A stretch of 64,000 bases of DNA from Imbricaverruca yamaguchii (Eukaryota; Arthropoda; Thecostraca; Neoverrucidae): contig JAOTOL010001387.1 of the NCBI GenBank assembly GCA_034440575.1, positions 703,501 to 767,500 of the forward strand. The letters run 5' to 3'. Of this stretch, positions 1 to 64,000 are shown in pieces (position 1 is the first letter of the stretch; the number at the start of each line of letters is the position of its first letter). Both the position numbers and the translations under genes were made by a program. The notes beneath the pieces are model-generated. The model searched no databases, had not been told where the DNA came from, and saw only the letters and a program-made list of their open reading frames with translations.

Positions 1-474
1 TTTGCGAGCTACGCCGGTTGAAACCGAGCCGATTAAGCGCACGGAAATCGATGATATCCCGACTCTAAAATCCACGTTTCACACGTTAAAGCATTGACGG
101 CAGAGGACTTAGGCGGAACCCGTTCTCCAACCACATCGGCGACGCTCACATGCAGCACATTTGCTCGATCGCACCGAAATTGTGCCTAAGGGGTGGCCAT
201 TGAAGTCCACGCGCGTCATGCGATCCGACCTCATCACCTGGCAGCCATCCGATTACGATACGCCCGGAGGCGGCGCGCGGGTGGTGCGAACCATGCACAT
301 AGTGCGTTCTCACGTTCCGAGAAAAGTCAGTCATGTGAGCCACATTGAACTTGTGCTCTCACGGTTAGATCCTGCGGTCAGCACGATCTACCGCGGTCAT
401 GTGTATCAGATCCTGGGCATCTAGTGCGGAAACTAGAGGGTAAAAGTGAAAGTGTCATTAAATTTTCTTGCAAC
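1..474. other. No recognisable feature
   Basis: An 87-codon open frame (161-424, plus) overlaps an open frame on the other strand. Neither resembles a family I know and no splice context is obvious, so I do not call a gene here. Confidence 0.4.
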
Positions 475-877
475 CAGGGGCGGTCCGAGGCACCGAAAAG
501 TGGTGCGGAAGTGACCACTGCATCCCCCCCCCCACCATCACCAAAAAATCGTTGGATTTCGGCATCTATATTTTTCGGTTTCCAAAATTCGGAAATTTTG
601 TACCACCCACCCAGTCGCCTCCCCCACAAAAATCACCGGATTTTAGGAACACTCGGACATTTCGGTTGTGCATATGACCACTCAGGGGCGGTATGAGTAC
701 CGAAATAGGATGAGGTAGAGTAACCACTTCACACACACACACCACCCAAAAGAAAAACAAAAAAACATTGGATTTCGGCACCCGTGTTTTTTCTTATTTT
801 CACGGGACTCACCTGGGATTTCCGAAGCAGTTTTCCGAGTTTTCCGAGTTTTCCGAAGTTTTCCGAACTGCCCCTAG
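475..877. mobile_element. Possible small terminal-repeat element (MITE-like)
   Basis: Begins CAGGGGCGGT and ends AACTGCCCCTAG, so the ends are short imperfect inverted repeats sharing AGGGGC. The inside is two related halves starting near 475 and 683: both open with the AGGGGCGGT motif, then a C-rich or CA-rich tract, then a TTGGATTTCGGCA motif. The right end has a short TTTTCCGAG tandem. No coding capacity is seen. No target duplication was identified, so the boundaries are inferred. Confidence 0.3.
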
Positions 878-968
878 TTGTTTCTTGGTGGCAAATAATA
901 TGTCCTGATATGACGGAGAAGAAAAAGAAGTTTGAAGGACCTTATCAGTAGAACTTGTCATGATTATT

Positions 969-1138
969 GATGGGGGACGATTAGTCTATGGGTAAGTTGC
1001 TCGTCTCACAATCGAAATGTTAGGGGTTCGAGTCTCACCTGTCTCTACTCTTCGCCCGCGACCAATCGGCGTGTGAGAGTGGTGACGCTACATGACTCAG
1101 CGGTCGATGTGTCGTTAAACCAATAACCAACCAACCAA
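969..1138 (+). repeat. tRNA-derived SINE, family 1
   Basis: Shows a pol III B-box GGGTTCGAGTCTC near 1,026 with a tRNA-like head upstream (GACGATTAGTCTATGGG). A tRNA-unrelated body follows, ending GTCGTTAAACCAATA and then a short CCAA tandem tail. Head, B-box, body and simple tail are the standard SINE layout. The GTTAAAC block also occurs in the body of the other SINE family at 22.0 kb. A decayed relative of the 3' end may lie near 18,440-18,510. Confidence 0.6.
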
Positions 1139-1293
1139 CCATGATTGATGATGGTCTTAATTTCAAGGCTGTTCTATGAAGGCCACCAAATGCATGGTGT
1201 AGGGCAGCCGAATGGATACACATGAAATTTGAACTTTACTTGGTACCATGAATTGACAAGATAGGTGAAGCCACTAACCATTTCTGTAGTATT

Positions 1294-1530
1294 CCCCTAG
1301 CTATGAAAAAGAAATTGTTCACAACATTTTTTTCATAGCTAGGGGACCAAACTTGAACTTAGTATTGCAAATGCGGTCTGACATAGACACAGTAAAGCTT
1401 CCTGATGATTTCTTCACTTTTGTACGATTCATTCCTATTTATTTCCTCAACCATTCTCAGTGTCTCAATATTGGTCCCAGTACTGATCCCTGGGGGACTC
1501 CACTTGAACATCTTGCCATGATAACTTTGT
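1294..1530 (-). pseudogene. CR1-like non-LTR reverse transcriptase fragment
   Basis: Read on the minus strand, this opens with SGVPQGSVLGPIL, the palm-domain motif of reverse transcriptases. It then jumps directly to a stretch reading RMVEEINRNESYKSEEIIRKLY followed by VYVRPHLQY. That stretch belongs to the thumb/post-RT region of CR1/L2-type elements and closely resembles the copy at 54.2 kb. The catalytic YADD region between them is missing, so this is an internally deleted relic with an in-frame stop. Its downstream end runs into a 17-bp perfect inverted repeat at 1,294-1,345. Confidence 0.65.
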
Positions 1531-1583
1531 ACCATTTAGCATCAGAGGAGGTCTGTTACCAGGCGACCAAAATTATGGGGAAA

Positions 1584-1886
1584 TAACACCGCCATGCGAG
1601 CGATTTCAACCTAAGTGGGTGTATATGGTAGTCATGGGTGCTGAACCAATCTGTGCAAGTTTTAGTTTCGTACTGGCAGCGATCTCGGACATATGGCTTG
1701 ATAAACTTTTCATAGGTCACGTTTTAGGTAAATATTTAAGAGCGACTATCTCCGGTACTTTAAAGCTTAGCATAGACACATAGCATATCTTTATAATCGC
1801 AAAGACCTCTTCTTTTTGTTTCTGGATCAGTTTTCAATTTTGAACAAATAAAAAAAAATTGATCAATGAACTCAGGTCAAGTGACC
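1584..1886 (+). repeat. Dispersed non-coding repeat, copy 1
   Basis: Matches 7,591-7,857 in inverted orientation over about 270 bp, with shared blocks such as GCCATGCGAGCGATTTCAAC and AAAGACCTCTTC/GAAGAGGTCTTT. Identity looks roughly 75-80% by eye. Ends beyond a CTCAGGTCAAGTGACC block, which also has counterparts near 7,555 and 45,122. No open frame and no terminal repeats are visible, so the class is unknown. Confidence 0.6.
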
Positions 1887-1894
1887 ACCCATGA

Positions 1895-2081
1895 CCATAG
1901 GCGTAGGAACGTCTCAAAAAGTGGGTGGGCCAGGGTCAACAGCAGGGGCGCACCCAGGAATTTCGCAAAACACCGTGGTTGAGCACTTTTGGATAGGAAA
2001 TCCGATAATTTTAATAGTGAACACACAACTTTCACCGCTAAGTAGGGTGGGGGTGGGGCAGACCCCTGGGCGCGCCTATGG
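1895..2081. mobile_element. Short MITE-like element with CCATAGGCG ends
   Basis: Starts CCATAGGCGTAGG and ends CGCGCCTATGG, giving 9-bp terminal inverted repeats over a 187-bp non-coding body. The same style of end (AGGCG plus CACC or TAGG) recurs at 2,436, 31,395 and 49,036. No clear target duplication is seen. Confidence 0.4.
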
Positions 2082-2435
2082 CTACAGCAACATGTGGTCG
2101 TAAAAATAACGATCACCGCAACGTAAGTACTTTCAGATTTACACTTCTCGCTGTGCTTGGAACTCTTTTAACGACCGATTAATTCGTGTGTAATAATAGG
2201 TTTATCTTCCTGGTGCGGGTTAAGCCATTTAATGTTACTGTTCAAACAAAATTTATTCAACTTCCGTTATATGCATAGGTATGTGTGGTGGATGTGGGGC
2301 AAGCTCATTACAGCCTCACTAATGGGTATGTGGTGTGCCCCGGTTTCCATGATTTAGTACAATAGGTCTTTAAGATGCCCCCCGTTGTACCGCTGTACAT
2401 AATCACCGATGTTGGTGAGGACAAAGAACAATCAA

Positions 2436-2785
2436 GAACATAGGCGCACCGGAGGGGGACACAGGGGGCCCGCTCCCCCCCCTCCCATGCCCATGAGAGC
2501 AGTGCCCTTTTGACCGAAAAGTGCCCTCTTGGCCGGAAGGTCCCAAATTTAGCCCAAAAATCACCTGCCCTACGTGCCCCGCCTGTGCCAAAGGTGCCCT
2601 TTGAGCCCAAAACTGCCCTTTTGGTCAACAAAATTTCACGCCCCCCCCCCAGTCAACAAACCTTCCAGTGTGCCCCGGGCCGCTAAGTGCCCTTTTGGAG
2701 CCAGTCAAGTGCCCTTTTGGAGCCGGCAAGTGCCCTCTTCGGTTCGGGCCCCCCATGGAAAAATCCTGAGTGCGCGCCTGATCAA
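2436..2785. repeat. Array-bearing element with a GTGCCCTTTTGG motif
   Basis: Opens ATAGGCGCACCGGAGG and closes GTGCGCGCCT, which are imperfect inverted ends. Inside, from about 2,500 to 2,745, a degenerate unit of about 18-20 bp with core AAGTGCCCTTTTGG is repeated about eight times. The design (short ends around a degenerate C/G-rich tandem array) is a small version of the large elements at 38.5-44.8 and 49.0-53.2 kb. Confidence 0.4.
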
Positions 2786-4503
2786 GAACGTAGCTCACTT
2801 GCTGGCCCATTGCAAAAGAAGTATCATGATTGGTGCTGGAGAGGTTCAGAAACAAGAAAGACGAGTGAACGCTGGTTGAAAATTATTTCATCCGGTGTGT
2901 GGCAGTCCAATATTGGCAGAGTGACAGACCGAGGGAAATAAAAATGCAATAAATATTGATACATGGCATGTTGTTCGTACTCACGGCCTAATTCCAACAT
3001 ATAGGTGATCAGCCACCTCAATCACCCTAGTAATACATGTCGTGCACCTTAGAATATCCGCCATTTCAAACGAAATGCTACTACATCATGTGACTCCCGG
3101 CTGAAACAGAATGTAAGCGCTTATTTTGGGGACCAACAATTCAGCGCAAAATAGCTGACAGTTGACAACACACGGTACCTCATAAAGTCATAACGTGTTC
3201 AGACTTAACCGCTACAAGATACCGTCGTGAAAGAAATTTGATGATTAGTTCTCTTCTTCCCACGTTTTCTGTTCCATAAAAAATCCGGATGACAATAAGT
3301 AGTACCGATATCATATTACATCCTAAGCGATCACCACAGCTTCATTGCGTTACTTCTTGCTTTACTTGTGGTCAATAAGATGGATTTCAAGGTATAAATA
3401 TACCTACTTTTTCTGGTTTTTCTGACTATAGGGGTACCAATCAATTTGTCATGCTCGAACAACTTCGATTTACGTTCTCAGCACGAACTGACGTGTGCAT
3501 TGCGATGCCTGTTGCCGATGGTAGCACGAAATAATTGGTGATCTCGCACCAGCCCCAGCATCACTTGAAGTTCACCTTCCCTCGAAGCATTTTCATTGTC
3601 CACATGGAAGTAGATTAAGACAGTTTTTTTTTGTCTAGCGCGACACGGAGATGAGTCACGTTTTTGTTTTCACCGTAAATATAAACTAAATCCGTTCCCA
3701 TTGCTAAAATCCTTTTTCGGGGGGGGGGGCAGGATTTACGCCCGCGCTGAATTTGAACTTACTGACGTAGGAAAAACGTTTTCATGGGACGACAAATGCG
3801 ACGCTGCGCTGTTTAAGGTAGAAATTTGAATTATCGCGGCCCATGCAAACTGAGTAACTGATTGTATTAATTGGCTAACATGTTCTCCTAGTTCCTAGCA
3901 TGCGAGCAGTATGACTTCAAGGTTAAAAAGCGATACATTTGACATATAGTTCAACACCTTGCATGATACATATGTGTATCGACATTAAACCAGTAAACCA
4001 CGTCACTCCAGACCATCCGCTGGTGCCAGTTCTCAGCAGCCCAATCCCAAGCCTGCGTGGGAAGACCACGAATCAACTACCCCTCCTCTCCCCAACGACC
4101 GCAAGATATAGTTCCTCACCCGCGCCGTATCCAGTGGCATGTGCACGTTGCCAGTGGCGTCTTCAGCTTGATCTCCAAGGACACCTCCACATGACAGTGA
4201 CAAGGAAAAGATGATGCGCCAACAGCGCAGCAGCACACAGATCTGAAGATACTGTATACGTTGACAAAGTGAGGTATAGTTCAACAACTGTGTCCGCCAC
4301 TGCAGTCGTCAGATTCCCAGCCTGCGTTGGCCGGGCGCTCGACGTCGCGGCCCGGCTCGGCGAGAGGTGACGTCGCGAAACACGAGTCTCTGGGACGGCT
4401 GCCGGGCGTTGGATGGTAAAACGCCTGCGAATACTGCAAATCCTGAATTTAATGTCGGCAAACACGAGGCACCAAAACATCTGAATGCGCAGCGTATACC
4501 TAA

Positions 4504-4505
<2 letters not shown>
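2786..4505. other. Unannotated stretch
   Basis: No coherent coding frame, tRNA-like box or tandem array was recognised. A G10 run lies near 3,720. The open frames here are short and mutually overlapping. Confidence 0.4.
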
Positions 4506-4739
<234 letters not shown>

Positions 4740-4811
4740 TCTCTATATCCATATAACATCCATATATTCATCTCCCCCCTTCTCCCTCACTCTTTTCACC
4801 TCTTGAACCCT

Positions 4812-5296
4812 CTAGATCTCATGATTTCTCTTGATCTCTTGATCTCGAGATATTTTGATCTCTCTGCACAGCACTTGATCTCTCTGCATCTCTCTTGATC
4901 TCTCTGCATCTGTCTTGATCTTTCTGCATATCTCTTGACCTCTCCATCAATATTGATATATCTGCATCTTTCTGCATCTATCTTGATCTCTTGATATCTG
5001 TTTCGCTTGATCTCTGCATATCTTGATATCTGTGTCGCTTGATCTCTGCATCTCTTGATTTTTGTATCCTTTTATCTATGTATTTCTTGATCTTTGTAAC
5101 TCTTGATCTCTGTATCTCTTGATCTCTGTATCTCTTGATCTCTGTATTTATTGACCTCTGTATCTCTTGATCTCTGTATCTCTTGAACTCTGTATCTCTT
5201 GATCTCTGCATCTCGATTTTTGTGTTTCTTGATCTCTGTATCTCTTGTTCTCTGTATCTATTGATCTCTTGATCTATGTATCTCTTGATCTCTTAG
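4812..5296. repeat. Degenerate minisatellite, TCTTGATCTCTGTATC unit
   Basis: About 480 bp of a 13-17 bp unit with core TCTTGATCTCTG, very variable in spacing. It begins directly downstream of the compound microsatellite. The 77-codon minus-strand frame inside is a repeat artefact. Confidence 0.85.
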
Positions 5297-5539
5297 CGTA
5301 AATAGTTTTTAGTGGTAGCATTAATATGCCAACATTTTTTCATTTCACATGCAAAGTTAAAAATAAACATTGGCAACATACCACCTTATGCACCTATATG
5401 CATAATAACAATAATATCGACATAAGATCAAACGAATCCTCGAACAACAAAATTACGTATCCACAAGCCAATACAAATATCATCACGCGTTTTTGTATTG
5501 GCATCCCTACATTCGCTCACACTTGAACGCCTAAAATCA

Positions 5540-6800
5540 ACCACATAATAACGTTTACCACCTCATCCCTATAAACGCGAACATGAACTCCTACAGTACT
5601 GGATGATAATTCGGAGGCAATGATGTGAAACCGGTCAACTGGTATATACTTATGAATCCTTTGTGTACCCTCGACGGTGAGAGCCTTGGCGTACCGCTCT
5701 TTAAGTGATTCAGTCACTTTGGAAACGAATAGGAAGTGAATGACCGAAATTATTTTTTCACTAAGAAACCGGTACATATCTTCAGCACTCAGAACCTGGT
5801 TCTGGCTAGGTCGTCTCAAACTCTTCATAGCCGTCGCTCTTTTCACTGTACCACCGACACATCGCATACGCTCTTGCCATGGGAGGTACCGAAAAAGTGC
5901 CACTCGCAGTCAACATCGAAATCTTCACTGTGACGGCAAAGGTTCATAAAATTGAAGCGGTTCTTGCACTGACCGGCGCATCCGTCTGAAACGTAGTGAA
6001 TCTTTCTGAAACCAGGGACGCGTGACTTCAAAATAGGAACTAACTGTTGTAAGAACGCGTGGAGAATGGCAGCATTGTCCTTCAGTGCATCGGATGTAAC
6101 ACATAAACTCTGATGTACTGTGGAGTTGTCCTCTTTCCAATACGCTGCAAAGGGATGAACCGTCACTCGAGGAGCGTACCAACGATAACTCTGTCCCTCA
6201 TCGAGTACATCACAGGCATAGTTATCGACAAAATCGCCTACAACTATTGCCTCGCCCACACCGACTGAATCCTTCAAGTCCTGAAAAGTACGCCCCTGTT
6301 CCTTGGACACTCTATGATGTCTGGTCAGACTGCGGATCTTATTAGACAAGGTCGTCATAAACGCGTCACGCAGCTCAATATGATCGAGCAATGTACAACG
6401 ATCAGTTGTAGCTCGCTGTTTGTACATGATGGTGTCCTCCATGTTCTTGTTGTCCTCGTACTCGTTCTCTACTAATCATAAGAAGGAAAGGACGCCCTGC
6501 TCCCTGGGGAAATTGAGGCCGTTTTCCATCATGCATGTTTCGTACGAAGGAACCATAAAGGATTATGGTTCCTTCGTAGTGTCGCACCATTAGCTTCGAA
6601 TTCTGGTGATAGGTTGCAGGATGCTGGGATGCTGGGATCTTTCCTCAGCGCAGCAAGACAATTAACACATAGCAGATATCCATTTCCGACGCGTTCGTCA
6701 TTCACCACTTGGAATAAATGAGCAGGTAGCGTTCGCAAATTCTTCTTGATACGTGTTTTGTGCTTCTCGAACGGATCACAGCAATAACGATGTACCGTTT
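5540..6800 (-). pseudogene. Broken DDE-like transposase-family gene
   Basis: Frames on the minus strand read in a consistent order. First comes a cysteine-rich N-terminal piece near 6,790-6,600 (YCCDPFEKHKTRIKKNLRTL, then a CVNC pair). Next is a middle piece of about 200 codons at 6,442-5,843 with VGDFVDNYA, YVSDGCAGQCKNRFNFMN and EWHFFGTSHGKS. Last is a C-terminal piece at about 5,860-5,545 (VGGTVKRATAMKS...). I recall this arrangement from uncharacterised repetitive genes of arthropods and other invertebrates. The spaced Asp residues suggest an RNase H-like (DDE) catalytic fold, but that is inference. A single missing base just after SVCD near 5,850 shifts the frame. A perfect 15-bp inverted repeat at 6,544-6,577 interrupts the region between the N-terminal and middle pieces. 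It is therefore a dead copy. Confidence 0.55.
6544..6577. repeat. Perfect 15-bp hairpin inverted repeat
   Basis: Arms ACGAAGGAACCATAA (6,544-6,558) and its exact complement (6,563-6,577) with a 4-base loop. It sits inside the broken transposase-like gene and separates its coding blocks, so it looks like a mutation rather than a regulatory hairpin. Confidence 0.9.
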
Positions 6801-7590
6801 TTCAGTAAAATATACACGGCCCGCGCAATGTCTCGGTATTAACGCGCTATCCTCACTCAGACGACTGACAGTAATGTGTACTGTACTCGTTTCGGCCCTA
6901 CTGATGATAACCATTGTCATCGATACCTCATCTCCTATTTCACCCCTTCCCAATATGATGCACCCTACCGTCGTCCCATAACAGTCGCTGTTTAAATCTC
7001 GACCGACCGTTATCAGTTTCGAGGTCGACTAGCTGCGATTGACCGCGCGAGCCGCAAAACAAAGGTGGGGTACCAAAACTATGAATTGAATGATTTTGCC
7101 AATCATTCTTATTAACTACGTAACAGGCATACATTGAATATTTACTTAGGTGTAAATCAGCACCTATCTCACTACATACTATGGGTACAAGACGTCTTCA
7201 GACATTACCATGTCCACCTCCACTGATGTATTTAACCTGAACTGGATAGGTGACCTGGTGAACTGAGGTCATGAAATCGGGCACGGTCGGATTCATCTCA
7301 TCATGCCTGATAAGTGCGTATCTCAAATCATAGCCCTATGAGCTTTGGGGGTCAATCGCTAGCAAAAGACTGACCCGACCACTGAACAAAACGTGCGAAA
7401 ATCAATAAACTCCGGTAAAATGGAGGAAAATTATGAGTAGTTATCAGGATATAAACATTATTTTTATTTTTTGCTTCGAACGTCAATCGATAACCCCTAT
7501 AGTAAATGTGGTTACAAATGTGAATATCAAGTGGCTTGGGGTCACGGGAGATCACGTGACCTGAGGTCAAATGGCCAAAGTTTTGAAATG

Positions 7591-7857
7591 TGTTCAAAAT
7601 TAAAAACCGATCCCAGATATAAAACGAAGAGGTCTTTGCGATCCTACAGATATGCTATATGTCTATGCTAGGTTTTAAAGTACTGAAGATGATCGCTCTC
7701 AAATATTGACCTGCAATGTGACCTATGCAAAATTCTGCAGGCTATATCTCCGAGGTCGCTGCCAGTATGAAGCTAAAACTTTCACAGATTGATTCAACAC
7801 CCACAACTACCATATGCACCCACGTAGGTTGAAATCGCTCGCATGGCGGTGTCACCC
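7591..7857 (-). repeat. Dispersed non-coding repeat, copy 2
   Basis: Inverted relative of 1,584-1,850. It shares the blocks for GAGCGATTTCAACCTA, the TATGGTAG region and the GACCTC-TTC block, with scattered substitutions and small indels. It is followed outward (near 7,555) by GTGACCTGAGGTCAAAT, which has counterparts next to copy 1 and at 45,122. Confidence 0.6.
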
Positions 7858-8224
7858 GTTGGTTGTTCGGTGCTGGACCACCCAACTGTTTAAAGGTGGA
7901 TGATGCCTTTATTATGTGAAATATGCTTTTAGCTTTCACTGTAATTAGGAATGCATTTACGGAATTTTTGACGTGCAAAGAAGTGGCATGTGCGTACTGG
8001 ATAGCCATAGCACATCACTTCGTGCGTATATTTATGGCTGGAGTCGCCCACGAAATCAGACATAGTTGTCAGGATTTGAAGACGGAGTCTAATCTGAATA
8101 TTTTGGGGCAGCCGGAGTTAGGCATGGAGTCCACCCAACTTGTAAAAGTTGCCCTGAGGTGGAATGGAGTCAGAATATACACCACCTCTTGTGATTCAGA
8201 GTTTAAGTCCACTCCGCTTAATTG

Positions 8225-8328
<104 letters not shown>

Positions 8329-8331
8329 GTA

Positions 8332-11206
8332 TGTATATCCAATTTTCAGTTTAAAAACACAGGCTATATCAGGTTTGTCCCTTTCCCATTCAGACCCGAG
8401 TTGTCTCCCCTTTCTATTCTGATATGTCATCCGTAATCTCTGGGACATGGTTATAACCAATACCAATGCGGATTGCCGGTTTTTATTTTTATCCACCACG
8501 CTTCGGCCGACGTAATTTGTTCTGATGGCTCAAGCCCTTCATTTGTTCAATGTTCATACATGTGTCCAGCCCAATGACCTGATTAGATGGAATAGAATAC
8601 TGCTTTGGCGCTTATGCTAAATGAGATGATTTTGAGCTTTAGCTGAATACTTCCACCGGCGATCCGTTGACGGATAGGACGTCAGCGAGCCAACACGAAA
8701 CCAACTTGTGAATAGGTTAGCGGTCACGGGAGAAACGATGACTTCCATCGACGAGTGGCTTGTTTGCTATATGAGGTTCATCATGAACTTACTCCAGCCA
8801 GCCAAATGCTGCAAGTGACGGGCAAGCCCAGATGTTGCATATACAGCCCCAGTAAAAGGCTGAGGTCAACGGAGTGTCATCGGGCGTGCCCAGCGTCCTA
8901 GGAACGAGATAATAAAATGTGGTTGGGGACAAGTCGAGTTTTAAGAAAAAGGTAACCGTGTTGCTTCTCACTGGTGACGGGTTCATGGGTCATATAATCA
9001 CATGGGGAAAACCTGACCATTTGCCAACAAGCCTGTATTTAGCACCGAATGTTGTCTATACGTTTGCGTATATGCAAAAACTGTTGTTTTTCACTGCCGT
9101 GTTCCACATTGTGTGGGCTCGAATCCCGCTACCAACTGCTGAACCTCTCCCATCACGGGCACGGCGTGAGAAATGCCTACGCTAAATGAACATTGCATTT
9201 GAACACGTCCTTAATTAACATATTCATTTTGAGTATTGTTAAATGCTGCTTCTGTTTCATTATCTTTGCGACACCGTTGTGTGGAGGGTGGGTGTCCGGC
9301 ACGTGAGTTCTGTCAATGACAGGGGAATTCTCCAAACTCAGAGAAACCCTGGTTCGCTGTTTACACGTCGGCCTTTTGGGTTCGATTTTTAGATGCATCG
9401 CCATGGGGTTAATGTTAAGATTTCACGAAAAATAAGGGGTGCCATGGCGCTCACGCCCCCTGCCTATGCCTTAACCAATGCTCCTATACCTATGTCTAGG
9501 TATACACCCGCGGCTATGACGTCGTTTATAATTTCCATCGAACATGATAATAATGTTATAACAATATGAATATATGATACTATTATATACCTGGCGAATT
9601 TGAACGCCAGCCACATTCAGAAAATAAATGTACAATTGTTGTACCACGGTTGCGGCAGCCAGTACCGAAATAGTGCCCGCGGTACTTGAGTGGCGGCCGG
9701 GCTGACAATGTTGATACTTTTCCGCTACCAGGGAATGTTGGCCGAAATGGGCCGAAATTCGATACCAGTGCCGGCACCAGTGAAACGCGCCGATTCTTTG
9801 TCGATAAAAATACAACTAGCTTAACGATGAGATCGTTGCAAGACATTGCTAATGTGCAACATATGAAATGGTCGATCTCAGAGTGAGCTTAGGCAGGTGA
9901 CCTATGATGGATTTTCGGCGCTAAATATCACTTCAAGTGTTGGCGGGAGACTAGGTCCTATGATAGTCATCCGCTCGCATAAGATGACCACAACATATAA
10001 TTAATATCTGGGAGAGTGACAGCATTTGGTGGAAGACCTAAAAGCACCGCCAAAGGATCCTAGTACACCCTTCCGGTAAATGTTACGTTACCGTTTCTAA
10101 TATAGCCGAATCTACCTAACCATTTACCATTTTATCCCTTCGCCTTTCTGTTCGAACTGCCTGACCGCCAACCCGGCCTTAATTTCCAACCAGCGTGATA
10201 TTAGTTCTCCAGAGGCTTCATACATTTCACCGATTTAAAGGCGTATTCCAACTTTTGTCAATTTTGTGTGCTTGTGGCGTCAGAAGAGGAACCGCTGTTA
10301 AAATATTGCTCACCAATATTACTGCATCGGAACATTAGTTTTGACCGTTCCAAAAGCGCACGAAGATTTGTGCAGCAATCGCGCATGACGTGCTTACCCA
10401 TGTGTTTGTTATTCTGCAGTTGTGGTAACTATTTTGACCCACTGAAGAGAGATATTGATAGATTTGTCTTGGGAAAACTAGATATCCGAGATATAGGAGT
10501 GGGGATGTCTACGAAGCATTTCGCTAATAATGCATTTTACTGTGTTTGTGCACTCCCTTTTTGCTAACATCTAGTTGCATTGGTGTAGACGTTCGTTAGG
10601 GCCCGTGGGCGTACATAAAGGACCGCAAACTTTCAGAGGTGCAGCACACTTTGGGAATGATCCCGGCACATGCGTAATTGCCCGTAAACGCTTGTGAATT
10701 CCCGTAGATGTTCGTAATAACCATTTCGGAACTTGAATTCTATAAGATATATCATCTTGACACTTTCAACGTAAACAGGCCCCCAACCGTCAATAATCCC
10801 CACCAGATTTCATGCCATTCGGTTTAGAAACAAAAAGTTAGCGGGTCGACCTCTTGAGCGTCCCACCAAAATGAAGGAGAATTGGAAAGCTACCAATGAG
10901 TACACTATCTACACTCGGGTAAATTTTATTTAAGAAGTTATTCACAATAGTCGGTCGATCTATGATCCATCGATAATGACTGAACACATCAGGCTCAAAA
11001 CCAACCATCAGGTACAAAAATATCTAACTTGGATTAAAGGACACGTATCTGGTATGAATTCCTCGGCCTCCCACATTTTGCACGAACTCATCGACCTGCC
11101 ATCTGTTGATGAGAGTTGAACTAGAGGTTCCTAAATTTACCGGTTTGCCACGCAAGTACGATAAGGTTGAAAATGATTTCACGTAGCATATTTTCGCCGA
11201 AACGGT
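8332..11206. other. Unannotated stretch
   Basis: No gene, RNA or tandem repeat recognised over 2.9 kb. A weak tRNA-like match on the minus strand near 9,105-9,160 (AGCAGTTGGTAGCGGGATT, then TTCGAGCCC) may be a decayed SINE head. A 99-codon plus-strand frame at 10,268-10,567 has no recognisable motif. Confidence 0.35.
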
Positions 11207-11745
11207 GTGGACATTGTGATCTGTGGACATTATGAACTGTGGACATTATGAACGTGTGGACATTGTGACCTGTGGATACTATGAACTGTGGACATTGTGA
11301 GCTGTGGAAGTTGTGAGCTGTGGATATTATGAACTGTGGACAATATGAGCTGTGGACATTATGAGCTGTGGACATTATGAACTGCGAAGATATTAAACGT
11401 GTGGAAGTTATGAACTCGAGCTTGTGGACATTATGAACTGTGGATAGTATGACCTGTGGACATTATGATCTCGTGGACATTATGAACTCGTGGACATTAT
11501 GAACTTGTGGACGTTATGAACTTGTGGTACTTATGAACTGTGGACACTGTGAACTGTGGATATTGTGATCTGTGGACAGTGTGAGCTGTGGACATTATGG
11601 CCTGTGGACATTATGAACTGTGGACATTGTGAGCTGTGGAAGTTATGAACATGTGGACATTGTGAACTGTGGACACTGCGAGCTGTGGACATTATGAACT
11701 TGTGGACACTGTGAGCTGTGGACACTGTGAACTGTGGACATTCTG
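11207..11745. repeat. 16-bp minisatellite, CTGTGGACATTATGAA
   Basis: About 33 tandem units with variation at a few positions (ATTATG/ATTGTG, AACT/AGCT). It directly abuts the 33-bp array to its right. Minus-strand frames rich in ST, H, N and V are artefacts of the unit. Confidence 0.95.
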
Positions 11746-11749
11746 ATAT

Positions 11750-14700
11750 GTCACCGTCTGGTGTCGGTACCAGACGGGCGGTGACAGTGTCTGGTGTCAG
11801 TACCAGGCTGGCGGCGACAGTGTCTGGTGTCGGTACCAGGCGGACGGCGACAGTGTCTGGTGTCAGTACCAGGCGGGCGGCGACAGTGTCTGGTGCCAGT
11901 ACCAGGCGGGCGACGACAGTGTCTGGTGTCAGTACCAGGCGGGCGGTGACAATACCTGGTAGTCAGTGCCAGGAGTGCGGCGACTGTATCTGGTGTCAGT
12001 ACCAGGCGGGCGGCGACAGTGTTTGGTGCCAGTACCAGGCAGGCGACGACGGTGTCTGGTGTCAGTACCAGGCGGGCGACGACATTGTCTGGTCAGTACC
12101 AGGCCGGCGGCAACAGTGTCTGGTGTCAGCACCAGGCGGGCGGCGACAATTTCTGGTGGCCTGCTTGTGTCAGTACCAGGCGGGCGACGACAGTGTCTGG
12201 TGTCAGTACCAGGCGGGCGGCGACAGTATCTGGTGGCCTGCTTGATTCAGTACCAGGCGGGCGGCGACGGTATCTGGTGTCAGTACCAGGCGGGCAACAA
12301 CAGTGTCTGGTGCCAGTACCAGGCCGGCGGCGACAGTGTTTGGTATCAGTATCAGGCGGGCGGCGACAGTGTCTTGTGTCAGTACCGGGCGGGCGGTGAC
12401 AGTGTCTGGTGTCAGTACCAGGCTGTCGGCTATAACGTCTGGTGTGAGTAACAGGTGGAAGGCGAGAGTGTCTGGCGGCCTGCTTTGTGTCAGTACCAGG
12501 CGGGCGGCGACGGTGTCTGGTGTCAGTACCAGGCGGGAAACAACAGTGTCTGGTGCCAGTACCAGGCGGGCGACGACAGTGCCTGATGTCAGTACCAGGC
12601 CGGCGTCGACAGTGTCTGGTGTCAGTACCAGGTGGGCGGCGACAGTGTCTGGTGTCAGTACCAGGCGGGCGGCGACAATGTCTGGTGGCCTGCTTGTGTC
12701 AGTACCAGGCGGGCGGCGACGGTGTCTGGTGTCAGTACCAGACGGGCGGCGACAGTGTCTGGTGTCAGTATCAGGCGGGCGGCGACAGTGTCTGGGGTTA
12801 GTACCAGACGGGCGGCGACAATGTCTGGTGGCCTGCTTGTGTCACTATCAGACGGGTGGCGACAGTGTCTGGTGGCCTGCTTGTGTCAGTACCAGGCAGG
12901 CGACGACAGTGTCTGATGTCAGTACCAGGCGGGTGGCGACAGTGTCTGGTGGCCTGCTTGTGTCACTACCAGACGTGTGGCGACAGTGTCTTGTGGCCTG
13001 CTTGTGTCACTACCAGACGGGTGGCGACAGTGTCTGGTGGCCTGCTTGTGTCAGTACCAGGCAGGCGACGACAGTATCTGGTGTCAGTACCAGGCGGGTG
13101 GCGACAGTATCTGGTGGTCTGCTTGTTCCAGTACCAGGCGGGTGGCGACGGTGTCTAGTGTCAGTGCCAGGCGGGCGGCGACAGTGTTTGGTATCAGTAA
13201 CAGGCGGGCGGCGACAGTGTCTGGTGTCAGTACCAGGCGGGCGGTGACAGTGCCTGGTAGTCAGTACCAGGCGGGCGACGACGGTGTCTGGTGTCAGTAC
13301 CAGACGGGCGGCGACAGTGTCTGATGCCAATACCAGGCGGGCGACGAATGTGTCTGGTGTCAGTACCAGGCCGACGGCGACAGTGTCTGGTGTCATTACC
13401 AAGCGGGTGGTAACAATGCCTGGTATTCAGTGCCAGGAGGGCGGCGACAGTATTTGGTGTCAGTTCCTGGCGGGCGGCGACAACGTCTGGTGTCAGCCCC
13501 AGGCGGGGGCGACGGTGTCTGGTGTCAGTACCAGGCGTGCGGTGACAATGCCTGGTAGTGCCAGGAGGGCGGCGACAACGTCTGGTGTCAGCTCCAGGCG
13601 GGGGGCGACAGCATCTGGTGTCAGTTCTAGGCGGGCGGCGACAACGTCTGGTTTCATTACCAGGCGGGCGGCGACAGTGTCTGGTGTCAGTACCAGACGT
13701 GCGACGAGTGTCTGGTGTCAGTACCAGGCGGGCGGTCACAGTGTCTGGTATTCAGTACCAGACGAACGGCGACAGTGCCTGGTGTCAGTATCAGGCTGGC
13801 GGCGACAATGTCTGGCGACCTGCTGGTGTCAGTACCAGGGGGGGGGGGCGACTGTGTCTGGTGTCAGTATCGGGTGTACGGCGACAATGTCTGGTGTCAG
13901 TACTAGGCGGACGGTGACAGTGTCTGGTATCAGTACCAGGCGGACGGCGACAGTATCTGGTGTCAGTACCAGGCGGGTGGCGACAGTGTCTGTTGTCAGT
14001 ACCAGGCGGGCGGCGACAACGTCTGGTGGCCTGCTTGTGTCAGTACCAGGAGGGCGGTAACGATGTCTGGTGTCAGTACCAGACGGGCGGCGACAGTGTC
14101 TGGTGTCAGTACCAGGCGGGCGACGACAGTGTCTGGTGTCAGTACCAGGCGGGAGGCGACAGTATCTGGTGTCAGTACCAGGCGTGCGATGACAGTGTTT
14201 GGTGGCCTGTTGGTGTCAATACCAGGCGGGAGTCGACGGTGTCTGATGTCAGTACCAGGATGGCGGCGACAGTGTCTGGTGTCAGTATCAGGCGGGCGGC
14301 GACAATGTCTGGTGGCCTGATTGTGTCAGCACCAAGCGGGCGGCGACAGTATCTGGTGTCAGTTCAAGGCGGGCGGCGACAATGCCTGGTGTTCTGCTTG
14401 TGTCAGTACCAAGCGGGCGGCGACGGTGTCTGGTGTCAGTACCAGACGGGCGGCGACAGTGTCTGGTGTCAGTGCCAGGCCGGCGGCGACAATGTCTGGT
14501 GGCCTGCTTGTGTCTGTACCAGGCGGGCGGCGACGCTGTCTGGTGTCAGTACCACACGGGCTGCGACGGTGTCTGCTGTCAGTATCAGACGGGCGGCGAC
14601 AGTGTCTGGGGTTAGTACCAGACGGGTGGCGACAGTTTTTGGTATCAGTACCAGGCGGGCGGCGACAGTGTCTGCTGTCAGTACCACGCGGGCGGTGACA

Positions 14701-17213
14701 GTGCGTAGTGGTCAGTGCCAGGTGGGCGGCGACAGTATCTGGTGTCAGTACCAGACGTGCGATGACAGTGTTTGGTGGCCTGTTGGTGTCAGTACCAGGC
14801 GGGCGGCGACGGTGTCTGGTGTCAGTACCAGGCGGGAAACAACAGTGTCTGGTGCCAGTACCAGGCGGGCGACGACAGTGCCTGATGTCAGTACCAGGCC
14901 GGCGTCGACAGTGTCTGGTGTCAGTACCAGGCGGGCGGCGACAGTGTCTGGTGTCAGTACCAGGCGGGCGGCGACAATGTCTGGTGGCCCGCTTGTGTCA
15001 GTACCAGGCGGGCGGCGACGGTGTCTGGTGTCAGTACCAGACGGGCGGCGACAGTGTCTGGTGTCAGTATCAGGCGGGCGGCGACAGTGTCTGGGGTCAG
15101 TACCAGACGGGCGGCGACAATGTCTGGTGGCCTGCTTGTGTGACTACCAGACGGGTGGCGACAGTGTCTGGTGGCCTGCTTGTGTCAGTACCAGGCAGGC
15201 GACGACAGTGTCTGATGTCAGTACCAGGCGGGTGGCGACAGTGTCTGGTGGCCTGCTTGTGTCACTACCAGACGTGTGGCGACAGTGTCTTGTGGCCTGC
15301 TTGTGTCACTACCAGACGGGTGGCGACAGTGTCTGGTGGCCTGCTGTGTCAGTACCAGGCAGGCGACGACAGTATCTGGTGTCAGTACCAGGCGGGTGGC
15401 GACAGTATCTGGTGGTCTGCTTGTTCCAGTACCAGGCGGGTGGCGACGGTATCTGGTGTCAGTGCCAGGCGGGCGGCGACAGTGTTTGGTATCAGTAACA
15501 GGCGGGCGGCGACAGTGTCTGGTGTCAGTACCAGGCGGGCGGTGACAGTGCCTGGTAGTCAGTACCAGGCGGGCGACGACGGTGTCTGGTGTCAGTACCA
15601 GACGGGCGGCGACAGTGTCTGATGCCAATACCAGGCGGGCGACGACAGTGTCTGGTCCCAGTACCAGGCGGGCAACGACGGTGTCTGGTGTCAGTACCAG
15701 ACGGGCGGCGACAGTGTCTGATGCCAATACCAGGCGGGCGACGAATGTGCCTGGTGTCAGTACCAGGCCGACGGCGACAGTGTCTGGTGTCAGTACCAAG
15801 CGGGTGGTGACAATGCCTGGTATTCAGTGCCAGGAGGGCGGCGACAGTATCTGGTGTCAGTTCCTGGCGGGCGGCGACAACGTCTGGTGTCAGCCCCAGG
15901 CGGGGGGCGACGGTGTCTGGTGTCAGTACCAGGCGGGCAGTGACAATGCCTGGTAGTGCCAGGAGGGCGGCGACAACGTCTGGTGTCAGCTCCAGGCGGG
16001 GGGCGACAGCATCTGGTGTCAGTTCTAGGCGGGCGGCGACAACGTCTGGTGTCATTACCAGGCGGGCGGCGACAGTGTCTGGTGTCAGTATCAGGCGGGC
16101 GGCGACAATGTCTGGTGGCCTGATTGTGTCAGCACCAAGCGGGCGGCGACAGTATCTGGTGTCAGTTCAAGGCGGGCGGCGACAATGCCTGGTGTTCTGC
16201 TTGTGTCAGTACCAAGCGGGCGGCGACGGTGTCTGGTGTCAGTACCAGACGGGCGGCGACAGTGTCTGGCGTCAGTACCAAGCGGGCAGTGACAGTGTCT
16301 GGTAGTTAGTGCCAGGAGTGCGGCGACTGTATCTGGTGTCAGTACCAGGCGGACGGGGACAAAGTCTTGTGTCAGTACCAGGCGGAAGGCGGCAATATCT
16401 GGTGTCAGTACCAGGCGTGCGATGACAGTGTTTGGTGGCCTGTTGGTATCAGTACCAGGCGGGCGGCGACGGTTTCTCGTGTCAGTACCAGGCGGGCAAC
16501 AACAGTGTCTGGTGCCAGTACCAGGCGGGCGATGGCAGTGTCTGGTGTCAGTACCAGGCCGGCGTCGACAGTGTTTGGTATCAGTACCAGGCGGGCGGCG
16601 ACAGTGTCTTGTGTCAGTACCAGGCGGGCGGTGACCGTGCCTGGTAGTCAGTGCCAGGAGGGAGGCGACAGTATCTGGTGTCAGTACCAGGCTGTCGGTG
16701 ACAACGTCTGGTGTGAGTAACAGGCGGAAGGCGAGAGTGTCTGGCGGCCTGTTGGTGTCAGTACCAGGCGGGCGGCGACGGTGTCTGATGTCAGTGCCAT
16801 GCGGGTAAGCAACAGTGTCTGGTGCCAGTACCAGGCGGGCGACGACAGTGTCTGGTGTCAGTACCAGGCGGGCGGCGACACTGTCTGGTGTCAGTACCAG
16901 GCGGGCGGCGACAGTGTCTGGTGTCCTGTTGGTGTCAGTACCATGCGGGCGGCGACAGTGTCTGGTGTCAGTACCAGGCGGGCGCCGACAGTGTCTGGTG
17001 TCAGTACCAGACGGGCGGCGACAGTGTCTGGTGTCAGTACCAGGCGGGCGGTGACAGTGTCTGGTGTCCTGTTGGTGTCAGTACCAGGCGGGCGGCGACA
17101 CTGTCTGGTGTCAGTACCATGTGGGCGCCGACAGTGTCTGGTGTCAGTACCAGACGGGCGGCGACAGTGTCTGGTGTCAGTACCAGGCGGGCGGTGACAG
17201 TGTCTGGTGTCCG
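11750..17213. repeat. 5.5-kb array of a 33-bp unit with higher-order structure
   Basis: About 165 copies of a 33-bp unit with core CAGTACCAGGCGGGCGGCGA followed by CAGTGTCTGGTGT. Variant units carrying a GGCCTGCTTGTGTCAG insert recur at intervals. Longer blocks are themselves repeated: the rare variant GGCGGGAAACAACAG occurs at about 12,532 and 14,831, 2,299 bp apart, and the neighbouring variants follow in the same order for about 0.9 kb. Because 33 is divisible by three and the unit lacks stops on the plus strand, all three plus frames stay open for hundreds of codons, the longest 512. Those peptides are periodic 11-residue strings without any domain, and I regard them as non-coding. Confidence 0.97.
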
Positions 17214-17280
17214 TCAGCGGCTGACCGGCTTCCAGTGGTGGTCCGCCCTCGTGCTGTGGCACCCGTAACCCGGCGCAGCG

Positions 17281-18046
17281 GTCACGGCACTGTACACTGT
17301 CACGGTATAGGGTTAGGCTCCCCTGTCTGGCACTGTACACCGTCACAGTATAAGGTCAGTTTCACCTGTCTGGCACTGTACACCGTCACAGTATAAGGTT
17401 AGGCTCACATGTCTGGCACTGTACACCGTCACAGTATAGGGTCAGTTTCACCTGTCTGGCACTGTACACCGTCACAGTATAAGGTTAGGCTCACTTGTCT
17501 GGCACTGTACACCGTCACAGTATAGGGTCAGTTTCACCTGTCTGGCACTGTGCACCGTCACAGTATAAGGTTAGGCTCACCTGTCTGGCACTGTACACCG
17601 TCACAGTATAGGGTCAGTTTCACCTATCTGGCACTGCACACCGTTACAGTATAGGGTCAGGCTCACCTGTCTGGCACTGTACACAGTCACGGTATAGGGT
17701 CAGGTTCACCTGTTTGGCACTGTACACCGTCACGATATAGGGTAAGGTTCACCTGTCTGACACTGTACACCGTCACAGTATAAGGTTAGGCTCACTTGTC
17801 TGGCACTGTACACCGTCACAATATAGGGTCAGTTTCACCTATCTGGCACTGCACACCGTTACAGTATAGGGTCAGGCTCACCTGTCTGGCACTGTACACA
17901 GTCACGGTATAGGGTCAGGTTCACCTGTTTGGCACTGTACACCGTCACGGTATAGGGTCAGGTTCACCTGTCTGACACTCTACACCGTCACGGTATAGGG
18001 TCAGGCTCACCTGTCCGACACTGCACACCGTCACGATATAGGGCAA
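17281..18046. repeat. 43-bp minisatellite with donor-like motif on minus strand
   Basis: About 18 units with core CACCTGTCTGGCACTGTACA then CCGTCACAGTATAGGGTC. The 43-bp period is not a multiple of three. Read on the minus strand, units contain GACAGGTGAGCC or GACAGGTGAACC, a good match to a 5' splice-site consensus. Blocks of two or three units are duplicated (17,600-17,700 resembles 17,840-17,940). Confidence 0.95.
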
Positions 18047-18834
18047 GGCACGACTGAACGTGCGGGAAATATTTTCCTACGGCAGAATTAAAAAACAAAA
18101 GTGTACTTGGTGGATGGCATTACAGTGCCAGGCGTCAGTGGCATTCAGAAGGTGGATGGGACCTGTCACCCCACCCAACCAAACTTCACCACCACCCCAC
18201 CCCCACCCCATCCCCAACGTCGAAAAGCTTGGCAATAAGTCTATGAATGATACATGGAAAGAATGAACCCAAAATGGATCATGTCCCCCCTTCTATCCGA
18301 AGTTCGTGAAAGCGTTGTAGTTCAGGGGGAGGGAGGGGGATGTCGTTTCAGTATTTAGTGAGTAATACTTCCACATATTTTCACCAAAAAAATGCGTTCC
18401 TCAGGGACACTTTTTGCAACACGATACAGTAACTCCACTAAGGCATTCGTCTAGTGGACCGGGTTGCTGAGTAACCAGCCACCCAGCCAGCCAGCCACCC
18501 AGCGGACTAGCATCTCCGTCGTCGTACTGTCTTTCTGTCCGTCCGTACGTCGGTATCTTTTCCCATTTGCTCTAATTTTGTAAATTTGCATTTGCTGAGT
18601 GACAACTTTTCTCAGCTGATTGCCACATGTGGCGTGTGTCGAGTGGAATGTGTCCGGCGGTCGTGGAGATGCAGATTGGGGACGATCCATCTGTGATAAG
18701 CTGACCGGGTGTGCACGCACAGCCATGGTCAGCGGTCACATTGCGGCGGTGGCTGCTGATAAGATTGTCATCGAGCACCGGCTGTGTCTGGCGGCGGCTA
18801 CAGTCGGGTGTGCCGTGTCCGCCACTGGCGTCAT

Positions 18835-18919
18835 CTCTCGCACCGGCTCCCGCACCGACTCTCGCACCGGCTCCCGCACGGGCTCCCGCACCGGCTCCCG
18901 CACCGGCTCCCGCACCGCC
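18835..18919. repeat. 12-bp minisatellite, CACCGGCTCCCG
   Basis: About seven units of a GC-rich 12-mer with few substitutions. All three plus frames and several minus frames are open because the unit is divisible by three. Confidence 0.9.
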
Positions 18920-19007
18920 GCACACCCTCTCTCGCGCGCGCCAGCTCTTCTTCTTTATCGTGAGTACTGTCAGACTCTGGCGTAGCCATTGTAGCTTCAG
19001 AATAATT

Positions 19008-19038
19008 CCAGGCTGGATCCGGCAAGGATCCAGCCTGG
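19008..19038. repeat. Perfect 13-bp hairpin
   Basis: Arms CCAGGCTGGATCC and its exact complement separated by GGCAA. The flank to about 19,100 repeats the GATCCAGCCTGG and ACCAAGTGATCCT motifs, so the hairpin lies in a small locally duplicated block between two minisatellites. Confidence 0.85.
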
Positions 19039-19205
19039 ATCTACCAAGTGATCCTCTACAATCTGCCGGATCCAGCCTGGCACTACCAAGTGATCCTTTA
19101 CAATTTCAGTTAGTAAAAAGTTAACGTTGGCATTTTTAAAGCTTAGGTAGTGACCAAGCAAGTCATGTGGTGAACTAGTGCACTCTCTTACGCTTAAGGC
19201 TGCTA

Positions 19206-20028
19206 TCATGTCGTCAGTCACTCCACTCATGTCGTCAGTCACTCCACTCATGTCGTCAGTCACTTCACTCATGTCGTCATTCACTCCACTCATGTCGTCA
19301 GTCACTCCACTCATGTCGTCATTCACTCCACTCATGTCGTCAGTCACTCCACTCATGTCTTCAATCACTCCACTCATGTCGTCATTCACTCCACTCATGT
19401 CGTCAGTCACTTCACTCATGTCGTATTACTCACTCATGTGTCAGTCTCCACTCATGTCGTCATTACTCACTCATGTCGTCAGTCACTTCACTCATGTAGT
19501 CAGGCACTTCACTCATGTCGTCAGTCACTCCAATCATGTCGTCAGTCACTTCACTCATGTCGTTATTCACTCCACTCATGTCGTCAGTCACTCCACTCAT
19601 GTCGTCAGTCGCTCCACTCATGTCTTCAATCACTCCACTCATGTCGTCATTCACTCCACTCATGTCGTCAGTCACTTCACTCATGTCGTCATTCACTCCA
19701 CTCATGTCGTCAGTCACTCCACTCATGTCGTCATTCACTCCACTCATGTCTTCAATCACTTCACTCATGTAGTCAGGCACTTCACTCATGTCGTCAGTCA
19801 CTTCAATCATGTCGTCAATCACTTCACTCAAGTTGTCAGTCACTTCACTCATGTCTTCAGTCACTCCACTCATGTCGTCAGGCACTCCACTTATGTAGTC
19901 AGTCACTCCACTAATGTCTTCAGCCACTCCACTCATGTAGTCAGTCACTCCACTCATGTCTTCAGTCACTCCACTCATGTCTTCAGCCACTCCACGCATG
20001 TCTTCAGTCACTCCACTCATGTCGTCCG
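19206..20028. repeat. 21-bp minisatellite, ACTCATGTCGTCAGTCACTC
   Basis: About 39 units of a 21-mer (the 20 bases shown plus C), varying mainly at GTCGTC/GTCTTC and CAGTC/CATTC. A slightly irregular zone lies at 19,410-19,500. The period is divisible by three and the unit lacks stops on both strands, so long frames (MSSVTPL repeats forward, MSGVTDD repeats reverse) run through it. No start context, splice sites or flanking coding sequence supports translation. Confidence 0.97.
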
Positions 20029-20032
20029 ACTC

Positions 20033-20795
20033 GCCCTATCCTATTGAAGCTTCCTGTACGGGAATGGCCTGGAGGAGGAATTACCAAAACAGGTAGCATT
20101 TCAGATTAAATTAAACAGATGTCGGACTGCTTTTGGCCACACATTCACTGCTAAATAATATCGATTTTCAACGTATTATTTTCAAAATTATAGGATGTTC
20201 AGGTTAATTTTCCCTTGTCTCTTGAGACTGGGGCGTACACCATACAGCTGTATGTCGTCGGCGTTGCGCAACACACAAGAGGCGTAGGAGATAGTCCAGT
20301 GTGGGGGAGGGGGAGGGGGCACCAGCCATTTTGAAATCTATTATTTCCATGCAACTAAATATGCAACGCCCATATTCAGCGCCAATTAGGGATAAAGACT
20401 CGTCTACAGCTGCACAGGGTGTTGCACATGCTCATAGGATCCCGCGCAGGCTCATAGGATGCCGCACAGGCCCATAGGATACCCAGCAGTCTCATAGGAT
20501 ACCGCACACGGCCCCTGTCAATGTTCATTGGCAGCCGGGGACGTCATCTGGGCGCTGATTTGGGCTCAGCACATTATCACGACAGCAAGAAATAGTACTT
20601 TTCCGCGTACGTTCCTGGCTAACAAGTATACGTGAGTGGTGCAAATTATACGTCATCTGAAAGCTTCTTTCATGGTATTTGGATAATCATGGGAGACTTT
20701 CACATGAATGTGTTAGTTATTGTATAAAATGGTGTTATTTGGACCCATGTCATATCCATCGACACTAATTAACTTAAGCGGGCCGAGCGACTCGG
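20033..20795. other. Mostly featureless, with a short GCTCATAGGAT tandem
   Basis: At about 20,425-20,515 a unit of about 21 bp (CTCATAGGATNCCGCACAGG) is repeated four or five times. A related pair occurs near 26,315-26,365. Nothing else recognised. Confidence 0.5.
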
Positions 20796-20960
20796 TGTTG
20801 GTAGCGTAGTTGGTAGCGCGTCGGTTTGCCGACTCCAAGGTAGCCGGTTCGAGCCTGGAGGCCGGCAGCTTTTTGTGCGCGTCGTGGGAAGTCCTAATAA
20901 GCGACAGTGAATTAAGACACTGTTCACATGGGACGATCTTTTTCATAAAGAGAAGGGAAA
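20796..20960 (+). repeat. tRNA-like SINE, family 2
   Basis: A-box-like TGGTAGCGTAGTTGGTAGCG followed after about 40 bp by a B-box GCCGGTTCGAGCCTGG, the spacing expected of a tRNA-derived pol III promoter. The head is followed by a non-tRNA body (CTTTTTGTGCGCGTCG...). No intact cloverleaf with an acceptor stem and terminator is apparent, so it is called a SINE and not a functional tRNA. Confidence 0.45.
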
Positions 20961-22015
20961 TATTCTGCAATATTCAATATTCAGATATTCTGCAAGGCTG
21001 GGGTTCTGCCACCTTAAATTTATGGTCGGGCACTTCTTCTAATCAGCCAGGCATAGGAAATACGGAACACGTCACCGCTTATGACAGTGTCCAGGCCCAC
21101 AGTCCCTTCCTGACACGGGCGGCGGACCATCGGGGGTGGGACAGGAGACAGGATCCCCTGAATTTAATCATTTGTGGCACCACGGCAGTGCATTGCAAAT
21201 ATTGAGCTAAAAACTAACGGTTGCCCTTTCCCCTCCCACCAGTACACGCCGACCAACATTAGTCCCTGCTCCTCGAGGTGTGCATATAATAACAGTACAT
21301 GATTATCAAGGTGACAAAACCAACAATTGTGCATGCTGCCGAACAGTCAAATGACTGGACCCGAGCTGGAGTCAGAGCGATGCCAGTTCTAAGCTCGGCT
21401 CCAGGCCTTTTACGATACACGGCGAACACACGCCACCAGGACTGCGACAAGCATTGTTTTGACAGGAGCAGACGTTTGCTAAAATGTTTCGGTGACAATC
21501 CTGAACTTTCTGGAGTGCCGGCGCAAAATTAAAAAAATCACGCTTTTCGTACCATGAAAGCTCGATTTAGATTCGGCAACAACTTTGTGGAACCCGTAAG
21601 CGCTAAGACGGATTTTAGATGCCCGCATGAGGATTTCGGTTCGATTATCATGCATTGTCAAAGGCTTAACCCGGAACTTGGCTAGGATTGGGGAAGCATC
21701 CCCGTTCATTCCCCACCGTGGCTTTGTCCATGTTCGCACACCGTTATTCGGCATTTTCAGTCGAAATAAATTGGCTGCGTCGCTAACGCCATGTGAACCA
21801 ACTTCTGTCATGCATGCAATATTGCAGGGGTAACAGCAATTTCTATGCCAGACAAGCTCGGAAGCAACTTTAATAACAGCTTAATTTGCGGTTGGAATGG
21901 AAAATTACCATGCAATACCATACATCTTTTTAATTAAATGTGTTCTATTTTTAACTAAAGAAAATATTTTCCTTTCAAAATATGATTTCTTTATTCGCGT
22001 CGTGCGACTTGAAAT

Positions 22016-22352
22016 GCCGCCCCGGTAGCTCAGTTGGTTAGAGCGCTGGCCTGTGCTGGTCTCCCCTGTCCTGGCAACACAGGGTTCGAGTCGCTCCGCG
22101 CGCTTGCGTTTAGCCCCCGGCAGGGAGTGTGAGTTGGCAACTGGCTCGATAAGGCCGGGGACGAGCTACCGGGCGGCCGTGTCGGTGTATTGACGGCACG
22201 TTAAACTTTCGATCAAAATTCTGCCGTTGAAAAGGAATTCGTGGATCGGGTGGTGGGGCGAGGGTTCACGCAACAAGCTCTGCTTAGCGATAGAACCCTG
22301 GTTCCCAAAGCTACCCCAGCAACAACTGGGACTAAATTTTAAATAATAAAAA
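22016..22352 (+). repeat. tRNA-derived SINE, family 3, copy A
   Basis: The head GCCGCCCCGGTAGCTCAGTT contains a textbook A-box and is followed by GGTTAGAGCGCTGG. The B-box ACAGGGTTCGAGTCGC lies near 22,078. The body continues with ACGAGCTACCGGGCGGCC, GGCACGTTAAACTTTCGATC and ends CAACAACTGGGACTAAAT plus an A/T-rich tail. A second copy in the opposite orientation at 41,593-41,937 matches over the whole 335-345 bp, which fixes the family's length and ends. The anticodon arm holds extra sequence (CTCCCCTGTCCTGG), so this is not a working tRNA. Confidence 0.85.
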
Positions 22353-22719
22353 TCACGAATTTTGCAGTACAGCACAACATAAATACGGCAACAAAAAAGT
22401 TGTTTATCAATCAGACTTTAATACGAGGAGCATTCATCTGGAGAAGACGAGACTGTCAAGATTGAGGAAGGCCCTCACTCCCACTGCCGATTATTTCTCG
22501 GTTGTGTACTCTGTGGTGGAAGTGAATGTGCATTTTGGGCGCATGGACTGCGTTCGTCATTTTGCGCACATGAATATATATATATTCCGGCGCCCAACAG
22601 AGTGCGTATTAAAACGATATATTGAGGAAGCACAACGCAAGACATATATTGGGAGAAGCAAACACATGAAGCAGAAAAAGAACCTTGGGTTCCTTTACGA
22701 CGCAATTAACTGCTAGGCC

Positions 22720-22855
22720 ATATAGCGTCGCTAACTTCTCAAACCGATTGGTCGCGGGTGGACTCGGTAATTCCGCTGGTTGCGGGACTCGAACCCATAA
22801 TATTGCGGTCAAGACCCCAACACCCTACGGACTAAGCTACCGCGGCCCCACCAAA
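22720..22855 (-). repeat. tRNA-like SINE, family 4
   Basis: On the minus strand a head GGGGCCGCGGTAGCTTAGTC (A-box-like) is followed by a B-box ATGGGTTCGAGTCCCGC near 22,795 and a body ending in GGTCGCGACCAATCGG-like sequence. Head and B-box spacing fit a pol III promoter, and no complete tRNA fold is evident. Confidence 0.5.
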
Positions 22856-23269
22856 CGCGTGACATAAGAAGTTATCGGTAGCAGGTGCATATAAGCCACG
22901 GTACTTAATGAGATTGCATTGCGACAATACATTACAATACCTAACATTACAGTACGTATATATCAGGCACCTTATAAAATCGGACGAACTGGCAAGAAAA
23001 GATGAAACATCCTCATCGTGACATCTGTGGCTGAGAACAGCTCGACATGCATACATACACAGACTACTCACGAGCACCGTAGTGGGACGATGAGTACGTG
23101 TAAACCTACAGGCTACGCTCTACCGACTTCACAAACACAGGCACATATCAGTTGTTGAGCTTGACATACGCTCGGTGCGACTGCAACACGCACGTTTAGT
23201 CTCGTGTAATATTTGTGTAGAAAGTCCTGATATGCTACTATATGATCAACAGCAAGTTATGCACCTACG

Positions 23270-23640
23270 TCCAAACAATGAAAGATTCAAACACTGATCT
23301 GAATGTGAAGTATCGCCCAAGTGCGGCCCATACTTCGCAGTCACTGAGCAAACTGCTCGGCTTTCCGCTGCTGCCGCTTTGCGAGCTTCGCGACGTTCAC
23401 CTTGTTCACCAGCCCGAGATGAATAAATGTCCGGATCCTCGCAAAGCACTTAATTATATTCTATCTATGGAATTGAATCTGGATTCCAACACCTGGCGGA
23501 AACTTTCAATGACCTTTGGATGTCTGCTGAGATTGTTGGGTTCTTGGGCATGGTGAACACAAAACAATGCATTCATCTGTCTGGATGTGTGGAAGAATTC
23601 CTCTGTGGGAACCGTCAGGCCGCTAATGCTTAGGAGGCGA
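23270..23640 (-). pseudogene. Possible transposase C-terminal fragment
   Basis: Minus-strand frames give a coherent peptide: GLTVPTEEFFHTSRQMNALF, then NLSRHPKVIESFRQVLESRF, then after a frame change CFARIRTFIHLGLVN and KRQQRKAEQFA. An FxRxRTFxxxxxxN signature near a C-terminus is familiar to me from THAP/P-element-like transposases of arthropods, but the match is short. At least one frameshift near 23,460 and no start codon make it a relic. It could instead be a pseudogene of another family. Confidence 0.25.
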
Positions 23641-24587
23641 GTCCAGAACGCTTCTCGTGGTTCATCTTCGGGATGCGCAAATGGGTGCCCAGCGATCGGT
23701 CCGCTAGTTTCTTTCTGGCCATGGACAAAGCCACATATAATTCCCCCCCCCCCATCGCCACGCTTAGCATTTAACATTCCTTCAATACACATCATTATCT
23801 GATGTGATTTGAAGTAAGCTGATATTCATTTCTATGGGAAATGAAATCTCAGCAAATCGGCAGTTCAAGTTCATGTGCTGATATCTAGAAAAAAGTAATA
23901 TCACTAAAAAATCATATTAATATCATTCAACAAAGATTTTTCAAACACTAGGAAAAACACTAATGTTGACAATGACAGTACATGCTATCCCCCGCGCCAT
24001 AAGACATAAGAGGTTATGTAAAGTGTGGGGAGCATATGGAATAATATGTAAAATATGGAAAGTGTGGGGGAATGGGGTTTTTGGTGACTAACAAAGAACA
24101 CTGATGTCAAATTACAAAAATATCCTAACTGAATCTAACCTAAACAACTGATGTTGGACCTCCTAAAATATACTCATGTTCGGTCATCTAAAACCTACTG
24201 CTATTGCATGCTGGATGTTGAACGTGATTCACGAAGGAAATGGTAGATCCATAGCACCTTAATTACACACTCGCATCAATTGTGCACCGTATATTAATTA
24301 ACCTCGTGACATGGAAACTCAGTTAATGGAAGCATACATTTTGTATCCTAGGCTGAATCTGTTATCATTACTCCATGTAGAAAGGGCTGGCGATTATTCT
24401 GCTGGAATATCATGATAAAAATGTTAGAAATAGCCACATGCAAATATATGTATTCATTTTTTTGGTATACTTAAACCTGGTTTTGGCTTTACGTGCATGA
24501 TTGCCTATCCTGTCTTCTTCTGATCTTTCACTACTCCCATGTAGCCTTGTTCTTCATTCAACACAGTTTATGGAAAATTATTTTCAG

Positions 24588-24741
24588 GATACTGGGAAGA
24601 AGTTGCTAGTAAGCTTCAAGAAGTTCAGTCCATACATCTGTCTAAAAAATTGTCTTCATTGGTGCTTCTTATATATAAATACCAAGGTTTTTGGAATTTG
24701 GAGGATAGAATAGAAACAACAGTGTTTTTCCTGAAAAAGAG
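24588..24741 (+). CDS. Candidate coding exon a, unrecognised gene
   Basis: Preceded by a pyrimidine-rich intron end TTATTTTCAG and followed by a donor AAAAAGAG/GTAGGT. The 154 bp hold 2 nt, 50 open codons and 2 nt. The peptide starts YWEEVASKLQEVQSIHLSKK, continues KLSSLVLLIYKYQGFWNLED and ends in a basic FFLKK. The frame has a stop (TAG) 13 codons upstream of the proposed exon start, consistent with an intron there. Its donor phase joins exactly to the next candidate exon at 25,098. I do not recognise the protein. Sequence composition is ordinary AT-rich single-copy DNA, unlike the surrounding repeats. Confidence 0.45.
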
Positions 24742-25097
24742 GTAGGTTAGGTTTGGACTGGGGAAGGATTGTGATGATAACTCAACCAGCATTGTTGCAT
24801 ATGTGATATAAAAGATATTCAATGGCATGACATTGGTTTGGATGCACTGTTTATACATTTAACATTATCCTTCATTACCAATTACCCCACTCAAAGCAAC
24901 ACATTTCGCATTACTTCACTTACGAACTGAAAAGCATGCATATGCGCTGGAATACAATGGTCATATCATCTTAATGACTTTCAGAAACATGCATTTACAA
25001 TTTTTTTCTTGAAATGCCACCTCAACTAAAATGCAAATCTTCTTCTGCAGGTGCCATTGTAAAAACCTCACACAGCTCCAGCCTTGCCTCTTTTCAG

Positions 25098-25294
25098 AAG
25101 AGAACATAAATTAGCTTCCAATAAGAATAATCACATTCATGAACAACTCGATCTGAAAATTGAGGAAGCTAAAGAAATGCCTAACTTATCCCAACCTCAT
25201 TTTAGCTTTGCCTCTGTACAAATGTGCAAAACGTCACTTGTAAACACTCAAAACCGCAATAATGAACCCTTAGATCACATCTCACACAGTACAG
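25098..25294 (+). CDS. Candidate coding exon b, unrecognised gene
   Basis: The acceptor is TTGCCTCTTTTCAG and the donor is AGTACAG/GTGAGA, close to consensus. The 197 bp contain 1 nt, 65 open codons and 1 nt. The leading A completes the AG left by exon a, giving Arg across the junction. The peptide is hydrophilic and Asn/His/Lys-rich (REHKLASNKNNHIHEQLDLK, then IEEAKEMPNLSQPHF), so probably disordered. Reading through the donor, the same frame continues to a stop at 25,371, so a shorter isoform ending here is possible. No known domain seen. Confidence 0.45.
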
Positions 25295-25443
25295 GTGAGA
25301 GTGGTCACATTTTAATCACATCAATCAACTTTGCATTGGAAAGGCATATCAAGAATTCAAATATTAACTAAAAAGTACATATTTCCCTGTAAATTTATTT
25401 TAAGGTCTGATATTTTTTTTGGCAATTACACCAGTATTTTTAG

Positions 25444-25625
25444 TGGCTACTAATAATTGGTACCACAACAGCTACAGTGAAGTAATCCTGCACAACCATT
25501 TTCATGTTCAGAATATGGCACAACACTACAAAACAATTATATGTTTTAAAGTAGCTCTATGTGAGTGGTTAGATGACTTTGATAGAGAGAACCATTTGAA
25601 TATGGATACCATCTTCATTTTTTGA
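25444..25625 (+). CDS. Candidate terminal exon c, unrecognised gene
   Basis: The acceptor is TTTTTTTTGGCAATTACACC then AGTATTTTTAG. The first two bases TG join the G left by exon b to give Val, so phase is kept at a second junction. Fifty-nine open codons follow, including FHVQNMAQHYKTIICFKVAL and CEWLDDFDRENHLNMD, ending at TGA (25,623-25,625). No polyadenylation signal is obvious just downstream. The three exons together would supply about 176 residues of a C-terminus; upstream exons were not found. The family is unknown. Confidence 0.35.
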
Positions 25626-27043
25626 AATTCAGTAAACAGTATAATTACTGGTTTGGCCACACAAAAGCAGCAGTAGAGCAATTTGTTCCATGCATTAAGT
25701 GTTTGGAAACTCCCTCATACCCTACTACCACTACTGCCCAGCCATGATACAATGGGCAAGCAATTACCAAATTGTCCACAAGTTGGTGAATGGTACAGTA
25801 TGGCATGATTACATATAGCACACAGAAACAATTTGATAACTGACAGGGGGCCAACGCACATGCTAACATTAATCACCAGATTGCATCAATGACATGCTGA
25901 CCAAGTTGACATTGTGGGTATAAGGCCTTAATTCGCATAAATTGTCTGAGGTGCGTTCTCAATATCAACACGCCATGGATAAATTAATTATGGGTATGGT
26001 GCCTTTCGTTTCCAAGCCACCAGCACGCTAACAGAATAAGAAACAATATTCAAGCTGCAATGAATGACTAATATGCTTTACAACCAACGGAGAAACTAAT
26101 CGTGAGAAAAGCGCCATAATTGTGCTAAAATGAAAGCACCATATTTAGTAGATTTATTGGTATAGTCCAAAACTAGAATATAATTCAGCAGTATTCCGGA
26201 ATAAAAAGCGCTTCTGGTATATGACGTCACTTGGCGTAGGTTTTGTCTAGTTTCAACTAACTATACTAGAACAGCCAACTTTGGAGTACCTGTTGTCTCT
26301 AGTTATCTTGACCGCACAGGCCCATTGGATGCCGCGCAGGCTCACATGATGCTGCGCATTCAGCACTTCCTAGAAGGGGATGCGCTCATTGAAGGTTTAT
26401 AAATCCTGGAACGTTTTCAAAATGTACCCCATACACTGATTGATACATATACTATGGAATGGGGTAACATGCTTGATCGGATCTGGGCTCGCAGTATTGA
26501 CAGTGTATACAGCATAGTTTGTAATATTATCGTATGGAAAAATATATTTTGTGTTGAATGTAAGGTAAGGTAAGCCGTGGACTGCTCTAAAACAATTTTG
26601 ATTCGGTTCGGTGGCACGGCCTGAGGGCACAGTTTCACCTAATGTCACCAGAAGGTCTTCTGTTCACCCAGACAGAGGGATCGGGATAGCCTCTACACAA
26701 CGCACTACGTCTGGGAGATTTGAGAGCAGGCGCGTCAAAATACTGGCTATTAGTGCTGCCGAAAACTGAACACAGCCGTCTACGACACACGGCCAGAATG
26801 TGTGCACTACAGGGACTCCCAAGTGGAGGCATAAACGTCTTCATAGATTCTAAGCGATTCATTGGTCTTTGCGCCTTATAGGCTGGTCAGAAAGACGTTT
26901 TTTTATCCGAACAATGAGACATGCAAACCATCTCTGGTACTATGCTAACTCAGGCTACTGGTTCATTTGGCACTGCATGCAATAAAGCAAATTTTGCGTA
27001 GAAAGTACACTACAATGCAGCTTGATCGCATTACATGCGAATG
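25626..27043. other. Unannotated stretch
   Basis: AT-rich intergenic or intronic sequence. A small CCCATNGGATGCCGCGCAGG tandem lies near 26,315-26,365, related to that at 20.4 kb. No convincing gene, and several short open frames overlap each other. Confidence 0.35.
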
Positions 27044-27046
27044 CAT

Positions 27047-27072
<26 letters not shown>
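27044..27072. repeat. Short (TA)n microsatellite
   Basis: About 14 TA dinucleotides. Confidence 0.9.
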
Positions 27073-27080
<8 letters not shown>

Positions 27081-28328
27081 ATTATCAACGTACAAGTGTG
27101 TATTGCATACAGCACTATTACATACATACGCACACACCATGTACACTCAGATTATTTGGTTGACAGTAGACACATTCAGATGACATTATCCGCCGATATG
27201 AGGTCTATCGCTCTGCTGTTCTATGAACTGTGTGTGTGTAGGTGAGTTTTGTCAGGCTGCCACCGTGTGGTGATGTCGGCTGGCTCCGGTTGCAGAAAAG
27301 ATGTGTTAGAGAGTGAGCAGCGTAGGGTAGGAGGATGTATCAGAGGGGAGGCTTAGTTGATCTGTCGAGCGATGTTCAAGTAGAGTTAACGTAATCTTGA
27401 AAAGTAGAGTTGAGGTGGTCCGGTTCGCTTCAAGATGTAGAGTAGAGTTGTTTGAGAGCCGGAGACTCTCGAGAAAAGAGAAAAAGCCGGAGACTCTCGA
27501 CTAATGATGTAGTCGAGAAAGGGCGCCAGTCCGGTCGGCGCCACATCGTCATTCAGTTAACATTGCGGCGCCACATCGTCATTCATCGTCATTTGGTTAA
27601 CATTGGAAGAACGTGATTTTTGTGTCATTTCGTAACGTATCTTTTACGTTTCCGTTTTTCTCGTTTTTGTTCATCTTTCTTTCGTTCTCTAACATATATT
27701 TTCCATTTTTATCTCTTTTTCACAATTGTTCCATTATGCGTGTAGTATTGAGAAAGTGGAAGAAGCGTTCGTGTAATGCTGGATGGTCGTCGTTGAGGAG
27801 CGTGGTGAGGTTCAGTGGGATGGTGTTTGTTGTCCAGTAGTTTGTGATATGTTGCCTTTGGTTACTGTTAGTTAGTTATTTGAGTTAAAGGGCGCTTCGA
27901 CCAAAACGTGATCATTTGGCGCCCATCCTTTGGTTGTTGTATTTGGTGCCGTATATCAGTATGCGTTTAATTGTGAGTGTGTGATGGCATGTGGTGTATT
28001 GTGGTCGTTCTTGATTTAGTAGGAGGTAGGAGTGAGTGCCGTGTGTCCTATTCGTAGTCGTGTTAGTGTCCGTTCTCTGAGTCTGGTGTTTTGGTTGATG
28101 GAGTGCCAGTATTCGTGTTTGGGGTGTATTTCGTGTAGCTGTGTTACTGATGCATCCCATGTTTGTTGTATGTTTGTTGATGGCCTGTCGTATTGTGGGG
28201 TAGTAGTCTGATTGTAAATAGGGACATTATGTTGTTTGTTGTAGTGTCGTAGTTTTGTTTACTTCTGTGTCTGCGTGTTCGTTGCCATGTATGTTTGTGT
28301 GATTTAGGATCCATAAAATTATTGGAAG

Positions 28329-28610
28329 TTATTGTATGGATAGCTTCTTTGTGGATGTGTAGTATTTTAGGTATGAGAGGGTGTTTGTATTTGGTGAGGG
28401 TGTTATGCTCTGTAGTGCTGATTTTGCGTTAGTAGCTATGATGTGTTCAAATTTGGTGTTGTAAATGGTGCAATATGCCGACAAGATTGCGAATAATTCA
28501 GCTGTGTATGTGGATGCTGTGTCGTGCAGACGTGCAGGTAGGATGACCCGCGGCGGTACTGCGTTAGGGTGCAGCACCGCCGCTGTGCCCGTCTGCTGTG
28601 TATGTGATTT
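28329..28610 (-). pseudogene. RNase H domain of element A, catalytic Asp lost
   Basis: The peptide AAVLHPNAVPPRVILPAR, then STYTAELFAILSAY, then FEHIIATNAKSALQSI follows the RNase H order: the AEL block supplies the second acidic residue, and the IxTDSxSAL block should supply the third. Here the latter reads ATNAKSAL, with Asn for Asp, which would remove a catalytic residue. Confidence 0.65.
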
Positions 28611-29079
28611 GGAGCCGTCTGTATATATGATGTTGTAGTTAGCATATTGTGCTGTGAATTGTCAGAGCAGTTGTTGCATTTCTACGTGTGTATATGTATT
28701 TTTCGGTCTGTCAACAAGGAAGTGTGTATTGGGTGTAGGTTGTTTCCACCATGTGATGGGTTGTGGGAGTGGTGTTGTTGTAGGGAGTGTTATATCTAGA
28801 GTGTTTGCGTGTCGTTGTATGCGGCAGCCTATTGTAGTCTTTAGTGGTGTTGTTCTCATGAGTTGGTGTACGCGTGCTGTGCGGAGTTTTAGCGCCTGGG
28901 TGCATGGGTGTTGTTTCGTGAGTTGTGTCTTGTAGTGGTACCTAAGTAATGCTTCTGTGCGTCTGTGCTGTAGTTCAGGTATGTGGTTGTATATGTGAAG
29001 TGGAATAGAAGGTGAGGTGATGTAGGCTCCTGTGACTATTTGTAAGCATTGACGTTGAAGAGAATCTAGAATTTTGAGG

Positions 29080-30170
29080 TTTAATTTAGCTGCATTTTCG
29101 AAGAGTGTGGATCCGTTATTTCAAAATTGGCCGAATGAGTGATTTGTAGAGTTAGAAGTATGTTTCGGTCGGATCCCCAGCGTGTGCCAGAAGTACTCGT
29201 AGTATGTTTATTCTTTTTGAAACGCGTTTTTGTATGTTTAGGTGTGGCCGAAAAGATAGTCATGAGTCTAATGTGATACCTATAATTTTGGTGTGGTGAC
29301 GAAGGGAATGGGTGATTTCTCTATTTTTAGAGTTTGTAGGTTTCTGTATCTGTTGTAGCCAAAAATCATGCGTTTGGATTTGAGTGGTGCGTGTGGATAA
29401 AGGTTTAGTGTGGCAAGTTTGTTGTGGAGTTATGTTAGTGCGTATTGTAATTATATTAGTGCGTGTGCTGGTGCTTCGGTGGATGTCCATAGTACTATGT
29501 CGTCGGCGTAGATTGCAATTTTGGTCGAAAGTTGTCGGTGATGACTGAATTTAGAGCTAAAATGCAGAGTAGGTGAATTAGAATAGAGTCTTGCATCAAT
29601 ACGGTTGTAGGGAATTTGGTGTCTGAAGTGAGGGGGCAAATTTTGACTTGGAAGGATCTGTTGAGTAGATAGAAAGGTAGGTAGTGTATCGATCTTCCCT
29701 GTATGTCTAGATTGTGCAAGTACTGTAGTAATGTTGTTATGTCGATGGTGTCATATGCTTGTTTTAAATCCAGGAAGACGGCGACCGTGAAGCGTTTCCT
29801 TCCGTCGCTTCCTGGATGTGTGTGACAAGGTAAGTAAGGTTGACTAAGCATGATTGATTAGGAAGGAAGCCTGATTGAATAGGAGAGATTAGTTTGTGTT
29901 TGGAAGATGTAGAGACGGCGTTTTTTTTTACAAGGCATTCGAATAGTTTGTGGAAGTAGCTAGTGAGGGAAATAGGGCGATAGGAAGTGCAGAGAGTTGA
30001 ATCCGTGTCTGGTTTAGGTATAGATAGGTATAGTTATGAGAAAAACATTTAGCCAGGATTGTGTGCATGTATGTGTGGTTCACGCGGTGTTGTAAGTGGC
30101 GAGTAATGTGTGCAGTGCTGATGTTGGTAGGTGTTTGAAGAAGGAATAGTAATGTTGTCCGGACATACAC
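29080..30170 (-). pseudogene. Reverse transcriptase domain of element A
   Basis: Frames contain SYRPISLTSYFHKLFECL, a QSGFLPNQS block, FTVAVFLDLKQAYDTID (first catalytic Asp), IAIYADDIVLWTST (YADD box) near 29,515, and ILLTLYKSLIRPILKY in the thumb region. The usual PQGSxLSPLLF block is degraded to VLMQDSILIHLLC. Multiple frameshifts, including near 29,640 and 29,490, show it is inactive. Confidence 0.8.
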
Positions 30171-30749
30171 TTGTGTTACCTGTCTGTGTGATTGCTAATT
30201 GTAGTTCTGTGAATGCAAATCTAGTGTTATAAGGGTGTGTGCGTGTGTGTCTGATTGGACGTGGGGAGTTCGTGGAAGTGTAGATGATCTAAGATGGTAG
30301 TGGTGTGCGAATACATTTGCTATTGTTTGTGGGTCTGTTGTGGTGTTGTTGTTGTGTCCAAATGTGGTGGTTTTGATTGGGGGTCTTTGTCGGTGTTGGA
30401 ATGTTCTCAAAATTGTCAAAATTTGCCGATAGGTGTAATTCGGTTAAAGATAGTGCAAAATGTGTTCCAAGAGTTCTTTCTTGGGGTTTTTGATGATCGT
30501 TTTACATTGTGCTCTGAGTTGTTTGTATATTGTGAGTGTTTATGGTGTGCGGTGTCTTTTTTGTCTGTGTCTTGCATGGTTCCTCGCGCGGATTACCCGG
30601 TGGCTTTCGTCACTCCACCAGGGAGCCGAGCGAGGTTTGTGTTGGCGTCGTGGTTTTGTTTGTGGTATGTGTTGAAGCGCTGTGGTGATGATAATGTCTG
30701 CGAATTGTTCTCGTGGTAGTTGGGGATTGTGTGCTGTTTGGACTGCTAA

Positions 30750-31130
30750 GGATTCTGAGAAAGTGTTCCAGGAGGTTTCTTTGAGGTTCCACCGGCCAGG
30801 CTGAGGATTGTGGGGGGGGCATTGGTCGGGATTTGAGTGAAGGCAATGGTGGTGGGTGCGTGGTCGCTAAAGTGTGGATCTGAATCGGCGGTCCAGGATA
30901 GGATAAGGGCTAGGCATGATGATGAGAGGGTCATGTCTGGGGTTGCGGGGGGGGAGCCAATTGGGACGAGGTAGATTGGTGATCCGGTGTTGAGTGTTGT
31001 GAGGCTGTGTTTGTTCGCTAGAGTGATGAGTGTGCGTGCTCTGTTGTCAGGTGCTGTCGTGCATGGGTTCCATAGTGTGTGGTGTGAGTTGAAGTCTCCA
31101 GTTAATATTTATTGGGTGTTAATTTGGTCA
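30750..31130 (-). pseudogene. Endonuclease domain of element A (partial)
   Basis: Minus-strand reading shows TGDFNSHHTLWNPCTT, then NRARTLITLANKHSLTTLNT, then PDMTLSSSCLALILSW and DSDPHFSDHAPTTIAF. These are the GDFN, S/T-P-D-L and SDH motifs of the APE-type endonuclease that nicks the target. The N-terminal third with the first catalytic motifs is missing. A run of eight Gs near 30,944 lies where the frame changes. Confidence 0.75.
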
Positions 31131-31150
31131 AGCGCTTTATCTAGTTCCGA

Positions 31151-31866
31151 TACTCCGACCCATCAGTGAGTAACATTTCACACTTTTACCATGTAGGCGT
31201 GCGATTTTCAGGATGGGGCTATTTCTTCCGAGGAGCTGTACTGACTGACAAAATTGCAAGGGAAGGGAAGGTGCGCTCGAGCATCCTGGAGACGCTTCCT
31301 TTTCTAATCAGTGGAGTACCACTCTCCAGTTAGAGGGGACGCCGCCGGAAAATGGTAAAAGTGGTCCACTCGTCCCCTTGCTGTCTACGCCTATGTCAAG
31401 GGGCGTAGGAGCGACAGAAAAGTGGGGGAGACGATCATCGAGGGGTGCCATCTCTTCGGAGGGGGCGGCACTGACTGGAAATGTGAGGGGTGCACTCGAG
31501 TGCCACTGGTAGGCACGGTTTGCACTCAGAGAGGCGCCTTCTGGTTGAAAATCTCAAGCCTTCAAGGATCAAGAATTTCATAGATGTTCATCTACTTCTA
31601 CGATTTTTAACCAGCCCAAATCACTGACGGTTTTATGATTTCACCACGTGTGAGTGATAAGTACAATTATTCGGCACCATTTTCTCCGAGGGACGCCATT
31701 AATTAGAACAACATCAATAGGATGCCCTCGAGTGTCTCTGGGGAAGGGGCGTTTTCAACTAAGAACTCTTCGCCTGAGTAATTCAAGGGGAAAGTACACT
31801 CGAACATTCTGAAGGGATGCATTTCCATTCGAAGGATCCCCTTCGACAAAATAATTGAAAGGGAAG
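31151..31866. repeat. Degenerate tandem host repeat, left flank of element B
   Basis: Related motifs recur about every 80-100 bp: GGGAAGGTGCGCTCGAGCAT, GTGCACTCGAGTGCC, AAAGTACACTCGAACATTC and GGTACACTGGAG, with intervening CTTCNGAGGGG blocks. The pattern resumes at 37,590 right of element B, and a relative occurs at 53,560-53,680. Elements A and B both lie in or beside this repeat. Confidence 0.55.
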
Positions 31867-31876
31867 GTACACTGGA
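31867..31876. repeat. Target-site duplication, left copy
   Basis: GTACACTGGA, identical to 37,590-37,599, bracketing element B. Confidence 0.75.
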
Positions 31877-31949
31877 GTTTGAGCTTTATTAAAATAGGCA
31901 CTTCGGCCTCCTCAGACCATTTCATGCCGTGGAAAAAAAGAAGAGAAAT

Positions 31950-34900
31950 GTTATGTTGTAAAATTCAGTTTATTGTTTCTGGAGTAAGGTAGTTTGTCGG
32001 AGAAAGATGAAAAGTACCTTGAATAGAAAAGGGTGTTCGTCTCCGAGTAGCGTGGATAAATACAATCGAATGTCATGTGCTGTGCAGTAGTCAGTAAGTG
32101 TTTTTCCATGGTCATGATATTGTTGACAGTGTAGGGGCATATGTATGACTGTAAGATGTGTGTTGCATGCTGGGCATGAAGGTTGAAGTGAAGCCGTGTA
32201 TATATGTCGATGGGTAAGAAAGTACGGCCAATGCGTAAACGTGACACTACTTTTTCTTCGTGACGTTGTTTTATATGATGTGGTCCAGGTGTCGATGCAA
32301 GGTTTGATGATGCGTAACTGTGTATGGTTTGCGTTTCGTGTCCAATTTTAAGTCCACAAATGTCGAATGCTATGTTGTATTTTTCATGTAATTAATTTCG
32401 AATGTGTTAGAATTACTGTGATGTTTCAAAGGTGTAGTGAAGCTTTTGCTAATTTGTCGGCTTCTTCGTTTCCTGGGATGCCGCAGTGACCGGGCACCCA
32501 CAGGAAACGGACCTTCACGCCCAAGTGATAAAGTGCTTGAAGTGTGTCATAAATGGAGATATGGCAATGGTGCGAAAAAGGAAGTGAAGGAAGCGATTGA
32601 ACGACGGATTTAGAGTCAGAACAGATGACAATGCTGCATCTGGGGTGTCAAAGGAAACGATTGCGGATATAGCGGAGAGCAATATGAATGGCATGTAATT
32701 CGGCAATGAAAATGTATGTTCCGTCCTATAAACGATGTTGCTTTGTGTATGTTCCTGCAAAAAAAAATGCGTTTCCTGTGATGTTGGCTTCTTTGGATCC
32801 GTCAGTATTAACAAAAATGAACATGACGATATCGAGACCGAAACTACGGGAAATTTGTTTCGCATATTCTGGACAAAGCTGTGATTTTGGAATGGTGGTG
32901 AGATTAAAAAATGTTTTGTTCGGCAATCTGCCAGGGTGCTGTGGTTGGTGCAGAAGGAGAAATAATCTGTGGAATGGTGAAATGAAGCTTTGAAGGAAAT
33001 GTTTTGATCCGAGAAGCTATAGTGAGGCCAGTTCTTTTTTCCTCTGTCCGGAGATAGTCATGATGTAGGTTTGGAAGTGTGCAAAGATGTGTGTGTGTGT
33101 GGTGGTTTTCGTGAAATTGAATTTTTGTGGCGTACCTAAGTGACTTTTGCATTCGTTTGAGAGCTAATGGAGGGATTTCTGCTTCGGTTTCCAAAGAAAT
33201 GATGGGTGAAGTAGCCATTGCACCGAGTGCGATACGGATACATTTATTTTGAATGGTGTCTAAAAAAATTAAGGAGGATGTGCTGGCATAGGCGTATACC
33301 ACGGATCCATACTCTATCATGGGCAGAACTAAATGTTTGTAGAGTAGTAGAGGTGTATGGCGGTCGGCTCCAAGTGATGAAAAAGTGATGCATCGAAATA
33401 AGTTGAGTCGGTGAAAACATTTATTCTGGATGTTTTTGATGTGTTCATGCATTGAGACACTACGGTCTAAGATAATACCAAGAAATTTAAGTGAATTTAC
33501 AAAAGGTATGTTGTTCTCGAGGTGAAGCGGTGTATCTGGGTTCGGGCAGGGTGTCAATTTACTAAATATCAGTGTTGCAGATTTCAGGGCCGAAAAAAAT
33601 GAAACCGTACTTCAGTGACCATTCGTGTATTCTGCTAGGTAGGTGCATTTTGTAAGCGAAACAAGCAATGTTTATAATTTTTGCCGGAGCACAAAATTGT
33701 GCTATCATCTGCAAACAGTGAATATAATATATGTGCTGTCATGCCATCGAAAAGACCGTTAACGGTAACGTTAAATAATACTGGTGAAAGACAACTCCCC
33801 TGTGGTGGGCTGTTCTAGAGACAATGTGAATCGGAAATGGCTGACTGGCACCTTATGTAGAATTGATGAGAACCAGATAAAAACCTTCCAAATACTGTGC
33901 TAAATGTCTCCTTATATCGAATTGGTGAATTTTGAAGGGTAATGTGCGTTTGAACACAATGTCGTACGCCTTGCTGATGTCTAAAAATACTGCGGCTGTG
34001 TGTTGATGTTTTTTTGTAGCATTAACGGATGTCAGTCTCCAATCGAATGGATTGATCTATGGTGCTGTGTCCTTGCCGAAAACCACATTGAAAGGGGGAT
34101 AGAAGAGAGTTTGTTTCCAGTTGCCATATCAGCCTTTTGATGGACTATACGTTGGAAAGGTTTTCCTAAAGAACTGGTGAGTTCAATGGGGCGAACATTT
34201 GTGGGGTTACTATGGTCCTTGCCAGGTCTTGGGATGTGCATGATGAAGGATTTTTCCATGTTTCGGGGAAGGCATGAGTTGTCCATAGTGAATTATATGT
34301 GTGCAAAATGCAATGTTTGGTATGATCCGGTAAATATCTTAAAAAAGAATAGTGTAAGTTATCAGGACCAACTGAAGTATTGCCGGCGGAAAAAATGCCG
34401 GTATCAAATTCTGACATTTGAAAACGAGTATAATATATTACTATATTATCGGAATAAAATTGTGTGAGGTTGGCCCCAAAAAAACGTGTGTTTTGCATTT
34501 TTTATGAAACCAAGCCTGTAGTTTTCGTCGGAGTTATGGTGAGCAATAGTATCCGCTATGGTGTTCACTATTTCTTGTGGTTCGGTAATGGTGATATTGT
34601 GAAGTTTGAGGGCCGGCAGAGATCCAAATGGGGATCGTCCACTCAAACGGCGGATCAATCTCCATGTGTTGTTTAACGGTGTTTCAAATGTAAGTTGCTG
34701 TACAAGTAATAACCATGAATGGCGTCAAGCTTCGCGAATGTTACGGGGCTCATGGTTCCGGTTGATCAAATTTTGTTGATCTGGATGGCGTAAGTATTTT
34801 CTAAATGCTCTTTTTCTGGCGGATATTGCTTCGGAAGCTTGTATGGACCACCAGGGGACTGGGGTTCGTTTTGTGATAGGCTTTGTGGCTGGAATTTCTG

Positions 34901-35735
34901 TCGACGCAGCTTGTAAAAGTGTATTAATAATGAAATGAATGTTTTGTATTTCATAAATGTCCGGGTTGTATTGTACTGACGAAAACTCTTCACATTTGGT
35001 CCAGTTGGCTTTGGAACGTTTCCAGCGAGGGATAAAACTTGGTGTGGTATCGGCTGTTGTTGAAATGGTCGGTTTTAATTTGATGGGGTAGTGATCGCTG
35101 TCGTGAATGGCTGTGTCTATTTTCCAATTAAAATCGTTGGCTATGCCTGGAGAACAAATAGTTAAATCAATGGCAGTTTCTGTATTGTGCCCGAGGTGGA
35201 AACAAGTTGTCTCACCGGTGTTGAGCAATACTAAATTGTGTTTGTCTAAGATGTGTCCAACTATGCGTCCGCGGGTGTCTGGATGTGTTTATGTTCTATC
35301 CCACGCTGGGCTGTGTGTGCTAAAATCGCCAAGTAAAATAGCAAGGCTTTTTAATTGCTCTATGAGGTGTTTTACTTATGTCAAAGTATTTGTGTTGTCT
35401 GTAGACGGTGGAATATACAATGAACATAAATATATGTTCCGACCATGACAACGCAAAGTACATGCTACGGCTTGTAGCGGTGAATTGAGTGCAATTTATG
35501 TATGTATGTAATCATCGTTTATATAAAGTGCTGTACTACCACTGCGGTGTGTTTCACGGATCTCGTCGTAGCGGTACAGCGAGCAATTAAAGATATTTAA
35601 ATTATATGTCTCGGTGGGTGAGAACCAGGTTTCTTGAAGTGCAATGAGAATGGGAGTGAGTTTACTAAAGAATGCTTTCATTTCTGCCCATTTCGAAATT
35701 AAACTACGGTAGTTCCATTGTACAAAGACGGACAT
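31950..35735 (-). pseudogene. ORF2 (endonuclease-RT-RNase H) of element B
   Basis: Domains in order: the endonuclease begins near 35,735 (VQWNYRSLISKWAEMKAFFS, ALQETWFSPTE), continues with a GDF block near 35,315, and ends IDLTICSPGI and HDSDHYPIKL near 35,090. The RT has HIPRPGKDHSNPTNVRPIEL near 34,200, PQGSCLSPVLFNVTVNGLF near 33,790 and LFADDSTIL near 33,710. The thumb region is a clean 217-codon frame at 33,557-32,904 (FLGIILDRSVSMHEHI, YKHLVLPMIEYGS). RNase H has VNTDGSKEAN near 32,800, CSDSKSVVQSL near 32,600 and VPGHCGIPGNEEADKLAKAS near 32,480. A C-terminal Cys/His region ends near 31,960 (VSRLRIGRTFL). Several frameshifts and stops interrupt it, so no intact protein is made. RNase H catalytic residues look conserved here, unlike element A. 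Confidence 0.85.
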
Positions 35736-36146
35736 AAGAAATGATGCTTATCGGCACCTTTCGGTGCATGTCGGAGCCAGAAGTGTATTTCCAGCGGACA
35801 TGTGGGTTGGGCGCGAACGGCGGCAGTGGAACTACCCGAGCCGTCCGGCAGCCCAGTGACCTTGGAATGGTCATGACGACCAACAGCTGCCAGGGGGGAT
35901 GCACGCCGGCTGGGTTGAATCGGTCGGGTCACGCGGGCGCCGGCCGGCGCTGGACGCGCCGGGCTTGGTCGGCGTCACACCGAAGTGGAACTCATTTCCC
36001 TGCAGCCGAATGGCTGCGGAATCTGACATTCCTCATGGAATTTACCAGAGTGTGCGGAGTCGGAGTGGTCTGTGTCTTGAAATCCAGGGTGCTTTGTGTC
36101 GGTGTGGTTAATGATGTGAGCTATTTTAGTGGAGCTAAACCAGGAA

Positions 36147-37330
36147 TCATGTCAGTTTGCATATAAGGAGAAGTGGTGTTGATGCGACGTGCGGGGGAGC
36201 AGCGGTGGCCGTCTGGGCGTAGGTTTTGGTAGACGGGGAGGCGGCCTCAATAGATCGTCGGGCCTGGGGGTATGAAACTCCGGTGGTGGCCTTGGCAGCG
36301 CAGACATCCTTCTCCTTGCGCCGGACTGGACAGAGGGGTGATGTTGTCAGGTGGTCGGATGTGTTACAGTTAAGGCTTTGGGCTGGTTTGGAGCAGGTAG
36401 ATTCTGGATGGGATGTATCGCCGCATTTGGGGCATCGGGCTGGTTGACGGCATGTTTTGCTCCCATGGCCAAAGCGCTGACAGCTAAAACAGCGGAGAGG
36501 ATTGGGGATAAAGACTCGGAATTGGTATCGGATGTAGCCGGCGAGGAAGGTCTTGTGAAGAGTGGTAGAATTGAAGGTAATAACAAGGAGGCTCGTATCG
36601 CGTTTTTGGCTGTCTTTGAAGGAAGTGGAAGTGGCTGTCTTCGGACGTGGGTCACCCCTCCGGCACGAGCTCCGCCTGGATTTCTTCCTCAGACATGAAG
36701 CGGAGCTCGTGCGCGAAGACGGTGCCCTTGGTGGTGTTGCGGTTGGAATGGAGCGTGATCGTGACGGATTTTCTACAAAATGTGGTGGTGCGGAGGAGGG
36801 CTTTGGTCTGGGCTCGGGATTGAGTATTAATGACAAAGGTTCCGTTGGCAGGGGCTTCGATGTCAGGGTTGGCTAAGGAGCAGATGGCGAGGAGTTGTTT
36901 GGTCGGCCAGAAAACGTTAATAGGGCGGAAGGAAACGGATTCCTCGACAGGTTTATCGACTACGTTCGAGTCAGCGCTGTCGAGGTAGGGGTTCGATGGG
37001 CTGGATGGGTTCAGATGGAAAGGGTGTGGTCCGGTTCGAGCAACGGTCAGCGGCGTGGAGAGTAATGGCATTGTCCGGATTGCGAGACGAGGTCGTGGTC
37101 TTGGGACGAGCAGAGATCGGTGAGACACAGAGGACTTCCATGGCGTCATCAAGGGGAATTGTCTGGCGTGGGTTATCAGTGGCGGTATCAAGCGAAGGTG
37201 CATTAGGTGCCAAGTCCGTGTTCGTGCGGCCGTCATCAGGTGTGCTCAGTGGCGGAAAATCAGAGTCGGAGTCCGTTGGAGAGCAGGGGTCGGCGTCCTT
37301 CTTACGTTTTTCCTCATCGTGGGGAAAACC
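36147..37330 (-). pseudogene. ORF1 (gag-like, CCHC zinc knuckles) of element B
   Basis: This would encode the RNA-binding protein of the retrotransposon RNP. The N-terminal part is acidic and Pro/Ser/Thr-rich. The middle contains LRTTTFCRKSVTITLHSNRN and a TFNSTTLHKTFLAGYIRYQF block preceding the knuckles. Near 36,510-36,400 lie CFSCQRFGHGSKTC and CPKCGDTSHPESTC, two CX2CX4HX4C-type knuckles, then a third degraded one (LNCNTSDHLTTSPLC). The order matches Jockey-type ORF1. Frame changes occur near 37,215 and in a G run near 36,655, and no in-frame start remains at the N-terminus. Confidence 0.8.
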
Positions 37331-37589
37331 ACCTAATGTTGTTTAAATAAATACAAGTACGCGCGGGAATTCAGGGAACAGAAGAAACGACGAAGATGAA
37401 AAACCACGTGGTGCGACAGAAGTCACCCTACTAGGGAAGAAACTGAGTGTCAAAAGAAAGAAGCGACGGGTGTCACCCCACGAACATGAAAAAAAAACTA
37501 TCCTACTATAACCAGCAGTTAATCACGCCAAAACTAGCAGGGCAGAGTGGTCAGTGGCTCTGGATATGTGGCGAGCAGGTAGTACTGAC

Positions 37590-37599
37590 GTACACTGGA
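37590..37599. repeat. Target-site duplication, right copy
   Basis: GTACACTGGA, identical to 31,867-31,876. The host repeat motif continues rightward (ACTTCTGAAGGGGCTCC). Confidence 0.75.
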
Positions 37600-37763
37600 A
37601 CTTCTGAAGGGGCTCCTTTTCCACTCCATGTGTCCCCTTCGGCTGGAAAATTCAAGGGTTGTCGCATCTTCAGAGGGGTAGTGCTCTTTTCAGGTAACAA
37701 GGTGGGGAGACAGCGGTTGCTTACTTCGCTCCCTTGCTTTCGTCCCTGGTCAAGATATTCACA

Positions 37764-38485
37764 CGCGCCCAGGAGGGGGAGGGGTGGCGAAATCCGCCCA
37801 CCCCTCCGGTTTTCGTAGATAACTCCAGATTTAACCGGCCGATATTCGCCATTGTTTGCATACCTACTGATAAATGACCGGCGCGTTGCATAAAGTAAGA
37901 CAAATTAAAATCGACTGAAAATTGTTCGAGTTAGGGGTCGCTAAAGTCAAAAACCATTTTCAGCACCAGACCACAAATATCGGCGCTGATGCGCTTCCCG
38001 TATATCGACAAAAAGGGAGTGTTCTTGGCAAAACTAGCGACTTCTTTGATGTACATTGTCATGCTACATTGTTTCAAAGTCATGTTAAGTCACCGAGGTC
38101 AAGTCATGTCAAGTTCATGACAGGTTAACAAACGCCCTGGAGGGGGATGACGAAATCCACCAATCCCTCCGATGTTTCGTGCATAACTCCATGTTGTACC
38201 GTCTGATGTACGCCAGTGTTTTGTGTACCTGCTTAGAAATGACCGGCGCATTGTTTAAAGCAAGATAAATGAAAATCAGCCGATACTTTGTCAAGTTAGG
38301 GGCCGTTAAAGTAAAAACAATTCGCAGCGTTAGACCACAAAAATCGGCCCTGATGAACTTCCAGTATATTGGAAAAAGGGAAGTGTTCTTGACAACACTA
38401 GCGACTTGCTTGATGCATATTGTTATGCTATATAATTTAGAAGTCATGTTAAATCGTCGAGGTCAATTCAGGTCAAGTTCATGGC
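37764..38485. repeat. Two-unit tandem duplication, about 365-bp period
   Basis: 37,764-38,128 and 38,133-38,485 match along their length: CGAAATCCGCC/CGAAATCCACC, TAACTCCA, AAATGACCGGCGC, GGGAGTGTTCTTGGC/GGAAGTGTTCTTGAC, and ACTAGCGACTT. They end with AGGTCAAGTTCATG. A third partial relative of the end (CACCGAGGTCAAGTGAGC, TCAAGTTCATGGCAGGTTAA) is at 44,820-44,865. No coding signal. Confidence 0.7.
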
Positions 38486-41400
38486 AAAAGTGGCGTCGCC
38501 ACGAAATTCTTCCCGGGGGCGAGATCGAAAGGGGCCCCCTGCTCCCCGAAAAGGGGCCTCCATTGTGTTAGGGCCTCCTATTGTTTTTAGTCCCTTAGTA
38601 TGGTTGGGGAATGGGAAACATAATTTCATATTAATGTACTGTTTGTTCTTGGCATGGTACATTATTTACTCAACACGAAAAAGCAATAATCATTATTTTT
38701 CGCTGAAAACTGGGACATACCAAGGTATAAAGAAGTAAGATTTGGATAAATACCAAAGTGTCAAAACCAACCAACGTCTCAATGGTTTTTCGAACAGAAG
38801 AATCCTCCCGCTGGCCTCTAGATTGCAGCGAGGCTGATGCTAAGCACATCTTTCAGATATCTCCCATTGATCAACCCATCGTTATGTCCTCCAAGAATAA
38901 CTGAATATAGCTAAATTCATCACTACTGTTATTTATTACAACCAGCTTGATGCCCTAAGCAAAGCTTAAACGATCATTTATCAGTTCTTGGACGATAATT
39001 TCGCGAAGGTGACAACAAGAAATGGGTTACATTGGTTTTCTGATCGGAATCTTCGGAATTTGCGAATTTTTCTAACATCTGGTGCTGGCTACAAGGCACC
39101 CATCAAACAAGTTAAAATAACAAATTCTTCGGGAATGAATTCACGCGCCTGGGATTTCGAGCGCAATTTTATCAAAGGGGACCTATCGAAATGAAACGAT
39201 TAGTGATCAACTAAATTCTCCTGTTGAGGGGTCTCATCTACCACTATCATTCCTGATTCGTCGGATTTCAACTCTAACTCCCCCACCAAATTCTACGGTT
39301 TCATGTTGGTATCCCTTGACAAATCAACTCACACTGCTCAAATTATACCCATACCACAACAACCAGGTCGGTATCCGAAAATGTGAACCTGGAGCCCTCC
39401 AAAAAAGGAGGGATTCCCAAAAACTCAGTGTCAGCGTTGGTAAAATGGCTCTGGAGCACAGAACATATTACCAGATGCATTCACAAATTGTGTACGCCGC
39501 TGAAAAAACCGTATCTCGAAAAATCGAGATGGGATACAACTACATGGCGCCAGGATCTCGAAATGACGGGCCGCAATTCGGGCTTTTGAGAGAAAAAAAA
39601 ATCAGAAAAGATCCACAAAAATGGCATTGAGCTCAGAAAACTGGCGTTGGGTAACCGGAACCACGCGCCTGGGAGTGATAAGTCAGGCTGGGCACCGAAA
39701 AATCTCACCAAAGCCCCAAAACCGAACGCCCACAAATGTGCCTTAGAAACCCCAAATAAACAGCAAGACCCTAAGCACACCGGGGTCCGAAAATACAACT
39801 GACGCTCTGAAGCACACAATCTCCCAAAAAGCGGCAGGACCTTAAAACATGCATTGCAGCTCTAAATAAACATATATGGAGCTCTGAAAAATACACTGGA
39901 AGCCCTCAAGGCACGCAGGGACCATGCTAACTTGATGCACCTTCGAAAACGCCCTGACACGTAAAAATATCCTCGGTGCATAAAAAGCAACAAAACACTA
40001 AAACGAGCAGGAGAAAATGTATTAAACCATAGCTTGAATTTAAAATATATTACCCGTCACTTTGAAACATAAAATTTCCCAATTTCAGGCATTCCATTTC
40101 ATATCCCCCGGTCGCCAGGACGCCAACGTCCTTGCACGTGCACACTCATCTTGCGCATTCGGCGCCTTCGCCACACTTCGTGCGATGATATGGTTTCTGC
40201 TAGGCCTTCTGCCTTTTGGTAATTACTGCTACCTGATAGACTTGCGCTATATTTGACGTGCTGCAATGCTTAGTATGGCCGTTCGCTGCGAAAAGTCGAG
40301 TAATTAAATCCGATCATTAATTCGCTACCTCCCACGTTTTCTGGTAGTTATGAAATGCAGATTACGCTCAGCTTTGATGCACCTGATGTCTTTGCTGCTA
40401 TCCTCCCATAATGGCTGTCGAACCGAGGCCCTTCCTCAGTATTCTTTGTTGGACCCTCTGCGTCTTTCTGCGCTGCAGCCTTATGCATTTTCGAAACCCC
40501 TCCTCGTTTTAGTATGTAGTTGCTTTCTTTGGGCACCGATGATATTTTTACGTGCCGGCGTTTTTGAAGATCCCGATGTCTTCATTTAGCGCCTGGTACT
40601 TTTGCTCATTATGAACCATGTTGCTATTTGCGGCCCCAGCCTCTTTTTCAGGCCCTGGTGCGTCCTTAAGAACTCTGTATGCCTTAAGAGCTTCTTGTGT
40701 ATTTTTTAGAGGTCCAGGTATGTTTATTTATGGCTCCAACGCATGTGTTAAGGCCCTGTCGCTTTTTGGGATACTATGTGCGTTTTGGAGGGCCAGTTGT
40801 ATCGTCGGCCCCTGTTGTGCTCTTAGGTTCCTGTTGTGTTTATTTGGGGCTTCGGACGCACGTTTGTGGTGCTCCAGTACGACTTTGTGGCTTCGGTGCG
40901 GTGCTTCTTAGTCCCGGCTCGATTTATCGCGCCCTCTCGCGTGGTTCCGGGGACCCAACGCCAGTTTTCTGGGCTCAACGCGATTTTTGTGGAATTTTTT
41001 CTTCTCTTTTTTGCAAAGTCCGAATCCCGGCCTTATTTTTTCACTCCCTGGCGCCACGTTTTTGCATCTCACCTCGATTTTTTAAAATACGGTATGTTTT
41101 TTTCAGTGCCATACGCAATTTGTGAAGACATCTGGTAGCATCTTCGGTGCTCCAGAGCCATTTTCTTAAACCGGACATTTATTTTGTTGAGTCCATTCTT
41201 ATTTTGGAAGGCTCCAGCTTGATTTTTTTCGGATACCGATTCGGTTTTTACTTGTCACGCTGTTCTTACGTGTGGGCCTAGACGCCAATCTTGTGGAGCT
41301 TCGACGGGACTACCGATGGGACTTGTGGGTTCCGAACGCGATATTTTGGGGGACAGATTAGAGTTTGTGGGAAGCGTTGTACTTAGCTGATACCCAACGC

Positions 41401-41592
41401 GATTTTGGCGGTTCCTATTGAAAGTTTTCGAGCCTCGGAGCGAGTTTTCGGGGGTCCGAAGTACTTATTTGGAGACCCCTGCGCTAATTCTGGTGGACCG
41501 ACGCGAATTTTCGTGGCCCCAGCGCGAGTTTTGGAGCCCGGGCACGATTCTTGAGAGCTTATGCCTCTCAGGATAGAGGGGGCATTTGTCAT

Positions 41593-41937
41593 TTTTTAAA
41601 AATAAATTTAATCCGAGTTGTTGCTGGGGTGGCTTTAGGAACCAAGGTTCTATTGCTAAGCAGAGCTTGTTGCGCGAACCCTGTCCCCACCACCCGATCC
41701 ATAAATTCCAGTTCAACGGCAGAATTTAGATCGAAAGTTTAACGTGCCGCCAATGTACCGACACGGCCGCCCGGTAGCTCATCCCTGGCCTTATCGGGCC
41801 AGCTGCTAACGTTTTGCTCCCGGCCGGGTGTAAATGCCAGCGCGCGAAGCGACTCGAATCCTGCGTTGCCAGGACAGGGGAGACCAGTGCAGGTCAGCGC
41901 TCTAACCAACTGAGCTACCGAGGCGGCAAATGGTATA
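41593..41937 (-). repeat. tRNA-derived SINE, family 3, copy B
   Basis: The minus strand matches copy A (22,016) from GCCGCCTCGGTAGCTCAGTT through the B-box GGATTCGAGTCGC and GGCACGTTAAACTTTCGATC to CAACAACTCGGATTAAAT. The corresponding position in the inverted element copy, near 51,020, lacks it, so it inserted after the two element copies diverged. Confidence 0.85.
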
Positions 41938-44369
41938 CCACTTGGTATGCCACTGTGGCCATTGAAGAAGTATGTTTTTTTTTGTCCCAGGGTGACATTC
42001 CGGTTAAGAATTGGTCTTTGGATCATCTGCAGCTGTTGGGGCCCGGTGCGCCCTTCTGGGCCTCCAAAGTGACTTTCAATGGCTGCGACGCGATTTTTTT
42101 TATAGTCCAATGTGATCTTTTTGGCCCCGACGTCATTTGCTTGGATCCCTAGTGCGAGCTTTAGCTGCCTCGACACTTCTTCGGGGTCTTTTATGTTTTT
42201 GGCGTCGTCGTTGGACCCCAGAGTTGGAGTGTTTTTTTGTGTGTCTGTTCTTCAGAGTTTGACCCATGTCCGGAGTGTTTTTCGTTGCTCCGGCTTCATT
42301 TGTTTTGGTCCCAATGAGACTGTTGTGGAATGGTACGACTTGTTGTGCCACTAAATTGATTTCCATGGTCCGGTCGTTAATTTTTGGTACATCCAGACTC
42401 AGCGTGATTTTCAGGGGCCCCGGCCGGATTTTTTGGGTCCATATCGTAATTTTGAAACACCCTGGTACGACTTTTACCATCTCTTAGGGGTTTCTGCAAA
42501 TTATAGGCCTCATCTCGCGCCATAGGTATCTTGCCCCATTTCCTGGAGCCTCTTTACCGGTTTTCAACGTCCTATGTCCTACCCTCCTCCATATTCAATT
42601 TCCTCTTTTTTCGTCTTGAAGGACCCTCTCTTACATCCTCTTACATCCTGGGGCCCTTTACTATGGCATGGGGCTTCCTCTCATGTCCGAGGGCATTATC
42701 TGCCAAATTAGGGGCTTCCTGCCACACCTCGTGGGCCTCCTCCTTTATCCTGGCAATTCCTTACCAGTATTGAGGGAATCTTCAGTTTTGGAAATCTCAT
42801 ACCCTTTCATACCTGTTACCATCCCCATCTTAAGAGCCTCCTCTCATTTTCTTCGAAATATTTCCGGTCTTCGGGCCCTCATTCAATCCAGGAGACCCAC
42901 TCTTTTTGGGGACTCTCTTGGAGTCCGGTATGGCCCTCATTTCTCTTTTAGAGTCATTTCTTTCAATTTAGTGGCCTCCTCTGACGTCTTTGGGACGTCT
43001 TGCTCTGCGTTTTGATTCAAACTTCGCCCATCTTATCTTCTGGTGGACTCTTCTTCTCTCCCAGGTTCCTGCTCTTCCAAATTATACACAACCCTTCGTA
43101 TCTCAGTGACCTTGTTATTTTCCGGGGATCTTTTTGGTTATCTGCGAGCCTTCTTTTCCGCCTGGGATGTATCTCTCCTCTCCAATGGCCTTTTTCTCCA
43201 ATTTTAGGGCCACCTCGTTCATCATGGGTCTTATTTCTAATCTTGTGGATCCGAATCATCCGAATTAGGTGCCTCCTGCTATGTCTCTGTATCATCCTTT
43301 TCCATCTTGGTGGAACCTTACTCGTTTTGGTGCCTATTTTTGCGTCTCCGAAACCTCATTTCATATCCACTGACTTTCTTTTCCGTCTTAGTGCCTCCTA
43401 TCATTTTCTGGGGCCTCCCTTCCCGTATTTGGGCCTCCTTTGCAATCCTGGATTCCTCCGTGCCAATTTTTTGCAATCTCGTGACTTCTACCTGCCCTAA
43501 GTGACTCCTTTTTCAAATCGTGGGACTCCTTTCACGTCTTGGAGGCCTCCTCATCTGTGTTTGGAGCTTCATTATCCTCTTAGCAGGTTGCTTTTGCGTC
43601 CTAGTCTTAAAATGTCTCTTCTAGGGTACTCGTCTTCTAAAATGTGGGTCTCATATGGCTGGTCTCAGTGGCCTTCTCTCATTCCTAGGGTAACCTTCTT
43701 ACCTACCTTGGGCCCCCCTCTTGCGTCCGGATAAATATCTCTTTTCATTATTTTCTATTGTAGGGTCCTTTTCTTCCATGTTTTTGGCATCGTTTTCCAA
43801 ATTAAGAATATCTTGCCACCCATCGAAAGCCTTCTCGTGTTACCCTGGGTGGCTTTTTGCCGGTCTCGTTGGCATTCTTTTTGTCCTGGATGCTTTTTTC
43901 GGTCCTGGGGATCTCCTCACAATCTCTGTTCTATGTCTCTTATAGGAACCTGATTATATTTCCTGGGGGCCTCGTTGTCAGTCTTGGATTCTCCTTGACA
44001 GCATCATCTTCTGTCCCGTCGGGCTCCTTGCATTCCCGGATAGCGGTCTCCTCAAATTACAGGGGGCGTTCCCCCAAGTCTCAAGGCAAGGGGTGAAGAC
44101 GATTGCCCCCGCTGCCCCCACCCCGGTGGCGACGTCCCTGCTCCGAAACCTCATATCATATCTAATGGCTTTCTTTTTCAGCTTAAGGCCTCCTCTCATT
44201 TCCTCGGGCCTCCCTTCCCGTATTGAGACTCCTTTGCAAGGTTGGGGGCCTCCGCGCCAATTTTTGGCACACTCTTTATTTATGGGACCTCCTGCCCTCC
44301 CCTAGGTGACTTCTTTTTCAAATTATGGGCCTCCTCCTGGAGGCCCCTAATTTGTAGAATCTCCTTCAC

Positions 44370-44716
44370 TTCCTGGGGACCTCCTTTTCGTCCTGGGGGC
44401 CTCCTTTTCATCCTGGGTCCTCCTTATCGTCCTGGGAGCCTCCTTTTCGTCACCGGGCCTCCTTTTCGTCCTGGGGATTCCTTTTCGTCCTGGGGCATCC
44501 TTTTGGCCCTGTGGCCTCTTGCTCGTCCTGGGGGCCTCATTTTCGTCTTGGGGCCTCCTTTTCGTCCTGGAGGATACCTTTTCGTCGTGGGGCCTCCTTT
44601 TCGTCCTGGGGCCTTTATTTCGTCCTGGGGGCCTCGATTTCGTCATGGGGGCCTTCTTTTCATCCTGGGGGCCTGCTTTTCGTCCTGAGGGCCTTCTTTT
44701 CGTCCTGGGGGCCTCC
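44370..44716. repeat. Most regular part of the CTTTTCGTCCTGGGGGCCTC array
   Basis: About 16 tandem units of 19-24 bp. Unit length drifts, so frames such as VLGASFSSWGPPFRPG run open only by local chance. Mirrored by the inverted array at 49,290-50,010. Confidence 0.85.
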
Positions 44717-45121
44717 TCAAATTTCAGGGGGCGGCGCACCCCCCAGTCTCACGGCAGGGAGCAAATTGGAGTCAATGGTCCCATTTTTCCCCTGCCAAAT
44801 TGGAGTCAAAGTCATGTTTGGTCACCGAGGTCAAGTGAGCTCAAGTTCATGGCAGGTTAATGGAACCAAACTTGGTCAACTGAAATGTGTCATAAATGCA
44901 AATGACTGTCATGCGATTGATGTCACTTTACATGTTATTCCCTACACATCCCGAAATCTCCTGTTTGTCATTGTGTGCCTAAGCGTTTCCATACTTTATT
45001 CATGCATTTCACTCCTTTCTTTGCGAAGACGATTGTGCCGAGCCGCCCAACGGGCAGTTGGTTGGTAGCCCGGCTCCCGCAACTGGAGCAGGTAATAGCC
45101 TTATAAAGTGCTACTATATAG

Positions 45122-45320
45122 GTGACCTGAGGTCAAATAGCGGATCTGACATCAGTATTGCATCATTAGTAATGTTCAAAACATCATTAATGCCAATTTT
45201 GGAGTATTTAAACACAATGACAGCGATCCATAACAATGACAAGCCAAGCTACGCAAAACCAGAAAAGTTTGCTACTTTGACCCCATTTGACCTTGAAAAT
45301 ATTGACCTGAGGTTATGAAC
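45122..45320. other. Short dispersed-repeat remnant with TGACCTGAGGTCAAAT
   Basis: GGTGACCTGAGGTCAAATAG near 45,121 resembles the flank of the dispersed repeat at 7,556. A second GACCTGAGGTTATGAAC lies at 45,304. No coding signal. Confidence 0.35.
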
Positions 45321-45387
45321 TTTGCACACAATAGAGTTTACTACCGTGCCCATCCACCCTGCGAATTTCGTTGCTCTAGCCTTCATA

Positions 45388-45725
45388 CACTGTAAAAAAT
45401 GATTAGCGCCCCTTGGGTGCTACTTCAGATGTCAAATTCCAGCACCACAGGCCTGCTTTAATTAAGCACCTTTCTGGAGTTGACATCACATTAAAAAAAA
45501 TTTCAGGTGCTAAATATAAGCATGGTGCTTATAGTTAGCACCTTTTCATTGGGCTATATTTAGTAACAGTGTGCTTAAAATGAGTACCCATGGGGTGCTT
45601 GCGATTTAGCACCCCCAGGGTTCTAGATTTTCCTCACGCCAAAAACCAGCACCTCTGGGGTACGGTTCGGCTATGGTGCTAGCACATTTAGCACCCCTTG
45701 GGTGCTTGCATCCAATTTGGTTTCC
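45388..45725 (+). mobile_element. Repeat beginning CACTGTAAAAAATGATTAGC
   Basis: The left terminus is nearly the exact complement of the end at about 57,195-57,225 (GCTAATAATTTTTTACAGTG). The body repeats the words GGTGCT and AGCACC in both orientations (for example CCCCTTGGGTGCT near 45,408 and again near 45,695), so it is partly self-complementary. No open frame. The right boundary is a guess; a MITE or foldback element is likely. Confidence 0.4.
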
Positions 45726-45897
45726 TTGATAGTGACGTACAGGTCTTGGTGGCTTACTGTGTTTATGTGGACGGATGACTTCTTTTGATGCATGCTAGCT
45801 TCCAATACCGATTTTCAATATTATAGCGAACAGGATGCTTACAGGCGATATAACCTTTTAATGCATTCGTATACAAATAGCAACGCAAAGGAATACG

Positions 45898-47080
<1,183 letters not shown>

Positions 47081-47084
47081 CTGA

Positions 47085-48000
47085 TCCCGAAAGCGCTACA
47101 CACGTTCTGAAACATCTTCTTATAGAGCGGTACCAAATGCACAGATCATACGACAGACCAGGGTCATGGTGGCATGCTCTTTCGCGCCGCGACCACTCTT
47201 TCCTTTTATCTCCATTATTGAATATTTTGAATCCCAATGTGGCAAAGGTCAGGGAAAAACAATTTGTCAACACTTCGTCAATGACAGGAACTTCCCAAAA
47301 TCTGTCCAATGGACACATTTCGCCATATTTGGTTTCAAGCTGACCTATACCATGTGCTATACAACATGGCATCATACACGACTAATGCTGTCGAAGGTCA
47401 AGACATTACTATTTTGACCCAGTGTGACATTTGATCCAGGCGCCTAGGGCAAGATCAAAGCGTACCTCCAAACGTTTTGTGACATGTTTCTTCGCGTCGT
47501 GCAAGCTATTTTCTTCTATCTTTTTTGGTAATTATCTACAATCCCAACATTTCAACGGTCGGCCCAAAAGACGCAGTTCCAACGGATTTGTAGTTGCACG
47601 GATGTCCCTTAGATTCACATACAAACAAACCATAGTTAGTTGCAAGTTAACTCACATTATATGTTGCAGTTGATGACATAATTAGTCGCCCATGCTGTCG
47701 GCTGTCAGATCACACGTTAGCTTACCGTCGGTGAACTGGATGCCTTAGGCAAGATACAAACTTTTCTCCAAAAGTTGAACATGCTTTGTGAGAAGCGAAA
47801 CTTGAACCATTTCCTTCTATCTACATCATCAAATATTTTTAATCCCAGTATGGCAACAGGCCGCAAAAATCAAATCCGAAGACCTTTAATATATAAATGT
47901 TCTAAAACAGATCCATAAATAAACATGCCATGCTTTACTTGATACTGACCCAAACCACAAGCTACAAGATGACGCCATTAATTTCGTTTCCATGCAACGC
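47085..48000. repeat. Three degenerate tandem copies, about 300-bp period
   Basis: Units near 47,085-47,420, 47,440-47,730 and 47,740-48,000 share blocks in the same order: a CTTCTATC/CTTTTATC tract, an AATATTTT/AATTATCT block, AATCCCANTNTGGCAA and a closing TGACCCA. Identity is low, so the duplication is old. No coding signal. Confidence 0.5.
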
Positions 48001-48848
48001 CTAGTTTGGAAATTAGAGGTGGGTATATAAGAACGCCCCCCCCCACCCGAGACGGTGTATGAGGATCTGATCGGAAATACTTAATGGAAATGGTTAATAA
48101 CAGAGAGAGGAGGAAATTGTTTGCGCGACGTGATAAAGTGGGGATGTGTGCATTGCGATGTGACGGTTTTCGATCATGGATGTATTTTAAGGCTTGTTGG
48201 CACTTCTTCTTTGGTGGTTAAGATACCTATTCGGATTGAAAATCGTAAGTAAGAAATGAAAGGATGTGGTTAACGCCATTCGAAACAGAGTATTACAAAT
48301 CCCCTAGCATGGTGTCTTATAGTGGTTGGGTCCACTGATGGGTACCAGGGGTGTAACTTCGCACGCTTTGGGTGGCCACTTGCTCACCATTTAAATGTTG
48401 ACCTTGCCATCTCAATAGTTTTAACTTTTAACATGGGACTGTATGTGATATGAACCCCGATGCATTTGGGCCTGCCCATTTCCTTCATGCGTCGTGCCCT
48501 CCCAATGGCTTTCAGAAATCTACACCAATGATGGTCGCCTGCCGTTATTTGAGGTGATACCACGTTGTGATCTGGGGTCAGTAAAGAATAGGGGAAGCCA
48601 TGATAGCACTGCCATCTGGCTAACATCGATTGGAGGAGAATTCAGGTAAAGGAAGCTTAGCTGACTGCCTTTTCCATTCAAGGTCGTAAGTCAACTTTGG
48701 TATGCCCATCAAAATATCAAATATTAAAAATAGATGGATGTATTTTGTATATGCTAAGGTGGGTCACTGGGCCACCTCAATGATCGAATGGGCTCTCCCA
48801 ATTGGGCTCAAGTTTAAACGTTGAACCCTACGGTTATATCACATACAT

Positions 48849-49034
<186 letters not shown>

Positions 49035-49035
49035 A

Positions 49036-52000
49036 CATGGGCGTCGCCACCGGAGGGCAGCGGGAGCAATCCCCCCGCCCTCTGCTGTGAGACTGGGGGG
49101 TCGCCGCCCCTCCTGAAATTTAAGGAGGCCCCTATCCGGAAATACACAGGAAAAAAGGTGAGTTAGGAGGCCAACGGGACAAAAAATAATGCTGTCAAGG
49201 AGGCAGTATATATGCGCCGTCAGTATATATACTGACAATGAGGCCCCCAGGAAATATCAGCTCCTTATAAGAATCGTAGAACAGAGATTGGGAGGAGGCG
49301 CCCAGGACGAAACGGACGCCCCGGGACGAAAAAGAGCCCCAGGACGAAAAGGAGGCTCCCAGAACGAAACGGAGGCACCCGGGACGAAAAGGAGGCCCCC
49401 AGGACGAAAAGGAGGCCCCAGGACGAAAAGGAGGCCCCAGGACGAAAAGGATCCCCCAGGACAGAACGGAGGCCCCCATGACGAAACGGAGGCTCCACAG
49501 GACAAACAAGAGGTCCCCAGGACGAAAAACAGGCCCGGAGGACGAAAAGGAGACCCTCAGGCCGTGAAGAAGGCTCACAGGACGAACAGGAGACCCCCGT
49601 GACGAAAAGGAGGCCCCCAGGACGAAAAGGAGGCCCCCAGGACGAAAATGAGGCTTCCAGGACGAAAAGGAGGCTCCCAGGACGAAAAACAGGCCCCAAG
49701 GGCGAAAAGGAGGCCCCAGGACGAAAAGAAGGCCCCAGGACGAAAAGCAGGCTCCCAAGGGCAATATCATCAGGTACCTATACGATACGTAGAACAGAGA
49801 TTGGGAGGAGGCCCCCAGGACGAAAAGGAAGCCTCGAGAACGAAGAGAATGCCCTAGGACGAAAACGAGGCTCCAGGGACGAAGAGGAGACCCCAGAACG
49901 AAAAAGAGTCCCCATGACGAAAAGGAGGCACCCAGGACGAAAAGGAGGTCCCCAGGATGAAAAGTAGGCACCCCAGGACGAAAAGGAGGCCCCCAGAACG
50001 AAAAGGAGTTTCCCACAACAGGACAATATCAGGTCCCTATAAGAGACGTAGAACGGAGATTTGGAGGAGGCCCCCAGGTCGAATCAACACCAAAAGCAGG
50101 ACGCCCCCAAGACGTGAGAGGAGGCTCCTAATTTAAAAAAGGACTATAAGAGAAATAGAGTTCCAGGGAAAGAGTTCCAAGTTAATGAGAGGAGGCCCTT
50201 AAGATGGGAGTGGCAGCAGGCATTGAAGGATGTGAGGTTTCCAAAATTGAAGATCCCTCAAGACAGGGGACAGGGCAGGAGGCCCATAATTTGGCAGATA
50301 ATGTTCCTGGAGCATGAGAGCAAGCACCATGCTATGCTAAACAGGCCCCAGGATGTAAGAGGAGGCCCTCAAAGACGAGAGAGGAGGACCATTGAATATG
50401 GAGGAGGATAGGACACACAAGGAATAATTGAAAACTGGTAAAGAGACTCCAGGAAATTAGACGAGATCCTTAAGACGGGAAATGAGGCCTATAATTTGCA
50501 AGAAGAAGCCCCAAAGAAATAGTAGAAGTCGTGCCGAGGTACTTGACTAGCATGATATGGGCCCAAAAAGATCCAGCTGGGGCCCCTGAAAACCACGCTG
50601 AGCCTGAGGTTACCAAAAATTCACGGCCGGACTATGAAAGTCACTCTAGAGGCAGGACGGGTCGTTCCACAACAGTCTCATTGCGACCAAAACAAATGAA
50701 GCTGGAGAAACGAAAATAATCCAAACATGGATAATCACCCTGAGGACCCAACAATGACGCCAAAAGCCCCCAAAACGTATTGGACCCACAAAAAGTATCG
50801 AGGCCGCTGAAGCTCGCGCTAGGGATCCAAGCAAAGGACGTCGGGCCCAATAGACGACATTGGCCTAAAAAATAGTCCCGTCGCAGCCCTGGACAATCAC
50901 ACTGCAGGCCCAAAAGATCGCGCTGGGCCTCAAATCCTGCTGCTGCTCCAAAAATCAATTCTTAACCGGAATGTCATTCTAGGACAACAACAAAAAAATA
51001 CTCCTTTAGTGGCCGCATTGGCATATCAAAGGGGCAAATTCCCCCTCCATCCTGAGAGGGATAAGCTCTCGGGAATCGTGCTGGGGCTCCGAAAGTCTCG
51101 CTTGGGCCACAAAAATTTGCGTCGGTCCACCAGCATTCGCGCAGGGGTCTTTAAATAAATACGGTGGGCCCCGGAAAACTCGCTCCGAGGCCCGAGAACT
51201 TGCAACAGGAAGCCGAAAATCGCATTGGCGAAACAGCTAAGTACAACGCGTCCCACAAACTCGAACCGGTCCCCCAAAATATCGCGCTCGGAACCCACAT
51301 CTCCCATCGGTAGTCCGTCGAGTCTTAACAAAATTGGCGTCTAGGGCCACACGTGCGCACAATGTGACCACAAAACCCGAATCGGTATTCGACGAAAAAT
51401 CAAGCTGGAGCCCTTCAAAATAAAGATGGATTCTACAAAATGAATGTCCGGGTCAGGAAAATGGCTCTGGAGCACCCAACATATTACCAGTTGCCTTCAC
51501 AAATTTCGTACGACATCGAAAAACATAACGGATCTAGAAAAATCGAGGTAAGATACAAAAAGGTGGCGCCAGGGGCTCGAAAAATCAGGCCGGGATTCGG
51601 ACTTCTAGGAAAGTTCGAAAAGATCCACCAACATCGCGTTGAGCCCAGAAAACTGGTGTTGGGTCCCCGGAACCACGCGCTTGGGCGCGATAAGTCGCAC
51701 TGGGACCCAAGAGCGTCGCACCGAAGCCACAAACTCGATCCCACCTCGGTTTTTCCAGATCCGGTATGTTTTTCGATGCCGTACGCAATTTGTGAAGGCA
51801 TCCGGTAATATGTTCGGTGCATCATAGCCATTTTCCTCACCAGGAATTATTTTTTGGGGAATCCCTCAATATTTTTGAGGGCACCAGCTTGATAATTTCG
51901 GATAGCGATCCGGTTTTTGTAGTATAGGTATAGTTCTAGCAGTGTGAGGTGACAATTATCAAAGGATGCCAAGAGAAAACTTTAGAACTGGGTGGGGGAG

Positions 52001-53190
52001 TTAAAGTTTAAATTTAGCGAATCATAAACGACTGTTGTATATTAGGCCCCTCCACGGGGTAATTCAGTTAATCACTAATTCTTTAATCTCGAAAGGTCTC
52101 CTTTGACAAAATAGTGGTCGAAATCCAATATTTGTATTACTTGGCGTAGGTGAACCTCCTGCAAATCCGTTTGCCTCCTTCCCCTTGACGCAAATATAGG
52201 TATTGTACTGGTCCCTCAATAATTTTCAGAAACATATGCTCATGGGGCAAAGCCGACATTGAGGGGACAAATCAAACCCCACAAGCATATAAAACAGAAC
52301 CCATGCCCCATATAAAATGGGAGGAATGATGCATTTAAATACATTTTCTGTCTACAAACATCTTTTCTGTTAGTACAGCCTGCATGATTAGAGCTTCCCA
52401 GCTTCCATACCTTCTCAACATCATTTGCAAAACGGTATAGCATAGCGAAAACCATGGGTGGCGTGGAGTTTCAAGGTTTTGTATGAAGTGCCATTGTTTC
52501 ATTGTTGCATTGTCATTTATGCATTGTTGTTTAATGCTTGCTCATGATACGAATTGATTCGCTAAGAGCTTGTTATTTAGCTTGTGTGACAGGTGCCTTG
52601 CAGCCAGCACCAAATGTCATAAAGATATAAAATTCCTAAGATGGCGATCACAATACCAATGCAATCTTCTTTTCGTTGTCATCTTCGCGAAATTAGCGTC
52701 GTTGGAATGATAAATGATCGCTTAAGCTTTGCTTAGGACATCAAGCTGGGGGTAATAAATAACAGTGATGATGAATCTAGCTATATTGAATATATTTTGT
52801 GGACATAAAAGTGGGTTGATCAATGAGAGATACCTGTAAGATACGCTTAGCACCAGCACCGCCAACTCGTTGCAATCTAGAGGCCAACAGGAAGTATCTT
52901 CTGGTCGAGAAAGCATTGAGACTTTGGTTTGTTTTGACACGTAAGTATTTATCCACATATTGCTATTTATACCCTGATGTGGCCCAGTTTTCAGCGAAAA
53001 ATGATTATCAGTATTGCGTTTTGAGTAAATGATGCACCATGCCAAGAACAAACAAGATATCAATATGAAATCATGCTCTCCATTCCCACACCATACTAAG
53101 AGCCTAAAAAACCCTAACGCAATGAGGCCCTAACGAAATGGGCCCACTTTCGACCTTGCCCACCCTGGAAGAATTTCGTGGCGACGTCAC
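49036..53190 (-). mobile_element. Large array-built non-coding element, copy 2 (inverted)
   Basis: The left end is GGGCGTCGCCACCGGAGGGC and the right end is GGAAGAATTTCGTGGCGACG, so both termini carry a GNCGTCGCCAC motif pointing inward. Content mirrors copy 1 in reverse order: GGCCCCCAGGACGAAAAGGA array (49,290-50,010), a C/G-rich zone to 50,520, the 30-37-bp CGAAAATCGCG array (50,520-51,900), then the unique zone. 51,055-51,300 is an especially clear counterpart of 41,340-41,580. An internal palindrome lies at 51,455-51,850. A block of about 430 bp at 52,150-52,580 is absent from copy 1. The element is bracketed on both sides by (TA)n tracts. No coding capacity. Confidence 0.65.
49290..50010. 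repeat. Minisatellite, GGCCCCCAGGACGAAAAGGA unit
   Basis: About 30 units of 19-24 bp, the reverse complement of the array at 44,370-44,716. Interrupted twice by an ATCAG...AGAACAGAGATTGGGAGGAG block (49,255-49,290 and 49,768-49,810) that recurs again at about 50,030-50,065. Confidence 0.9.
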
Positions 53191-53236
53191 TGTATATATA
53201 TGTATATACATACATGTATATATATATATATACATG

Positions 53237-53291
<55 letters not shown>
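53191..53291. repeat. (TA)n microsatellite with (TACA) interruptions
   Basis: Follows the right end of element copy 2 directly. The first half is TATATATACATAC-like and the second half is pure TA. Confidence 0.9.
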
Positions 53292-53294
<3 letters not shown>

Positions 53295-53513
53295 AGTCCC
53301 CAGATGTCGTTGAATATATTTTGAAAAGGGCCTATTTTTTCCTCGCAAAATCAGTTTTTCTTTCGTTCTAAAGGTCTGTTCAGAATATTAAAAGAATATT
53401 CAGAACCAGGATCATCGGATTTTCTTGCCCCTCAAATTGTAATTGTAAGCATGCATAACACTTTTCTGAACAAAGAATGCAGACACCACATCCCATCTCA
53501 CCCTCCCCCCACA

Positions 53514-53780
53514 CAGCGGCGGACCCAGGAATTTTCATGTGGCGTGGGGAAAACCTTCCTCTCGGCCATTGGCTGAAAAGTGCGGGGCGGGGGGGGGGTG
53601 CACTCGAGCCTGCCTGGAGGCAGCATCTTCCCGGTCAGAGGAGCGCCACCTTTCCATAGGAAGGCACCTTCCCCCGTCTCCCAACCCTTCCCCGGTATCT
53701 GCCACTGCCCCATTCCCTGCTCAACGCAATTTCCGGTTAGGTACCCCGATTCAACACCTTCACTTCCCATGACACTCTCT
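53514..53780. mobile_element. Repeat beginning CAGCGGCGGACCCAGGAATT
   Basis: The start resembles 1,945-1,965 (GGGGCGCACCCAGGAATTTC). The interior, with GGTGCACTCGAGCCTGCC and CCTTCCCC blocks, resembles the host repeat at 31.2-31.9 kb. The right boundary is unclear and no coding signal is present. Confidence 0.35.
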
Positions 53781-54034
53781 GATGACCATGTGATCCAAGA
53801 AATGCCATAAGGGAACTTGACTGAAGAGGCGACATTGCTATCAGCTGCCAGTAATTACCTAAGTCAGTCTTAGCTTTTCCTAAGTGAACTGTATATCATA
53901 GCCGCCCTTACACACACACACACGCAGATAAACACATTCGAGTGTTCATAGATCGATATGCCTACCTGCCGGAGATGCCCTGCTTCGTCCACACAGCCCA
54001 TCTCTTGCTAGCTGTTCTTTTATACTGAATACTG

Positions 54035-54860
54035 AATCATGCATGTAGGTAAGCAGCATGTGAAGGCTCCATACTTGATGGGTGGACAAGCACTATCAGT
54101 GACTCAACAGAAGAAGGATTTAGGCGTTATTCTAAACACAAAATTGGGGGCATCAGAACAGACCAAGGACGCCAGGAAGAAGGCACTGAGAATGCTTGGG
54201 TAAATAAATAGGAATGCATCATGCAGAAGTGAGGAAGTCATCACGAAGCTTTACTGTGCATGTCGGGCCACATTTGGAATACTGCATCCAAGCTTGGTCT
54301 CCTAGCTATGCAAAAAATTGTTGGCTTTTAGAGAGAGAGAGAGAGTACAAAATAAGGCTACAAAAATGGTTAATGGTATAACCAACCTGACTTATGAGGA
54401 AATATTGAAGAAATTGAATATGTTTTCAATTAGATATTGAAGGCTGAGTGGAGATCTCATCGAGGTCTTTAAATTTGTCAATGGTCTGGAGAAGGGATAT
54501 CTTTGGAAATGTTTGAATTTGACAGAAATGATGCAATTAGAGGTCATCAATCCAAAATTAAAGCTAACCACAACAGAACAAGATTAAGACAGTCTTTCTT
54601 CACCAACAGGGTAGTAGATCACTGGAACCAGCTGCCAGAAACAATTGTCAGTAGCAGCACATTGAACATCTTTAAACACAACATAAATAATCATTATAAG
54701 AATAGAGGGCTTGCCTTTCAGTGTTCCAGAAAGGGTTCATCGATTGATTTTGGGGGAAACTGGTTGAGTGTCCAGAGTACAACCAAGAAGGGCCCTTGTG
54801 ACCACAGTTGCACTGATCCTTTATGTCTGTATATCTTTATATTATACACATTGCATTGAC
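54035..54860 (+). pseudogene. CR1-like reverse transcriptase C-terminal fragment
   Basis: Plus-strand frames in order: MHVGKQHVKAPYLMGG, QQKKDLGVILNTKLGASEQT, ARKKALRMLG, INRNASCRSEEVITKLYC, then RRLRGDL-like sequence in broken form, and a clean frame 54,503-54,859 with KMFEFDRNDAIRGHQ, RTRLRQSFFTNRVVDHWNQL and PETIVSSSTLNIFKHNINNH. This is the thumb and C-terminal region of CR1/L2-clade RTs, where DLGV, LYxxxVRPxLEY and FFxxRVVxxWNxLP are hallmark blocks. Everything upstream, including the YADD box, is missing. Stops and shifts occur near 54,203, 54,303 and 54,420. AATAAA at about 54,863 may be the element's own 3' end. Confidence 0.8.
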
Positions 54861-54869
54861 AAAATAAAT

Positions 54870-55960
54870 GCCAATTATTCACAAACTACCTGAAAGCATA
54901 AAGTTGCCCTTTTCAGGTGGCAAGCACAATAACACCAAAATAATGGCCTTGAGTGGCATGCCATATGAGACTTAGATTTAGATAATGTCATGAAAAGCGA
55001 TGTGAAACAAAGTAACATAGCAGAACAAAACATAGCTTAACCTCTCTTTGAATTAACCGCTGCAAACACAAGAAGTGCAAAAAAATCAATGGAGATGATT
55101 GTTCTCAACTTTTCCGAATAAAAAAATACTAAAACTTAACCTACCCTAATCTAACCACATCTAACCCATCCTGCGTTAAAAATAGGAATTCAAATATTGG
55201 GTTTTTATTTAAATCGCAAGTTGTGCAACTAAAAACCTATGAAATGATGTAGCCTAACCCAGTTGTTTGCTTCATGGAGGAAAATGTGTGTAAACCTTTT
55301 CTCATGCACACCTTAAATGACAATAACACCAAATAAACCACCCCCCCCCTAACCCAATGTCTTTCATTTGCTATGCAAGCTGTACATTTATCCGAGTTCA
55401 GTCTTTCATGGCATAGTGTGAGCCATGAACAAATGGTGATGTAAAGAGCTGATCCAATGGCTACATAATTTGAAATAAACCAATGAGATCCATAAAAAAT
55501 GTAATCGAGCCATAGCGTGTTAAAATTTCGAAAGAGCCATGGTGGCCCTCCTAGTGTAGGCCTATACAACTATCTGGTACCAACAATAGGTGGTGATAAT
55601 ATAAGTACTAAAGCTTTTCTGCAGCTTATAAATTCGGTATTATTGTCTTAAAAAGTGCTTTTGGATTCTTTGGATTTTTTTTTCTCAGAATACCATGGTT
55701 GTGAAGGTGCCTAAGATGATGGGACCATATATTTGCGGTAAAAATAAGAATACAAAATTGTGAGAATTTGCTTTTGCTATTTTTAAAGTCCAACTAAAAG
55801 ACCTAAACTAGCATAACTTGACCAAACTTGTCCCATTTGTTTGTTTGATGGAGGCAAATGAGTGTATTTGTCTTCTTTTTACTACCTTAAAGCACAATAA
55901 TACCCAAAAGTTTCGAGAGAAAACATTTCACAATGTTTTATTGGATTTACTTCCTTCAAA
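54870..55960. other. AT-rich stretch without confident genes
   Basis: Contains a weak CCTAA-rich patch near 55,135-55,175 (opposite orientation to the TTAGG tract). A 110-codon minus-strand frame at 55,237-55,569 has no recognisable domain. Confidence 0.35.
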
Positions 55961-55965
55961 AGTAT

Positions 55966-56043
55966 CTTAGGTTAGGTTCGGTTAGATTAGGTTAGGTTAG
56001 GTTAGGTTAGGTTAGGTTAGGTTAGGCTAGGCTAGGCTGGGTT
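55966..56043. repeat. Interstitial (TTAGG)n tract
   Basis: About 14 TTAGG pentamers, seven or more perfect in a row, with degenerate ends (TTAGA, CTAGG). TTAGG is the ancestral arthropod telomere repeat. Unique sequence on both sides shows that this copy is interstitial. Confidence 0.85.
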
Positions 56044-56854
56044 AAGTTCCTTTTTAATTGTGATAATTTTCAGGAAATAAAACTTTTCACATATTTTTTC
56101 TTACAAATATAGGCTGTGCTAGGTTAGGCTCCATTAAAAAAAAAAAATTATGCTATGTTACATAACTCAAAGCCACCTTTTTTTACATTACGTTGTTCAC
56201 AACCTGAAAAGTAAGCATTTGCAGAGAAAATAAGTGGTTCTATCATCTTAAGTCACCTTTATAAACATTTTATTTAAAAAAAGTCCCCCCAAAATCAAAA
56301 ACACCTTTTAAGACAAATCTACCATACATTGCTGAGCAGCACAATATCCCGCCCAAAACCATTGTTTCAGAAATACATATTTTTATCCCCACAAAATAAG
56401 CTGCAACTGGCATAGCCGTGTAAGCTTTTCAGTGTCCATAGCTGAATAATGATGCCATAAAATATAAATTAAGTTTGTTTGCCCGAGTGCAATACCACAT
56501 ATGCCTTACTAAGCCTGCCAGATATTATATGTTGTCAAGCTCAGGTATGTTGGCTAGTGTAGCCTAAGTGTGCATCAACTGCGTAAGGCATAGAGCGCCC
56601 GTAATTTCAAGGGTATATGCAGCGAGGTTGGCAAGATGCTGACATACTTATATTTATACCATGTGGAAATACATTTGGTATGAAGACACACCCACCTTAT
56701 ATAGACTATGACTGGCTTGTGACTGGATTCAGAGGTTCTCTTAATCCCAGAGATACTTCTCTTTTTCACTGAAATCTTGCCGCACAACTGCACCGATCCG
56801 CACGCCGCCGCATCCCAAACAAAAATGGCCGACAGTTCGCATTTGTTTCGTTAA

Positions 56855-57228
56855 ACAGCGCTAGGGTGCTAATGTTCCCGCCATTTTTCCTCGCTGCTCA
56901 TTTTAACTACCCAGGTGCTAACTGTGAGCAGCCATGGAACGTTCAAACTCCCGCCAAAAAAAACTAACTGTAATAGTGCTAGATATAAGCAGTTGAATTA
57001 GTCTGGACTGCTTGACATAATAGCCATGGCTGCTAGGATCAAGCATCCTCATTCTTGCAGTCTAGCATCTTCAGGCTAGAATTAGCCCCTTTCCAGCCGA
57101 ATACTACATATGGTGCTTGTCATTGCTTGAATGGTGCTTGTTACTAGCATCCTTAGCGAACAGCATTGGTGGAAGCAGCCATTTAGCATGGAATTAGCAG
57201 CAAAAGTGCTAATAATTTTTTACAGTGT
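56855..57228 (-). mobile_element. Repeat ending GCTAATAATTTTTTACAGTG
   Basis: Its right terminus is the inverse of the left terminus at 45,388. The interior is enriched in GTGCTA and TAGCA words (GGGTGCTAAT near 56,873, GTGCTTGTCATTGC near 57,112). No coding capacity, and the left boundary is uncertain. Confidence 0.35.
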
Positions 57229-57424
57229 ACGCAGAAGATCAGGGGTAAAAAGTCACCGATCTGCCGACGTCGTCGGAGACCACACACGCTACGGTTAAGC
57301 TGATTTGATAGACCAACAGCGAAGACTAACACACGCAAAAACCAAGAAATCAAGGTTCGCGACGTGCTTTTATGCTGCTTCCATTCGCCAGATTGTTATA
57401 CTTTAAAAAGTGGTCGCAGGCTGG

Positions 57425-58137
57425 TCGCCGCGCCGGATCTTAGTAGGAACTAGCAACAGGAAATAGTCGGGAAAGGGGAGCTGAGCTGAGAAAGAAGAGA
57501 TTCAGATGTTGAATGAAGATATTGTCCAATAGGGAGCTAGTAGTATTTTGCACCCGAGTAGCATTTGTGATTGTTGGTAGAAAACTATATGACAATAATT
57601 GGTTTGAGAATCTCTCCACAATTCTATCATTTTGAATATTTAATAGATTGTAGTTGAAATCTCCTGTGATAATTGTAAGCTTCCTCTCATTCTCAATTGT
57701 TTCCAGTAATTTTTCAGTGCCCTCAGGAAAATTTTCGTGGCAGAAATTTGGTGGACGATAAATCTGGCAAATGATTAATGATCTAGTGCTATTTCGAGAC
57801 TCCAGTTTGATTTCAACAGCAGCAGCTTCATCAAGTTGATCTACAATATCTTTTCTTTCTCTTGGTTCCAAACTATTATGAATGTAAATTACAGACCCCC
57901 CCCTTCTCCCTCCCTTCGACTTGCTGCATACATTTGATAATTTCTCATTTTAAATAACTTTTCTGTATCTTTGCTAAGCCATGTTTCAGATAAACATAAG
58001 GCTGACCAGTTGATTCCTGTTGTAGCTAAAAAGTTTTCTAAGTCATCAAATTTATTCTTGACAGACCTAATATTTAAGTGTACTATGGAAAACCCCCTGC
58101 ACATCTGCTCTAAGTTTCCTTGGAAGTACATAATCAC
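57425..58137 (-). pseudogene. CR1/L2-like endonuclease domain fragment
   Basis: The minus strand begins with a clean start region at 58,137: FSIVHLNIRSVKNKFDDLEN, then LCLSETWLSKDTEKLF, then RREGEGGG. A C8 run (plus strand, 57,896-57,903) shifts the frame, after which reading continues at 57,871 with ICQIYRPPNFCHENFPEGTE, ITGDFNYNLLNIQ and SSLLDNIF. These are the N, E, GDFN and D/N motifs of the apurinic-type endonuclease that starts ORF2 of CR1-like elements. It stops near 57,425 before the SDH motif, so the remaining ORF2 is absent. Confidence 0.8.
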
Positions 58138-59537
58138 ATTGCCTTAGGGTGTTTTCACATGCAGAAAATTCATCTCCCAGCCCCTGTTTTAAGTAGTTGA
58201 GAAAACTGGCAGGAGAAAACCGATTTAGCAGGAGAAAGTCTACATAGGACGTACACCTACTTGTAAACGGCTGACGTGACTCTCCTGATTGCGTAATTTG
58301 TATCTATTGTCGTTACTGCCCTTAATGCTTGGCAAAACTGGACGGTGAAGCTTTCCCTGGGCTTCTGTGCTGTCGTACGACTGAACTCAGGCATCAATGG
58401 CCAACTTACCTAACCTTAGTAAATCGACGCCACGCCGGGCCTTACACGTTGAAGACATGCGACCGGGTCTGACGTATCCCACGGGCGGACACGGATCCCT
58501 ACCACGTTGGGTACGTCCCCGGTCGTCTTTATATCCTAGCAGGCCCTACCTCTTTAGCCTTGGGGCTTATGGCATGCCAAACCCGTCCATCATGTCCCTC
58601 GAATCTCTGCACCAACCGTGCCCACGTGCAGAGTTCGGGGTGGACAAATTGCCGGGCAGTGTTTTGCCTCTACCCTATAGTCTGGCGCCAGACTTCCGGC
58701 GAACGAAATGTGGTGGCCCCTGTATCGGCCCCTCCCACATGCATACCATGTTCGCCCCCTCATCTGCACTCCTGGATCGCAGAGGCTAGAGGGATTTTGC
58801 GGTCAAGAGATACCTGAGCCCAGTTAACAGTTGCCCCTTGAATGATGCCCAAGAGTAACAATCAGGAGAGTTTCGTCATTGCGCCCTTTCTTCATCCCCC
58901 CTCCACTTTGAGGGAGGGAGAATCAATGGCTTATCACGGTCGACGCCCGAGGACACATCGCACATAGGAGGGCAGCTGGCGGGCTGTCTTTCTCGCTATA
59001 TCAAATTCTTCTTGCGGCCATCCCCTATGTGCCATAAATTCGCCCGGGGGAAAAGAACCACAAACAGACCGATGCTTGGACCGAAATCATAAGATAGAGA
59101 CCGAGATGGTGACCATGCCAGGGACGGACAGCTAAACTGGGACCAAGTGTTGGCCCGAGAGTGAGATCAATACAATGATAGAAGCAGAAGGCTATTTAGA
59201 CTGAAATCAAGAGACGGAGACTGAGAGTGAGACAATGGCATATCATTGCAGAAGATTTTCAACAAATGCCCTCCGATCGAGGTATGCCCCTTCAGAAGTG
59301 CCATTAGTTCCAACCAGCTGCATTAAGTGCAGACCACCACCCGTGTTTTTCGTTGATAATGACATCAGTTGTGTGGTCACAAACTGTATTACATTTAATT
59401 TTCCTTGCCTTTTATTCGGTATCGAATCAGGGAGCAAGTTTGGCAATGCTTATCATAGGTCAGATTAGAGAGGCGATGTCGCATCCAGGTATCTATTTGG
59501 AGTCATATATTATACATATATGTATATACATAGATAG
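58138..59537. other. Unannotated stretch
   Basis: A 130-codon plus frame at 58,397-58,789 has no recognisable domain and is overlapped by another frame. A degenerate tandem with GAGACNGAGA and GACCGAAATCA words lies near 59,070-59,240. Confidence 0.35.
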
Positions 59538-59538
59538 A

Positions 59539-59603
<65 letters not shown>
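59538..59603. repeat. (TA)n microsatellite
   Basis: About 33 TA units preceded by a degenerate TATACATAGATAGA lead-in. Confidence 0.95.
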
Positions 59604-59605
<2 letters not shown>

Positions 59606-62600
59606 TAGCTTGTGGCTATTATTGCACAGGATGGATATGTATGAATAAGTGAGCTGAATAGCTGAAAGGACGTAAGGATTAAGGACGTTGCATTCTAGAG
59701 CACTGCAGCCAGTCCATGGGACTCCAACTCCCGTCACATTGAATACCATCCACATGTCAATTTATGCTACACTAATATAGAAAAGAAAAGAAAGACATTA
59801 TACGTACACTTCAACATCGGGACAACTATTTCTATTTACACACACGCACAATTTTCGCAAACACACACACACGCACGCCCCGACCCCCCCCCCCCCTACG
59901 CGGAAGACGCCAGCGCCGGTGGGGTTGGTTACCTTGAGTGGCCTTGGCTGAGTACTTCCTCTCCTCCATCCGAAGACTTAGCCATCTGGCCACCGCTGGA
60001 CGCCCCTGAGGCGTCGGTCCGGCGGCCACCACCGCGCGTCTTCGAGTAACCTCTGTGCATCTCCCTCTTTCCTCAGTCTGTCCTGTTCTGCTCTCTTGAA
60101 TTTGCTATAGCACCGCCTCCTTTTTTCTGTACCCACCCCCAGGGCTTCAGGGTGAGCTCGCGCTTTTGATTCGTCGGATTTTCTTCCCCCAGGCCACTCG
60201 CAGCGTCAAGCCGCCTGGGGCCTTCATGGCGTTCTAGGAAGTTCTGAATTGGGTGGCGACTGCTCGAGATCCGGACCATTGACCTCACGGGTCGATGATC
60301 CTTCTGCCGGAGGTGGTTCAGCTGGTGTTTGGATCCCTGCCTGCCAGCTGAAGGTGCCAAGCCATTACTCGGGTCTTGCCCGGATGTTGTTGCCGGAGCC
60401 GCCTTCTGATCTTGGCGCCGGCGCCACTCGCGTTTGCTTTTATTTCTCGGACAAATATTTTAATCGGAAGGAGGTGACCGGGATCTGGTTCGGTTTCTGG
60501 CGGCCTGTTCTGGTGGGAAAATATTAAACATTTGGTGTCGAAAAATGTAAGCCTCCTTACAATGGCAATACTGCACGGCCAAAACAATATTTTGCTAACA
60601 TAGGTCAAACTATGATATTGTATGTCTGACGGGTCAATGTGCTGCATCCATGAAGCCATGCCCAATATCTGGGTGTTATTTCGTGACGCCAAGTATAATT
60701 GTGCGGAAATTTTTGGGTACACAAGAATTTGGTATGCTTGTTTTTTTTTAAAGACTTTTGGCGAACGGTAACGAATTCGTCACCATAATTGGTGATTTTC
60801 GTCGATGTGCTCTATGTACGTCCTATGTAGTCTATCTCCTGCCAAAATCTGGTATATACAATGTGTCACCATGATTTTATTCGGAACCCCGTAAAAAGAT
60901 GTAGTGCATGAGTAATACAGACATCGGTGACCTAAGGTCAGACTATGGTCTAGAAGGTAACGTAATTCGATGTGCTGCATCTTTGATGGACAGCGGATGT
61001 CTAGGCTTTGGAACCATTCCTCTAAGTGAAATACTTTGAGTCGTATGCGGTACCTCGTTTTTAACCCGGATGACCTTTCTTGCCCTCCGAAGATCGAACC
61101 GCTCGTTCTACTAAATAATTGTTGTTGCCTTACTTTTGCAAGCGACAAGGATCATGTCCTGATAAAACGAACGAAATCGGAGAGTATGCGAATAGGATGT
61201 TAAATGCGAATGCGAATGCGTTGCTAATACCATAGACATCTCAAACTGGGCCTTAGTGTGACCGGGCAGTAATATCTCAGGACGAGATCTTTGGAAGCTA
61301 CCCGGCGGAATATAGAGATCTGTCACATGGAGTGCCACGATAGATCACTATAAGTGGCTGGCCCTCCTGAGGCCGGACTGTGTTGAGTGGGGCCTGGATG
61401 TTTGGTGCCACCAAGTTGTAGCTTGAAATATACTGTAGAACTTCATGCTCATCACTGTCGATTTTGCCACTTACCCAGGCGTCGTGATGAGTGGTAAGAC
61501 ACTCCCACGAGGAGGACTGGCTCTGGAGGAGCAGGCCAGTGAACTCCTGTACCGCGGGTTTTGAGGCTCATGGTGAGGTATATAGTGATAAAACGGTTTT
61601 CTGGCAGTGGGACATTCTGAGACTGACTGCTGCGCAATTTAGAGAAGTGTTTAACTTACCCGACGATGAGGAATGCTATTGGCGATTAGAATGGCTGTGG
61701 CCGACCTCGGAACTGGGCAGTCGACATTGTCAACGTGCCAGATACAACTTTAAATGTCATTCCAACTACAGTCTGAATTCCGGAAATGTGCTCCCGGGAC
61801 TGGAGTAACGAATGGTCCAATAATTTTTTTACTCAGCCTTATGAACTTGATCAAAATGCCACCGACATTCAATTGCAGAAGAAGACCCATTGTCCAACGC
61901 CATAATGTGTGTTGGTGATTCTAAATAGTAAGAGAGGGGAGGGTGCGGCAAGGTCGCATCCATGGAACGTGGGTGGGCTGCGTGTCGAGTTCGAAGGAAA
62001 TGACTGATGGGCTGACTATGGCACGGATTGCAGAACGCCTGAGTGGCCTGCGAGTCCAACAGGCGAGGTGGCGGAGGTCTGTATGGAGTTGTCAGATGAG
62101 GTTTGTGCAGATGTTTGGGCAGTGGGACAGACTGTGGCGCAGGCTTGGGTTGGCAGGGTGTTATGGTGGTGCACATGACGGTCGTCTGGGTGATGATTAT
62201 CGTCAGACTGTATGCGGGTGTGGTGGCATTGGCCTAGGTCGGAGAGGTGGGTGAGACGAGAGCCGTGGGTCGAAAGGTGGAAAGGCGTGCAAAGTGTCGG
62301 GCTCGCCTGGAGATCGCCGACTGGTGGGATCCGGAGTGGCGAAGGGGTATTGTCAGTCTCTGAGCAGAGGGGGTAGAAAGCTGCGATGAGACTGGGTGAG
62401 GCGAATGAAACAAGAAAGTAGTATACCTGGGCTGATAGTATACTGTGGGGCACTGAGCTTGGAGATAGGCTGGACGTCTTATGCCGGCCGCCGGTGCAGG
62501 GGGGCGGGGGTGGAACGATTGGGCAATGGAACAAGGTCAGGAAGCATGGATCTGGAGGGAAGGGGGCGTTGTTCGTCAGTGAGCATAGGGTAGCCGCGTA

Positions 62601-62996
62601 GCTGTGTCGGTGGTAGTATAAGCGCAGACGCGTGTTTGATGCTGTTATGTGGTTCGGTGAAAAGCCTACTAGGTACTCACCATGTGGTGCGTGGGCTCTA
62701 GAAGCCACTGCGGGTGACATAATAATGACAGTGTAGCCTATTCCTCCTACGTGGTGACCCCCCCCCGACGAGAACAAGGCTCGAGTCTTCAATCGGCGAC
62801 ACAACTTCCGTACCGTCTTTGGTGTGGTGGTGTTGAAACAAATGAAGCAACTTTTGAACGACGAACTAAACGACAAATGAAGCAACTTTTGTTTGTTTTC
62901 TCCAGCTAGCCAGCAATTCAACTCAGCTCTTCGACATCGTCCAGGAGCACTACAAACAAAGCGCGTTTTTTCCTTTCATCTAATCACGCATTGGAA
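59604..62996. other. Probable intron or intergenic DNA, no confident gene
   Basis: 60,560-61,030 has loosely repeated words (GATGTGCTGCATC near 60,638 and 60,970). The longest non-repetitive open frame of the window, 301 codons on the minus strand at 62,921-62,016, lies here. It is rich in Ser, Thr, His and Pro, has no domain I can recognise, and the other minus frames are almost as open because that strand is C-rich and A/T-stop-poor. I give it about a one in seven chance of being coding. Confidence 0.4.
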
Positions 62997-63108
62997 GGTG
63001 TCTCGCATTGTCTCGCATTGTCTCGCATTGTCTCGCATTGTCTCACATTGTCGCAGATTGTCGCAGATTGTCGCAGATTGTCTCACATTGTCTCACATTG
63101 TCTCAGAT
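62997..63108. repeat. 10-bp minisatellite, TCTCGCATTG
   Basis: About eleven units of a 10-mer with variants TCTCACATTG and TCGCAGATTG. It lies downstream of the adenylyl cyclase exon in the direction of transcription, probably within the intron. Confidence 0.9.
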
Positions 63109-63223
63109 TTCTTCCAACACTCCTCGATGTCTCCCCTGTAGCTGACATGACACGAGTGTATTCGCCCCACTACAGCTGACAATAGACGATAATATAGCTT
63201 AATATGTGACTGGTATATAGGCG

Positions 63224-63697
63224 ACAAGGCGTCTCACTTGCAACTGACAATACACAAGAGGACGTCTCACCTGGGACTGGCAATACGCGACGGGACGTCT
63301 CGCTTACGACTGGCAATACAGGAGGGAAAGTGTCTCACCTGCGACTGGCAATACAGGATGGAAGGCGTCTCACCTGTGACTGGCAATACAGGAGGGAAGA
63401 CGTCTCACCTGAGACTGCCAATACAGGAGGGAAGGCGTCTCACCTACGACTTGCAATACAGGAGGGAAGGCGTCTCACCTGAGACTGGCAATACAGGAGG
63501 GAAGGCGTCTCACCTGAGACTGGCAATACAGGAGGGAAGGCTCTCACCTGTAGATAACAGTACTGGCTGACAAGACATGAGTGGAAGCGTATCACCTGTG
63601 AATGGCATCCGACCAGCGACGATGTCTCACCCGTTAACGACATCCGACCAGCGACGATGTCTCACCCGTTAACGACATCCGACCAGCGACGATGTCT
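63224..63697 (-). repeat. Intronic 34-35-bp minisatellite carrying donor-like sequence
   Basis: On the minus strand, the direction of the adenylyl cyclase gene, each of about 13 units starts with GTGAGACG, GTGAGACA or a close variant, preceded in most by CAG. Two sub-types exist. Two or three units next to the exon continue CATCGTCGCTGGTCGGATG. The distal units continue CGCCTTCCCTCCTGTATTGC. The first intron bases after the real exon (GTAAGACATCGTCGCTGG) are one more unit, so the array grew from the splice junction. Confidence 0.9.
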
Positions 63698-63698
63698 T

Positions 63699-63700
63699 AC
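63699..63700 (-). promoter_or_regulatory. 5' splice site (GT) of adenylyl cyclase exon
   Basis: Minus-strand GCACAG/GTAAGA, the strongest consensus match at this border and the one that closes the conserved reading frame. Confidence 0.8.
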
Positions 63701-63812
63701 CTGTGCAATTTGGTCGAACCTTCCGAACATCTCGTTGAGCGTCAGCACAAGGTCACTGGCACTGAGCTGTTCCGACAGTGGGGTGAAGTTGACGATGTCG
63801 GCGTACAAGATG
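63701..63812 (-). CDS. Adenylyl cyclase C1 catalytic-domain exon
   Basis: This exon encodes part of a membrane adenylyl cyclase (ATP to cyclic AMP and pyrophosphate, a G-protein effector). The minus strand gives one split codon plus 37 residues: ILYADIVNFTPLSEQLSASD followed by LVLTLNEMFGRFDQIAQ. YADIVNFT is the signature of class III cyclase domains, and its Asp is the first of two metal-binding acidic residues. LNEMFGRFDQIA is the adjoining conserved helix. The FDQIA ending and YADIV are closest to vertebrate types 2/4/7 (and, from memory, to insect Ac76E), but one exon cannot settle the subtype. The 112-bp length gives an incoming split codon and ends between codons at CAG/GTAAGA. An in-frame TGA lies 18 bp upstream of the first full codon's glycine, which supports the acceptor at 63,813-63,814. 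Preceding exons lie beyond the window. The following one (expected GDCYY motif) was not found to the left. Confidence 0.88.
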
Positions 63813-63814
63813 CT
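63813..63814 (-). promoter_or_regulatory. 3' splice site (AG) of adenylyl cyclase exon
   Basis: Minus-strand CGTTTTATCGGCAG/CATC. The pyrimidine tract is short; better-looking tracts occur in upstream repeat copies (ATTTTCTCCGCAG near 63,955). Confidence 0.7.
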
Positions 63815-63998
63815 GCCGATAAAACGTCCACGTCAAGCTTACATGCTGCCGAGGAAACGTCCATATCATATCAAAATGATTTTGTCGAGAAAACACTCAC
63901 GTCATGTTCATGGCATACTGTTGAAAAAAACGCCCACTTCACAAACACAGAATGCTGCGGAGAAAATGTGGACTTGATAAACATAATGTGTTGTGGAG
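63813..63998 (-). repeat. Intronic 33-37-bp minisatellite carrying acceptor-like sequence
   Basis: On the minus strand about five units repeat the pattern TGANGTGGACGTTTTNTCGG then CAGCAT. The unit nearest the exon supplies the actual splice acceptor. Further copies read CGTTTCCTCGGCAGCAT, GTTTTCTCGACAAAATC, CGTTTTTTTCAACAGTAT and ATTTTCTCCGCAGCATT. The array runs off the window edge. Confidence 0.75.
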
Positions 63999-64000
63999 AA

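Follow-up and report, generated by a model that had tools for sequence, protein, structure and literature searches.

An exon of an adenylyl cyclase gene on the minus strand of a stretch of Imbricaverruca yamaguchii DNA (64,000 nt in all, hereafter the window) is bordered on each side by a tandem array, and each array contains copies of the splice signal of the border that it reaches. The tandem unit contains the exon's splice site, and that site, which presumably is the one used, is the terminal member of its array. We consider it probable that these are mirage-like minisatellites, that is, tolerated tandem growth of intron-end DNA including the splice site. The preliminary description had already reported that two arrays flank the exon, hold copies of its own splice signals and reach both of its borders, and the unit and shuffle analyses given below bear this out. 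The genuine donor does stand first in its array, whose unit 1 begins at intron base +1, and the genuine acceptor last, at the copy ending at 63812.

The exon and its gene context

Read on the minus strand from position 64000 downwards, the window holds the end of an intron, the exon (63812–63701) and the start of the next intron. The 112 bp of the exon comprise the last base of one codon followed by 37 codons, ILYADIVNFTPLSEQLSASDLVLTLNEMFGRFDQIAQ. Their translation matches Pfam PF00211 with 27.9 bits (cut-off 21.9), and the best match among solved structures is AC5 (E 2.6e-8). The structure matches at E 0.001 or lower comprise 14 distinct sequences, nine of which are AC5, AC9 or AC8 chains and five other cyclases. 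Judged by this translation, the exon belongs to an animal-type membrane adenylyl cyclase, in which it encodes part of the first catalytic domain, and the protein match points to use of both genuine splice sites.

A search of the whole window in six frames with eight short motifs found no downstream cyclase exon. In a tblastn comparison of the window with two cyclase fragments, the known exon was alone in giving a strong match (E 4e-11) among the best 30 rows. It follows that the downstream intron may exceed 63 kb, and also that the exon might be an orphan fragment. Rfam, at gathering scores, gave 0 matches in the window.

Table 1. Features at the exon and its two borders, in window coordinates.
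Feature	Position	Strand	Basis
Adenylyl cyclase catalytic-domain exon	63701..63812	-	Translation; PF00211; AC5/AC9/AC8 structure matches
Genuine 5′ splice site CAG/GTAAGA (CAG/GTAAGACA)	63699..63700	-	U1 duplex -11.0 kcal/mol; first donor-side array member
Genuine 3′ splice site TTTTATCGGCAG/CAT	63813..63814	-	Last acceptor-side array member
Donor-side minisatellite, ~16 units, 35-bp register, begins at splice junction	63136..63700	-	Lag identity; unit alignment
Type-A units D01–D03, 85–97% alike, sub-expansion adjoining exon	63596..63700	-	TRF; unit similarity
Type-B units D05–D11, 79–97% alike, middle sub-expansion	63305..63547	-	TRF; unit similarity
Decayed units D12–D16, far end of donor-side array	63136..63304	-	Unit similarity
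10-bp array of GTGAGACAAT-like units, just past 35-bp array	62999..63109	-	TRF; sequence inspection
Acceptor-side array, five diverged copies plus three exon bases, runs to window end	63810..64000	-	Alignment; shuffles

The donor-side array

On the donor side, identity at a lag of 35 is 0.60 over 600 nt. Division at the donor words yields 16 units, 15 of them 33–35 nt long and one of 48 nt, whilst TRF covers the region in two rows, 63592–63701 (3.1 copies, 93% matches) and 63226–63550 (9.4 copies, 84%). D01 and D02 differ solely at position +3. Variant donor words, namely TAG/GTGAGACG, CAG/GTGATACG and CAG/GTGAGAGC, occur in single copies. The only exon bases in the unit are CAG, which is common to any donor; the exon tail without this last CAG is no closer to the units than shuffles are (p 0.18, 0.41 and 0.70).

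When the shuffle omits the donor word, D03, D04 and D16 still align to the type-B unit D06 (p 0.008, 0.0004 and 0.0008, respectively); the similarity of D02 to D06 is not significant under the same procedure (p 0.17), and that of D15, shuffled whole, is marginal (p 0.05). From these alignments we read the donor-side repeats as a single array in which two types of unit have each been sub-expanded. The neighbouring 10-bp array shares the word GTGAGACA with the 35-bp array and, by inspection, was possibly derived from the same donor word.

The acceptor-side array

The acceptor-side copies end at 63954, 63917, 63882, 63845 and 63812, with spacings of 37, 35, 37 and 33. Each has a T-rich stretch followed by CAGCAT (three of the five), CAGTAT (one) or ACAAAAT (one). 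An earlier estimate had been about four upstream units ending in CAGCAT. The three exon bases CAT belong to the acceptor unit and are present in those three copies; the exon head shows no closer similarity to the acceptor units than shuffles do (p 0.95, 0.72, 0.75 and 0.08).

This array is weak, and its period is backed by shuffles. TRF, at default and at looser settings, reported no 36-bp array here. Periodicity exceeds that of dinucleotide shuffles at lags 35–38 (p 0.0065 for the best 23 nt; p 0.0005 for the mean) and when any lag is allowed (p 0.002). The array may continue beyond the window end. Among the 12 positions preceding the CAG, the genuine acceptor has 7 pyrimidines and the four upstream copies have 9, 9, 8 and 8; since the genuine site is the poorest of the five, exclusive use of 63812 is not obvious from sequence.

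Strength of the donor copies and predicted effect of their use

Donor copies were scored by their duplex energy with the 5′ end of U1, an energy of -8 or lower counting as a strong match. Scoring the repeat copies as donors, a check that had been proposed for this locus, identified 11 copies besides the genuine site as strong matches. These 12 sites, all in 63110–63700, are among the 64 that the minus strand has over the whole window; the plus strand has 56. At -11.0 or lower, the array region holds 8 of the 14 sites on the minus strand, and seven decoys match the genuine donor in energy (-11.1 versus -11.0). The word CAGGTRAG is found once on the plus strand, whilst the minus strand has it 14 times, of which 8 are in the donor-side array, 4 in the array at 17.3–18.0 kb and 2 single. 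The strong donor copies announced in the preliminary description are therefore real, whereas its count of about 13 units with a good donor word becomes 12 strong sites in some 16 units. Since the duplicated segment includes the donor, every unit is expected to have a donor word, and the presence of these words is not separate evidence of function.

Ten of the 11 decoy donors give an extension that meets an in-frame TGA at codon 13, the nearest one adds 35 nt and so shifts the frame, and all four upstream acceptor copies would bring in stops. On this reading of the frames, decoy use would be harmful. As it gives frameshifts or stops, useful variation in protein length and a working backup site are both unlikely; exon-length variation as a useful consequence, which had been suggested, does not hold, and the case for buffering against splice-site mutation is weak. 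The arrays would instead be neutral or slightly costly passengers, not a regulatory device.

A reading that gives the copies a function is that, by recruiting U1 or by competing with the genuine donor, the array tunes expression of the cyclase by way of stop-containing transcripts. The seven decoys that equal the genuine donor in U1 energy and lead to stops are in keeping with this, as are mixed hints of donor-word retention between unit types, but the type-B units carry no selection signal, and the lower local-folding accessibility of the decoys relative to the genuine donor is matched by shuffles that keep the repeats. We regard this reading as improbable.

The tests behind these statements are as follows. 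Within type B, 3 of 63 donor-core positions and 11 of 182 body positions have changed (Fisher p 1.0), which is no sign of selection. D03, compared with the type-B consensus, is identical at 9/9 positions of the donor core and at 14/26 of the body (p 0.015). A comparison by 35 circular blocks used 15 units, without D04. Between types A and B its three top-scoring blocks overlap the donor, and between type A and the tail units the donor core ranks first; between type B and the tail units the donor blocks are not top-ranked. These mixed results hint that the donor word may have been kept or recopied between unit types. Such comparisons give no clear sign of selection on the copies, and a function for them, though conceivable, is not established.

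In local folding, the genuine donor exceeds all 11 decoys in accessibility in four of the five settings, and 9 of the 11 in the fifth; set against 40 single strong donors from elsewhere, the decoys have a mean accessibility at the 12.5% point. In shuffles in which unit bodies were permuted alike in equal-length units, scored on 10 of the 11 decoys, accessibility was at least as low in 43/150 and the difference between genuine donor and decoys as large in 68/150. Structural masking of the decoy donors is not supported, since shuffles that keep the repetition give the same accessibility.

Other repeats and open reading frames in the window

At 17286–18076 (minus strand), a 66-nt open stretch, 18011–18076, is followed by an array of 43-bp period in which 11 strong donor words occur, most of them CAG/GTGA... 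The open stretch is preceded by a pyrimidine run and TAG and followed by CAG/GTGAGC, and these signals give it the look of a second exon with donor copies. It was rejected as a further exon of the cyclase, there being no overlap with it among the best 30 tblastn rows obtained with the two cyclase fragments.

A minisatellite with a 33-bp unit in about 155 copies extends over 11756–17211, and TRF rows inside it have longer periods of 44, 110, 121, 143 and 164 bp. Two 20-bp arrays about 5 kb apart (44371–44717 and 49293–50008) have consensus units that are, up to rotation, reverse complements of each other. An interstitial run of about 16 units of TTAGG, the telomere repeat of many arthropods, is found at 55967–56048. 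Three transposon-like open reading frames gave 14 protein matches, five of them to a wasp (38%) and a sea slug (39–43%) and nine others at 43–61%.

Possible chance placement of the arrays

The window is rich in repeats: of 676 segments of 188 bp, 125 equal or exceed the acceptor flank in periodicity, and the 21 TRF loci kept from 50 rows, after removal of dinucleotide runs and most overlapping rows, total 10.8 kb. With so many stretches as periodic as the acceptor side, arrays on both flanks are not in themselves very unlikely; if placed independently, they would be expected at a few percent of exons. A repeat-rich genome might thus have put arrays at both borders with no link to the splice sites, and the second array of donor words, at 17286–18043, which adjoins no confirmed exon, is in line with such a coincidence. 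What chance explains less readily is the exact abutment at the donor, as the 39 other array edges, with dinucleotide runs excluded, would put an edge within 1 bp of a random point in about 0.2% of cases. This abutment would be less surprising if selection merely halts arrays at exon borders. The donor-side units, however, also hold the register of the junction, and overall we judge coincidence unlikely, though less so than any reading in which the copies act in splicing.

Proposed origin and comparison with known systems

We favour tolerated growth from the intron ends. Tandem duplication, whether by replication slippage or by unequal exchange, would have copied short intron-end segments, which at one border comprise the 5′ splice site and at the other the 3′ splice site with three exon bases. 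Copies would pile up on the intron side, where splicing removes them, whilst selection on the coding sequence would keep the exon unrepeated; their toleration would stem from use of the exon-proximal sites. Growth of the intron through tandem duplication from its junction had been listed among several possible consequences, and it is the one that fits best, given the start at +1 and the common register.

Published systems are compared here as the available portions of their reports describe them. In amphioxus, 'mirages' are repeats that span or abut splice junctions at 5′ and 3′ boundaries (PMC3087553, PMC3902484); the genes concerned are Adh3, the globins BflGb6 and BflGb9, and TnC (PMC3087553), and PGBD5, in which repeats abut 5′ splice sites, has been likened to them (PMC3902484). 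Their AG/GT signals are present in many copies, and RT-PCR data for Adh3 and globin suggest regular splicing (PMC3087553). The arrays here are likewise minisatellite-like tandem copies of an exon–intron boundary with AG/GT in many copies. They differ in lying at both ends of one exon, and, unlike the units of BflGb6, which include part of exon 2, they hold at most three exon bases. The preliminary remark that no described case with symmetric arrays at both borders of one exon was known has to be qualified in view of the amphioxus minisatellites (PMC3087553, PMC3902484) and of human ones at exon–intron boundaries (PMC2812944); what stands is that, in the portions seen of these reports, arrays at both ends of one exon are unreported. 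Among the literature matches listed, as represented by titles and abstract openings, there was no further described case, including any with arrays at both ends of one exon.

In human segmental duplications, variable minisatellites at exon–intron boundaries have been tied to new introns (PMC2812944). Those arrays, with units of about 30 bp on average, resemble the present ones in that growth at an exon–intron boundary is linked to splice-site change, but they alter exons or make new introns (PMC2812944), whereas the present repeats look intronic and leave the exon as it was.

Human UBC, which uses tandem AGGT sites both ways, and Drosophila ratchet points bear on another reading, in which the donor-side AG/GT copies would be dual-specific or recursive sites, serving as acceptor for the exon and then again as donor. 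In the same reading, an additional splice, of a very long intron, would put right splicing into the array. The regular AGGT array resembles that of UBC (PMC10809524), with 10 occurrences in 63110–63702 out of 184 on the minus strand; a crude rule finds 4 acceptor-like sites in 63226–63550, and the lack of a downstream cyclase exon in the window allows an intron of more than 63 kb. UBC repeats, however, are coding and used (PMC10809524), whereas those here are intronic and their AGGT sites putative. CCAG stands 6 nt ahead of CAG/GT in five places, so that the first AG past the pyrimidines would leave 6 nt, and a spacing of 35 nt is too short for single-unit introns. Ratchet points share the AG/GT junction words and, possibly, the setting in a long intron, but in flies they are described inside long introns and not as an exon-edge array (PMC8605326), in contrast to the dozen or so sites found here 35 nt apart at an exon edge. 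We think it improbable that the copies are dual-specific or recursive sites at which such splicing repairs entry into the array.

Implications

Still less probable, in our estimation, is a self-correcting module, in which array-entering splicing would be undone by a further splice at the AG/GT sites repeated at the start of a very long intron. Were this true, splice-junction minisatellites could grow without harm to the gene, and the introns on either side of an old exon would have a way to lengthen, perhaps in organisms other than lancelets.

The locus adds a clean case, at both borders of one conserved-domain exon, to the few splice-junction minisatellites described. It offers a natural test of donor choice by a spliceosome that is faced with a dozen nearly equivalent donors at 35-nt intervals. 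It is likewise a natural test of whether tandem duplication makes introns grow from their ends.
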